This document shows, in pieces, positions 1 to 42,883 of a DNA stretch of 42,883 nucleotides. The stretch is from Thermodesulfovibrionia bacterium (GTDB lineage: Bacteria; Nitrospirota; Thermodesulfovibrionia; UBA6902): contig CALZGI010000015.1 of the NCBI GenBank assembly GCA_945786855.1, positions 1 through 42,883 on the forward strand, in the 5' to 3' direction. Positions within the stretch are counted from its first letter, which is position 1, and the number at the start of each line of letters is the position of its first letter. The notes below the pieces were generated by a model. It had not been told where the DNA came from. It saw only the letters and a program-made list of their open reading frames with translations, and did not search any database. The translations under genes and the position numbers were made by a program.

Positions 1-86
1 TCTGGCTGAGGTTCTGGTTCTGGCTGAGGTTCTGGTTCTGGCTGAGGTTCTGGCTCTGGCTGAGGTTCTGGTTCTGGCGTCGGGGA
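1..86. repeat. 18-bp tandem repeat encoding (PEPEPQ)n
   Basis: About four and a half copies of an 18-bp unit, GGTTCTGGTTCTGGCTGA on the plus strand, run to the window edge. On the minus strand they encode P-E-P-E-P-Q. One copy has CTCTGG for TTCTGG. The tract is in frame inside the FnIII protein gene and likely forms an extended linker; copy number may vary between strains. Confidence 0.9.
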
Positions 87-431
87 GCTTATCATTGTGG
101 TTTCCTGATTTGAGTAGTCGCTTTCATTCCCTGATGTGTCGTAGGCTGTAACAGCGAAATAATAAGGTACATCCTCAACAAGAGTATTCATCACATGTGA
201 AGTTGCCTTCCCCACGTCTATCGTCTGAGTATAGTCACCCGGTGATGTACCGACATAGAGGACATATCCATCGAGGTCAGTCAGGGGAGTACCATCAACG
301 TTCTCTGTTGGCGGATTCCAGGAGAGTGTCGCTGTAGCTGCACAGAGAACTGCTGCGTTGATAACCATTATGAAAAGAACTATTGATCCTGTATGAAACC
401 ACCTGCTCTTAAATGTGCTTATTATGCCCAT
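1..431 (-). CDS. Secreted fibronectin type III protein with Pro-Glu-Gln repeat (3' end off window)
   Basis: The reading frame starts at the ATG complementary to 429-431, behind a GGAGGTG Shine-Dalgarno, and runs off the left edge. Residues about 14-34 form a hydrophobic signal/anchor segment. Residues about 35-125 look like one fibronectin type III domain: TATLSWNPP near its start, then LDGYVLYVGTSPGDY, then YYFAVTAYDTSGNESDYSN. After it comes a P-E-P-E-P-Q repeat tract encoded by an 18-bp tandem repeat. FnIII domains with Pro/Glu linkers are typical of extracellular binding or surface proteins. The c-di-GMP riboswitch directly upstream suggests a role in attachment or surface behaviour. The C-terminal domain, which probably defines the function, is outside the window. 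Confidence 0.85.
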   Translation of the reverse strand, partial: MGIISTFKSRWFHTGSIVLFIMVINAAVLCAATATLSWNPPTENVDGTPLTDLDGYVLYVGTSPGDYTQTIDVGKATSHVMNTLVEDVPYYFAVTAYDTSGNESDYSNQETTMISSPTPEPEPQPEPEPQPEPEPQPEPEPQP

Positions 432-456
432 AATATTTTCACCTCCAGCAAGCAAT

Positions 457-490
457 AAAAACACCTGTTTCCTTAAAGGGAAACAGGCTC
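457..490 (-). terminator. Intrinsic terminator of the c-di-GMP riboswitch
   Basis: On the minus strand CCTGTTTCC (487-479) pairs with GGAAACAGG (472-464) around a 6-nt loop. TGTTTTTATT follows. It lies between the riboswitch aptamer and the Shine-Dalgarno of the FnIII gene, which is where a transcriptional expression platform would be. Confidence 0.88.
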
Positions 491-514
491 ATTTCAGATA
501 TACAGCCTTGCTTC

Positions 515-600
515 TGCGGCAACCCGGCTATCCTTCAAAAAACTCGGCGAAGGACCCGTGGCTTTGTGCCCCCTGGTTACCCAGGGTTTACCTTTTCGGA
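515..600 (-). promoter_or_regulatory. Cyclic-di-GMP-I (GEMM-I) riboswitch aptamer
   Basis: Read on the minus strand, the segment has the GEMM-I layout. P1 arms GGTAA (592-588) and TTGCC (522-518) enclose two hairpins. The first is CCCTGG-GTAA-CCAGGG, with a GNRA tetraloop, followed by GGCACAAAGCC. The second has CCTTC/GAAGG arms, followed by GATAGCCGGGTTGCC. The internal AAAGCC and GCCGGGTTGCC signatures and the tetraloop are characteristic of the family. Known GEMM-I riboswitches bind c-di-GMP and control motility, pili and surface genes. The terminator at 457-490 and the FnIII gene lie immediately downstream. Confidence 0.88.
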
Positions 601-801
601 AATTGGGTCTTATGTTTTCTTAGTAGTAGAGTAATAAAAAGAACGGCGAATTGAATGTGATGCAAAACACAGGATTGTTTCTTTTTGTTATCAGAGAATA
701 TTTACTGTTTTATCTCAAATAGTTATGGTATTGCAATAATGAGTAAAAAGGTAGTCCCGAAAAGCAGAAAACTATGGGGGAGTTGTCGAAATGAATGGCC
801 G

Positions 802-1692
802 TTACTTTAAAGGGTGAGCAATGCGAAATCCCATGCAGACGGCCCTGGCCCCTGCAATATTCCAGTAACGGCTGACTGTCCGGGCAGTATGGGGCTGAAG
901 GTCCCATGCGCCTCCACGAAGCAGCTTATATGTGCCGGTCACGGGCCCCATTGGATTGTGTTTCGGACTATGGGCATAATAGTCATCTTCCTGCCAGTCA
1001 AAAACCCATTCATACACATTCCCCGACATGTCATGAATGCCGAGAGCATTCGGCCTGTAGCTTCCAACAGGAGCTGTATAGGAAAATGCATCGTCATACC
1101 CCTCCCAGACACTCAGCAGAGATAATGCATCCTTTGCCGATTCATCTGCAACATTCCCGGCTGGTTTATTGTTCCCCCAGCTGTACAGATAATTCATGCC
1201 ACCGCTGCGGGCGGCATACTCCCATTCCGCTTCGGTGGGAAGCCTGTAGTTCCTGCCTTCCTTATCATTCAGCCACTGTATATACTTGTGGGCATCATTC
1301 CAGCTGATACAGACAACAGGATCATTGTCTGTCTGCGGGAAGCCTGTATTACTCCAGTTGTGGTCCCTTATCTTTTCCTCCATCCCGTTGCCGATCCAGC
1401 TGTGGCATCCATCCTGCTCTTCCGCCTCGGTCCGGTAGCCCGTATCATGAACAAACTTCCGGTACTCGCCTACAGTCACTTCAAACTTCCCCAAGTAAAA
1501 ATCGTCAATACATACCTCGTGTACAGGCTTTTCACTGGAGGGCACATCGGTGAAAACATCTCCCATCTGGAAACAGCCGCCTTTGACGTAAACCATGTTT
1601 TTCATCCCATGGAATAAGCTCTCAGCGCCCGCCATCGAAATTTGTGGAGAGAGAAGTATGAATATAATCAGAATAAAACAACTCTTATTCAT
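802..1692 (-). CDS. Secreted SUMF1/FGE-sulfatase-domain protein
   Basis: A 296-residue protein. Residues 1-22 form a signal peptide (hydrophobic stretch, cleavage near SMAGA). The rest is one formylglycine-generating-enzyme-like (SUMF1/PF03781) fold. Visible family blocks are GGCFQMGD near residue 38, RLPTEAEWEYAARSGG around the middle, GNVYEWVFDW, and a C-terminal RGGAWD...GFRIA. The segment where true FGE has its two catalytic cysteines reads TVSRYW and lacks Cys. Sulfatase activation is therefore unlikely, and a structural, ligand-binding or protein-modifying role is more plausible. There is no clear Shine-Dalgarno; TATAAA at 1698-1703 lies 5 nt before the ATG. The next gene downstream on this strand is the riboswitch-controlled FnIII gene. 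Confidence 0.87.
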   Translation of the reverse strand: MNKSCFILIIFILLSPQISMAGAESLFHGMKNMVYVKGGCFQMGDVFTDVPSSEKPVHEVCIDDFYLGKFEVTVGEYRKFVHDTGYRTEAEEQDGCHSWIGNGMEEKIRDHNWSNTGFPQTDNDPVVCISWNDAHKYIQWLNDKEGRNYRLPTEAEWEYAARSGGMNYLYSWGNNKPAGNVADESAKDALSLLSVWEGYDDAFSYTAPVGSYRPNALGIHDMSGNVYEWVFDWQEDDYYAHSPKHNPMGPVTGTYKLLRGGAWDLQPHTARTVSRYWNIAGARAVCMGFRIAHPLK

Positions 1693-1768
1693 AATTTTTT
1701 ATAATTCTGCACACTGTCTCATAAGGATTGAACATCCCGTTCTCGTCAGAAAATGCAACGTGGAATAA

Positions 1769-2374
1769 TTATTTTTCTTCATTCCCGTCACTAAAACTCA
1801 AAAGATAATCCTTAAACCTGCCTGGCAACAGCCACCGAATCCCCAGTTTTTCCGCCCATGTAACAGCACCCTGGTCCGCTGTTACAAGCAGAGCATCAAG
1901 TTCTTTTGCAAGAAGGATGAGGTCCACATCTTCCTTGCTGTCAATTATTCCTTCTCTCAGGGCTTCCCTGTAACTTTTCCTCATGCCCTTGATAATTTCA
2001 CGCTCATCATCTTTCGCCGCACTTCTGACCGCCTTTTCAGCAATTCTGAGCCCCTTATTGATCCTGTCCCGTATATCTTCAATCAACTCATAAAGAAAGA
2101 AAGCAGGGCACGTCATCTCATGTGTACTCGGTGACTTCTGATGAATAATTGCGAGAAATCGTCCAGGAACTTTTCTCTGATCTACAAAGTTCATAAGTTC
2201 CATGAATATCGATGAAGGCATGTAGAAATCAAGGGACGGGATTTGTTCAGCAATAGCAAGAAATCCTTTCAATGCTTCAGTGGGGGAATCACCGAAGTCG
2301 TTTCGCACATCAGGATTTACAAACAGGCTTGTATCAAGTACTACTTTGTCTTTTCTGGATCTTACAGATTTCAT
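1769..2374 (-). CDS. RNA ligase partner protein, PIN-domain nuclease-like
   Basis: About 201 residues starting at the ATG complementary to 2372-2374 (MKSVRSRKDK). Just after the start is the PIN-type acidic motif VVLDTSLFVNPD, then FMELMNF, and near the C-terminus KEDVDLILLAKELDALLVTADQG. Together these supply the Asp/Glu residues expected of a metal-dependent PIN nuclease. The overall pattern matches the 'RNA ligase partner' family (TIGR03875 type), usually encoded beside an archaeal-type RNA ligase; no ligase is in this window. A longer frame is open to 2488, but those extra 38 residues would be read from the end of the upstream gene and look non-native. The gene overlaps the lapAB-like gene by 41 bp. 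Confidence 0.82.
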   Translation of the reverse strand: MKSVRSRKDKVVLDTSLFVNPDVRNDFGDSPTEALKGFLAIAEQIPSLDFYMPSSIFMELMNFVDQRKVPGRFLAIIHQKSPSTHEMTCPAFFLYELIEDIRDRINKGLRIAEKAVRSAAKDDEREIIKGMRKSYREALREGIIDSKEDVDLILLAKELDALLVTADQGAVTWAEKLGIRWLLPGRFKDYLLSFSDGNEEK

Positions 2375-3671
2375 TAATATCGAGAATAAAAGTATTCCAG
2401 CTCCTGCATTCAGGGCATCTGCCTGACCAGTCGTTTGATATGAAATGACAGTTCGAACAGCAATAGGGGACCAGCAGCGGTTTGTCAACGTTCAAAGCTT
2501 TTTTAAACTCTCCAGTAGCTTTTTCATACTCCGATCTCCTTTCATAAACACTGCCGAGAAGTGCGTAAAGATCAGGATGATCAAAAGCCGCTGGATCTAT
2601 AGCATTGATCGTATCTAAAGCATAGTCGATCATTTCCAGACGATAATAGAGCTTTGCAAGAAAAAACTGGAGCCTCAGGTCTTTCGGGTTCTTCTGGACG
2701 GCCTTCTGATAAATGTCTATAATCGCGCCCGGCTCACCTTCTGCAATATAGTGGTCCTCAAGTCTGACCAGAAAAACCAGGGAAGATGTTTCTTCAAATC
2801 CCTTTATCAGTATTGCCTTTGCCTCCTTCGTATTTCCGTCCTTTCCATATGCATCTGACAGTGAAATGTATGCCGGGGTAAAACTCCCGTCAGACTTGAT
2901 AATGCTCTTGAGGTTTTTTATCGCTTTGTCATTCGTTCCTTCTTTAAAGTAGAAGTGGGCAAGTTCATACTTATAACCGAGCAGCTTTTTACTTTCCTCT
3001 TTTTCAGCTTCTTCAGAGAGCTTGCCCTTCATAATTTTCTGATGTATTTCTACAACGTCTGCCCATTTGTTCTCAATTTCATAGATGTCTCTCTTTTTTT
3101 GCAGGATCTCTCTGTTTTCACTGTCTATATCAAGGATACTGTCAAGGTATTTTATCGATTCCGACCATTTTTCCTCGGTCTCCGTAACCCCTTCAAGTGA
3201 AAGCAGAACTTCAACACTTTTTGGTTTCACCTCTTTCGCTTTCAGATAATAATCTTCAGCTTTGCGCAGGTCTTTCTGATGAAAGGCAATGTCCCCTAAC
3301 CTTAAGAGAGAGTGCAGGTGTGCAGCATCGGATTCAAGCACCCTGGTAAACAGGTCTTCCGCGTCATCGTATCTCGCTGCGAAAAATGCTTCCAGCCCCT
3401 TTGAATAGGAATCCATCATTTTCGATTCCTTTTTCTGTTTGTGATGTATCTGCCAGTTTTCGACCTGCCGCCCCACCCCCTTCAGGGTAGCAATTATGAA
3501 CATGGAAATTATTCCGACTGCCGTGGATATAAAAATGAGCGCAATAACAGGCACCTCTTCAAAGGTCACATCCTTCCACACGGTCAGACTGACAGAGTCT
3601 TTGTTAAAGAAAGCAAGCAAGCTCAGGGCTACAAGAAAAATTATCAAGAATAATACGGTAATTTTTGCCAT
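2334..3671 (-). CDS. lapB: LapA-LapB fusion: membrane-anchored TPR protein with rubredoxin-like zinc ribbon
   Basis: 445 residues. The N-terminus (1-80) has two membrane segments flanking FFNKDSVSLTVWKDVTFEEVPV, the signature of LapA/DUF1049. Residues about 90-400 are tetratricopeptide repeats. The C-terminus has YCCSNCHFISNDWSGRCPECRSW, the CX2C...CX2C zinc ribbon of LapB/YciM. In E. coli LapA and LapB are separate inner-membrane proteins; LapB with FtsH controls LpxC and so LPS synthesis. Here both are in one chain. The start has an AAGGGA Shine-Dalgarno. The gene follows rsfS by about 44 nt on the minus strand. The fusion suggests the same LPS-control role in this LPS-exporting organism. 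Confidence 0.88.
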   Translation of the reverse strand: MAKITVLFLIIFLVALSLLAFFNKDSVSLTVWKDVTFEEVPVIALIFISTAVGIISMFIIATLKGVGRQVENWQIHHKQKKESKMMDSYSKGLEAFFAARYDDAEDLFTRVLESDAAHLHSLLRLGDIAFHQKDLRKAEDYYLKAKEVKPKSVEVLLSLEGVTETEEKWSESIKYLDSILDIDSENREILQKKRDIYEIENKWADVVEIHQKIMKGKLSEEAEKEESKKLLGYKYELAHFYFKEGTNDKAIKNLKSIIKSDGSFTPAYISLSDAYGKDGNTKEAKAILIKGFEETSSLVFLVRLEDHYIAEGEPGAIIDIYQKAVQKNPKDLRLQFFLAKLYYRLEMIDYALDTINAIDPAAFDHPDLYALLGSVYERRSEYEKATGEFKKALNVDKPLLVPYCCSNCHFISNDWSGRCPECRSWNTFILDINEICKIQKRQSST

Positions 3672-3715
3672 ACTGAATTCCCTTTCTTTAAACGTATTCG
3701 TTTATGAATGAAAGA

Positions 3716-4084
3716 CTAGGACTTCTCTCCCGGATCCGCCGTCTCTAAAGGTATCCTCGGCGCATCAATCCAGAACTTTTCCAGATCATAATACGTCCGT
3801 ATCTCATCGTCAAAGACATGAATCACTATATCGCCGTAATCAATTAATATCCATTGAGCACCATCCATCCCTTCTTTTCCAATGGGATAAATCTTTAGTT
3901 TTGAGAAATAGTCGTCAATTGATTCTGCTATAGCTCTGACCTGCGCGGGATTGTCTCCAGAACAGACAACAAAGTAATCAGCAACTGACGAAAGATCCTT
4001 TAACTCAAGAATGACAGGTTCTATTGCCTTTTTATCAATTGCTAATGCAGCAGCTTTTTGTGCCCTTTTCTTAAACGTGCCTAT
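3716..4084 (-). CDS. rsfS: Ribosome silencing factor RsfS, non-standard start codon
   Basis: The minus-strand frame closing at TAG (3716-3718) encodes an RsfS/Iojap protein: KKRAQKAAALAIDKKA, then DLSSVADYFVVCSGDN, then KEGMDGAQWILIDYGDIVIHVF, then IRTYYDLEKFW. RsfS binds ribosomal protein L14 and blocks subunit joining when nutrients are low. The frame is closed upstream by TAG at 4107-4109, and between that stop and the conserved region there is no ATG, GTG or TTG. The best start is ATA at 4084-4082, nine nt after GGGGAG, giving 122 aa, a normal family length. It lies in the usual nadD-rsfS order, 69 nt after nadD. A sequencing error that destroyed the start codon is the alternative. Confidence 0.88.
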   Translation of the reverse strand: MGTFKKRAQKAAALAIDKKAIEPVILELKDLSSVADYFVVCSGDNPAQVRAIAESIDDYFSKLKIYPIGKEGMDGAQWILIDYGDIVIHVFDDEIRTYYDLEKFWIDAPRIPLETADPGEKS

Positions 4085-4153
4085 TGAAAATCTCTCCCCG
4101 CTTGGTTTGGTGCACTAATTCATAATTTTGAGAAAATGTGTGCAGCATAGATA

Positions 4154-4810
4154 TCATTTGTATAACTTATTTGAAATTATATAAGAATTTACGGAATCAG
4201 GCAAGAGATATTTCACTTTTCCTCCTGCGGCGAGCAATCGTCTTATCAGCGAAGCAGATATGTCCAGTGCCGTTACGTTACAGAAATACCCCTCTTGTTT
4301 TCCCGAAATGTCAAAGGAAACCATAGGAATTATCCCTTTATCAAGCTCCCTCAATGTCTTTTTCTGGACCCGTTGCAGGTAAGACGAAGTTGACAGATCG
4401 GCAAACGTGTTCCCCGGCCTCGAGATAACAACTACATGCGCAAGATCAAGCAAAGTATCAGGATCCTTCCAGCCCGGCAAATCAAGAAATGCATCTATTC
4501 CAAGGATAAAAAATAACTGACATCCCCTGTGAAGACCATTCAGTTTCTTAATAGTGTCCACAGTATACGATCTGCCACGCCGGCTGATTTCGATGTCAGA
4601 GACTTCAAAACCCCGGTTTCCCTTTATTGCCCTCTTGACCATTTCATGGCGATGATGTGCTCCGGCGAGGTCAGGTTTATTAAAGGGGGTTTTGCCCGCA
4701 GGGATAAACAGAATTTTATCGAGTTGAAGCGTGTCAAAAACTTCTTGTGCCGTCCTCAGATGCCCATAATGTACAGGATTAAATGTTCCACCGTAAATTC
4801 CTATTTTCAT
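4154..4810 (-). CDS. nadD: Nicotinate-nucleotide adenylyltransferase
   Basis: 218 residues, normal for the family. It transfers AMP from ATP to nicotinate mononucleotide, making deamido-NAD in NAD synthesis. The nucleotidyltransferase motif GGTFNPVHYGHL (HxxH, His14 and His17) is near the start. FILGIDAFLDLPGWKD is the usual substrate region, and DISASLIRRLL is the C-terminal ISxxxIR motif. It sits 25 nt after proA and 69 nt before rsfS, the proA-nadD-rsfS order common in Gram-negative anaerobes, and is probably cotranscribed. The Shine-Dalgarno is weak. Confidence 0.96.
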   Translation of the reverse strand: MKIGIYGGTFNPVHYGHLRTAQEVFDTLQLDKILFIPAGKTPFNKPDLAGAHHRHEMVKRAIKGNRGFEVSDIEISRRGRSYTVDTIKKLNGLHRGCQLFFILGIDAFLDLPGWKDPDTLLDLAHVVVISRPGNTFADLSTSSYLQRVQKKTLRELDKGIIPMVSFDISGKQEGYFCNVTALDISASLIRRLLAAGGKVKYLLPDSVNSYIISNKLYK

Positions 4811-4835
4811 GATATTTTTAGATGTCTACTGTTTC

Positions 4836-6092
4836 TTATGCCCTCACCTGCCCGTTTCCCATCCCGATAAATTTGGTACAGTTCAATTCCTCGAGCCCCA
4901 TGGGGCCCCGCGCATGGATTTTGTCTGTGGAGATACCCATTTCAGCACCGAGGCCGAATTGAAATCCATCACTGAACCGTGTTGAAAGATTCACGAAAAC
5001 AGAGGCAGAATCAACTTCTTTTAAAAACCTCATTGATGTGGCATAGTCATTCGTCACTATGGTTTCCGTATGAGCGGAACTATATTCGGCGATGTGATTC
5101 ATTGCAGCATCCACGTCTTTTACGATCTTGATATTCAGTATTAAATCGACATACTCATTATGGAAGTCATCTTCAGCAGCCTCTGTAAGTGATTTATCAA
5201 TTTTTATCGTGTGCGGACACCCTTTCATTGCTACCTTTGCTGTCTTAAATCTCTGTATCATCGCGGGAAGAAACGTGCGGGCAATCTTCTCATCCACTAA
5301 CATTGTTTCCATTGCATTACATGTCCCCGGCCGCTGGACCTTTGCATTGAAACATATATCTTCAGCCATCTGCACATCGGCATCACGATGGACAAACACA
5401 TGGCATATACCCTTGTAATGTTTGAGCACGGGGATCCTGGAATTTTCCGTCACCGCCCGTATGAGCCCTTCCCCGCCCCTTGGAATAACAACATCAATGA
5501 GCCCCTCCAGTTTCAGCATTTCCATAATTGCCTGCCGGTCCGTCTTATCAATGAAGGTTATCACTCCTTCATGAATGCCTTCCTTTTTTGCAACACTTCT
5601 CAGCAGTTTAACTATTGCCTTATTAGAATGAATCGCTTCCGAACCCCCTCTCAGAATCACGGCGTTTCCCGCCTTGAGACAGAGCGCAGTCGCATCAGCA
5701 GTTACATTCGGCCTTGATTCATAGATAATGCCAATTACGCCAAGAGGGACTCTCATCTTTCCGATCATCATCCCGTTCGGCCTCTTCCACATCTTCGTAA
5801 TCTCACCGACAGGATCAGGCAGGGACGCTATCTGCATCAATCCCTCAGCCATTTCTTCTACTCTTTTCGCAGTCAGTGTGAGCCTGTCAATCATTGCTTT
5901 TGAAAGACCTTTCTTTTTCGCTGCAAGAAGATCCTTCTTATTCTCCTTCTGCAGACCGGGAGCTTTCTTTCTTATAGCTTCCGCCATTTTAATCAACGCG
6001 TTATTCTTCTGTTCCGACGAAGCCTTTGCTACTTCCCTCGCGCCGGCTCTGGCTTCACTCGCTTTCTTTAAAACAAAGGATGTAATATCCAT
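4836..6092 (-). CDS. proA: Gamma-glutamyl phosphate reductase (proline synthesis)
   Basis: 418 residues. It reduces gamma-glutamyl phosphate to glutamate semialdehyde with NADPH. It has the aldehyde-dehydrogenase-like fold signatures YESRPNVTADATALCLKAGNAVILRGGSE (in part) and the catalytic cysteine Cys258 in QRPGTCNAMET. The C-terminus has RFSDGFQFGLGAEMGISTDKIHARGPMGLEEL, as in ProA. The start has a clear AGGAGG 5-6 nt upstream. It is the first gene of a probable proA-nadD-rsfS-lapAB unit. Its usual partner proB is not adjacent. Confidence 0.97.
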   Translation of the reverse strand: MDITSFVLKKASEARAGAREVAKASSEQKNNALIKMAEAIRKKAPGLQKENKKDLLAAKKKGLSKAMIDRLTLTAKRVEEMAEGLMQIASLPDPVGEITKMWKRPNGMMIGKMRVPLGVIGIIYESRPNVTADATALCLKAGNAVILRGGSEAIHSNKAIVKLLRSVAKKEGIHEGVITFIDKTDRQAIMEMLKLEGLIDVVIPRGGEGLIRAVTENSRIPVLKHYKGICHVFVHRDADVQMAEDICFNAKVQRPGTCNAMETMLVDEKIARTFLPAMIQRFKTAKVAMKGCPHTIKIDKSLTEAAEDDFHNEYVDLILNIKIVKDVDAAMNHIAEYSSAHTETIVTNDYATSMRFLKEVDSASVFVNLSTRFSDGFQFGLGAEMGISTDKIHARGPMGLEELNCTKFIGMGNGQVRA

Positions 6093-6124
6093 AAACGCCT
6101 CCTGAACTATAAATATAAAGGGTT

Positions 6125-6130
6125 ATTTTA
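6125..6130 (-). promoter_or_regulatory. Putative extended -10 of the proA operon
   Basis: On the minus strand TATGCTAAAAT contains the TGC plus TAAAAT pattern of an extended -10 promoter. It lies 33 nt before the proA start in the short gap between proA and the divergent AlkD-like gene. No convincing -35 is seen. Confidence 0.4.
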
Positions 6131-6224
6131 GCATAATTACCGTGATTTAATTGCAGCATAGAGAACACTTTCACTGCCTTCTTTTGACAAATGAAAAATG
6201 CATTTATTAGGATACTCCTGGATT

Positions 6225-6920
6225 ATGCTGAAGCAGATAACATCAGACCTTAAAAGACTTGCAGACCCGGACAGGGCAAAAAACTTGTCCCGCTTTTTTA
6301 AAACCGGAAAAGGGGAGTACGGCGAGGGAGATGTATTTCTTGGAATAACCGTCCCGGAGCAGAGAAAGATCGCAAAAAAACATTCGGCCATCCCCCTCAA
6401 TGAACTGCGGAGCCTTCTGGCGAGCAATGTCCATGAACACAGATTGACAGCACTTCTCATCCTGGTCATTCAATATCATGGCGCTGACGAGAATTCCAGG
6501 AAAGATATATTCGATTTCTATGTAAAGAACATGCGGCACGTGAACAACTGGGATTTAGTGGATCTGTCGGCTGACAAAATTCTCGGAAACTATCTCCATG
6601 ATAAAGACAAATCACTCATCTACATGCTGGCAAAATCTGAAAATCTATGGGAAAGAAGAATTGCCATAATTGCAACATTTCAATTCATAAAAAATGATTC
6701 CTTCCATGACACACTGCAGATTGCCAGAATACTTCTTAATGACAGTCATGACCTGATTCATAAGGCAGTCGGATGGATGCTGAGAGAGGTCGGGAAAAGA
6801 GACCTGCCAGAAGAAGAGCGTTTCCTGAGTAAACATTATAAAATAATGCCGCGCACCATGCTCAGATATGCCATAGAAAAGTTTGACGATAAAAAGAGGA
6901 AGTTTTATTTGAATACGTAG
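6225..6920 (+). CDS. DNA alkylation repair protein, AlkD-like
   Basis: About 231 residues from the ATG at 6225. The frame is open from 6198, but alignment with the family in my memory starts at MLKQITSDLKRLADPDRA. Characteristic blocks are FFKTGKGEYGEGDVFLGITVPEQRKIA, then VNNWDLVDLSADKILG, then KAVGWMLREVGKRD. These match the ALK/HEAT-repeat alkylpurine DNA glycosylase family (PF08713). Members remove bulky or cationic alkylated bases without base flipping. It is a single gene, divergent from proA. Its TAG stop coincides with the start of a palindromic element. No good Shine-Dalgarno for either start. Confidence 0.88.
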   Translation: MLKQITSDLKRLADPDRAKNLSRFFKTGKGEYGEGDVFLGITVPEQRKIAKKHSAIPLNELRSLLASNVHEHRLTALLILVIQYHGADENSRKDIFDFYVKNMRHVNNWDLVDLSADKILGNYLHDKDKSLIYMLAKSENLWERRIAIIATFQFIKNDSFHDTLQIARILLNDSHDLIHKAVGWMLREVGKRDLPEEERFLSKHYKIMPRTMLRYAIEKFDDKKRKFYLNT

Positions 6921-6941
6921 GGGCGAACGGACGTTCGCCCT
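6918..6941. repeat. Palindromic element at the alkD-like stop codon
   Basis: The sequence TAGGGGCGAAC...GTTCGCCCT has 8-bp arms GGGCGAAC/GTTCGCCC (6921-6928, 6933-6940) around GGAC. Its leading TAG is the stop codon of the AlkD-like gene. It belongs with the elements at 11840-11867 and 14774-14798, which share the TARGGGC...GCCC end pattern. There is no T-run, so it is not a typical intrinsic terminator. Confidence 0.75.
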
Positions 6942-7051
6942 GGGGCAACACGTCTGAACCACAAAATCTTCCCCAATAAGTGCATATTATTCATCCACAG
7001 AATACAGCCCTGAAATATATTTTTACCGGATATCACAACTAATTATAAATC

Positions 7052-7060
7052 TGCTATAAT
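7052..7060 (+). promoter_or_regulatory. Extended -10 promoter immediately before the phosphorylase gene
   Basis: TGCTATAAT is a consensus extended -10. Its last base is 8 nt before the ATG at 7069, so transcription would begin at or next to the start codon. There is no Shine-Dalgarno between, which suggests a leaderless mRNA. No clear -35. Confidence 0.5.
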
Positions 7061-7068
7061 ACTTTCCA

Positions 7069-8781
7069 ATGTCAATTATAGAACAACATATTACAGAGCC
7101 CAAAATAGCCTATTTCTCTATGGAAATCGGTTTAAGGGACGACATCCCAACCTATTCGGGAGGGCTCGGCATTCTTGCAGGCGACACAGTAAAATCAGCT
7201 GCAGATCTGAATCTCCCATTCGTTGCAGTCACTTTGATTTGCATCAAGGGATATTTTCGCCAGGAATTGGACAGCAATGGGCACCAGACAGAACATCCTG
7301 TTTTATGGAATCCCTCTGACTTCATGAAACTGAGTCAGGAGAAAGTGACTGTTACAATTGAGGGCAGAGACGTTCATGTTCAGTCCTGGGTATATTTTGT
7401 TGAAAGCCCGAGAGGAGGAGTTATCCCTGTGCTGTACCTCGACACTAATCTTCCGGAAAACAGCGACGAAGACAGAACCTTGACTGATCATCTCTATGGA
7501 GGTGATGAAAGCTACAGAATAAAGCAGGAAGTCGTTCTCGGCATTGGCGGCGTGAGGATGCTCAGAAAACTTGGCTTCGAGATCAAGAAATATCATATGA
7601 ATGAAGGACATGCCGCCTTTCTTACGCTGGAGCTGTTACATGAATTTAAAAAGGATATCGAATCAGTCTGGGATGAAGAACACATATGGGATATTGAGCC
7701 CGTCAAGGACCTTTGCGTGTTCACAACTCATACGCCTGTCGAAGCAGGTCATGATAAGTTTACTTATGAACTGTATGAAAAGGTCTTCAGAGATTATTTC
7801 CCTGTAAACATACTCAAGAAGCTTGCGGGTGATAAAAAGGTAAACATGACGCTCCTCGGTTTTAACTCGAGCAACTTTGTGAACGGCGTTGCCAAGAAAC
7901 ATGGAGAAGTCTCACAGAACATGTTCCCAGGATACCAGATTAATGCCATAACCAATGGCGTACACTCTTACACCTGGACATCGGATAGTATGAAAAAGCT
8001 ATTCGACAAGTATCTTCCCGGCTGGGCAAACGAACCTGAAATATTTGTGAGAATCGGAGTAATCCCCGATGAGGAACTCTGGGCTGCGCACTCAGAAGCC
8101 AAGAATGAGCTTATTGACTATGTAAATACTGTGTCCGGTGCAGACATGGACTATGACACACTCACCTTCGGTTTTGCTCGTAGAGCAACTGCCTATAAAA
8201 GAGCTGATCTCTTATTTTCAGACCTGAAAAGGCTGGAGAAAATAGGGACCAAGAAAATACAGATCATCTATGCTGGAAAGGCCCACCCGAAAGACACAGT
8301 AGGGAAAGAGTTAATTGAAAAAATATATTCCTACAAAGAGGACCTGAAGGGAAAGATTAAGATTGCATTTATACAGAATTATAAAATGGATATAGCTCTC
8401 AAACTTGTATCGGGTGTAGACATCTGGCTCAACACCCCGTTGAGGCCCCTCGAGGCATCAGGCACAAGTGGAATGAAGGCGACCCATAACGGCGTCATGA
8501 ATTTCAGTGTTCTCGACGGATGGTGGATTGAAGGACACATAGAAGGCTTTACAGGATGGTCAATCGGCCCCGCAGCAACAGAAATAGAACCCGATAATAA
8601 CATGAACGCCATTGATGCCGATGACCTGTACAACAAACTTGAAAAGAAGATAATCCCTCTTTATTACGGTGACCGGAAAAATTGGGTCCGAATGATGCAG
8701 AACGCCATTGGAAAAAACGCATACTACTTCAACACTCACCGAATGATGCGAAGATATGTAACGGAAGCGTATATACGCTGA
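7069..8781 (+). CDS. glgP: Alpha-glucan phosphorylase (GT35 family, short form)
   Basis: 570 residues, the short alpha-glucan phosphorylase form rather than the roughly 800-residue glycogen phosphorylase. It releases glucose-1-phosphate from glycogen or maltodextrin. The N-terminus has IAYFSMEIGLRDDIPTYSGGLGILAGD, and the middle has YHMNEGHAAFLTLE and TTHTPVEAGHDKF. The PLP-binding lysine is Lys470 in EASGTSGMKATHNG, and LDGWWIEG follows. It stands alone between the AlkD-like and DUF4870 genes. There is no Shine-Dalgarno, but TATAAT sits just upstream. It implies storage-polysaccharide use in this organism; the synthesis genes are not in the window. Confidence 0.95.
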   Translation: MSIIEQHITEPKIAYFSMEIGLRDDIPTYSGGLGILAGDTVKSAADLNLPFVAVTLICIKGYFRQELDSNGHQTEHPVLWNPSDFMKLSQEKVTVTIEGRDVHVQSWVYFVESPRGGVIPVLYLDTNLPENSDEDRTLTDHLYGGDESYRIKQEVVLGIGGVRMLRKLGFEIKKYHMNEGHAAFLTLELLHEFKKDIESVWDEEHIWDIEPVKDLCVFTTHTPVEAGHDKFTYELYEKVFRDYFPVNILKKLAGDKKVNMTLLGFNSSNFVNGVAKKHGEVSQNMFPGYQINAITNGVHSYTWTSDSMKKLFDKYLPGWANEPEIFVRIGVIPDEELWAAHSEAKNELIDYVNTVSGADMDYDTLTFGFARRATAYKRADLLFSDLKRLEKIGTKKIQIIYAGKAHPKDTVGKELIEKIYSYKEDLKGKIKIAFIQNYKMDIALKLVSGVDIWLNTPLRPLEASGTSGMKATHNGVMNFSVLDGWWIEGHIEGFTGWSIGPAATEIEPDNNMNAIDADDLYNKLEKKIIPLYYGDRKNWVRMMQNAIGKNAYYFNTHRMMRRYVTEAYIR

Positions 8782-8954
8782 CAATTGCAGAGTTAACCTG
8801 TTCCATTCTTACCTGACAATTCTTCCTTCCACTGAATTCACGCTACAGGAGAACAAATACATTTCTTGAACTTTTAATAATTGGGTGCTCAAATGTGCTC
8901 TGGAATACATGACGCCTATTCTGACGCACAGTGCCCGTCACGCGAAAATGCGTA

Positions 8955-8983
8955 TTGATATTTATCGATGGCTGACCTAATAT
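8955..8983 (+). promoter_or_regulatory. Putative sigma-70 promoter of the DUF4870 gene
   Basis: TTGATA (8955-8960), 17-nt spacer, TAATAT (8978-8983). A start site near 8990 would leave a leader of about 30 nt containing the AGAGAGGAG Shine-Dalgarno. Confidence 0.5.
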
Positions 8984-9020
8984 ATTTACATGCAGTTCAA
9001 TAACAAGAGAGGAGACAAGC

Positions 9021-9374
9021 ATGACAGAGAAGGATAATAATAAAGCTGTCACGTGGGCTACGTTCTGTCATGTTGGAGCGCTTTCATTATTCATAGGAAT
9101 CCCCTTTGGCAACATAGCCGTTCCTCTCGTGATATGGCTTGTCAAGAAGAATGAATTCCCCTTTGTAGACGAGCAGGGAAAAGAATCCCTGAATTTTCAA
9201 ATCTCCATGACAATATATGGAATTATTGCGGGACTTCTGTGTTACATTGTCATCGGTTTTGTTCTGCTGCCTGTCCTCGTTGTTGCAAATATAGTACTTA
9301 TCATTATCGCTACGGTAAAAACAAATAAAGGCGAAGGGTACCGCTATCCTTTTACAATAAGAGTCATCAAGTAA
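9021..9374 (+). CDS. DUF4870 family small membrane protein
   Basis: 117 residues with a GAGAGGAG Shine-Dalgarno 6 nt before ATG. The pattern TWATFCHVGALSLFIGIPFGNIAVPLVIWLVKK, then FVDEQGKESLNFQISMTIY, then three hydrophobic stretches, and a C-terminal GEGYRYPFTIRVIK matches DUF4870 (Tic20-like, PF09685). The family is widespread and has no assigned function. It is a single gene, convergent with the HAMP protein gene 44 nt away. Confidence 0.88.
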   Translation: MTEKDNNKAVTWATFCHVGALSLFIGIPFGNIAVPLVIWLVKKNEFPFVDEQGKESLNFQISMTIYGIIAGLLCYIVIGFVLLPVLVVANIVLIIIATVKTNKGEGYRYPFTIRVIK

Positions 9375-9418
9375 CGTATGTTCACGAGCTATATATGGAC
9401 AGATAGATTCCCTGCTTC

Positions 9419-9958
9419 TTAACTGGAAGCCCCTGCTCCCGAATTTTCAACATGTGAGTTAAGCACTTTGTGACATACCATAATTTTTTCTCTCAGTTTC
9501 TCTCTGGACGGGTCCCCTTCCTCAATGAGAGAAAGAATGCCCATCAGCTCTGAATCAACATGCCTGATCAGACCTTCCTCATGGCGATGGACTTTTTCAA
9601 AGTCTTCAAGGATATCATTTACTTCCAGGACAAATGATTTTATATAAATATCATCACTGGTCCTTACATTCAAACGCCTGTGATACTCACCGGCCCTGAT
9701 AAGTTTCATTTCCGTCTTCAGCCTCTGAAAAGGCCCGACCAATCTATGTGAAAAGAGCATCGTCAGGACCACGACGATGACAATGTAACCGAGCATAACC
9801 AGAAAAAACAGGAGCGTACCGCTCCCTATTTTTTCGCCCAGTTCTTTTGCAAAAAAGGTAAAAAAAGCCGTCACGAGAAGTGACCAGAGAATGATAAGTG
9901 CAATTGAGGTACGCAGCTCTTTGGCTACAAAAAATTTCTGTCTGGTCTTCTTAGTCAT
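9419..9958 (-). CDS. Two-TM membrane protein with HAMP-like segment
   Basis: About 179 residues from ATG 9958 (a frame is open to 10003). Two membrane segments (roughly residues 16-38 and 46-70) flank a very short outside loop. They are followed by SHRLVGPFQRLKTEMKLIRAGEYHRRLNVRTSDD, which is a HAMP-type linker (P, then E, with R-GEY). The C-terminal 80 residues look helical and acidic. There is no kinase, cyclase or methyl-accepting domain, so a partner must carry any output. It is upstream-adjacent to nothing obviously signalling. The start is uncertain because Shine-Dalgarno matches are weak. Confidence 0.75.
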   Translation of the reverse strand: MTKKTRQKFFVAKELRTSIALIILWSLLVTAFFTFFAKELGEKIGSGTLLFFLVMLGYIVIVVVLTMLFSHRLVGPFQRLKTEMKLIRAGEYHRRLNVRTSDDIYIKSFVLEVNDILEDFEKVHRHEEGLIRHVDSELMGILSLIEEGDPSREKLREKIMVCHKVLNSHVENSGAGASS

Positions 9959-10084
9959 AATGTGTATGTTTCTCTCTTTCTGCTCACAAAGAAAAACGCT
10001 CATATTGTTATTTTATTATATATGAGAATTTACTATTGTGATCTGACATACAAATAAGGTGACGAGCACACTTCAACTGGCCTG

Positions 10085-10441
10085 CTAAAAGCTGATGATC
10101 TTGCTGTCTTTAGCCAGTTCAACAAACATCTCCATCCCTTGCAGTTCCGCTGACTGAACCAGATCATCAGGAGAGAGGCCCCTTAATTCATAACAGGGTC
10201 TGCACACATATATTTTAACCTTCTGCTCTATCAGATACTCAAGGCTTCCGCTCACCGGAGGGGGTCCGATGGGAATTACCTTTGGATACATTTTTTTATT
10301 TGCAAGCAGCACTGCATCGTGAAAGAGAAACATGGCAACATCAAGTCCCTCTGCCTCTGCTACCATAGCGCAGGTAAAGGCCAGTCCCGCTCTTGTAGGG
10401 TCTGTCGGTCCCCAGGATGTGTGTATAAGCACTTTATCCAT
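10085..10441 (-). CDS. DsrE-family protein
   Basis: 118 residues behind a perfect AGGAGG. KVLIHTSWGPTDPTRAGLAFTCAMVAEAEGLDVAMFLFHDAV is the DsrE/DsrF-like alpha/beta fold. VYVCRPC-type cysteines occur in KIYVCRPCYELRGL (CX2C near residue 79). DsrE-like proteins take part in sulfur-atom relay or act as small peroxiredoxin-like folds. It is transcribed alone, downstream of the rnf cluster on the same strand but with its own 170-nt gap. A specific sulfur substrate cannot be named. Confidence 0.88.
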   Translation of the reverse strand: MDKVLIHTSWGPTDPTRAGLAFTCAMVAEAEGLDVAMFLFHDAVLLANKKMYPKVIPIGPPPVSGSLEYLIEQKVKIYVCRPCYELRGLSPDDLVQSAELQGMEMFVELAKDSKIISF

Positions 10442-10532
10442 ATCTACCTCCTCTAATTGTCATATGTTTTTTTGGTCTACCCCATGATAATGAACTCACA
10501 GGTCATAGTGGCCATAATCATGCACTCATGAA

Positions 10533-10538
10533 ATTATA
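10533..10538 (-). promoter_or_regulatory. Possible -10 box of the DsrE-like gene
   Basis: A perfect TATAAT on the minus strand lies about 90 nt before the start codon in the 172-nt gap after rnfB. No well-spaced -35 is visible. Confidence 0.35.
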
Positions 10539-10613
10539 CACATCGGGCACATAGAAGTAGATGGGTCAAGAGAGATGTGATTCATTTGAATCCTGGAATA
10601 GACTGATCTGCAG

Positions 10614-11813
10614 TCAGGCGTTCGCAGCAGCTTCCTTTTCCGCCCTGGCCTTGGCCAGTTCTGCCTGTTTCGCTTCATAGGCTGCTGAAACTTCTGTATA
10701 GTTATAGGTCCCGTTAATAGCAGCTTTAGGGCACCTGGATGTACACATACCGCAGCCGATACACTGGTCCTGGTTTATTACATGCATTTTCTTCAGTTCA
10801 CCGGAAGCAGCATTGACAGGACAAATTTTAGCGCATGCGTGGCAGCCAATGCACTTTTCTGTAACAAATGCCTTCGGCCTTTTGGGAATATAGTCCACAA
10901 TTGCATTGGTCGGGCACTTTCTTACACATAAACCGCACACTTTACATTTATCCAGATCGATCGTAGAGAGAAAGTTCTCAACCTTCGGTGCGTTGTAAGG
11001 ACATACTTTCACACAGAGACCGCAGGAAATACATCCGACCTGACAGTTTTTCTTTGTTGCAGGACCTTTGTCCTTTGAATGACAGTTGACGAGCACCTCT
11101 TTTGCCATGGGCAGGATCTCGATCACATTTGTAGGGCACGTCTGTGCACAAACCCCGCACGCAGTGCACTTGACCGGGTCTATGACAGGGAGATTTTCCT
11201 CACTCATTGTAATAGCATCGAAAGGACATGCCCGCGAGCAGGAGCCATAGCCAAGACATCCGTAAATACATGATTTGTCGCCGCCGCTTGCAAGTATGGC
11301 GGCTCTGCAGTCCTTTATACCTTCGTACTTGAACCTCCGCTTCGATTTGGAACACCCTCCCTGACAAAAAACACGGGCAATTCTCGGTTCTGTTTTTTCA
11401 GCAACCTTCCCTGTAATTTGTGCAACAGCCTCGGCCGTAGCCGCGCCTCCGGGTGTACACAAAGTCGGCTTGACATCAGGATCTGAAACTACCTGCTCCG
11501 CATACTGCCGGCACCCTGGATAACCGCATGCCCCGCAATGGGCATGGGCCAGGACTTCCGATACCTGCTCTACTCGCGGATCTTCTTTTACTGCAAATTT
11601 TTTTGCAGCAAATGCAAGCCCGATACCGAACAGAGCGCCAATTCCCAGCAAAAATGCTGCTGTAAATTTTACCAGTTCCAAAAGGTCTACAGTTTCCCGG
11701 ACCTCTACTCCCCCGCCAACACCAACGAAGGGAACAGGCAATTGATTGACATCAAAGATATGAATGACCTGGATCAGATCTGCCAGAATATTTGTTAGAT
11801 TGAAATCAAACAT
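10614..11813 (-). CDS. rnfB: Rnf complex subunit B, polyferredoxin form
   Basis: 399 residues, much longer than the roughly 190-residue E. coli RnfB/RsxB. After a membrane helix (about 48-70) comes the RnfB-specific cluster Cys93/Cys96/Cys101/Cys119 (CX2CX4CX17C). Then follow six ferredoxin-like four-cysteine motifs: CX3CX5CX3CP once, then CTACGVCAQTCP, CISCGLCVKVCP, CKVCGLCVRKCP, CIGCHACAKICP and CIGCGMCTSRCP. That makes about seven possible [4Fe-4S] sites. RnfB is the entry point for electrons from ferredoxin. It is the last gene of rnfCDGEAB, and the gap to rnfA holds a palindromic element. Confidence 0.96.
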   Translation of the reverse strand: MFDFNLTNILADLIQVIHIFDVNQLPVPFVGVGGGVEVRETVDLLELVKFTAAFLLGIGALFGIGLAFAAKKFAVKEDPRVEQVSEVLAHAHCGACGYPGCRQYAEQVVSDPDVKPTLCTPGGAATAEAVAQITGKVAEKTEPRIARVFCQGGCSKSKRRFKYEGIKDCRAAILASGGDKSCIYGCLGYGSCSRACPFDAITMSEENLPVIDPVKCTACGVCAQTCPTNVIEILPMAKEVLVNCHSKDKGPATKKNCQVGCISCGLCVKVCPYNAPKVENFLSTIDLDKCKVCGLCVRKCPTNAIVDYIPKRPKAFVTEKCIGCHACAKICPVNAASGELKKMHVINQDQCIGCGMCTSRCPKAAINGTYNYTEVSAAYEAKQAELAKARAEKEAAANA

Positions 11814-11839
11814 GTTTTACACCTTCATTATATATTTTG

Positions 11840-11867
11840 GTAGGGGCACATTGCTGCGTGCCCTTAC
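11840..11867. repeat. Palindromic element between rnfA and rnfB, supplying the rnfA stop
   Basis: Ten-bp arms GTAGGGGCAC (11840-11849) and GTGCCCTTAC (11858-11867), with one G-T wobble and an 8-nt loop. On the minus strand the element begins with GTAAGGGC, whose TAA is the rnfA stop codon. It sits inside the rnf operon, where the RNA hairpin could affect stability or relative expression. Confidence 0.75.
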
Positions 11868-12451
11868 AATGTTATTAACCCCGAAAAACCCGTAAATGCC
11901 AGCGCGATTAACCCGGCTAGAATAAACGATATGGGAAGCCCCTTGAAAGGCGCAGGAACATCAGCCACCTCAAGCTTTTCCCGGATGCTCGCCATGATAA
12001 TCAAAGCCAGTCCGAAACCGAGTCCCGAGCCAAGACCAAAGGCCATGCTTTCAAAAAAATCATAATGTTCTCCCGCATTTTTCAGCGGAACCGCAATGAT
12101 AATACAGTTTGTTGTAATAAGCGCAAGGTATACGCCGAGTTTATAGTATAAAGAGGGGCTTACCTTTTTCATTATAGTGTCGGCAGACTGCACAAACGCA
12201 GCAACAATACCGATAAAGATAATGATTTTAAGGAACGTCAATTCGAGAGGTATCATGATGAATGTGTACACAACCCAGCTTAAGGCCGCGCTGACCACCA
12301 TTACCGCAGTAAAAGTAATGCTCATACCAACAGCTGTCTCCATTTTTTTGGACACCCCGAAGAATATACAGAGCCCGAGAAACATGGTAAAAACAAAATT
12401 ATTGATTAACGCTGAAGATACAACTAACTCAAAAAGTTTTCCAAAATCCAT
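11864..12451 (-). CDS. rnfA: Rnf complex subunit A
   Basis: 195 residues with six hydrophobic segments. SALINNFVFTMFLGLCIFFGVSKKMETAVGMS is the RnfA/NqrE signature, and ESMAFGLGSGLGFGLALIIMASIREKLE is a conserved loop. It is a membrane subunit of the ion-translocating ferredoxin:NAD+ oxidoreductase. It follows rnfE by 21 nt. Its TAA stop lies in the palindromic element at 11840-11867. Confidence 0.97.
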   Translation of the reverse strand: MDFGKLFELVVSSALINNFVFTMFLGLCIFFGVSKKMETAVGMSITFTAVMVVSAALSWVVYTFIMIPLELTFLKIIIFIGIVAAFVQSADTIMKKVSPSLYYKLGVYLALITTNCIIIAVPLKNAGEHYDFFESMAFGLGSGLGFGLALIIMASIREKLEVADVPAPFKGLPISFILAGLIALAFTGFSGLITL

Positions 12452-12472
12452 TTTACTACCCCTTTAGATATA

Positions 12473-13099
12473 TTAAACTCCTGATGCCCCTTTTCCTCCA
12501 AAAAATCTCATATCAACCCAGTTAAAAAATCCCATAAGCAATCCGACGGCCAGAAAGCCTCCTGCCGGGAGGATCATAATAAGCAGCGGATTTCCTGCAA
12601 TCAGGGATACGCCGAACAACTCCCCCTTGCCCAAGAGCTCTCTGAAGAAGCTGATCACCACCATGGCGAGCAAAAAGCCGAGCCCCATGCCAAATCCGTC
12701 ACATATTGATGGAAATATCTTATTTTTACTCGCAAAGACTTCCGCCCGCGCAAATATGGAAGCAAATGCGACAATGATCTGAATATACAGGCCGATTTCC
12801 TTATAGATGGCCCGCGCATAGGTTGCCATCAGCAGGTCAATAACAGTTACATAGCCTGCGATGACAAGCATAAAAATTGGAATTCTGATTTTGGGATGTA
12901 TAAATTTCCTCATCAGAGAAACGGTAAAATTCACCATTGTCTGAACAAAAACAACGGAGATCCCCAGGGCTACTCCGTTTTTCATTCCGTTTGTGACAGC
13001 AATTGAAGGGCACAAGCTGATCGCCATACGGAATATGGTATTTTCCCCGAACATCCCATTTTTTATAAGTTCCCAGTTGCTCTTTTTTTGGAGACTCAT
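12473..13099 (-). CDS. rnfE: Rnf complex subunit E
   Basis: 208 residues, membrane protein. It begins NWELIKNGMFGENTIFRMAISLCPSIAVTNGMKNGVALG and contains EVFASKNKIFPSICDGFGMGLGF, both RnfE/NqrD hallmarks. RnfE pairs with RnfA as the inverted-topology core of the ion-translocating unit. It overlaps rnfG by 4 nt (ATGA), indicating translational coupling. Confidence 0.97.
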   Translation of the reverse strand: MSLQKKSNWELIKNGMFGENTIFRMAISLCPSIAVTNGMKNGVALGISVVFVQTMVNFTVSLMRKFIHPKIRIPIFMLVIAGYVTVIDLLMATYARAIYKEIGLYIQIIVAFASIFARAEVFASKNKIFPSICDGFGMGLGFLLAMVVISFFRELLGKGELFGVSLIAGNPLLIMILPAGGFLAVGLLMGFFNWVDMRFFGGKGASGV

Positions 13100-13740
13100 C
13101 CCTGCACCTCGCCTGACAATTTATCTTTCAACATGTTCACTCCGTTTTTCACACCATCTTCCGCGACAGCACGGCTGGAAATGGTCGCACCGGTGATCGC
13201 CTGAATTTTATCGGGCGTTTCCCCTTTTATAATTACAAGATTATCAGCGGTCTTCCCTTCAAACTGATTGAGAAAATAATCTTTTTCAATTTCATCTCCC
13301 AGCCCGGGCGTCTCCCCGTGACCCAGCACGCTGATTTTTTGCACTATAAAATTTTTATCCACAGATGCCAGGACATGAATGTAGCTGGAATAGCCTTTTC
13401 CAAAGCCTTCAACAATATACCCCATTGCCCGGGGATTCATGCACTCCTGCTCCTCTTTCATCTCTCCCGTTTTCTCATCTTTCACCGTTATCGTTTTCAT
13501 TTCTCCGCATTTCTGGGCAGCGTAATATTCAGCATGCTTCTCATGAGGTGCCCAGTCTCCCAATGTAGCAACCGTATCAGCTTCAGGCATCATCAGTTTC
13601 AGCGCCGCTTCCTTCTCTTCTTTGGCCTTAATAAACATTATGGGTGATGTCTTCGCATACACAAAGGCCATTATCAGGCCGCCGATAACATATATTACAA
13701 CAAGGTTAACGGTTATTTTCACCATGTCCGTTGACGTCAT
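13096..13740 (-). CDS. rnfG: Rnf complex subunit G, covalent FMN subunit
   Basis: 214 residues: one N-terminal membrane helix (about 7-28) and a periplasmic FMN-binding domain. GYSSYIHVLASVDKNFIVQKISVLGHGETPGLG and AITGATISSRAV are RnfG/NqrC features. Thr186 in TGAT is the expected site of the phosphoester-linked FMN. An insertion rich in Cys and charged residues (CGEMKTITVKDEKTGEMKEEQEC) lies around residues 78-100. Both ends overlap their neighbours by 4 nt (rnfD upstream, rnfE downstream). No apbE flavin transferase is in the window. Confidence 0.96.
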   Translation of the reverse strand: MTSTDMVKITVNLVVIYVIGGLIMAFVYAKTSPIMFIKAKEEKEAALKLMMPEADTVATLGDWAPHEKHAEYYAAQKCGEMKTITVKDEKTGEMKEEQECMNPRAMGYIVEGFGKGYSSYIHVLASVDKNFIVQKISVLGHGETPGLGDEIEKDYFLNQFEGKTADNLVIIKGETPDKIQAITGATISSRAVAEDGVKNGVNMLKDKLSGEVQG

Positions 13741-14756
13741 TTTTTCTGCTCCTTCTCTTCCTTGATTGCTCCGAACAATTTTGCTTTCACGCCCCTGTCT
13801 ATAAGAGGAGCAAAACAGTTCATCAGTAATATCCCAAACATGACGCCTTCAGGGAACCCGCCTTTCAGTCTGATCATCATCGTAATCGCACCGCATCCGA
13901 TGCCAAAAATTATCTGCCCTTTCCTGATTGTGGAACAGGTCACATAATCGGTGGCCATAAAAAATGCACCGAGGATCAAACCGCCGCTCAAGAGATGAAT
14001 AATCGGGTCTCCTGTAAAGAGACCGCTTTCTCCTCCAAATGCCCATGCCATCACACCAACGGTCGCAAGAAATGAAAAAGGAATATGCCACGTTATGTAT
14101 CCCCGGTAAAATAAAATTGCAGCACCGATCAGGAGCGCTATCACTGACGTCTCTCCAAGTGAACCGGCCCTGCTCCCCATAAGCAGGTTCATGTACAGGT
14201 CCCCCTTGTCGCCGAAAACTTCCAGCAACTGAGCAAGCCCCTCTTCTTTCAGTATGCCCAAAGGGGTAGCCGTGGTCTTTGCATCAAGTGCAACAAATTG
14301 GGCTGTAGGCTCGGACCATATGGTCATAAGCTTCGGGAATGATATCAATAAAAAGGCCCTGCCGATAAGAGCAGGATTAAAAACGTTGTATCCCAGACCG
14401 CCAAAGAGAAGTTTGGTAATTACAATTGCAACAAGAGAACCGATAATCGGAATGTAAAAGGGAACACTCGGGGGAAGGTTCAGCCCCAAAAGAAGGCCTG
14501 TTAAAAAGGCGCTGCCGTCTCCGACGGTGCTTTTCTTTTTCAGGCCTGTCTGATACAGATGCTCAAAAAGAACAGATGATACAATACAGAGCCCCGTTAC
14601 GTAAGCGGCCAGGGGGCCAAAATAATACACAGACATTATGACAGCAGGGAGAAGTGAAAGATTCACTGTCCACATGATTCGCTCAACAGTCTCTTTGCCC
14701 CGCACATGGGGACTTACCGAAACTATTAACTCATTAACTTTTGCATCTGTTGCCAT
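13737..14756 (-). CDS. rnfD: Rnf complex subunit D
   Basis: 339 residues, multi-pass membrane protein of the RnfD/NqrB family. It has VERIMWTVNLSLLPAV, then VGDGSAFLTGLLLGLNLPPSVPFYIPIIGS, then GYNVFNPALIGRAF. The covalent-FMN motif usually reads SGATP; here it is TTATP with Thr164 as the probable attachment site. The later segment RLKGGFPEGVMFGILLMN is also typical. It is 38 nt after rnfC; a palindromic element fills that gap. Confidence 0.96.
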   Translation of the reverse strand: MATDAKVNELIVSVSPHVRGKETVERIMWTVNLSLLPAVIMSVYYFGPLAAYVTGLCIVSSVLFEHLYQTGLKKKSTVGDGSAFLTGLLLGLNLPPSVPFYIPIIGSLVAIVITKLLFGGLGYNVFNPALIGRAFLLISFPKLMTIWSEPTAQFVALDAKTTATPLGILKEEGLAQLLEVFGDKGDLYMNLLMGSRAGSLGETSVIALLIGAAILFYRGYITWHIPFSFLATVGVMAWAFGGESGLFTGDPIIHLLSGGLILGAFFMATDYVTCSTIRKGQIIFGIGCGAITMMIRLKGGFPEGVMFGILLMNCFAPLIDRGVKAKLFGAIKEEKEQKK

Positions 14757-14773
14757 TCTATTACCTCTATTGC

Positions 14774-14798
14774 AGGGGCGAGGTCACCTCGCCCTTAC
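14774..14798. repeat. Palindromic element between rnfC and rnfD, supplying the rnfC stop
   Basis: Arms GGGCGAGG (14776-14783) and CCTCGCCC (14787-14794) around TCA. On the minus strand it opens GTAAGGGC, and the TAA is the rnfC stop. The end pattern matches the elements at 6918 and 11840. Confidence 0.75.
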
Positions 14799-16105
14799 GG
14801 TTTCACCTGAGATTTTGCAAGCCTCATAAACTGTACCATAGGTCTTTTCGCCGGGCATACATAGGCACATGAACCACACTCAAAACAGTCAAAGAGATTA
14901 TTGTCTTTCGCGTCTTCGAAAAACCCTTTCTCAGAATAGATGCTCAATATTGATGGATTGAGTCCCATGGGACAGACATCTATACAGCTTCCGCACCTGA
15001 TACATGCCGAATACTCATCGGAAGATACATATTCATCTTGAGCAAGTACAAGAATTCCCGAAGTACCCTTTACCACGGGTACATCAAGGGTCCATTGTGC
15101 AAACCCCATCATCGGGCCTCCCGATATGACCTTGACGGCACCCTCCACAAGACCTCCACACTGCTCGATTACATCTTTCATGAGCGTCCCGATCCGAACC
15201 ATCATATTGGCAGGTTCTTTTATCCCCGTTCCGGTCACCGTCACAACCCTTTCGATCAAAGGCTTCCCATAACGAACTGCTTCATAGACTGCAAGTGAAG
15301 TTCCGACATTCTGCACAACAGCGCCAACATCCATGGGAAGCCCCTTGCTCGGGACTTCTCTCCCTTTTATTGCCTTAATCAGCATCTTCTCTGCACCCTG
15401 CGGATATTTTATCTCTAAGGGCCATACTTCTATATTTGATTCGCCCGATACGGCAGACCGCATAGCCTCTATGGCATCAGGCTTATTCTCCTCAATCCCG
15501 ATATGTCCTTCTTTCACCCCGAGCGACCTCATTATAATTTTCAGGCCTTCTACAACTTCCTTTGCATGCTCTACCATGAGTCTGTGATCGGCAGTCAGGT
15601 ACGGTTCACATTCCGCTCCATTAATAATGACCGTATCTATCGTTTTTTCCTTTGGCGGAGAAAGCTTGACATTCGTTGGAAAGGCAGCGCCTCCCATACC
15701 GACAATCCCGGCATCTTTTACCATGGCCTTAATATCTTCTGCAGAGAGGTTCATATAGTCCGGATTTTCCGTGAACTGAACAGCTTCATCCTTTCCATCA
15801 CTCTCAATAACAATTGACTGCACCATCTTACCCGCTGAAGTCGGAAAGTCAGCGATTGCTATAACTTTTCCCGAAATGGATGAATGAACGGGCGATGAGA
15901 CAAACCCTGTGGTAACGCCGATAACCTGTCCTCTCCTGACTTCATCACCGATGCTTACTTCCGGTTTCGCAGGCGCTCCAATGTGCTGGCTGACAGGAAC
16001 TACAATTCTTTCAGGCAGGTGTGCTTGAGTGATCGATTTCTCTGAGGCCAGGTCTTTGTGGTACTGTGGATGAATCCCTCTTTCAAACGTAGCAATTTTA
16101 CTCAT
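14795..16105 (-). CDS. rnfC: Rnf complex subunit C, NADH/FMN-binding
   Basis: 436 residues from ATG 16105, which has GAGGAA about 7 nt upstream. An in-frame TTG at 16138 is less likely. It has an N-terminal biotinyl/lipoyl-like region (HIGAPAKPEVSIGDEVRRGQVIG), a Gly-rich nucleotide/FMN site (GIVGMGGAAFPTNVK) and SLBB-type segments. Two [4Fe-4S] motifs, CIRCGSCIDVCP (about 368) and CFECGSCAYVCP (about 407), end the protein. RnfC takes electrons to or from NAD(H). It is the first gene of rnfCDGEAB. Confidence 0.97.
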   Translation of the reverse strand: MSKIATFERGIHPQYHKDLASEKSITQAHLPERIVVPVSQHIGAPAKPEVSIGDEVRRGQVIGVTTGFVSSPVHSSISGKVIAIADFPTSAGKMVQSIVIESDGKDEAVQFTENPDYMNLSAEDIKAMVKDAGIVGMGGAAFPTNVKLSPPKEKTIDTVIINGAECEPYLTADHRLMVEHAKEVVEGLKIIMRSLGVKEGHIGIEENKPDAIEAMRSAVSGESNIEVWPLEIKYPQGAEKMLIKAIKGREVPSKGLPMDVGAVVQNVGTSLAVYEAVRYGKPLIERVVTVTGTGIKEPANMMVRIGTLMKDVIEQCGGLVEGAVKVISGGPMMGFAQWTLDVPVVKGTSGILVLAQDEYVSSDEYSACIRCGSCIDVCPMGLNPSILSIYSEKGFFEDAKDNNLFDCFECGSCAYVCPAKRPMVQFMRLAKSQVKP

Positions 16106-16423
16106 TAAAGGTTCCTCAGTTAAAAAACCGTTTTCCAAACGCCTTATAAAGTTTTACTTATATGATTATAAATTCTACTTTTCGCGGAGAATTCTTATCA
16201 AACGTATATTGATAACATTTCCAAATTTTTATGTCAACAAGAAACAGAATATTAAATAATTTCATCAAACTATTTTATTTCGCCACGGAAAAATTGTTTA
16301 ATTTTTCGTTTAATTTAAAGTGCCTCCTGTTCATCAGCCTGTGGCAATGCAAAACAAAAATACTCATTAGCATTTTTCTTGCCAGTTACTTTACATGGTA
16401 TACACTGTGTGATAGACTAGGGT
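16106..16423. other. Divergent promoter region between rnfC and lptC
   Basis: A 318-nt AT-rich gap with no convincing gene. On the minus strand a perfect TATAAT (16165-16170) could be the -10 of the rnf operon, without a well-placed -35. On the plus strand TTTACA (16390-16395), a 17-nt spacer and TAGACT (16413-16418) lead straight to the lptC ATG. A 66-codon open frame at 16231-16431 has no Shine-Dalgarno and looks non-coding. Confidence 0.55.
16390..16418 (+). promoter_or_regulatory. Putative promoter of lptC
   Basis: TTTACA, 17 nt, TAGACT. The -10 ends 5 nt before the lptC ATG, so the transcript would have essentially no leader. Confidence 0.4.
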
Positions 16424-16942
16424 ATGATTAAGGGTAAATTTATCTGGATTCTATCTGCAATCCTGGTAATTATTATTCTTGCAATACTGTCTTATAATGA
16501 GAATGCCGTGCGAATTTCCCCATCGTTTCAGACTTCTTCTATGGAAAATATGTACTTAAAACATAAAGAGGGAGGCCACGTCAAATGGGAACTTTCATCA
16601 AACCGTGCAATCCTGCCGGAAGGGAAGAAATCGGTCCATCTTGACACAATAGCTTTAAAGATAAATCATGTCCCGGAAATACATCTCACCAGCGGCAGCG
16701 GTATTTACGATATTGAAAATGAGAATGTTATCCTGAACAAATCCGTAGAACTGAATATGAAGGATGCAAAGTTTACAACTGAAACTCTTCACTGGAACAG
16801 CAAGGCCGAGCTCATAAATACCGACGACGATGTAAAATTTATCGGGAGCAATTTTCTGATTACCGGTTCCGGTCTTACCGCTAAAGTTGAAAAGGAAAAA
16901 GTAAGGATTATAAAAGATGTCAAAGCTATTTATTATCGTTAA
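16424..16942 (+). CDS. lptC: LPS export protein LptC
   Basis: 172 residues. One N-terminal membrane helix (about 6-23) is followed by a beta-rich domain: MENMYLKHKEGGHVKWELSSNRAILPEGKKSVHL, then GSGIYDIENENVILNKSVELN, then FIGSNFLITGSGLTAKVEKEKVRIIKDVKAIY. This is the LptC/YrbK pattern: an inner-membrane bitopic protein that passes LPS from LptBFG to LptA. It overlaps lptA by 26 nt. It is the first gene of lptC-lptA-lptB-rpoN-hpf-rapZ. Confidence 0.93.
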   Translation: MIKGKFIWILSAILVIIILAILSYNENAVRISPSFQTSSMENMYLKHKEGGHVKWELSSNRAILPEGKKSVHLDTIALKINHVPEIHLTSGSGIYDIENENVILNKSVELNMKDAKFTTETLHWNSKAELINTDDDVKFIGSNFLITGSGLTAKVEKEKVRIIKDVKAIYYR

Positions 16943-17396
16943 TATCGCTATAACATTCCTAGTCGTTCACGTACCTGCTTTTGCAGCAAATGAAATTCTA
17001 AAACCGGAAAAAGCTCCCATCATAATTACTTCTCAGTCCCTTACTGCGGATAATAAAAACAGCACCGCTGTTTTTGAAGGTTCTGTTATCGCAAGGACTG
17101 ACAACATCACAATGTACTCAGACAGAATGACTGTCTACTATGATAATTCTGCGGGAAAAGTGAATAAAATACATGCCGTCGGGAATGTTAAGGTAAACCA
17201 GGAAGAAAGAGCATTATTTTCGGACGAAGCCCTGTACCTTGAAACAGAACAGAAAATTATTTTTACGGGAAACCCGAAAGCAGTCGAGGGTGAAAACGTT
17301 ATCAGCGGCAAAGAAATAATTTTCTATCTAAAAGACAGCCGGGCAGAAGTCAAAGAAAGCAGAGTAGTCCTGCAGAATAAGCAGGGAATGGACTGA
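16917..17396 (+). CDS. lptA: LPS transport periplasmic protein LptA (OstA-like)
   Basis: 159 residues with signal peptide 1-23 (cleaved near AFAAN). The OstA-like jellyroll is visible: IIITSQSLTADNKNSTAVFEGSVIARTDNITMYSDRMTVYY, then IHAVGNVKVNQEERALFSDEALY, then GENVISGKEIIFYLKDSRAEV. LptA forms the periplasmic bridge that carries LPS to the outer membrane. It has an AAGGA Shine-Dalgarno inside lptC and overlaps lptB by 1 nt (TGATG). Confidence 0.94.
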   Translation: MSKLFIIVNIAITFLVVHVPAFAANEILKPEKAPIIITSQSLTADNKNSTAVFEGSVIARTDNITMYSDRMTVYYDNSAGKVNKIHAVGNVKVNQEERALFSDEALYLETEQKIIFTGNPKAVEGENVISGKEIIFYLKDSRAEVKESRVVLQNKQGMD

Positions 17397-18118
17397 TGCA
17401 TTCTCTGGAAGTGAAGGGGCTCAAAAAAAGTTACAGCGGGAAACCGGTAGTCACGGACATCAGCCTGAATATAAGTTCGGGAGAAATTGTTGGACTTCTC
17501 GGCCCCAATGGTGCGGGCAAGACAACAACATTCTATATGATCCTCGGGCTTATACACCCCGATTTTGGAAACATTAGCCTCGATGGCAAAGATCTCAGCA
17601 ACTCCCCGATGTATAAACGTGCCAGGAAGGGTATCGGATACCTTCCGCAGGAAGCATCTATTTTCAGAAAATTGAAGGTTGAAGAGAATATAGAAGCGGT
17701 TCTGGAAATAACAGACATCGACAGGAATGCTAAAAAGGAAAAGCTTGAAAACATCCTTCGTGAGTTTAACCTGTCTTCCATATCAAAAAGTTACGGGTAT
17801 CACCTGTCCGGCGGCGAACGAAGGAAAGTGGAAATTGCACGGGCCATTGCCGTTGATCCCGTATTTATTCTTCTCGATGAGCCCTTTGCCGGAATTGACC
17901 CCCTGGCAGTGAATGAATTAAAAAACACATTAAGACAGCTGACAGACAGGGGGATTGGCCTCATTATAACCGATCATAATGTACGAGAGACTTTATCTAT
18001 AACTGACAGGGCATATATAATAAACGATGGGAAAATTCTGGCCCATGGATTGCCGACGGACCTTATCAGCAACGAGTTAGTGAAAAAAAGTTATCTTGGA
18101 GAAGGATTCAGACTATAA
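17396..18118 (+). CDS. lptB: LPS export ABC transporter ATPase LptB
   Basis: 240 residues. Walker A is GPNGAGKT (36-43), the signature is LSGGERRKVEIARA and Walker B is FILLDEPFAGIDP. The Q-loop is GYLPQEASIFRKL, and the H-loop region is ITDHNVRE. It powers LPS extraction with LptF and LptG, whose genes are elsewhere. It overlaps rpoN by 1 nt (TAATG). Confidence 0.97.
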   Translation: MHSLEVKGLKKSYSGKPVVTDISLNISSGEIVGLLGPNGAGKTTTFYMILGLIHPDFGNISLDGKDLSNSPMYKRARKGIGYLPQEASIFRKLKVEENIEAVLEITDIDRNAKKEKLENILREFNLSSISKSYGYHLSGGERRKVEIARAIAVDPVFILLDEPFAGIDPLAVNELKNTLRQLTDRGIGLIITDHNVRETLSITDRAYIINDGKILAHGLPTDLISNELVKKSYLGEGFRL

Positions 18119-19563
18119 TGGCACACGAACAGAGACTGGAACTTAAACTTTCCCAGAAGTTAATTCTGACACCGCAACTGCAGCAGTCAATCAAACTTCT
18201 GCAATTGCCGCTCCTGGAACTGACTCAGGACATCAACCAGGAACTTATGAACAATCCCCTGCTCGAGGAAAGCATTGAAAAGGAAAGTGACGGTAAAAAT
18301 GAACAGCAGGGAACATCAATGGATGAAGAATCATTTCGTGACCCCTCTGATTATGCGGAAGCCCCCCTGGAAAAATTATTTGGATTTACTACGGACAACT
18401 ACTTTGAAGAAAGAGAGAGCGACGGGAGAGATTTCGGTTATTTTACCGAAGGGACTGAAGAAACCACTTCTCCCTTTGAACGAAACAGAAGCAAGACAGA
18501 TTTTTACGAGCACCTTCTCTGGCAGCTTAGACTGTCGTCCACTTCAGATGATATTCGAAAAACTGCTGAAGTCATCATCAATAACCTGGACGATTATGGT
18601 TATCTGCAGTCATCGCTTGATGAGATAGCTAACCAGGCAGACGTAGACTCAGCGACGGCAGAAGAATCTCTGAAATTTGTGCAGGGCCTGGATCCTGCTG
18701 GAGTGGGATCAAGAAATCTTCAGGAATGTCTGCTCGCCCAGCTGCCTCCTCTCAACCTTCAGGGCACTCTCGTGGAACAAATACTAACAGACGGCTTTGC
18801 CGAGCTTGAGAGGAAAAAATACAAACAGCTTTCTACAAAACTGAAGACATCTCTGGATGAAATATTTTCTGCCGTCAAGATTATAGAGGGGCTCGAACCC
18901 AGACCTGGCAGAAATTACTCCAGTGACGAACCTGTGCACATTTATCCCGATGTATATGTTGAAGAGTCGGAAGGGCATTTTATAATCACCTTAAACGATG
19001 AAGGGGTCCCCAGGCTCCGGCTCTCAAATTACTATAGAAAATTACTGGCGAACAAAAAATCTCTGGGACCTGAGGAGAAACAGTTCCTTGAAGAAAAACT
19101 GCGTTCTGCCATATGGCTCTTAAAAAGCCTTGACCAGAGAAATAAGACGATCTACAGAGTGACCGAAAGCATTCTGAAGTTTCAGGATGATTTTTTCAGG
19201 AGAGGGCAGAAGTATCTAAAGCCCCTTAACCTCAGAGATGTAGCAGAAGATTTAGGCATGCACGAGAGCACCATCAGCAGAGTTACCTCTAATAAATATA
19301 TCCAGTGTCCTCAGGGACTCCTCAACTTCAGGTATTTTTTCAGCAATGCCATCCCTTCTGCAACAGGGGAAATGTCTTCGTCTATAGTAAAAGACATTAT
19401 CAGGGATATTATTTCAAATGAAAATCCGCAGGAGCCTCTGAATGACCAGAAAATTGTAGACTTGCTAAAAAGCAAAGGGATAAATGTTGCTCGCAGGACA
19501 ACAGCCAAATACAGGGAAGAACTTAAGATCCCGTCCCATTTGAAGCGAAAAAAGTGGTTTTGA
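18118..19563 (+). CDS. rpoN: RNA polymerase sigma-54 factor
   Basis: 481 residues. Region I is Gln/Leu-rich (LELKLSQKLILTPQLQQSIKLLQLPLLEL). The acidic region II spans about 50-115, followed by the core-binding domain. A helix-turn-helix lies at LRDVAEDLGMHESTISRVTSNKYIQCPQG, and the RpoN box is ARRTTAKYREELKIPS near the C-terminus. It directs transcription from -24/-12 promoters with enhancer-binding proteins. The lptB-rpoN-hpf-rapZ order is conserved in many Gram-negatives. Confidence 0.98.
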   Translation: MAHEQRLELKLSQKLILTPQLQQSIKLLQLPLLELTQDINQELMNNPLLEESIEKESDGKNEQQGTSMDEESFRDPSDYAEAPLEKLFGFTTDNYFEERESDGRDFGYFTEGTEETTSPFERNRSKTDFYEHLLWQLRLSSTSDDIRKTAEVIINNLDDYGYLQSSLDEIANQADVDSATAEESLKFVQGLDPAGVGSRNLQECLLAQLPPLNLQGTLVEQILTDGFAELERKKYKQLSTKLKTSLDEIFSAVKIIEGLEPRPGRNYSSDEPVHIYPDVYVEESEGHFIITLNDEGVPRLRLSNYYRKLLANKKSLGPEEKQFLEEKLRSAIWLLKSLDQRNKTIYRVTESILKFQDDFFRRGQKYLKPLNLRDVAEDLGMHESTISRVTSNKYIQCPQGLLNFRYFFSNAIPSATGEMSSSIVKDIIRDIISNENPQEPLNDQKIVDLLKSKGINVARRTTAKYREELKIPSHLKRKKWF

Positions 19564-19655
19564 ACGGACTATCGATTGCTGATTCGTCCATGTACTTTTA
19601 TTCTTATACTGCTGCCGGGTAACGAATACTTTTACACCATTTAAGGGAGGAGCAC

Positions 19656-20171
19656 ATGAATATAATTATTAACTGCAGGCACATGGACCTCACGGAAAAT
19701 CTCAAGGACTACGCCGAAGAAAAATTAGGGAAGTTCAGAAAATATCTCGGAAACATCGCGGAAACAAATGTGACGTTAAGTGTTGAAAAATACAGGCACA
19801 AGGCAGAGGTCCTCCTGAAAGTCAACGGTTCACTCTTACAGGCTGAAAGCACCACGGGAGAGATGTATTCATCCATTGATGACGTAGTGGAAAAGCTCGC
19901 ACGACAGGTCAGAAAGCACAAGGAAAAAAATGTTTCCCTCAGAAAAAATAAGAGCAAGGCAGAGTCTCTTCCTGAAACTGAAGACTCCCCGCCGGCGATT
20001 ATTAAAAATAAGACCTACAATATCAAGCCCATGAGTGTAGAAGAAGCTGCCATGCAGATGGACCTGATGGGCAGGGATTTCTTTGTGTTTACAAATGCAT
20101 CATCAGGAGATTTTAACGTCTTATATAAAAGAAATGACGGAAATTTCGGACTCATTGAACCAATAAAGTGA
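19656..20171 (+). CDS. hpf: Ribosome hibernation-promoting factor, long form
   Basis: 171 residues with GGGAGGAG Shine-Dalgarno. The N-terminal domain (1-95, MNIIINCRHMDLTENLKDYAEEKLGKF) binds the 30S subunit. The C-terminal domain (about 112-171, KNKTYNIKPMSVEEAAMQMDLMGRDFFVFTNASSG) is the dimerisation domain of long HPF, which pairs ribosomes into 100S particles. It lies 92 nt after rpoN and overlaps rapZ by 4 nt. ptsN, often found here, is absent. Confidence 0.97.
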   Translation: MNIIINCRHMDLTENLKDYAEEKLGKFRKYLGNIAETNVTLSVEKYRHKAEVLLKVNGSLLQAESTTGEMYSSIDDVVEKLARQVRKHKEKNVSLRKNKSKAESLPETEDSPPAIIKNKTYNIKPMSVEEAAMQMDLMGRDFFVFTNASSGDFNVLYKRNDGNFGLIEPIK

Positions 20172-21043
20172 GAGGTCCCAAAAAAAACCAGCTTTTTACT
20201 GTCATCCTGACAGGGGTCTCAGGATCTGGGAAAACAGTTGCCCTGAATGCCTTTGAAGACGGCGGTTTTTTTTGTGTAGATAATCTTCCCCTCCCGCTCA
20301 TGGAAACCTTTGTCAATCTGAGCAACAAAACTCCGACCATATCAAAAATTGCCATTGGGATGGATATCAGAGACAGAAAGCTCCTGACAGATTTCTCAAA
20401 GGCTCTTTCGAGCTTAAGCGAAAAACATAAAATAGAGATAATTTTTCTTGAAGCAGACGAAGATGTTCTGATCAGACGGTTCAAGGAAACACGACGCCCT
20501 CATCCGCTGGGGTATAAGGATTTACGAAAAGCTATCCTGAGAGAAGTAAAGCTGCTCTGCTCTGTTCGTCAGGAAGCCAATACCATCATAGACACTTCAG
20601 CATTAACCCCGCACAATCTCAGAAAATTTATAACCGAGTCATATATTAAGAAGGGGCCGAAAAAAATGACGGTCAGCCTCGTGTCTTTTGGATATAAATA
20701 CGGGATTCCTCCTGAAGCGGATCTTCTCTTTGATGTTCGATTCCTTCCCAATCCTTATTTCATCCCAAATCTTAAAGCATTTCCCGGAACTTCCGCGAAG
20801 GTGAAGAAGTTTGTTCTGTCTCAGGATAGCACAAAGGATTTCTTCGAAAAACTGCTCCCTCTTTTGAATTATATAATCCCGTTGTATGCCCGCGAGGGAA
20901 GGAGCTATCTGACCATTGGAATCGGATGTACAGGAGGAAGGCACAGATCACCGGCTATTGTCCATGAAATCGAGAAAAATTTTAAAAAACAGGAATTCAA
21001 AACTACGGTAGCCCACAGAGACATTGACAATGTATCTCAGTAG
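20168..21043 (+). CDS. rapZ: RapZ / YvcJ-family nucleotide-binding protein
   Basis: 291 residues, GTG start overlapping the hpf stop (GTGA). Walker A is GVSGSGKT (16-23), then FCVDNLPLPLMETF. The C-terminal half has VSFGYKYGIPPEADLLFDVRFLPNPYF and YLTIGIGCTGGRHRSPAIVHEI. In E. coli RapZ targets sRNA GlmZ for decay and controls amino-sugar synthesis. Elsewhere it binds nucleotides and has envelope-related roles. It is the last gene of the lpt-rpoN unit. Confidence 0.97.
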   Translation: MRGPKKNQLFTVILTGVSGSGKTVALNAFEDGGFFCVDNLPLPLMETFVNLSNKTPTISKIAIGMDIRDRKLLTDFSKALSSLSEKHKIEIIFLEADEDVLIRRFKETRRPHPLGYKDLRKAILREVKLLCSVRQEANTIIDTSALTPHNLRKFITESYIKKGPKKMTVSLVSFGYKYGIPPEADLLFDVRFLPNPYFIPNLKAFPGTSAKVKKFVLSQDSTKDFFEKLLPLLNYIIPLYAREGRSYLTIGIGCTGGRHRSPAIVHEIEKNFKKQEFKTTVAHRDIDNVSQ

Positions 21044-21363
21044 AGCAAAAGTACAAAAGCTCGAAAGTGCGGAAGGAACGGACAGACAGCGAACGTTGCA
21101 GCATCTTGACGTCCTTTGTATACGAAACATACGAATTAGTGAAGCGCCCCGCCTGCAAGGTGGGGCATCAAGATAATATTTTTATGAATGATAATCCAAT
21201 CTGTATTCCCCTCTTTGGCAAAGAGGGCCTGCCTGCCGGTAGGCAGGGTTAGGGGAGATTTGAGAGGTGAACTTTTCATCCCCGTTTGCAAAAAGGGGTA
21301 CTCAAGTTATTTTTCATAAGGCAGCGTTTTTTTCTCTTTTGAACTTTTACTCTTCAGCAGTCT
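21044..21363. other. Intergenic region rapZ-nifS packed with palindromes
   Basis: A 320-nt gap with no gene. It holds four palindromes (annotated separately at 21146-21298). The 65 nt before the cysteine desulfurase start are AT-rich, with no clear promoter or Shine-Dalgarno. Confidence 0.6.
21146..21298. repeat. Cluster of four palindromic elements, one nested
   Basis: (a) GCCCCGCC (21146-21153) / GGTGGGGC (21159-21166). (b) CCCTCTTT (21209-21216) / AAAGAGGG (21220-21227). (c) Directly abutting, CCTGCCT (21228-21234) / AGGCAGG (21241-21247). CCCCT (21208-21212) before b can also pair with AGGGG (21251-21255) after c, so c looks inserted into a larger palindrome. (d) CCCC-G-TTT / AAA-A-GGGG (21280-21298). 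None has the T-run of a good terminator. Hairpin a could slow or end transcription after rapZ. They look like small non-autonomous dispersed repeats. Confidence 0.7.
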
Positions 21364-22512
21364 ATGAATATAAAGATGGCCCATCACACTAAAATCATCT
21401 ACCTTGACAATAACGCCACTACTCCTGTCGCACCTGAAGTCTCCAGTACAATTGCCCTATGTCTCAGACATAATTTCGGAAACCCTTCAAGTTCCCATCC
21501 ATTTGGAGAAATGGCAAAGAATGCTGTAGAGACCGGGCGGCAACAGGTAGCAATCCTGATTCATGCAAAAGGTGAAGAAATAATATTCACTTCGGGCGGA
21601 ACGGAGGCAAACAATATGGCCATACTCGGGACAGCGCTGCGTTTTAAAAAAGGCCATATAATTTCATCCTCAATTGAGCATCCCTCTGTAATGCAGCCAT
21701 TAAAACATCTTGAATCCCTCGGTTTTCAGATTTCTTATGTCCCTGTTGATAAATATGGAATAATCGACCCTGAGGATATAAAAAAAGAAATCAGAAGAGA
21801 CACGATTCTCATAACCATCATGCATTCCAACAATGAAACCGGCAGTATCCAGCCGATAGCAGAAGCGGGGAAGATAGCCCGGAGCAGTAACATAATTTTC
21901 CATTGTGACGCCGCCCAGTCTGTGGGGAAAGTGCCTGTGAATGTAAAAAGATTAAATGTTGATCTTCTGACAATTGTGTCGCACAAATTTTACGGACCGA
22001 AAGGAGTCGGTGCACTGTATGTGAAGAGCGGGACAGATCTGAAAAAAATTCTTTACGGTGCTTCTCATGAGAGAGGGATGAGGCCGGGTACGGAGAATGT
22101 TGCGGGAATCGTCGGACTGGGAGAAGCATGCAGTCTAGCACGCAAGGAATTAAAGGACCGGGTCAGCGGCATGAAATATTTATCAGGATTATTATATGAA
22201 AAGCTGCACAGGGACATCCCCGGCATTACATTGAACGGGCATCGGACAAAGCGTCTGCCGAACACATTAAACCTTTCCTTTCCCAATGTATCGGGAGCAC
22301 ATTTGCTGGATAAGTTGAAAAATGAGATCGCTGCCTCAACAGGGTCTGCCTGTCACGAAGGAGGACACACTCCTTCCTCTGTCTTAAAGGCTATGGGTCT
22401 CAGTGATGCCGAGGCACTCTCGGCACTGCGGTTGAGTCTGGGAAGGACTACTACGGAGAGGCAGATAGAGAAAGCATTCAGGGCTATTGCACGAGCCTGC
22501 AGGAACCTCTGA
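21364..22512 (+). CDS. Cysteine desulfurase, NifS/IscS family
   Basis: 382 residues, class V PLP aminotransferase fold. YLDNNATTPV is near the start, then FTSGGTEANNMAILG and HCDAAQSVGK. The PLP lysine is Lys208 in SHKFYGPKG. The catalytic loop is STGSACHEGG with Cys330. It takes sulfur from cysteine for Fe-S clusters or other thio-cofactors. No iscU, iscR or nifU is adjacent, so I cannot say which scaffold it serves. The ATG at 21376 (MAHHTK) is an alternative start. Its 3' end overlaps the convergent M16 peptidase gene by 29 bp. Confidence 0.93.
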   Translation: MNIKMAHHTKIIYLDNNATTPVAPEVSSTIALCLRHNFGNPSSSHPFGEMAKNAVETGRQQVAILIHAKGEEIIFTSGGTEANNMAILGTALRFKKGHIISSSIEHPSVMQPLKHLESLGFQISYVPVDKYGIIDPEDIKKEIRRDTILITIMHSNNETGSIQPIAEAGKIARSSNIIFHCDAAQSVGKVPVNVKRLNVDLLTIVSHKFYGPKGVGALYVKSGTDLKKILYGASHERGMRPGTENVAGIVGLGEACSLARKELKDRVSGMKYLSGLLYEKLHRDIPGITLNGHRTKRLPNTLNLSFPNVSGAHLLDKLKNEIAASTGSACHEGGHTPSSVLKAMGLSDAEALSALRLSLGRTTTERQIEKAFRAIARACRNL

Positions 22513-23740
22513 GATTATTCTCTGTTATAGGTCCATAAACAGTCAGCGCAAAGGGATTGTCCCCTGTAAGCCTCCGGGCAAGGTCCCTGACATCATCAAG
22601 GCTGACAGACTCGACCATTTCGATCACTTCCGCAGGTGAGTAATAGTGCCCATAGTAAATTTCCTGTTTTGCAATATTCGTCATTTTGTTACTTGTTGAC
22701 TCAAGAGCAAGAATAAGATTGCCTTTCAGCTGGGCCTTGGCCCTCATGACTTCTTCTGCCGTAACGGAATTGGGAAGGTCCCTCATCTCGTCTACGGTAA
22801 TATTAATGACCTCATTGACATGTTTCCTGTCCGTGCCTGCATACACAGCCCACAGCCCCGTATCTAAATATGCGACATGATAGGAATAAATAGAGTAGAC
22901 CAGGCCCCTCTTCTCCCTTATATTCTGAAACAATCTGGAACTTATGCCGGACCCGAGAATGGCGTTCAGCAAATGCATCGTATATCTGTCCATGCTTTTA
23001 TAGGGCAGGCCTTTGAGTCCAAGACATATATGTGATTCTGACAGTTCTTTTGTAATGACGTTTACTGATCCCTCATGATTCGTAAAACCGTTGTGTTTCG
23101 GCTCTTCTTTCCTCTCAAGAGCCCCGAGGGAACCTTCCAGATGATCGAGGAGTCGTGCCTCATCAAATTTCCCGCTGCAGGACACAACAATATTCTCAGC
23201 GCCATAAAAGTTCTTTATGTGATCAACAAGATCATTTCTGCTGAATTTTTGTATTGTCTCAAGTTTCCCGAGGACAGACTGTCCAAGCCCTTGGTCACCC
23301 CATATATGCCTGCTGAATAAATCATGCACATAGTCAGAGGGATTATCTTCCACCATCTTAATTTCTTCGAACACTATATTCTTTTCTTTCTCAATATCAT
23401 TCTCGGGGAAGGTTGAGTGCATTAACAGGTCAGTTAACAGATCCAGTGCCTGCTCCATATATTCATCAAGAACTTTCACATAATAAAGAGTGTACTCCGA
23501 GGAGGTAAGGGCATTTAATTCTCCACCGAGAGAATCAATTTCAGTAGCAATGTCCTGGGCCGTACGGTCTTTTGTTCCTTTAAAAAACATGTGCTCAAGA
23601 AAGTGGGAAATGCCACTCTTTTCCGGCAGTTCATTGCGCGCCCCTACCCTTACCCATATGCCGATACAGACTGAACGGATTTCTCGGGCTGTTTCCATGA
23701 GAACCGGAATGTTATTTCCCAGGCATGCTTTTTTGTACAT
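22484..23740 (-). CDS. M16 family zinc peptidase
   Basis: 418 residues. The inverted zinc motif HxxEH is His46-Phe-Leu-Glu49-His50 in GISHFLEHMFFKGT. The distal acidic ligand lies in IEKEKNIVFEEIKMVEDNPSDY. The C-terminal half has SSRLFQNIREKRGLVYSIYSY, the R/Y motif of the inactive-like second domain. The length fits a mitochondrial-processing-peptidase-like single-chain bacterial M16B enzyme that acts as a dimer. The rpsO-pnp-M16 order is conserved across many phyla. The 274 nt between pnp and this gene hold no convincing gene. Confidence 0.95.
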   Translation of the reverse strand: MYKKACLGNNIPVLMETAREIRSVCIGIWVRVGARNELPEKSGISHFLEHMFFKGTKDRTAQDIATEIDSLGGELNALTSSEYTLYYVKVLDEYMEQALDLLTDLLMHSTFPENDIEKEKNIVFEEIKMVEDNPSDYVHDLFSRHIWGDQGLGQSVLGKLETIQKFSRNDLVDHIKNFYGAENIVVSCSGKFDEARLLDHLEGSLGALERKEEPKHNGFTNHEGSVNVITKELSESHICLGLKGLPYKSMDRYTMHLLNAILGSGISSRLFQNIREKRGLVYSIYSYHVAYLDTGLWAVYAGTDRKHVNEVINITVDEMRDLPNSVTAEEVMRAKAQLKGNLILALESTSNKMTNIAKQEIYYGHYYSPAEVIEMVESVSLDDVRDLARRLTGDNPFALTVYGPITENNLRGSCRLVQ

Positions 23741-24014
23741 TGTCTATATTTCGTACTTCAGGATTATCGGTTTCTCAGTATTTCCTGCATATACTGAATT
23801 GTAACTGAATACTGTAATCTTCACAAGGGCTGACAGAAAAGCGCTTCCGTTTTTCAGTTCCTTCCCCTATGAGATGAATGTGTATTGGTTTGAACACATA
23901 CATGTTGAGATTGGTGCGAATCAGAAGTCTGCTAAAGATTATATAAGAAGGTTGTGACAGCTCCTGCAGATGCATTCATATGTGCTCTCTGTATGAAGGA
24001 ACATTTACGCGGCG

Positions 24015-26105
24015 TTATTTAGAACCCTGCTCTTGAAGCGCTTCTTTTCTGCTCAGGCGAATTCTGCCCATTTTATCGATCTCAATAACTTTCACAGGGA
24101 TGTTTTCGTCTCCTTCTTTCATAACATCAGTAACTTTCACAATTCTGGTGTCCGCAATCTGAGATATATGCAGCAGTCCCTCTGTCCCGGGCATTATTTC
24201 AATAAATGCCCCAAAGTCCACTACACGTTTCACCTTCCCGGAATAAATTTTTCCGAGTTCGGCCTCAGCAACTATTCCCTCTACAATATCGATTGCCTTC
24301 CGCGCAGATTCCTCATCCACTGAAGCAATATGAACTGTCCCTGAGTCATCGATGTCTATCTTTACACCCGTCTCTTCAACAATGCCCCTGATGACCTTTC
24401 CGCCTGTACCTATAACGTCCCTGATCTTATCAGGCTTGATTTTCAGCGTATAAATCCTTGGGGCATGGCTTGCAAGGCTGTCTCTCGGAACAGAAAGGAT
24501 ATCTTTCATCTTGCCAAGAATATGCAGTCTTCCCTTCTTTGCCTGATCAAGGGCATTCGACATAATTTCTTTAGTTACTCCAATAATTTTCACATCCATC
24601 TGGAATGCAGTGATGCCCTCTTCAGTCCCGGTAACCTTAAAGTCCATATCTCCAAGGTGATCTTCCAGTCCGAGAATATCGGTAAGTACCACCGTCCTCT
24701 CGCCTTCTTTAATAAGTCCCATAGCAATGCCCGCAACGGGAGATTTTATAGGAACACCCGCATCCATGAGAGCAAGCGTCCCGCCGCACACAGTCGCCAT
24801 GGACGATGATCCGTTCGATTCCAGAATGTCAGAGACTATTCTGATTGTGTAGGGGAACTCATCCTTGAGCGGAAGGACTTCTTTTAACGCTCTTTCTGCA
24901 AGCATGCCATGCCCTATTTCCCTGCGACCGGCCGAACGAAGGAACTTAACCTCCCCTACACTGAAAGGTGGGAAGTTATAGTGAAGCATAAATGCCTTCT
25001 TTGATTCACCCTCAAGGGAGTCTATCCGCTGTTCGTCATCAGCTGTCCCGAGAGTAACAACAGCGAGGGCCTGAGTCTCTCCCCTTACAAACAGAGATGA
25101 ACCATGGGCACGGGGAAGAAACCCTACGTCGGCACTTATGTTTCTGACCTCATCAGGTTTCCGACCATCAGCTCTGAGGCCCTGTTCCAGGATCATGTTC
25201 CGTACTAAATCCTTCTCAAGCTTATTAAAAAGAATTGAAATATCCTTTGACACATCTTCCTCTGCAGTGTTCAGCTGCGCAATTACATCTTTCAGTATAT
25301 TATTGAGAGCGTCCTGCCTCAGCAATTTATCGGGAATTACAATAGCCTCTTTTATCCTGTCAAGTGATAAATCAGACACAGAGCTCATCAGTTTTTCATC
25401 AAGCTGGGGCGCCGTCACAGTTCTTTTCGGTTTACCGATTTTTTCTATAAACTGCTTTTGAAGTTCTACCACTTTTTTAATTTCTTCGTGCGCAATATTC
25501 AACGCCTCAAGCAGCACAGATTCCGTTATCTCAAGCCCCCCACCCTCTACCATCATGACTGCATCTTCCGTACCGGCTACCACAAGGACAAAATCACACT
25601 CTTCGATTTCCTGAAGGTCCGGGTTCACAACAAAGGATTCTTTCAGAATACCGATCCTGACAGCACCGACCGGGCCGTCAAAGGGAATATCTGAAATACC
25701 GAGAGCAGCGGACATACTGATAATTCCCAGGATGTCCGAAATATTTTCGTTGCCAAAAGATAAGACAGAAATAATGCCCTGAGTCTCTGAGTAAAATCCG
25801 TCGGGGAAAAGGGGCCTGGTGGGTCTGTCAATCAGGCGGGAAGTAAGCACCTCTTTTTCTGTCGGTCTGCCTTCCCTTTTAAAAAATCCCCCGGGGATTT
25901 TTCCGGCAGCATATGCCTTCTCCTGATAATCGATCGTGAGGGGAAAAAAATCTATGTTTTCTCTTGCTTCTTTCTTGGCAACCGCAGTTGCCAGTACGAC
26001 GGTGTCGCCATATTTGGCGATTACAGAACCGTCGGCCTGTTTTGCAAAAAGCCCTGTTTCAAGCCGGAGGTTCTTTCCTTTAAATTCAATTTCAACATTT
26101 GTCAT
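24015..26105 (-). CDS. pnp: Polyribonucleotide nucleotidyltransferase (PNPase)
   Basis: 696 residues: two RNase PH domains (about 1-220 and 310-540), a linker helical domain, KH (about 550-610) and S1 (about 620-690) domains. Visible blocks are SRLIDRPTRPLFPDGF, GRREIGHGMLAERAL, DILESNGSSSMATVCGG, VIGTGGKVIRGIVEETG and GKVKRVVDFGAFIEIMPGTEGLLHISQIAD. It degrades RNA 3' to 5' using phosphate, with RNase E-type partners. It lies 6 nt after rpsO, so cotranscription is very likely. Confidence 0.98.
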   Translation of the reverse strand: MTNVEIEFKGKNLRLETGLFAKQADGSVIAKYGDTVVLATAVAKKEARENIDFFPLTIDYQEKAYAAGKIPGGFFKREGRPTEKEVLTSRLIDRPTRPLFPDGFYSETQGIISVLSFGNENISDILGIISMSAALGISDIPFDGPVGAVRIGILKESFVVNPDLQEIEECDFVLVVAGTEDAVMMVEGGGLEITESVLLEALNIAHEEIKKVVELQKQFIEKIGKPKRTVTAPQLDEKLMSSVSDLSLDRIKEAIVIPDKLLRQDALNNILKDVIAQLNTAEEDVSKDISILFNKLEKDLVRNMILEQGLRADGRKPDEVRNISADVGFLPRAHGSSLFVRGETQALAVVTLGTADDEQRIDSLEGESKKAFMLHYNFPPFSVGEVKFLRSAGRREIGHGMLAERALKEVLPLKDEFPYTIRIVSDILESNGSSSMATVCGGTLALMDAGVPIKSPVAGIAMGLIKEGERTVVLTDILGLEDHLGDMDFKVTGTEEGITAFQMDVKIIGVTKEIMSNALDQAKKGRLHILGKMKDILSVPRDSLASHAPRIYTLKIKPDKIRDVIGTGGKVIRGIVEETGVKIDIDDSGTVHIASVDEESARKAIDIVEGIVAEAELGKIYSGKVKRVVDFGAFIEIMPGTEGLLHISQIADTRIVKVTDVMKEGDENIPVKVIEIDKMGRIRLSRKEALQEQGSK

Positions 26106-26111
26106 TCAGTT

Positions 26112-26381
26112 CTACTTTCTTAATCCCAATTGTTTAACTATTTTGTCATATCTTTCTTTATCTACTGCTTTCAGGTATGTGAGGAGCTTGCGCCTTTGAC
26201 TAACCAGCTTTAAAAGTCCTCTCCGTGAGTGATGGTCTTTTTTGTGAGTCTGAAAATGGGAGTTCAGACCAGTGAGCCGCTCACTGATGAGCGCTATCTG
26301 TACCTCAGGAGAACCGGTATCGCCTTCATGCACCTTATATTCTTTTATTATATTCTCTTTTTGTTCTTTCGCTAAAGCCAT
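26112..26381 (-). CDS. rpsO: 30S ribosomal protein S15
   Basis: 89 residues, the full family length: [15 protein letters not shown], then [40 protein letters not shown]. Shine-Dalgarno AAGGAAGG lies 8 nt before ATG. It is the first gene of rpsO-pnp-M16. S15 often autoregulates its own mRNA; no specific regulatory fold was recognised in the leader. Confidence 0.98.
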
Positions 26382-26412
26382 AAAGCCACCTTCCTTTTAT
26401 TTAAAGAGATAA

Positions 26413-26442
26413 ATTGTAACACAAGTGAAATTATTAAGTAAA
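26413..26442 (-). promoter_or_regulatory. Putative rpsO promoter
   Basis: On the minus strand TTTACT (26442-26437), an 18-nt spacer and TACAAT (26418-26413), 5 of 6 to the -10 consensus. The -10 ends about 31 nt before the rpsO start, leaving a short leader with the Shine-Dalgarno. Confidence 0.5.
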
Positions 26443-26555
26443 GTTCGCACGTCTCTCATTTTGATACTAACCCGTCAGCTTTCTGATAGCTGTTATTATA
26501 AGAAATTTCAACAAAAAAACATAGGTGCACTTCATTAATAATTTCTATTTCTTTA

Positions 26556-26939
26556 TCATTTATAATGAGTTGTTTTTTTATGCTTTGACCCGTCCTGTCC
26601 AGAAAGATAAAGCAATGCCGAAATCAATACAAGTACAATTGTCATCGTGAGAATTGCTTCTGCCGAGATGTCCGGATATACTAATTTTTCCGCATAGTGG
26701 ATGATAAATGAACCAGCATACCCCCCGGATGAACCGTCCATCTGCCTGAGCCAGACTTCAAGGTAGGTGAGCGGACAATACCATCCGAAAAACTGAATAA
26801 GAAGGGCAAATGAAAGTCCTGTAATGTGAATCCTCCTCACCCACTGATGCCGCCTGCCCCACCAGGCACCGATAAGGAGAAAGAGAATCCAGAGAAAGTG
26901 AAGAAATACAATGATATCAGCGGCGATAGAGGGAATCAT
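26556..26939 (-). CDS. DUF2784 family membrane protein
   Basis: 127 residues with four hydrophobic segments. FLHFLWILFLLIGAWWGRRHQWVRRIHITGL, then FFGWYCPLTYLEVWLRQ, then SFIIHYAEKLVYPDIS are typical of DUF2784 (PF10861). The function of the family is unknown. It lies 12 nt after rnhB and is likely the last gene of the ffh-to-rnhB unit. The C-terminus is basic (GSKHKKTTHYK). Confidence 0.88.
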   Translation of the reverse strand: MIPSIAADIIVFLHFLWILFLLIGAWWGRRHQWVRRIHITGLSFALLIQFFGWYCPLTYLEVWLRQMDGSSGGYAGSFIIHYAEKLVYPDISAEAILTMTIVLVLISALLYLSGQDGSKHKKTTHYK

Positions 26940-26951
26940 GACACAGAATCT

Positions 26952-27629
26952 TTAAGAGCGGCTGGTACGTTCCTGTTCCCCGTACCCGGGAGGCAGCTGC
27001 ACGTCTTTCACCTTTCGGAAACTCTTCCTGTGAATCAGACAGGGGCCATGCAGTTCAATACATTCCATGTGTTCCTTTGTTGAATATCCTTTATGGCCTT
27101 TAAAATTGTACGCAGGATATATTTCGTGATAGTCAGACATGATATCGTCCCTTACAACTTTGGCAATAATGGAGGCAGCGGCAATTGATGAACTGAGTGA
27201 CTCTCCCCTGATTATCGACTCCTGAATGATCTCAACTTCGGGAAGCTTCACTGCATCGATTAACAGCATGTCCGGTGTAACACTCAAATCTGACACCGCC
27301 ATTTTCATTGCCTTTTTCGTAGACTGAAGTATATTAATCCTGTCTATGACATGGGCATCCACGATACCGACTCCCACAGCGTCCGCCTTTTGTACAATAC
27401 CCCAGAATAATCTTCTGCGCAGTTTTTCAGTTGTCTTCTTCGAATCACGCAGTTCCTCCAGAACAAGTCCGGAGGGAAGGATTACTGCAGCAGCAACCAC
27501 AGGGCCTGCCAGAGGGCCTCTCCCGGCTTCATCAATACCTGCAACTGTACTGTGCCTTTGACGTATCTCTTCGTCATGAAGAAAGATGGGGGGAAGTATT
27601 TCCGATGATGACACTTTCCGGGAGGGCAT
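26952..27629 (-). CDS. rnhB: Ribonuclease HII
   Basis: 225 residues. GIDEAGRGPLAGPVVAAAVILP carries the catalytic Asp33-Glu34. LLIDAVKLP supplies another acidic ligand, and SLSSSIAAASIIAKVVRD and YNFKGHKGYSTKEH complete the pattern. It cleaves RNA in RNA-DNA hybrids and removes misincorporated ribonucleotides. It is downstream of rplS as in many bacteria, with a 197-nt gap. No clear Shine-Dalgarno. Confidence 0.97.
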   Translation of the reverse strand: MPSRKVSSSEILPPIFLHDEEIRQRHSTVAGIDEAGRGPLAGPVVAAAVILPSGLVLEELRDSKKTTEKLRRRLFWGIVQKADAVGVGIVDAHVIDRINILQSTKKAMKMAVSDLSVTPDMLLIDAVKLPEVEIIQESIIRGESLSSSIAAASIIAKVVRDDIMSDYHEIYPAYNFKGHKGYSTKEHMECIELHGPCLIHRKSFRKVKDVQLPPGYGEQERTSRS

Positions 27630-27826
27630 TACTGAATTGATACTTTTTTTTTATCGAAACGTATGTGCCCGGGGGATTTAAATTCCACTATTCAGACAAC
27701 AAATCCAAAATAGATTTCATGATTCAAATATGCACTTTAACAAACCAGGGGATATTTCTCTTTCTCCATCATTTCCGTCTGGAGAGTATTCGTTATTTAG
27801 TTCCTGGTATCTTCAATGTGCAGATA

Positions 27827-28177
27827 TTACCTGCGAACAAGAGTCTTCTCTTTCACCTTGGCTGCCTTGCCCTTTTTCCCTCGCAGATAATAAAGTTTGG
27901 CCCTTCTGACATCTCCATATCTGACCACTTTAATCTGCTCAATGAGCGGTGAATTGACTGGAAATACTTTTTCCACACCGATACCATATGATATTTTCCG
28001 GACCATAAAGGTCTCTCGGGTACCACTGCCTCTTCTCCCTATACAAATACCTGTAAAGACCTGGACCCGCTCTTTTTCTCCCTCCCTTATTTTCATGCTG
28101 ACACTAATCGTGTCACCGACACGGAAAGGAGGTATCTCTTTTTTGTAACCTTCCTCTATAACTTTAATGGCATCCAT
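27827..28177 (-). CDS. rplS: 50S ribosomal protein L19
   Basis: 116 residues: [62 protein letters not shown], then [21 protein letters not shown] at the C-terminus. AGGAGG lies 6 nt before ATG. It follows trmD by about 105 nt in the standard rpsP-trmD-rplS order. Confidence 0.98.
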
Positions 28178-28282
28178 TTCGCTCCTCCTGCTCTATTCCT
28201 CTATTGAAAGCTTTATAATTTTTCACATGAATTGTCTGTATTAAAACAGAATTTGTAGAATACCAGCTATAAGGGATTTAAA

Positions 28283-29026
28283 TCAAGAGTCTTTATCAGA
28301 TTCCGTCTCTATTTCAGCAAGAATTCCCCGATCCCTCTCTGTGAGAATCATCTTCTTCAGCAGATCGGGCCTTACCTTTAATGTTTTGATCAGAGCCTGC
28401 TTCCGTCTCCAATGGTCTATCTGTCTGTGGTTTCCGGAAACGAGCACCGGTGGAACTTTTAAATTTCGGTATTCCCGCGGCCGCGTGTAATGGGGATAAT
28501 CAAACAATCCCCATGAAAAGGACTCATCCTGAACAGACCGTTCATCGCCGAGGGCCCCCGGGACCAGACGGGTAACAGCATCAATTACTACAAGAGCCGG
28601 CAGTTCTCCGCCCGTCAATACATAGTCCCCGATTGAAATTTCTTCATCAACCAGGGTTTTCACCCGTTCATCAATCCCCTCATACCGTCCGCACAAAAAA
28701 ACAAATCTCTTCTTCTCTTTTGCGTAGGATTCTGCGATGGATTGATCAAATGGCCTTCCCTGAGGTGTGAGGCAGACAACTTTCCGTTCTTCACCGTCCT
28801 CCCGGAGGAAATCCATTGCTTTAAATATGGGTTCCGGCTTCAGGACCATACCGGCTCCACCGCCAAAAGGATAATCATCTACCTGCCGGTGCGGATCCAA
28901 TGAAAAGTCTCTGATATTATAAAGCCGCACATCAAGAAGATTCTTTAATCGGGCTTTCTTTAAAATACTTTCGTTTAGGTAAGCAGTAAATATGTCGGGG
29001 AAAAGCGTTAATACATCACACTTCAT
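28283..29026 (-). CDS. trmD: tRNA (guanine-N1-)-methyltransferase
   Basis: 247 residues. MKCDVLTLFPDIFTAYLNESILKKA starts it, then VDDYPFGGGAGMVLKPEP, FLCGRYEGIDERV, EISIGDYVLTGGELPALVVIDAV and SFSWGLFDYPHYTRP. These are the trefoil-knot SAM-binding features of TrmD, which makes m1G37 and prevents +1 frameshifting. rimM, which normally precedes it, is absent; only about 100 nt separate it from khpA and I see no gene there. The Shine-Dalgarno is poor. Confidence 0.98.
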   Translation of the reverse strand: MKCDVLTLFPDIFTAYLNESILKKARLKNLLDVRLYNIRDFSLDPHRQVDDYPFGGGAGMVLKPEPIFKAMDFLREDGEERKVVCLTPQGRPFDQSIAESYAKEKKRFVFLCGRYEGIDERVKTLVDEEISIGDYVLTGGELPALVVIDAVTRLVPGALGDERSVQDESFSWGLFDYPHYTRPREYRNLKVPPVLVSGNHRQIDHWRRKQALIKTLKVRPDLLKKMILTERDRGILAEIETESDKDS

Positions 29027-29128
29027 GTTATTGGGGAAAAAGGAATTTCATGGAACAAAATGCCGTGCCCTTCTTTTCATTGAAAACAGAAACTCATCTC
29101 ATGTTTGTTTACAACTGGAATGAATGCC

Positions 29129-29359
29129 CTACTCTAATATCTCAAGCACACAGCGCTTACCAAGCTTTGTACCGGCAGCACTCAGAATCGTTCTCATTGA
29201 CCGCGCTGTTTTACCCTGCTTTCCAATGACCTTCCCAAGATCACTTGCATCAACCCGCAATTCATATACCGTGGTTCTTTCCCCTTCTACTTCAGTGACT
29301 GTAACCGCCTCCGGTTTATCAACCAGGGCTTTCGCCATTTCTTCAATAAGCAGTTTCAT
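29129..29359 (-). CDS. khpA: KH-domain RNA-binding protein KhpA
   Basis: 76 residues from the ATG at 29359, which has GGAGG 5 nt upstream; a Met 6 codons earlier is less likely. [21 protein letters not shown], then [30 protein letters not shown] is the single KH domain with its GKxGK loop. KhpA binds RNA, often with KhpB/Jag. It is 30 nt after rpsP, its usual position. Confidence 0.95.
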
Positions 29360-29389
29360 ATCCACCTCCATTTGCATCTGGACTGTTGC

Positions 29390-29626
29390 TTACAGACCGG
29401 AAATGCTCAAAAGTTTCTTTACCGTAGAAGTAGGTTGTGCACCACAGCCAATCCAGTATTTGGCCCTTTCTGTATCAATTTTCACTTCAGATGGATTTTT
29501 TAGCGGATCATAGGTCCCGATTATTTCGAGGAACGGTCCGTCTCTCCTCTTCCGTGATTCGGCGACGATAACTCTGTAAAAAGGTTTTTTCTTTTTCCCT
29601 TTTCTTGTTAGTCTTATCTTTACCAA
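29390..29626 (-). CDS. rpsP: 30S ribosomal protein S16
   Basis: 78 residues, TTG start with GGAGGAAG 6-7 nt upstream. [40 protein letters not shown] and [21 protein letters not shown] are the S16 signatures. It lies 46 nt after ffh. The combination of a strong Shine-Dalgarno and a TTG start is unusual for a ribosomal protein but well supported here. Confidence 0.97.
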
Positions 29627-29672
29627 TTCACTTCCTCCAAATTTATTTAATGTTACTGCTTATTCGCAAATG

Positions 29673-30992
29673 CTAAAACTGTATTTGCGGCATTTTCAAG
29701 CCTTTGCCGCGTTTAAACTTCTTCAGCATTTTCTTCATTGTTTGATGCTGCTTCACTATTTTATTCACATCTGCAACGGAAGTCCCACTGCCTGCAGCAA
29801 TCCTTTTTTTTCGATTGCCGTTCAGTATAACATAATTTCTTCTTTCCTGCACCGTCATGGAATTAATGATCGCTTCAACTTTCACGAAGGCCCGGTCATC
29901 AATATTGACCCCTTTCAACTGTTTTCCAAGCCCGGGGATCATGCCGAGTATGTTTTCGAGAGGGCCCATCTTCTTTATCTGCTTGATCTGGTTTACTAAA
30001 TCCTCAAAAGTAAACCTGTCTTTTTTTATTTTATCTTCCAGCCTCAGTGCATCTTCCAGACCGACTGCATCCTGGGCTTTTTCAACAAGAGAAACTACAT
30101 CTCCCATGCCGAGAATCCTCGACGCCATTCGCTCAGGATGAAAGGGTTCCAGAAAATCAATCTTTTCCCCCACACCGATAAACTTGATGGGTTTTTCAGT
30201 CACATGAACAATCGACAGAGCCGCACCGCCCCTGGCATCTCCATCCATTTTCGTCAGAATAACTCCCTGCAGGTCAAGGAGTTCATTGAAGGACCTGGCA
30301 ATATTCACGGCATCCTGTCCTGTCATGGCATCAGCGACGAGAAGGATCTCATTGGGACCGGCTTCTCTCTTTATATCCTGAAGCTCCCCCATCAGTTCGT
30401 CGTCAATATGGAGCCTTCCGGCCGTGTCAAGAATCAGGACATCTCTTCCTTCCAGCTTCGCTTTTTTCAGGGCATCAGGATAAATAGTTACAGGATTGTC
30501 CCCCGGGTGAGTGGCATGAACGGGCACATCTATTTGCGCACCAAGTGATTGAAGCTGATCAATAGCGGCTGGTCTGCCTGTGTCCATAGCAACAAGCATC
30601 GGACGCCGCCCGTCTTTTTTAAAGTTATTCGCGAGCTTTGCAGCAGTTGTTGTCTTTCCGCAGCCGTGAAGACCGACAAGCATGATGACCGTCGGAGGGT
30701 TGGGGGCAAGATTGATCTTGCTGTGTCCTCCGCCCATGAGGTCACAGAGGCAATCATTTACAATTTTAACTACCTGCTGGCCGGGGGTGATGCTGTCAAT
30801 GACCTCTTTGCCAATGGCTCTTTCCTTGATCTTTTCAACAAAGTCCTTGACTACCTTGAAGTTAACATCGGCCTCAAGCAGGGCCATTCTGATCTCTTTG
30901 AGAGCTGCGACTACGTCTTCTTCCTTAAGGAGCCCCCTGCCCTTTAATTTTTTAAATATCCCTTCTAATCTGTCTGATAATGATTCGAACAT
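29673..30992 (-). CDS. ffh: Signal recognition particle GTPase
   Basis: 439 residues with N, G and M domains. The G1 motif is GLHGCGKTTTAAKLA, and other G motifs are DTGRPAAIDQL, LDTAGRLHIDDELM and LTKMDGDARGGAAL. The M domain has GMGDVVSLVEKAQD and a shorter than usual Met-rich end (KKMLKKFKRGKGLKMPQIQF). It targets nascent membrane proteins with 4.5S RNA. The ATG has no Shine-Dalgarno: the bases before it belong to a repeat element that fills the whole trxB-ffh gap. Confidence 0.98.
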   Translation of the reverse strand: MFESLSDRLEGIFKKLKGRGLLKEEDVVAALKEIRMALLEADVNFKVVKDFVEKIKERAIGKEVIDSITPGQQVVKIVNDCLCDLMGGGHSKINLAPNPPTVIMLVGLHGCGKTTTAAKLANNFKKDGRRPMLVAMDTGRPAAIDQLQSLGAQIDVPVHATHPGDNPVTIYPDALKKAKLEGRDVLILDTAGRLHIDDELMGELQDIKREAGPNEILLVADAMTGQDAVNIARSFNELLDLQGVILTKMDGDARGGAALSIVHVTEKPIKFIGVGEKIDFLEPFHPERMASRILGMGDVVSLVEKAQDAVGLEDALRLEDKIKKDRFTFEDLVNQIKQIKKMGPLENILGMIPGLGKQLKGVNIDDRAFVKVEAIINSMTVQERRNYVILNGNRKKRIAAGSGTSVADVNKIVKQHQTMKKMLKKFKRGKGLKMPQIQF

Positions 30993-30995
30993 AAT

Positions 30996-31074
30996 TAGCT
31001 TTGAGCTTTCAGCAATCAGCGGTCAGCATTTTTTGAAGATGTTTATTTCATCAACTGCCAGCAGCTGACAGCTA
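30996..31074. repeat. TAGCT-ended repeat element filling the trxB-ffh gap
   Basis: On the minus strand the element opens TAGCTGTCAGCTGCTGGCAG and ends CTGAAAGCTCAAAGCTA, so both ends read TAGCT outwards, with several GCTGA/TCAGC half-repeats. Its first three bases are the trxB stop. Its other end is 3 nt from the ffh ATG. Related GCTGA/TCAGC runs occur at 26471-26495 and 35780-35807. Confidence 0.6.
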
Positions 31075-31995
31075 CTTGAAATTTTCCTCTATATATTTTT
31101 CCGCTGAGACAGCTGCCGTTGCTCCTTCACCGACTGCTGTCGCTATTTGTTTTAAAGGTTTCGCCCTCACATCTCCTGCCACAAAAATTCCAGGAGCAGA
31201 AGATGCCATAGTTTCATCGGTAATTATGTAATTATTTTCGTCAAGATTTACCAGTCCCTTAAGAAACTCAATATTAGGGTTGTATCCTATGTAAATAAAT
31301 ATTCCCCCGACATCAAGAGAAGATTCCTCCCCCGTTTTTACATTTTTCACCTGAACCGAATTGACACCGCTGTCATCACCTTTTATCGCCACAGGAACAG
31401 AATCCCAGACAAGTTTTATTTTCGGATTTTCAATTGCCCTCTCCTGAACAACTTTTGCGGCCCGCAGCTGGTCTCTTCTATGAACGATATAGACTGTCTC
31501 TGCAAATTTAGTAAGAAATATTCCTTCTTCTACAGCAGAATCACCACCTCCAATAACAACCAGTTTTTCATCTTTAAAAAAGGCTCCGTCACAGGTAGCG
31601 CAATAGGAAACCCCTCTCCCCCTGAACGTATCTTCACCCTCTATTTTCAGCAGCCTCGGGTTTGAGCCTGTGGCAAGAATGATTGCTTTTGTTTCTAACG
31701 TACCGGCATCTTCAAGAGTGATTTTTTTTATAGCGCCGCTTAAGGATACATCAACAACAGATCCCTGCATTATTTCGAGCCCGAATTTTGTTGCATGCTT
31801 TTCCATTTTCTGGGAGAGCTCTGCGCCTGAAACACCCTCCTCAAACCCGGGATAGTTTTCCACCCATTCTGTCGTCATGACCTGCCCCCCTGTAAAGCCT
31901 TTCTCAATAAGCAGGCTTTTGAGTCTGGCCCGGGAAGTATAAAGCCCTGCTGTCAGACCAGCAGGGCCTCCACCGATAATTATAACGTCGTACAT
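31072..31995 (-). CDS. trxB: Thioredoxin reductase
   Basis: 307 residues. The FAD site is IIGGGPAGLTAG (7-18). The redox pair Cys132/Cys135 is in YCATCDGAFF. The NADPH site is VIGGGDSAVEEG, and GIFVAGDVRAKPLKQIATAVGEGATAA is the C-terminal FAD contact. It reduces TrxA, whose gene lies 13 nt upstream. The stop codon is the first three bases of a repeat element. Confidence 0.98.
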   Translation of the reverse strand: MYDVIIIGGGPAGLTAGLYTSRARLKSLLIEKGFTGGQVMTTEWVENYPGFEEGVSGAELSQKMEKHATKFGLEIMQGSVVDVSLSGAIKKITLEDAGTLETKAIILATGSNPRLLKIEGEDTFRGRGVSYCATCDGAFFKDEKLVVIGGGDSAVEEGIFLTKFAETVYIVHRRDQLRAAKVVQERAIENPKIKLVWDSVPVAIKGDDSGVNSVQVKNVKTGEESSLDVGGIFIYIGYNPNIEFLKGLVNLDENNYIITDETMASSAPGIFVAGDVRAKPLKQIATAVGEGATAAVSAEKYIEENFK

Positions 31996-32008
31996 GATTT
32001 AGTCAGAT

Positions 32009-32338
32009 TTACCCGAGCAGGGAATCAAGTTTCGATTTCAGTTGAGCTTTTGGGACAGCTCCAACAACCTGATCCATAACTTTTCCTTCTTTAAAAAACA
32101 TGAGGGTAGGGATACCCCTGATATTGTATTTGCTTGCAAGGTCAGCATTTTCATCTGTGTTTACCTTTGCAAAGGCAACTTTGCCTTCATATTCCTTTGC
32201 CAGTTCCTCAACCACGGGAGCAACAATCTTGCATGGACCACACCATGTTGCCCAGAAATCGACCATAACAATTCCCTGTGACTGTAGAACTACAGAATCA
32301 AATGTATCATTCGTAACGCTTGTAACTGCATCTGACAT
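32009..32338 (-). CDS. trxA: Thioredoxin
   Basis: 109 residues. The active site WCGPC has Cys33 and Cys36, with FWATWCGPCKIVAPVVEEL. The cis-proline region is NIRGIPTLMFFKEG. Shine-Dalgarno GAGGAGG lies 8 nt upstream. It is the first gene of trxA-trxB, with a near-consensus promoter and a palindrome next to the -10. Confidence 0.98.
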   Translation of the reverse strand: MSDAVTSVTNDTFDSVVLQSQGIVMVDFWATWCGPCKIVAPVVEELAKEYEGKVAFAKVNTDENADLASKYNIRGIPTLMFFKEGKVMDQVVGAVPKAQLKSKLDSLLG

Positions 32339-32381
32339 GAGAAATTCCTCCTCTATGTTTATTTGTATTGTTGATTCTACA

Positions 32382-32396
32382 TGATAAATGTTATCA
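32382..32396. promoter_or_regulatory. Operator-like palindrome at the trxA promoter
   Basis: TGATAA-ATG-TTATCA, a perfect 6+6 inverted repeat with 3-nt centre. It directly follows the -10 box in the direction of trxA transcription, so a bound protein would cover the start site. Confidence 0.5.
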
Positions 32397-32426
32397 ATTA
32401 TATTTCTTAGCTGCTGTCTTTGTCAA
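32397..32426 (-). promoter_or_regulatory. Consensus sigma-70 promoter of trxA-trxB
   Basis: On the minus strand a perfect TTGACA (32426-32421), 18-nt spacer, and a perfect TATAAT (32402-32397). The -10 ends 58 nt before the trxA ATG. Confidence 0.8.
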
Positions 32427-32682
32427 TTTTTATGGAAGGCCATAAAAAACAATGAAAAATATATATACACCTGTGCAGAACGCCCCCGGAAATGACAACA
32501 TCGTGGCAGTATGGGCGCCGTCCAGAAAGCCATGTAAATCATAAAACCCATAATTTTCATGAATGAGAGCAGCAAAGGATCATGATGAATATGTGTTCAT
32601 CGATTTCAAGATTCGCACTCATCTGTGTTAAAATCTTCCCATCATATTTTTCGAGTGTAAATATAAAAATCTGGAGGTAATG

Positions 32683-33063
32683 ATGGCAGGAATAAAAAAC
32701 CGGGATGAACATCCTATCCCCGGAGTTGATTATTCGGAAATCCGCATTCCCGATGAAAATCATCTGGGAACAGGAGAGTTTACGACTTTGGTAGAAACCA
32801 AGGCATTAACCAAGATCAATCCCATAATCAGTAATGTAATGAATGACCCTTACTTTTTAATGATTGTGACTATCAACCTGGGAATTGACCAGGTTACTGT
32901 TCTTCTTGGCAAGACTCATGAAGAAGGCGCAATATCAAGAAAGGTCTTCAATGTTCCAAAAGACATTAATGTCAATGATTCCCATGATTTCACCGTTGTG
33001 TTTCACGAGTGGGATGTGAAGGAATTAACGTTAAACGGAAATAAGTTAGAGCTGGCAGAGTGA
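32683..33063 (+). CDS. Conserved-looking small protein of unknown function
   Basis: 126 residues from the second of two adjacent ATGs (32680, 32683); GGAGG is 5 nt before the second, a better spacing. I do not recognise a family. There is no signal peptide, membrane segment or cysteine. The sequence alternates beta-like strands (FLMIVTINLGIDQVTVLLG, HDFTVVFHEWDVKELTLNG). It reads as a soluble beta-rich protein. GIKNRDEHPIPGVDYSEIRIPDENHL starts it. Codon use looks like its neighbours. A palindrome CTGTTCA-AG-TGAACAG (33066-33081) follows the stop but lacks a T-run. Confidence 0.8.
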   Translation: MAGIKNRDEHPIPGVDYSEIRIPDENHLGTGEFTTLVETKALTKINPIISNVMNDPYFLMIVTINLGIDQVTVLLGKTHEEGAISRKVFNVPKDINVNDSHDFTVVFHEWDVKELTLNGNKLELAE

Positions 33064-33180
33064 GTCTGTTCAAGTGAACAGGTTCTCTCCTGGTTTCCGG
33101 GGAAATGATTTTTCAGAAACGGACCGATACATATCTTTATTAATCTGAGCGTGCAGTTCTCCCGTCTCCATGTACGGGGC

Positions 33181-33186
33181 TATAAT
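33181..33186 (+). promoter_or_regulatory. -10 box immediately before the Slp-like gene
   Basis: A perfect TATAAT ending 6 nt before ATG 33193, with no Shine-Dalgarno between. Transcription from it would begin about at the start codon. The -35 region is poor. Confidence 0.45.
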
Positions 33187-33192
33187 GTACAT

Positions 33193-33675
33193 ATGAAACG
33201 GCTGACTTTATTCTTCACAATTTTATTCTCTCTATCGGGATGTGCCCATATTGTGTCTGACGAATTAAGGAGCGAAGCTGCTCCAGGGATTACAGTTGAC
33301 CTGCTCTTCCTCAATCCCGAAGAGCACATCGGAAAGACAGTTATCATGGGAGGAAATATTGTGAAGTCGACAAACTCTCAGGAAGGGACTTACATCGAAG
33401 TCGTTGAAAAGGCCCTTGATTTCCGCGGCCGGCCCAAACATACTGACCGGTCACAGGGCAGGTTTATCATCTTCCACGAAGGATTTCTCGATAGTGTGAT
33501 CTTTTCCGAAGACAGGAATGTAACAGTAGCAGGAGAGGTACTTGGAAAAACAGTCCGTCCTCTCGGGGAGATAGACTATTCATATCTCCTGATAAAGAGC
33601 AGAGAAATTCATTTGGTAAAACCGGGAGAACGCTTCCCTGTCCAGTTTGGCATCGGCATAGGTCATACCTTTTGA
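33193..33675 (+). CDS. Slp-family outer-membrane lipoprotein
   Basis: About 160 residues from ATG 33193 (MKRLTLFFTILFSLSGC). The lipobox LSGC places the lipid on Cys17. The body has VDLLFLNPEEHIGKTVIMGGNIV, then GTYIEVVEKALDFRGRPKHTDRSQGRFIIFHEGFLDSVIFSEDRNVTVAGEVLG and IDYSYLLIKSREIHL, as in Slp/YeaY lipoproteins. The frame is open to 33151 but the signal peptide fixes the start. No Shine-Dalgarno; TATAAT at 33181-33186 is 6 nt before the ATG. It is convergent with thiC, 23 nt apart. Confidence 0.88.
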   Translation: MKRLTLFFTILFSLSGCAHIVSDELRSEAAPGITVDLLFLNPEEHIGKTVIMGGNIVKSTNSQEGTYIEVVEKALDFRGRPKHTDRSQGRFIIFHEGFLDSVIFSEDRNVTVAGEVLGKTVRPLGEIDYSYLLIKSREIHLVKPGERFPVQFGIGIGHTF

Positions 33676-33698
33676 TACCCCCGTATCCGAATTCCTTT

Positions 33699-35000
33699 TT
33701 ACTTCTTCTTCAACGCCTCTTCTACTGTCTTGATGGCACAGAATTCTCCGCACATACTGCACACCCGTGACTCACCGGGAGGGACTTCAGCACGCCATTT
33801 TTTCACCCTCTCCGGATTCAGGGAAAGCTCTATCTGCCCGTTCCAGTCAAGCGCTTTTCTTCTTCTCGCCATTTCATTGTCGATCTCGATTGCACCCTTT
33901 ACACCCTTAGCGATATCAGCAGCATGAGCGGCGATTTTTGAGGCAATGACCCCCTCTTTGACATCCTCAATGCCGGGAAGCCGAATGTGTTCAGAAGGTG
34001 TCACATAGCAGAGAAAGTCCGCACCTGCAGCACCGCCGACAGCGCCCCCGATTGCGGCAGCTATGTGGTCGTACCCCATCGCAATGTCTGTCACGAGAGG
34101 CCCTAATACATAGAAGGGGGCACCTTTGCATATCTCTTTCTGCATTTTCATGTTCAGTTCGACCTGATTCAGCGGAACATGGCCGGGACCTTCAATAATG
34201 ACCTGGACGCCCGCATTCAGCGCCCTGTCTCTCAGCGCCCCGAGCGTCAGCAGTTCATCGATCTGCGTCCTGTCTGTGGCATCGGACAGACAGCCCGGCC
34301 GTGCACCGTCACCCAGGCTCAGAGTCAGATCATATTTCCTCGATAATTCAAGAAGTCTGTCATATTCTTCAAAGAGCGGATTTTCCCGGTCGTTGTATAT
34401 CATCCATTCAACAAGAAAAGCCCCGCCCCGGCTCACAATATCGAGAATTCGTCCGTCTTCCCTCAATGTCTCAATCGTTCTTCTTGTAAGACCGCAGTGG
34501 ACAGTAACAAAATCAACGCCTTCTTCAGCATGCCCCTCTATTGCATCAAAGAGGTCGTCAACGCTCATCTTTGCTATGGAACCCCTGTCTTCAGCCGCTT
34601 TCGCCACTGCTTCGTAAATGGGGACCGTTCCGACAGAAATTGTTGATTTTCTGAGAAGCAGCCTTCGAATGTCTTTTATGGGCCCTCCCGTAGAAAGGTC
34701 CATGACGGCATCAGCACCATACTGAATCAGCACATCCAGTTTTTCCATTTCTTCTTCAAGGGAAATTCTGTCCCTCGAGGTTCCTATGTTGGCATTGATT
34801 TTCGTCCTCAGGCCTTTCCCGATACCCAGCGGTTTTATATCGTGGTTCCTGTTTCTTGAGATAACCGTGCGGCCCTGTGCAATATCTTCGGCAAGCTCTT
34901 CGGGAGCAACGCCCTCTTCTTCAGCGACGTGCTTCATTTCATCGGTAATGATCCCCTGCCTGGCAATCTCAATTCTTGTATTCCCTGATGCTTTCATCAT
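33699..35000 (-). CDS. thiC: Phosphomethylpyrimidine synthase ThiC
   Basis: 433 residues, the short form found in many anaerobes. It converts aminoimidazole ribotide to HMP phosphate by radical SAM chemistry. IARQGIITDEMKHVAEEE starts it, then LGIGKGLRTKINANIGTS, MDLSTGGPIKDIRRLLL and GALRDRALNAGVQVIIEGPGHVPLNQVE. The C-terminal cluster motif CSMCGEFC has Cys414, Cys417 and Cys421 (CX2CX3C, as in short ThiCs). AAGGAG lies upstream of the tandem ATGs. It is last in the thi operon, 118 nt after thiE, and may also have its own promoter. Confidence 0.97.
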   Translation of the reverse strand: MMKASGNTRIEIARQGIITDEMKHVAEEEGVAPEELAEDIAQGRTVISRNRNHDIKPLGIGKGLRTKINANIGTSRDRISLEEEMEKLDVLIQYGADAVMDLSTGGPIKDIRRLLLRKSTISVGTVPIYEAVAKAAEDRGSIAKMSVDDLFDAIEGHAEEGVDFVTVHCGLTRRTIETLREDGRILDIVSRGGAFLVEWMIYNDRENPLFEEYDRLLELSRKYDLTLSLGDGARPGCLSDATDRTQIDELLTLGALRDRALNAGVQVIIEGPGHVPLNQVELNMKMQKEICKGAPFYVLGPLVTDIAMGYDHIAAAIGGAVGGAAGADFLCYVTPSEHIRLPGIEDVKEGVIASKIAAHAADIAKGVKGAIEIDNEMARRRKALDWNGQIELSLNPERVKKWRAEVPPGESRVCSMCGEFCAIKTVEEALKKK

Positions 35001-35057
35001 AGATTCTCCTTATGTAATTCGTTCAATGTTTTTCAATGAAGTTAAGCCTTCTCTCAC

Positions 35058-35086
35058 ATTAAACCAATGTAATACTATTTTTTCAA
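35058..35086 (-). promoter_or_regulatory. Putative internal promoter for thiC
   Basis: On the minus strand TTGAAA (35086-35081), 17-nt spacer, TTTAAT (35063-35058), each 5 of 6 to consensus. It lies in the thiE-thiC gap and would allow thiC expression independent of the TPP riboswitch. Confidence 0.5.
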
Positions 35087-35118
35087 AATGCTGAATCAAA
35101 CGTGCTGTCTGTGCATTT

Positions 35119-35805
35119 TTATAATGCAGACAGTATTCTCTCTGTCTTCCCTTTAATGTCATCATCCTTTAATATTTCAGATATCATGGCCACGCCATAG
35201 ACCCCCGTCTTATGAACGCTTTGTATCCTGCTTTCCTTTATCCCTCCCAAAGCAAACACCGGAAGCTTTATTTTTGTGCACACGTCTCGAAGACCGTGCA
35301 ATCCGACGGGGGCACCATACGCAGTTTTTGAGGGGGTCCTGTATACAGGTCCGAAAGTTATGAAATCCGCTCCCCCCTTTTCAGCCTTTTTCGCTTCCTT
35401 CAGAGTGTGTGTTGAAACACCGATCATGAGTCTCTTCTTTACCACTTTTCTGACAGCCTCTACAGGAATACTGTTTTGAGCAAGATGTACTCCCTCTGCA
35501 CCAACAGCAAGAGCAACATCGATCCTGTCATTAATAAATAACGCTGCATCATATTGCTTTGTTAAATTTCTCATTTTGTAAGCCAGCGTTAAAAGGTCTC
35601 TCGTACTTAAATCCTTTTCCCTGAGTTGTATTGCTCTGGCCCCTCCCTTTAAAGCCTTTTGAACCGCGGGTAACAGTGTGCGGGTTGCAGAATATGCTTT
35701 GCCGGTTTCCGATAACAGTTTTCTGTCTGTTATAAGGTAAAGCGTAAAGTCAGGAGACCTTTTTTTAATTCTTTTCCTGACAGCTGATCGCTGATCGCTG
35801 ATCAC
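35119..35805 (-). CDS. thiE: Thiamine-phosphate synthase ThiE
   Basis: 228 residues with a GTG start 5 nt after thiG. It joins HMP-PP and the thiazole phosphate. The core is LYLITDRKL, KGGARAIQLREKDLSTRDLL, LFINDRIDVALAVGAEGVHLAQ, GADFITFGPVYRTPSKTAYG and FALGGIKESRI. The first nine or so residues (ISDQRSAVR) are encoded by three copies of GATCAGC, so the N-terminus seems to come from a repeat. Homologues start near TLYLITDR; no better in-frame start with a Shine-Dalgarno is visible. Confidence 0.96.
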   Translation of the reverse strand: MISDQRSAVRKRIKKRSPDFTLYLITDRKLLSETGKAYSATRTLLPAVQKALKGGARAIQLREKDLSTRDLLTLAYKMRNLTKQYDAALFINDRIDVALAVGAEGVHLAQNSIPVEAVRKVVKKRLMIGVSTHTLKEAKKAEKGGADFITFGPVYRTPSKTAYGAPVGLHGLRDVCTKIKLPVFALGGIKESRIQSVHKTGVYGVAMISEILKDDDIKGKTERILSAL

Positions 35806-35806
35806 A
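35784..35806. repeat. Triple GATCAGC heptamer at the thiE start
   Basis: On the minus strand three head-to-tail GATCAGC units overlap the GTG start codon of thiE and encode its first residues. The motif resembles the GCTGA/TCAGC runs in the trxB-ffh element. Confidence 0.7.
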
Positions 35807-35810
35807 GTCT

Positions 35811-36581
35811 CTAAAGCATTCCCTCAATGGGGCTGCTCGCCATTGCGTACAGTTTTCTCTGGATCCTTCCTGCCCTGTATGCCAGCCGGCCTGCTATCAC
35901 TCCATGCTTCATCGCATCGGCCATTGCAATGGGATCACGCGCCCCCGCAATCGCTGTATTCAGCAGCACCGCATCGCAGCCAAGTTCCATCGCGACAGCA
36001 ACATCAGATGCGGTCCCCACTCCGGCATCGACGATAATCGGCACCGTGGCCTGCTCAAGTATTATTTTAATATTGTAAGGATTCCGTATTCCCAGCCCTG
36101 ACCCTATCGGAGCAGCAAGGGGCATAACTGCTGAAGCACCTGCATCGACAAGCCTCCGGGCCATGATCGGATCATCATTAATATAGGGAAAAACGATAAA
36201 CCCTTCTTTTGCAAGTATTTCAGTTGCCTCGAGTGTCGCACAGGCGTCAGGGAAGAGCGTTTGTTCATCTCCTATCACCTCAAGCTTGATCAGGTCCGAG
36301 ACGCCCGTCTCCCTGGCAAGCCGTGCATACCGCAATGCATCTTCCAGGGTGTAGCAGCCTGCCGTGTTCGGGAGGATCTTGTACTTTTTCGGATCAATAA
36401 AATCAAGAAGGTTCTCAGACTTGTTATCAAAAATATTCGTCCTTCGTACAGCCACAGTCACCACATCGGCGCCGGATACCTCAATCGCTTTCGCAGTCTC
36501 TTCAAAATCTTTATACTTCCCCGTTCCAACCCAGAGTCTGGATTTGAACTCAATCCCCTTAATAACAAATCTGTCAGTCAT
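35811..36581 (-). CDS. thiG: Thiazole synthase ThiG
   Basis: 256 residues. It assembles the thiazole from DXP, the ThiS thiocarboxylate and dehydroglycine. [17 protein letters not shown], then [33 protein letters not shown] and [16 protein letters not shown] hold the Schiff-base lysine. [14 protein letters not shown] and [34 protein letters not shown] (in part) bind phosphate. GAGGAGA Shine-Dalgarno. It is 58 nt after thiS and 5 nt before thiE. Confidence 0.98.
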
Positions 36582-36639
36582 TCATCTCTCCTCAATAATG
36601 ATTTATCCAAATATACACACTGGACTTTCGGAAGAATTT

Positions 36640-36840
36640 CTATCCACCCCCGACAAAGTTTACTATCTCAACAGAATCTCCCTCTTTCAGAAGATGATCC
36701 CCGTAATGCATCTTTTTAATTATATTCAAGTTGACTTCAACGGCAACCCTCGCAGGTTCAATGTCAAGTTTCTCAAGGAGGCCTGTGACTGTAAGGTCAT
36801 TTTGTACGTCTTTTTCATTTCCATTGATTATCAGTTTCAA
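36640..36840 (-). CDS. thiS: Sulfur-carrier protein ThiS
   Basis: 66 residues, TTG start with AGGAG 7 nt upstream. It is a ubiquitin-like fold ending in Gly-Gly (VEIVNFVGGG), whose C-terminus becomes the thiocarboxylate that gives sulfur to ThiG. MKLIINGNEKDV and VAVEVNLNIIKKMHYGDHLLKEGDSVE are typical. It is 40 nt after the ThiH/HydG-like gene. No thiF activating enzyme is in the operon. Confidence 0.96.
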   Translation of the reverse strand: MKLIINGNEKDVQNDLTVTGLLEKLDIEPARVAVEVNLNIIKKMHYGDHLLKEGDSVEIVNFVGGG

Positions 36841-36880
36841 TCATTCACTCCTGTACGGTGCATCGGGACAGGCTCTCTCC

Positions 36881-38197
36881 CTAAATATGCAGGTCCCGTT
36901 TTCCGGCCTCTATGTTCTTCAGCTTGTCAGATAAACCGTTCCTGCTTTTCGATATTTCCTCATTCAGCATTCTGACCAACTGATCTCTCACCTCACCTGT
37001 CGCATAGTCTTCAACGTATTCCTTCAGAGACAGGATTGCGTTTTCATGACAGAAGGTCTTTATGGTTTTCTCCTCTGCCAGACTTTTGAACCGTTTTCCG
37101 CTTCTGCCTTCACGGTAACAGGCCGTGCACAGGCTCGGCATAAGTCCGAGACTTGCTATCTTTCCCACTACTTCTTCAAGACTTCTACTGTCTCCGATCT
37201 CGAATTGTTCAGTGTCTCCTTCGTTCATATATCCTCGCGGGCTTGTTTTTGACCCGGCTGATACCTGGGACGCACCGATTGAAAAAAGTTCGTCTCTCAG
37301 TGCAGACGGCTCTCTTGTTGATACAACAACACCGACATAAGGCAATGCCAGGCGGTACAGGGCAACTACCTTTTTAAAGTCTTCATCGCTGACTGAGTAC
37401 TTTAAATGATCCGCCGCAGAGCCCTGAGCCGGCTGAAGTCTCGGAACAGACAGCGTATGGGGACCAAAGCCATATTTTTTTATCAGCCTCCTGCAGTGGG
37501 CAATTAATGCAGTAACGTCCCATCGCCAGTCATAAAGCCCGAGCAGCACACCCATTCCAATGTCTTCAAATCCGGCTTTAATTGCCCTGTCCATGACACC
37601 GAATCGCCAGGTATAATCGGCCTTCGTTCCGGATGGGTGCAGATACCTGTAGGACGGCATGTGATATGTCTCCTGAAAACACTGATATACACCAACACCG
37701 GAATCCCTGAGCCGTTTGAAATCATCTATGCTCATGGGGGCAGCGTTCACATGCAGAATACGGATGTCTGTCCGGTCATAAATCTCATGTACTACTTTTT
37801 CAAAATAGTCTATTCCTGCGCGTTTTGGGTGTTCACTGGCAACCAGGAGCAGCCTTTTGTATCCCCTTGCCTCAAGAAGGGAGGCCTCCTCAACCGCTTC
37901 ATCAACGGTCAGTGTCTTTCTGACGGCATCCCTGTTCCCTTTTCTGAAACCGCAGTACAGGCAATCATTGGTGCACTCGCTCGACAAGTAAAGGGGTGCA
38001 AAAAGAACGATCCTCTTGCCATACACTTTTTCCTTGACTCTGCACGCTGCATCAAATATTTCAGACCATATATCACTGTCATTCACAGCAACCAGAGCTG
38101 ATACCTCAGGAAGACTCAAAGATTGCAAATCCAGTGATTTATCAAGGATCTCCCGTATGCGAGAAACATCTGGTTTGATCACTTCATTTTGATTCAT
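36881..38197 (-). CDS. thiH: Radical SAM tyrosine lyase: ThiH with HydG-type C-terminal cluster motif
   Basis: 438 residues. The radical SAM motif CX3CX2C is Cys75/Cys79/Cys82 (ECTNDCLYCGF). HVNAAPMSIDDFKRL, YQCFQETYHMPSYRYLHPSG and FGPHTLSVPRLQPA are shared by ThiH and HydG. The C-terminus holds Cys357, Cys360 and Cys383, exactly CX2CX22C (CTACYREGRSG...TFCHENAIL). In HydG this motif binds the auxiliary cluster that turns dehydroglycine into CO and cyanide; E. coli ThiH lacks it. The operon (TPP riboswitch, thiS, thiG) argues for making dehydroglycine for thiazole. GGAGAAAA Shine-Dalgarno. It could be a HydG relative used as ThiH; no hydE or hydF is present. Confidence 0.93.
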   Translation of the reverse strand: MNQNEVIKPDVSRIREILDKSLDLQSLSLPEVSALVAVNDSDIWSEIFDAACRVKEKVYGKRIVLFAPLYLSSECTNDCLYCGFRKGNRDAVRKTLTVDEAVEEASLLEARGYKRLLLVASEHPKRAGIDYFEKVVHEIYDRTDIRILHVNAAPMSIDDFKRLRDSGVGVYQCFQETYHMPSYRYLHPSGTKADYTWRFGVMDRAIKAGFEDIGMGVLLGLYDWRWDVTALIAHCRRLIKKYGFGPHTLSVPRLQPAQGSAADHLKYSVSDEDFKKVVALYRLALPYVGVVVSTREPSALRDELFSIGASQVSAGSKTSPRGYMNEGDTEQFEIGDSRSLEEVVGKIASLGLMPSLCTACYREGRSGKRFKSLAEEKTIKTFCHENAILSLKEYVEDYATGEVRDQLVRMLNEEISKSRNGLSDKLKNIEAGKRDLHI

Positions 38198-38207
38198 TTT
38201 TCTCCAA

Positions 38208-38255
38208 ATAAAAAAACCGTATCCCCTGGTAACACTAATCTGTGAGGATACGGTT
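38208..38255 (-). terminator. Intrinsic terminator of the TPP riboswitch
   Basis: On the minus strand AACCGTATCC (38255-38246) pairs with GGATACGGTT (38224-38215), followed by TTTTTTTATTT. The T-run ends only a few bases before the thiH Shine-Dalgarno, so termination would stop thiH transcription. Confidence 0.9.
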
Positions 38256-38266
38256 TAACTTGTATA

Positions 38267-38354
38267 TTTCCTTTCCTCCGCTGGGATTAACCAGTTCAGG
38301 TTCAAGGGGTCTTCCGATGATTCCGGAACTCTCAGGCGCTGCCTCCCCCAGGGT
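38267..38354 (-). promoter_or_regulatory. TPP (THI-box) riboswitch
   Basis: Read on the minus strand it has the THI-box order: GGGGGAGGCAGCGCCTGAGA, a variable hairpin (TTCCGG-AATCAT-CGGAA), then GACCCCTTGAACCTGA, CTGGTTAATCCCAGCGGAGGAAAG. CTGAGA, GAACCTGA and CCAGCGGAGG are the conserved ligand-site segments. Thiamine pyrophosphate binding would favour the terminator at 38208-38255. It controls thiH-thiS-thiG-thiE and probably thiC. Confidence 0.95.
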
Positions 38355-38360
38355 AATGTA

Positions 38361-38389
38361 AGTATACTGCGTCATTCCATGCGTGTCAA
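38361..38389 (-). promoter_or_regulatory. Promoter of the thiamine operon
   Basis: On the minus strand a perfect TTGACA (38389-38384), 17-nt spacer, TATACT (38366-38361). The predicted start site near 38354 coincides with the 5' edge of the TPP riboswitch. Confidence 0.8.
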
Positions 38390-38562
38390 GCAACCTGAAG
38401 ACCTGCATGGCCGGACTATTGCTGATTATTCTGATCATCCGTCTGCATCGGCCAATCGATATTTGTGTTACCGGGCATGGGGCTATTTATCAGTGCGTAT
38501 CGGCACAGGTATGTCAAAGGAGCGGATCGAGAAAAAATGCTGAAAATAATTTATTATTATCT

Positions 38563-39441
38563 GTGCAAAGTTACATAGTCACGATAGCAGCTTTTCTTAT
38601 TATTACATCGAATGTGTACGCATCGGGTACGTACCCTGTTGATAATCCTTCTACGCCATTAATCGGTCTCAGCGGGTTCTATACAATACAAGACAAAGAT
38701 TCTCTGATCGAGCTTGCCAGAACATATAGTGTAGGATATAACGAAATAACCGATGCAAACATTCATGTAGATCCCTGGGTGCCTGATGCAGGAACAAGAA
38801 TAATAATACCAACCACATGGCTGCTTCCTGAATCCATCAGAGATGAAGTTGTGATAAACCTTGCTGAACTGAGGTTGTATTTCTTCTATTCAGTCGACGG
38901 GCGCAAATATGTATCAACCTACCCTTTAGGCATCGGAAGTCAGGGTTTCAGTACTCCCACAGGCACCTTTAAAATAACTGCAAAAATCAAAGATCCTGTC
39001 TGGCGTATTCCGACAGGTTTCCGGGATGAATATCCTGACCTCCCGGACTTTGTCCGTCCCGGGCCTGACAACCCCCTCGGTAAATACTGGCTTCAGCTGT
39101 CTGTAAACGGATATGGGATTCATGGAACGAATAGACCATACGGGATAGGGCGCAGGGTCAGCCACGGGTGCATCAGGCTTTATCCGGAAGATATAGAAAC
39201 TCTGTATAAATTTATTAAACCGGGAACCAGGGTCCGGATAGTGAACGAGCCGGTTAAGGTGGGTTGGCATAACAACAAAGTCTATATTGAAGTGCACAGA
39301 TCGGAAATGGAACATTCGGACCTGATGAAAGCAGCCATACAGAAACTCAGCAGAAAGCACCTGCTTGAATATGTTGACACGCCCTTAATGGTCAATGAAG
39401 TAAAAAATGCAACAGGGCTTCCTGCCGATATTTCCAGATAG
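38563..39441 (+). CDS. L,D-transpeptidase (YkuD) with LysM-like N-terminus
   Basis: About 293 residues from GTG 38563, which begins a signal peptide (MQSYIVTIAAFLIITSNVYASG). The frame is open to 38383 but that part overlaps the thi promoter. An ATG at 38537 in another frame (MLKIIYYYLCKVT, then stop) would need a frameshift to join. A LysM-like region (FYTIQDKDSLIELARTYSVGYNEITDANIHVDPWVPDAGTRIIIP) precedes the YkuD domain with the catalytic motif HGTNRPYGIGRRVSHGCIRL (His, Ser-His-Gly-Cys). It crosslinks peptidoglycan or attaches lipoproteins. The alanine-zipper lipoprotein gene is convergent, 1 nt apart. Confidence 0.9.
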   Translation: MQSYIVTIAAFLIITSNVYASGTYPVDNPSTPLIGLSGFYTIQDKDSLIELARTYSVGYNEITDANIHVDPWVPDAGTRIIIPTTWLLPESIRDEVVINLAELRLYFFYSVDGRKYVSTYPLGIGSQGFSTPTGTFKITAKIKDPVWRIPTGFRDEYPDLPDFVRPGPDNPLGKYWLQLSVNGYGIHGTNRPYGIGRRVSHGCIRLYPEDIETLYKFIKPGTRVRIVNEPVKVGWHNNKVYIEVHRSEMEHSDLMKAAIQKLSRKHLLEYVDTPLMVNEVKNATGLPADISR

Positions 39442-39442
39442 A

Positions 39443-39793
39443 CTACTTTCTTTGTCCCATTTCAAAGGCCTTGACAGCCTTTTCAGCGGCCAGTGAAGCA
39501 GCATCAGCCGCCCTTTCAGCCCTGTTCGCAGCTCTCTCAGCTCTTCCCGCAGCACTCTCTGCCTTCGAAACTACACTATCAGTCCTTGCAGCAGACTGCA
39601 TTGCGCCGTGTGCCTCTTGTGATACCTTATCAAGAGCAGCGTTTGCTGATGCAGCAGAGGCCTTCGCATCCTTGGCAGCAGTGATTGCACTATCGAGAAG
39701 TTCTTGATCTTCAGGTGAAAGTGAATACTTGCCGGCACATCCAGCCATGACAAAGACAAGCATCAGGCTTAACAGTACGAGTAATATTCTCAT
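39443..39793 (-). CDS. Alanine-zipper lipoprotein (Lpp/OprI-like)
   Basis: 116 residues. A signal peptide with lipobox MAGC puts the lipid on Cys19. The mature part is a long Ala-rich heptad coiled coil (TAAKDAKASAASANAALDKV, then AAGRAERAANRAERAADAAS) of the alanine-zipper type (PF11839 class). It ends in Lys (GQRK). Such lipoproteins trimerise and tether outer membrane to peptidoglycan. Its neighbour is an L,D-transpeptidase, the enzyme class that attaches Lpp through a C-terminal Lys, so a functional link is plausible. Shine-Dalgarno GGGGG 5 nt before ATG. Confidence 0.88.
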   Translation of the reverse strand: MRILLVLLSLMLVFVMAGCAGKYSLSPEDQELLDSAITAAKDAKASAASANAALDKVSQEAHGAMQSAARTDSVVSKAESAAGRAERAANRAERAADAASLAAEKAVKAFEMGQRK

Positions 39794-40233
39794 AATAACC
39801 CCCTTTCCTTAAATTTACACTTTTATAACGCAACGATATTATTAATATAAATATACTATTCTTAGCAGTTTTGCAAGTTTTTTTTCCTCTCTGCATGATG
39901 TTTGAGCAATTTACATCAAGGCTCTCCCTTTCCCGCGGGCACGATCTGTAACTCATTAATACCTGTCACTCTGGCATAGGGTAACTTGATAGATCAGCAT
40001 CTGCGGACTTCAGAGAAAGTCCCATCTTCAGGGATTATACATATCTCCTCTTCGAATCAAGGTGGGGGCTAATATTGAAAGCTGCCTTGTATTTCTTCCT
40101 TCTCTAAACATCTGTATCCGGACCTGCGTATTCACAACCGGTGATAAATATGTTATATATATAAGGGAGACAGAAGAGCAGCACTGCATTGAACAATCAC
40201 TACTCCCGATTCACAGAAAAGTGTACCTATAAA
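39794..40233. other. Divergent regulatory region, 440 nt
   Basis: No gene seen. The minus-strand lipoprotein promoter is at 39848-39876. A hairpin GGACTT-CAGAGA-AAGTCC lies near 40005-40022. On the plus strand TTCACA (40131-40136), 17 nt, TATATA (40154-40159) could drive the membrane-anchored protein. The middle part (39900-40120) has no motif I can name. Confidence 0.45.
39848..39876 (-). promoter_or_regulatory. Putative promoter of the alanine-zipper lipoprotein
   Basis: On the minus strand TTGCAA (39876-39871), 17-nt spacer, TATTTA (39853-39848). It leaves a leader of about 50 nt with the Shine-Dalgarno. Confidence 0.5.
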
Positions 40234-40932
40234 ATGGAAATAGAGAGTACAATTCAAAAATCAGAAAATGACAAGTCTCGATCAGGATGTTTACGGCTGC
40301 TCGGGATAGCTGCTGTTTGCGCCCTTGTCATAGCGCTTATTGTCGTCATTTGGGTTAAATATAATGTTTATGCCTCGCCTTTTCACCCTACTGCACTCTC
40401 CGGAAAAGAGCAGCAGATTCTCGATTCTAAAATGTCCATGCTCGGCAAATCAGCTGAGAAGGAAGAGTCAAATTCACCTGTCGGTTCCGCTGAATCAGAA
40501 AGCATTGCAAAACCTGAACCCTACTCTGAGGCAGGAGCCCGGCGGGGGTTCAACCTGTCTGAAAAAGAGCTGAACGCATTGATAGCAAATAATCCTGATG
40601 TTGCCCGCAAGGTTGCAATTGATTTATCAGACAACCTGATAAGTATAAAACTGGTACTTCCCGTAGATGAAGAAATCATCTTTCTGGGCGGTAAAACGTT
40701 GAGGCTTAATATGGGAATTATCCTGAGTTATGAAGAGGATAAACCCTTTGTCGGGATCAAAGGCATTTCAGTGGGAGGAATCCCTCTCCCCAATGCATGG
40801 CTCGGATATACAAAAGGGCAGAATTTAATTGAGGAATTCGGAACAGAAACAGGCTTTTGGAAACTCTTTACTGAAGGAGTAAAGGACATTTCAGTCAAAG
40901 AGGGACGTATCCGGGTCAGCCTGAAAGAGTAG
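40234..40932 (+). CDS. Membrane-anchored protein of unknown function
   Basis: 232 residues from ATG 40234; an in-frame TTG at 40189 would add 15 residues, and neither has a good Shine-Dalgarno. One membrane helix (about residues 20-43: LLGIAAVCALVIALIVVIWV) follows a short cytoplasmic end. A low-complexity Ser/Glu/Pro linker (about 65-105) follows. The C-terminal domain has FNLSEKELNALIANNPDVARKVAIDLSDNLISIKLVLPVDEEI and PFVGIKGISVGGIPLPNAWLG, which looks like a beta-rich, lipid-binding-like extracytoplasmic domain. No catalytic motif seen. I cannot name a function. Confidence 0.85.
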   Translation: MEIESTIQKSENDKSRSGCLRLLGIAAVCALVIALIVVIWVKYNVYASPFHPTALSGKEQQILDSKMSMLGKSAEKEESNSPVGSAESESIAKPEPYSEAGARRGFNLSEKELNALIANNPDVARKVAIDLSDNLISIKLVLPVDEEIIFLGGKTLRLNMGIILSYEEDKPFVGIKGISVGGIPLPNAWLGYTKGQNLIEEFGTETGFWKLFTEGVKDISVKEGRIRVSLKE

Positions 40933-41091
40933 CCCCCTAATTTTCAACATATTTCCGGCATGTTAAAAGAAGGCCCGAAGTATTCACATGAATGTTTTTT
41001 TTATTCCTGCACCCCGGTTTTGTTCTCAATTTTTATTGCTTAATCGTTTAAAAAATGTTAAAGTTTAAAAAGTAAGAAGTTTTTGCAACTG

Positions 41092-41134
41092 AAACGACCA
41101 CAAAGACTTTAAGCTTTTGGTCGTTTTTTTTTTT
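41092..41134 (+). terminator. Strong hairpin plus T-run between unknown gene and csp
   Basis: Arms AAACGACCA (41092-41100) and TGGTCGTTT (41118-41126), with an inner AAAG/CTTT, followed by 11 T. It looks like a classic intrinsic terminator 160 nt after the upstream gene and 50 nt before the csp start. It may instead be an attenuator in the csp leader if the csp promoter lies upstream. Confidence 0.8.
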
Positions 41135-41183
41135 AATGCATTATTATGATGCGTTAAAACAAAAATGGGGAGGTCAAGGTAAC

Positions 41184-41384
41184 ATGCCAAGTGGAACAGT
41201 AAAATGGTTCAATGAATCCAAGGGATATGGATTTATATCAAGCGAGGATGGAAGTGATGTTTTCGTTCATTATTCTTCTCTTACGGGTGACGGATATAAG
41301 TCTCTTGCTGAATTTGACAACGTGAGCTTCGAAATTGAAGAGGGTCCCAAGGGCCCAAAAGCGATCAACGTCGTAAAGCTGTAA
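41184..41384 (+). CDS. Cold-shock-domain protein (CspA family)
   Basis: 66 residues. RNP1 is KGYGFIS and RNP2 is DVFVHYSSL, after [14 protein letters not shown]. It binds single-stranded RNA/DNA and melts secondary structure. GGGGAGG lies upstream of ATG 41184. A strong hairpin with T-run is 50 nt upstream and a good terminator follows the stop, so it is a monocistronic unit. Confidence 0.96.
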
Positions 41385-41388
41385 ATCC

Positions 41389-41434
41389 AATTTCAGGCCT
41401 TCTGCCATGCAGAGGGCCTGAAATTTGCTTTTTT
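41389..41434 (+). terminator. Intrinsic terminator after csp
   Basis: AATTTCAGGCC (41389-41399) and GGCCTGAAATT (41415-41425), extended inside by TCTG/CAGA, followed by TGCTTTTTT. It ends csp transcription 5 nt after the stop. Confidence 0.9.
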
Positions 41435-41467
41435 ACCAGAGTATTCCATTCCTTAAGTCGAACAGTA

Positions 41468-41659
41468 TCAGATATCGGAAGGCTTGCACAGGTTTGATGC
41501 ATTATGAGTCGCCCTTCCGCATTTCCGGCAGAAATATCGGGCATCCCTGACGAGTTCCCTGACGAGATCATAATCTCTTTGCCCCGATATTTTACAGAGA
41601 TGGCGCTCATCATGGCAGTCTTCTCCTCCCTCGCAGTCCTTGCCACTTTTTTTACTCAT
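41468..41659 (-). CDS. Small Cys-rich zinc-ribbon-like protein
   Basis: 63 residues from the ATG at 41659, with a strong AAGGAGG 7 nt upstream. Seven cysteines: two in KDCEGGEDCHDE, one in RHLCKIS, two in FCRKCGRA and one each side of the helix-like VRELVRDARYFC and in NLCKPSDI. FCRKCGRA...LCKP resembles half a zinc ribbon found in small uncharacterised proteins of sulfate-reducer and Nitrospirota-type genomes (from memory). Function unknown. Confidence 0.8.
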   Translation of the reverse strand: MSKKSGKDCEGGEDCHDERHLCKISGQRDYDLVRELVRDARYFCRKCGRATHNASNLCKPSDI

Positions 41660-41877
41660 AAAACACCTCCTTATTAACATGTTATCATTTCGCCCTTAAC
41701 GGGGCAAGCTCACCTCACATGAACGATAGATAAATTACTTTTGTCCCCAGTGACTGCTCATCAGTCTCTGCTAAATATCATTTTCCTTTCCAGAAATTGT
41801 GATTCCAGTTACATATTATATGAGCAGAATCAATTATTCTTTTAAATATATATGAAATAATTTCGGGAGCAGAATAT

Positions 41878-42393
41878 ATGGCTTCAGTATGTCCCTCATG
41901 CGGCAATCTGGAATTTGATCCATCAAGACAGTGTATTTGCGGCTATCATGCTGATGAAATTTTTCTTGATCGATCGTCCGAAAATAAAATAACGGGACCA
42001 AATAAAAATGAGAGGGGAACAATTACAATGAGAGAGACTGCAAAAAAAGGAAAAGACAGTTCTCCAGCAAGACAGGTAATTAAAGAGATTGATTCGTGGG
42101 TCTTTTCTTATTCCGGTGGAGATCAGTGCATATGCCTTGGTACTCCTGCTCTGCAATCCTTCAATTTAATGCTTTCTGTTGATGTGCTGGAAGAACTTCT
42201 CGAATTTATGTACAGTCATGCCGGCAGTGAGAAAACCCTGAGGAAGCGTTATCTCCCGGAAGATGATATTCCGGACCTCGTTCAACTCATTCACCATCTT
42301 ATAGAAGAAAAAAGGTCAAAAATTCCAATTACCTTTGACAGTAATGAGTTGAAAAAAATAACAGGTCTGATTAATGACAAATTAAAAACCTGA
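41878..42393 (+). CDS. Unknown protein with N-terminal zinc ribbon
   Basis: 171 residues. The N-terminus CPSCGNLEFDPSRQCICGY holds two CX(1-2)C pairs, suggesting zinc. A basic, low-complexity linker (about 38-62) follows. The rest (EIDSWVFSYSGGDQCICLGTPALQSFNLMLSVDVLEELLEFMY, then a helical C-terminus) is unlike families I know. GGGAG lies 8 nt before ATG. It is divergent from the Cys-rich small protein 41468-41659, and both carry CXXC motifs. Confidence 0.8.
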   Translation: MASVCPSCGNLEFDPSRQCICGYHADEIFLDRSSENKITGPNKNERGTITMRETAKKGKDSSPARQVIKEIDSWVFSYSGGDQCICLGTPALQSFNLMLSVDVLEELLEFMYSHAGSEKTLRKRYLPEDDIPDLVQLIHHLIEEKRSKIPITFDSNELKKITGLINDKLKT

Positions 42394-42505
42394 TCTTTTC
42401 TTTTCACCGGTCCCAGTATTTTTTTCATCACCCCTTCACCTATTCAACGATTTTCTATACAATAATAGCTATCATCACTGAACAATCATGAACCGGGAAG
42501 GTATT

Positions 42506-42883
42506 ATGAGCGACGAACTATACGATGTAATCATTATCGGCGGCGGACCTGCAGGATTAAGCGCTGCACAGTATGCTGCGCGGGCAAATTTAAAAACAGT
42601 TGTGCTGGACAAGTCTCCCACCGCGGGAGCACTTGCATATACAGGTAAAATTGAAAATTATCCGGGTCTGGTTGAGCCGGTTTCAGGGAAAGACCTTCTG
42701 GACAGATTTCGAAACCAGGCAATTGAATTCGGCGCTGAATATGTGGAAACTCAGGTTGTAAATGTGAACCTCGAGAGTTCTGTGAAAGAAGTCCAGGCGA
42801 TGGAGAAGGTCTATTCCGGTAAAACAGTTATTATTGCTACGGGTTCAATGGGCAGGAAAGCGGACATTCCGGGCGAAGAAAAA
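42506..42883 (+). CDS. Thioredoxin-reductase-like FAD/NAD(P) oxidoreductase (3' end off window)
   Basis: The first 126 codons are visible. The start at 42506 has GGAAGG 4-5 nt upstream; an in-frame ATG at 42488 is an alternative. DVIIIGGGPAGLSAAQYAARANLKTVVLDK is the FAD-binding Rossmann motif. GKIENYPGL...SGKDLLDRFRNQAIEFGAEYV matches the thioredoxin-reductase family, and ATGSMGRKADIPGE is the usual second FAD contact. It is a second TrxB-like protein next to the complete trxB at 31072-31995. The CXXC redox centre would be past the window edge, so it could be a TrxB paralogue or a ferredoxin-NADP reductase-like enzyme. Confidence 0.9.
   Translation, partial: MSDELYDVIIIGGGPAGLSAAQYAARANLKTVVLDKSPTAGALAYTGKIENYPGLVEPVSGKDLLDRFRNQAIEFGAEYVETQVVNVNLESSVKEVQAMEKVYSGKTVIIATGSMGRKADIPGEEK

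Follow-up and report, generated by a model that had tools for sequence, protein, structure and literature searches.

The thiamine operon and its leader

The window (the whole stretch of DNA that was analysed, 42,883 nucleotides from a Thermodesulfovibrionia bacterium of the phylum Nitrospirota) contains a thiamine synthesis operon in the order thiH-thiS-thiG-thiE-thiC, transcribed entirely from the reverse strand, of which the first gene is of the HydG type (Table 1). The first-pass annotation, made from the sequence of this DNA, had placed that gene at the head of such an operon behind a thiamine pyrophosphate (TPP) riboswitch, and both the match to RF00059 and the family profiles of the downstream genes bear this out. 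The leader hairpin was equalled in stability by no shuffled sequence. Because an aptamer, a terminator-like hairpin and a U-run precede the first gene, the operon is probably controlled by TPP through premature termination of transcription. Divergent from this leader is an open reading frame with an L,D-transpeptidase-like motif (IHGTNRPYGIGRRVSHGCIRL; 38383-39441, forward strand), and a c-di-GMP-I-GGC riboswitch (RF03167, 67.4 bits) is located at 514-601 on the reverse strand. Related loci that bear organism titles belong to Thermodesulfovibrionia or Nitrospirae bacteria and are 74-80% identical.

Table 1. Features of the thiamine operon and its leader, in window coordinates.
Feature	Position	Strand	Details
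TPP riboswitch aptamer	38256..38359	-	RF00059, 63.2 bits (gathering cut-off 54.3); about 60 bases upstream of the lyase gene
Hairpin resembling an intrinsic terminator, with a U-run after it; separates the aptamer from the gene	38214..38256	-	MFE -19.1 kcal/mol, z -4.5
GGAG, probable ribosome-binding site of the lyase gene	38202..38205	-	Read from the sequence
Putative tyrosine lyase of HydG architecture, in the thiH position	36881..38197	-	438 aa, ATG start; radical SAM barrel (Cys75/79/82), BATS domain, C-terminal auxiliary-cluster domain
Radical SAM motif CTNDCLYC, CX3CX2C (Cys75, Cys79, Cys82)	37952..37975	-	Located by position in the translation
His247 codon, equivalent of the labile (dangler) iron histidine of HydG	37457..37459	-
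Auxiliary-cluster motif Cys357-X2-Cys360-X22-Cys383	37049..37129	-	Context CTACYREGRSG
thiS, sulfur carrier protein with GG end	36640..36840	-	TIGR01683, 76.8 bits (cut-off 37.45)
thiG, thiazole synthase	35811..36581	-	PF05690, 370 bits; 44% identity to E. coli ThiG
thiE, thiamine phosphate synthase	35119..35805	-	TIGR00693, 200.5 bits (cut-off 145.1)
thiC, phosphomethylpyrimidine synthase	33699..35000	-	TIGR00190, 608 bits (cut-off 460)

Ligands, fold and family membership of the lyase

Both cysteine motifs of the first-pass annotation, the CX3CX2C of radical SAM enzymes and an exact CX2CX22C, are present at Cys75/79/82 and Cys357/360/383, and its identification of the second as the HydG auxiliary-cluster motif holds. 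With HydG of T. italicus (4wcx; E 1e-118) the lyase can be aligned from end to end, and with HydG of C. hydrogenoformans (4rtb; E 2e-109) from residue 11 to residue 397. Both alignments include the auxiliary cysteines, and the motif matches residue for residue; the same motif recurs in every relative examined from the thi-operon class described below (class A). Alignment with the ThiH structure 7pd1 reaches residue 354 only. The auxiliary cysteines occur in none of seven reference classical ThiH proteins, which end after the barrel, in agreement with the earlier statement that classical ThiH has no such domain. One ligand had been overlooked: His247, which lies within GPHTLSVPR in the alignment with HydG and corresponds to the GPHT histidine that we take to be an iron ligand of HydG (His265 in T. 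italicus). A histidine ligand of the labile iron of HydG has been described (PMC6212873).

ThiH and HydG are close relatives that mix in profile searches (PMC3226654). The lyase scores 425 bits against the HydG equivalog TIGR03955, above its cut-off of 312.15, and 298.7 bits against the ThiH family TIGR02351, below its cut-off of 380. All of the tyrosine-binding residues named for ThiH and HydG (PMC9046217) are found in it, among them the crown residues and arginines Thr294, Arg295, Arg301, Ser313 and Ser316. At the position of Glu158 of TcThiH it has Asn151, as in HydG; this replacement is a described difference between the two families, and the glutamate that compensates for it in HydG (PMC9046217) is equivalent to Glu122. 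The AlphaFold model (pLDDT 85, pTM 0.89) superposes at full length on 4wcx with a TM score of 0.91 over 447 columns, and on ThiH with a TM score of 0.72. It is very probable that the C-terminal domain harbours an auxiliary [4Fe-4S] cluster, with His247 perhaps holding an additional iron, at the base of the cavity in which tyrosine would be held.

The lyase thus shares with HydG its full-length fold, both cluster motifs, the extra-iron histidine, asparagine rather than glutamate at the carboxylate position and about 41% identity, but unlike canonical HydG it is encoded in a thi operon under a TPP riboswitch, lies outside the canonical clade and has arginine-to-isoleucine and asparagine-to-histidine replacements on the strand of Asn151. 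With ThiH it shares the tyrosine-binding residues, the radical SAM barrel and the thi operon context, but it differs in its auxiliary domain, in Asn151, and in sequence (about 30% identity). The tryptophan lyase NosL (4r33, 6htk) is a radical SAM lyase of aromatic amino acids with the same fold, but is only about 25% identical and lacks both the auxiliary domain and an equivalent of Arg306 of ThiH and HydG. The lyase is best read as neither a canonical HydG nor a classical ThiH.

Hydrogenase maturation genes in the genome and its relatives

HydG is the textbook source of CO and cyanide for [FeFe] hydrogenases, and this role is the only explanation given for its second iron site. The genome of the window (97.7% complete, 6.8% contamination) lacks the usual setting of HydG: no HydE and no [FeFe] hydrogenase were found in it, nothing came near the HydF cut-off, and the window itself contains none of the three genes, as the first-pass annotation had observed of the neighbourhood. 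There is likewise no second ThiH or HydG, the other match being BioB, so that the genome offers neither a hydEFA set nor a separate canonical thiH. A single MoeB/ThiF-type adenylyltransferase is encoded, by which ThiS can possibly be activated.

The survey of relatives covered 41 genomes, 35 of them from the window's order; of these 35, 30 had one HydG-type gene each, and 29 of the 30 proteins passed the HydG cut-off. Neither HydF, nor ThiH or the alternative enzyme ThiO above their cut-offs, was found in any of the 41. Recurrence of this gene with its motif across dozens of independent genomes rules out misassembly or a chance pattern of cysteines. Whole genomes were sampled within Nitrospirota: of 396, 59 had a ThiH/HydG-like match and 52 passed the HydG cut-off, only eight of these also having HydF. 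The HydG name is over-assigned in this phylum by TIGR03955, and with HydF missing from 44 of 52 genomes above the cut-off, a HydG call alone is no proof of hydrogenase maturation. No [FeFe] hydrogenase was found in 18 HydF-less genomes tested from four further families (f23, f24, f27 and f28). Beyond the phylum, where solved structures and 35 plasmid records were covered, the plasmid matches were canonical HydG, classical ThiH and one BioB only; a search of viral contigs returned no relatives.

Gene neighbourhoods in Nitrospirota

The Nitrospirota loci fall into sharply separate classes. Class A consists of thiHSGEC operons with a HydG-type gene, in the window's order (families f1, f3, f4 and f5) and in f23 and f27. 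Class B is the hydrogenase operon hydA-aspA-hydG-hydF-hydE of f9 and f12, with the exception of genome G215, which has hydF on another contig. In class C (f28), HydG adjoins HydE without HydF, in class D (f24) the HydG-type gene is alone, and class E (f26) comprises thi operons encoding a HydG-like barrel whose C-terminus is degenerate.

The thi gene order is kept in every genome of the order with enough flanking sequence, as well as in f23 and f27, and a TPP riboswitch lies upstream in all seven further thi-operon loci scanned, which come from seven families. The class D gene differs from that of the window in being distant from thiG-thiE-thiC (L116-L118, L139, L140); since the gene directly upstream of it is a thiF with a ThiS-like N-terminus, class D is also thiamine-linked. 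The proteins of f23, f24 and f27, at 52-55% identity, share with the lyase its ligands, signature substitutions and thiamine context, and the lack of HydF in their genomes.

Several other Nitrospirota have thiSGEC or thiGEC operons (L217-L222, L225, L231) that include no thiH or thiO, and none was found above cut-off in the genomes of these that were searched. There is therefore a further source of dehydroglycine in the phylum apart from ThiH and ThiO. The argument that the lyase must be a ThiH as the sole source of this compound was weakened by these operons and has been dropped, and other sources besides the lyase may exist.

Two variations on the auxiliary domain were observed. The f26 proteins (L146, L148, L149) combine a HydG-like barrel with a short degenerate C-terminus (CRRC, no iron-binding histidine) in thi operons, that of L148 being under a TPP riboswitch, and a protein of genome G071 (L150) has a HydG-like barrel without the auxiliary domain and was not found to adjoin thi genes; together they offer a natural contrast for tracing how the domain was lost or gained. 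In HydG of f12 (L108, L109, L110, L112) and of a Peptoclostridium plasmid (L170), the second auxiliary cysteine is replaced by glycine and a new cysteine appears three residues on (CTAGYRC). These proteins also have an altered crown, with threonine changed to alanine and serine to aspartate, and in f12 additionally serine to threonine. The f12 genes sit in full hydA-aspA-hydG-hydF-hydE operons, and an altered substrate or cluster is possible for this CTAGYRC type.

Another observation concerns f28, in which HydG is preceded by a fusion of HypC to HydE (L100:823-3654, L103:6282-9050 and L142:5528-8399, all on the reverse strand; also L101, L104 and L145); in two genomes HypC, HydE and HydG form one open reading frame (922 and 943 aa). 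These genes end an operon for a [NiFe] sulfhydrogenase-type enzyme and its maturation protease, in genomes with no HydF and no [FeFe] hydrogenase; HypD, HypE and HypF were not found in the approximately 1.0 of 2.5 Mb searched of one fusion-bearing genome. The arrangement suggests that HydE and HydG of f28 function in [NiFe]-hydrogenase maturation, perhaps as an anaerobic, tyrosine-derived source of CO and cyanide. No description of HydG with HypC, or of HydG-type enzymes in thi operons, was found in the open-access literature.

Conservation and phylogeny of the thi-linked proteins

None of the three auxiliary cysteines is replaced, and neither is the histidine, in any of the 39 class A and class D proteins checked, that of the window included, and at the DNA level the third positions of these four codons vary among the 39. 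Within class A, pairs of proteins are on average 73% identical in the barrel, 71% in residues 354-400 and 49% in the tail (401-438). By these sequence comparisons, the auxiliary ligands are under purifying selection, and the site is kept rather than decaying.

With ThiH as the root, the full-length HydG-type proteins all group together. Among them, the hydrogenase-linked HydG proteins, with those of class C, are a clade (support 100/100 at full length, 98/98 for the barrel only) that excludes the thi-linked proteins, the lyase among them, in both trees. In the full-length tree, class A and f23 group with canonical HydG (98/97), leaving the f27 protein and class D outside; the barrel-only tree leaves the order of the thi-linked groups unresolved. 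A single thi-linked clade was not rejected by the AU test (p 0.08, or 0.32 with the thiF-linked class D). The thi-linked proteins could thus be either a grade or a sister group relative to canonical HydG, and in none of the trees made were they nested within hydrogenase HydG.

At ten alignment columns, the thi-linked proteins (class A, which includes f23 and f27, and class D) are wholly or almost uniform and differ from canonical HydG. They include T143 (G in canonical HydG), I147 (R), H149 (N), V170 (T), F210 (I/V), V291 (I) and L356 (F/Y), the last of which adjoins the first auxiliary cysteine; the distinction at columns 113 and 232 is less clean. Positions 147 and 149 are substituted relative to all 23 canonical HydG proteins. 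As residues 147, 149 and 151 alternate along strand E146-151 of the AlphaFold model, 147 and 149 are expected to point, like the substrate residue Asn151, into the cavity, towards its auxiliary end. The combination of changed cavity residues and unchanged ligands suggests a changed task for the second site.

Proposed role and alternative explanations

The lyase is very likely a dehydroglycine-forming ThiH of HydG architecture that functions in thiamine synthesis. That a HydG-like enzyme serves as ThiH in this lineage, one of two possibilities raised by the first-pass annotation, is well supported by synteny in six families, by the TPP riboswitches, by the position in the tree, and by the lack of HydF and [FeFe] hydrogenase. 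The cluster at Cys75/79/82 would split S-adenosylmethionine, and the resulting 5'-deoxyadenosyl radical would act on tyrosine held by Glu122, Asn151, Arg295, Arg301 and the crown of Thr294, Ser313 and Ser316, so as to break its Calpha-Cbeta bond and release p-cresol and dehydroglycine. Dehydroglycine would pass to ThiG, to be joined with 1-deoxy-D-xylulose 5-phosphate (DXP) and ThiS thiocarboxylate into the thiazole, and ThiE and ThiC would complete the pathway until TPP turned the operon off through the riboswitch terminator. The auxiliary site most likely holds, protects or hands over dehydroglycine, or performs another step, rather than making Fe(CO)2(CN)(Cys) for a hydrogenase. The lyase does, however, retain all ligands known for that site in HydG, so that CO and cyanide chemistry is possible as far as the sequence goes.

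Little credence can be given to a true HydG, a synthase of CO and cyanide for an [FeFe] hydrogenase that merely happens to be sited in a thi operon. Although the score of 425 bits against a cut-off of 312, the complete set of auxiliary ligands and the close superposition on HydG (TM 0.91) are what would be expected of such an enzyme, HydE, HydF and the hydrogenase were all missing from the genome, HydF from all 41 relatives, and the lyase falls outside the canonical clade. Displacement of a canonical HydG into the thi operon was rejected on this genome content and on the trees. The second possibility of the first-pass annotation, one enzyme for both pathways, finds no support in this organism and was also rejected, there being no detectable HydF or [FeFe] hydrogenase for it to serve. 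A broader version, in which the lyase makes dehydroglycine for ThiG and its auxiliary site makes CO, cyanide or an iron carbonyl for some other use, such as the ligands of a [NiFe] hydrogenase, is improbable. It would explain why the auxiliary cysteines and His247 are kept in 39 of 39 proteins as their third codon positions vary, and elsewhere in the phylum a canonical-type HydG is found in [NiFe] operons, either linked to HypC or fused with it; but the operon of the window is TPP-controlled and free of hydrogenase genes, and residues 147 and 149 of the cavity depart from all 23 canonical HydG proteins.

An auxiliary domain that is structural only, its cluster serving in folding or in docking to ThiG and performing no chemistry, is a somewhat unlikely explanation that nevertheless outranks the other alternatives. 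The tail is far less conserved than the barrel (49% versus 73% pairwise identity), and related lineages have a degenerate domain (f26, in thi operons) or none at all (G071), yet the motif region is about as conserved as the barrel (71%), and His247 is invariant even though it is not needed to hold a cubane. Provision of iron or sulfur for the thiazole by the auxiliary site, for instance as cysteine or sulfide on the extra iron, is very improbable. The extra iron of HydG carries a free cysteine (PMC6212873) and no thiF was seen in the class A operons; however, the usual sulfur route is available, since the operon supplies a thiS ending in GG and the genome a MoeB/ThiF-type enzyme.

Evolutionary implications

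In the ThiH-rooted tree, the position of the thi-linked proteins is intermediate between ThiH and hydrogenase HydG, and those deep branches for which a gene context was identified are thiamine-linked. A tentative scenario, which is possible but on balance doubtful, is that the HydG auxiliary cluster arose not for hydrogenases but in a tyrosine lyase of the thiamine pathway that survives in these Nitrospirota, where the auxiliary site would perform a second, so far unrecognised step on dehydroglycine, and that this enzyme was later taken over by hydrogenase maturation for the production of CO and cyanide, for [FeFe] hydrogenases and possibly, in f28, for [NiFe] hydrogenases. As the lyase is a HydG-built enzyme in a genome with no detectable [FeFe] hydrogenase, its HydG-type second metal site probably has another job, in vitamin synthesis. 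A whole order of bacteria has preserved every ligand of this site in a vitamin pathway that operates without [FeFe] hydrogenase, which makes two questions testable: what the site does where there is no such hydrogenase, and how the synthesis of CO and cyanide may have evolved from the cleavage of tyrosine.
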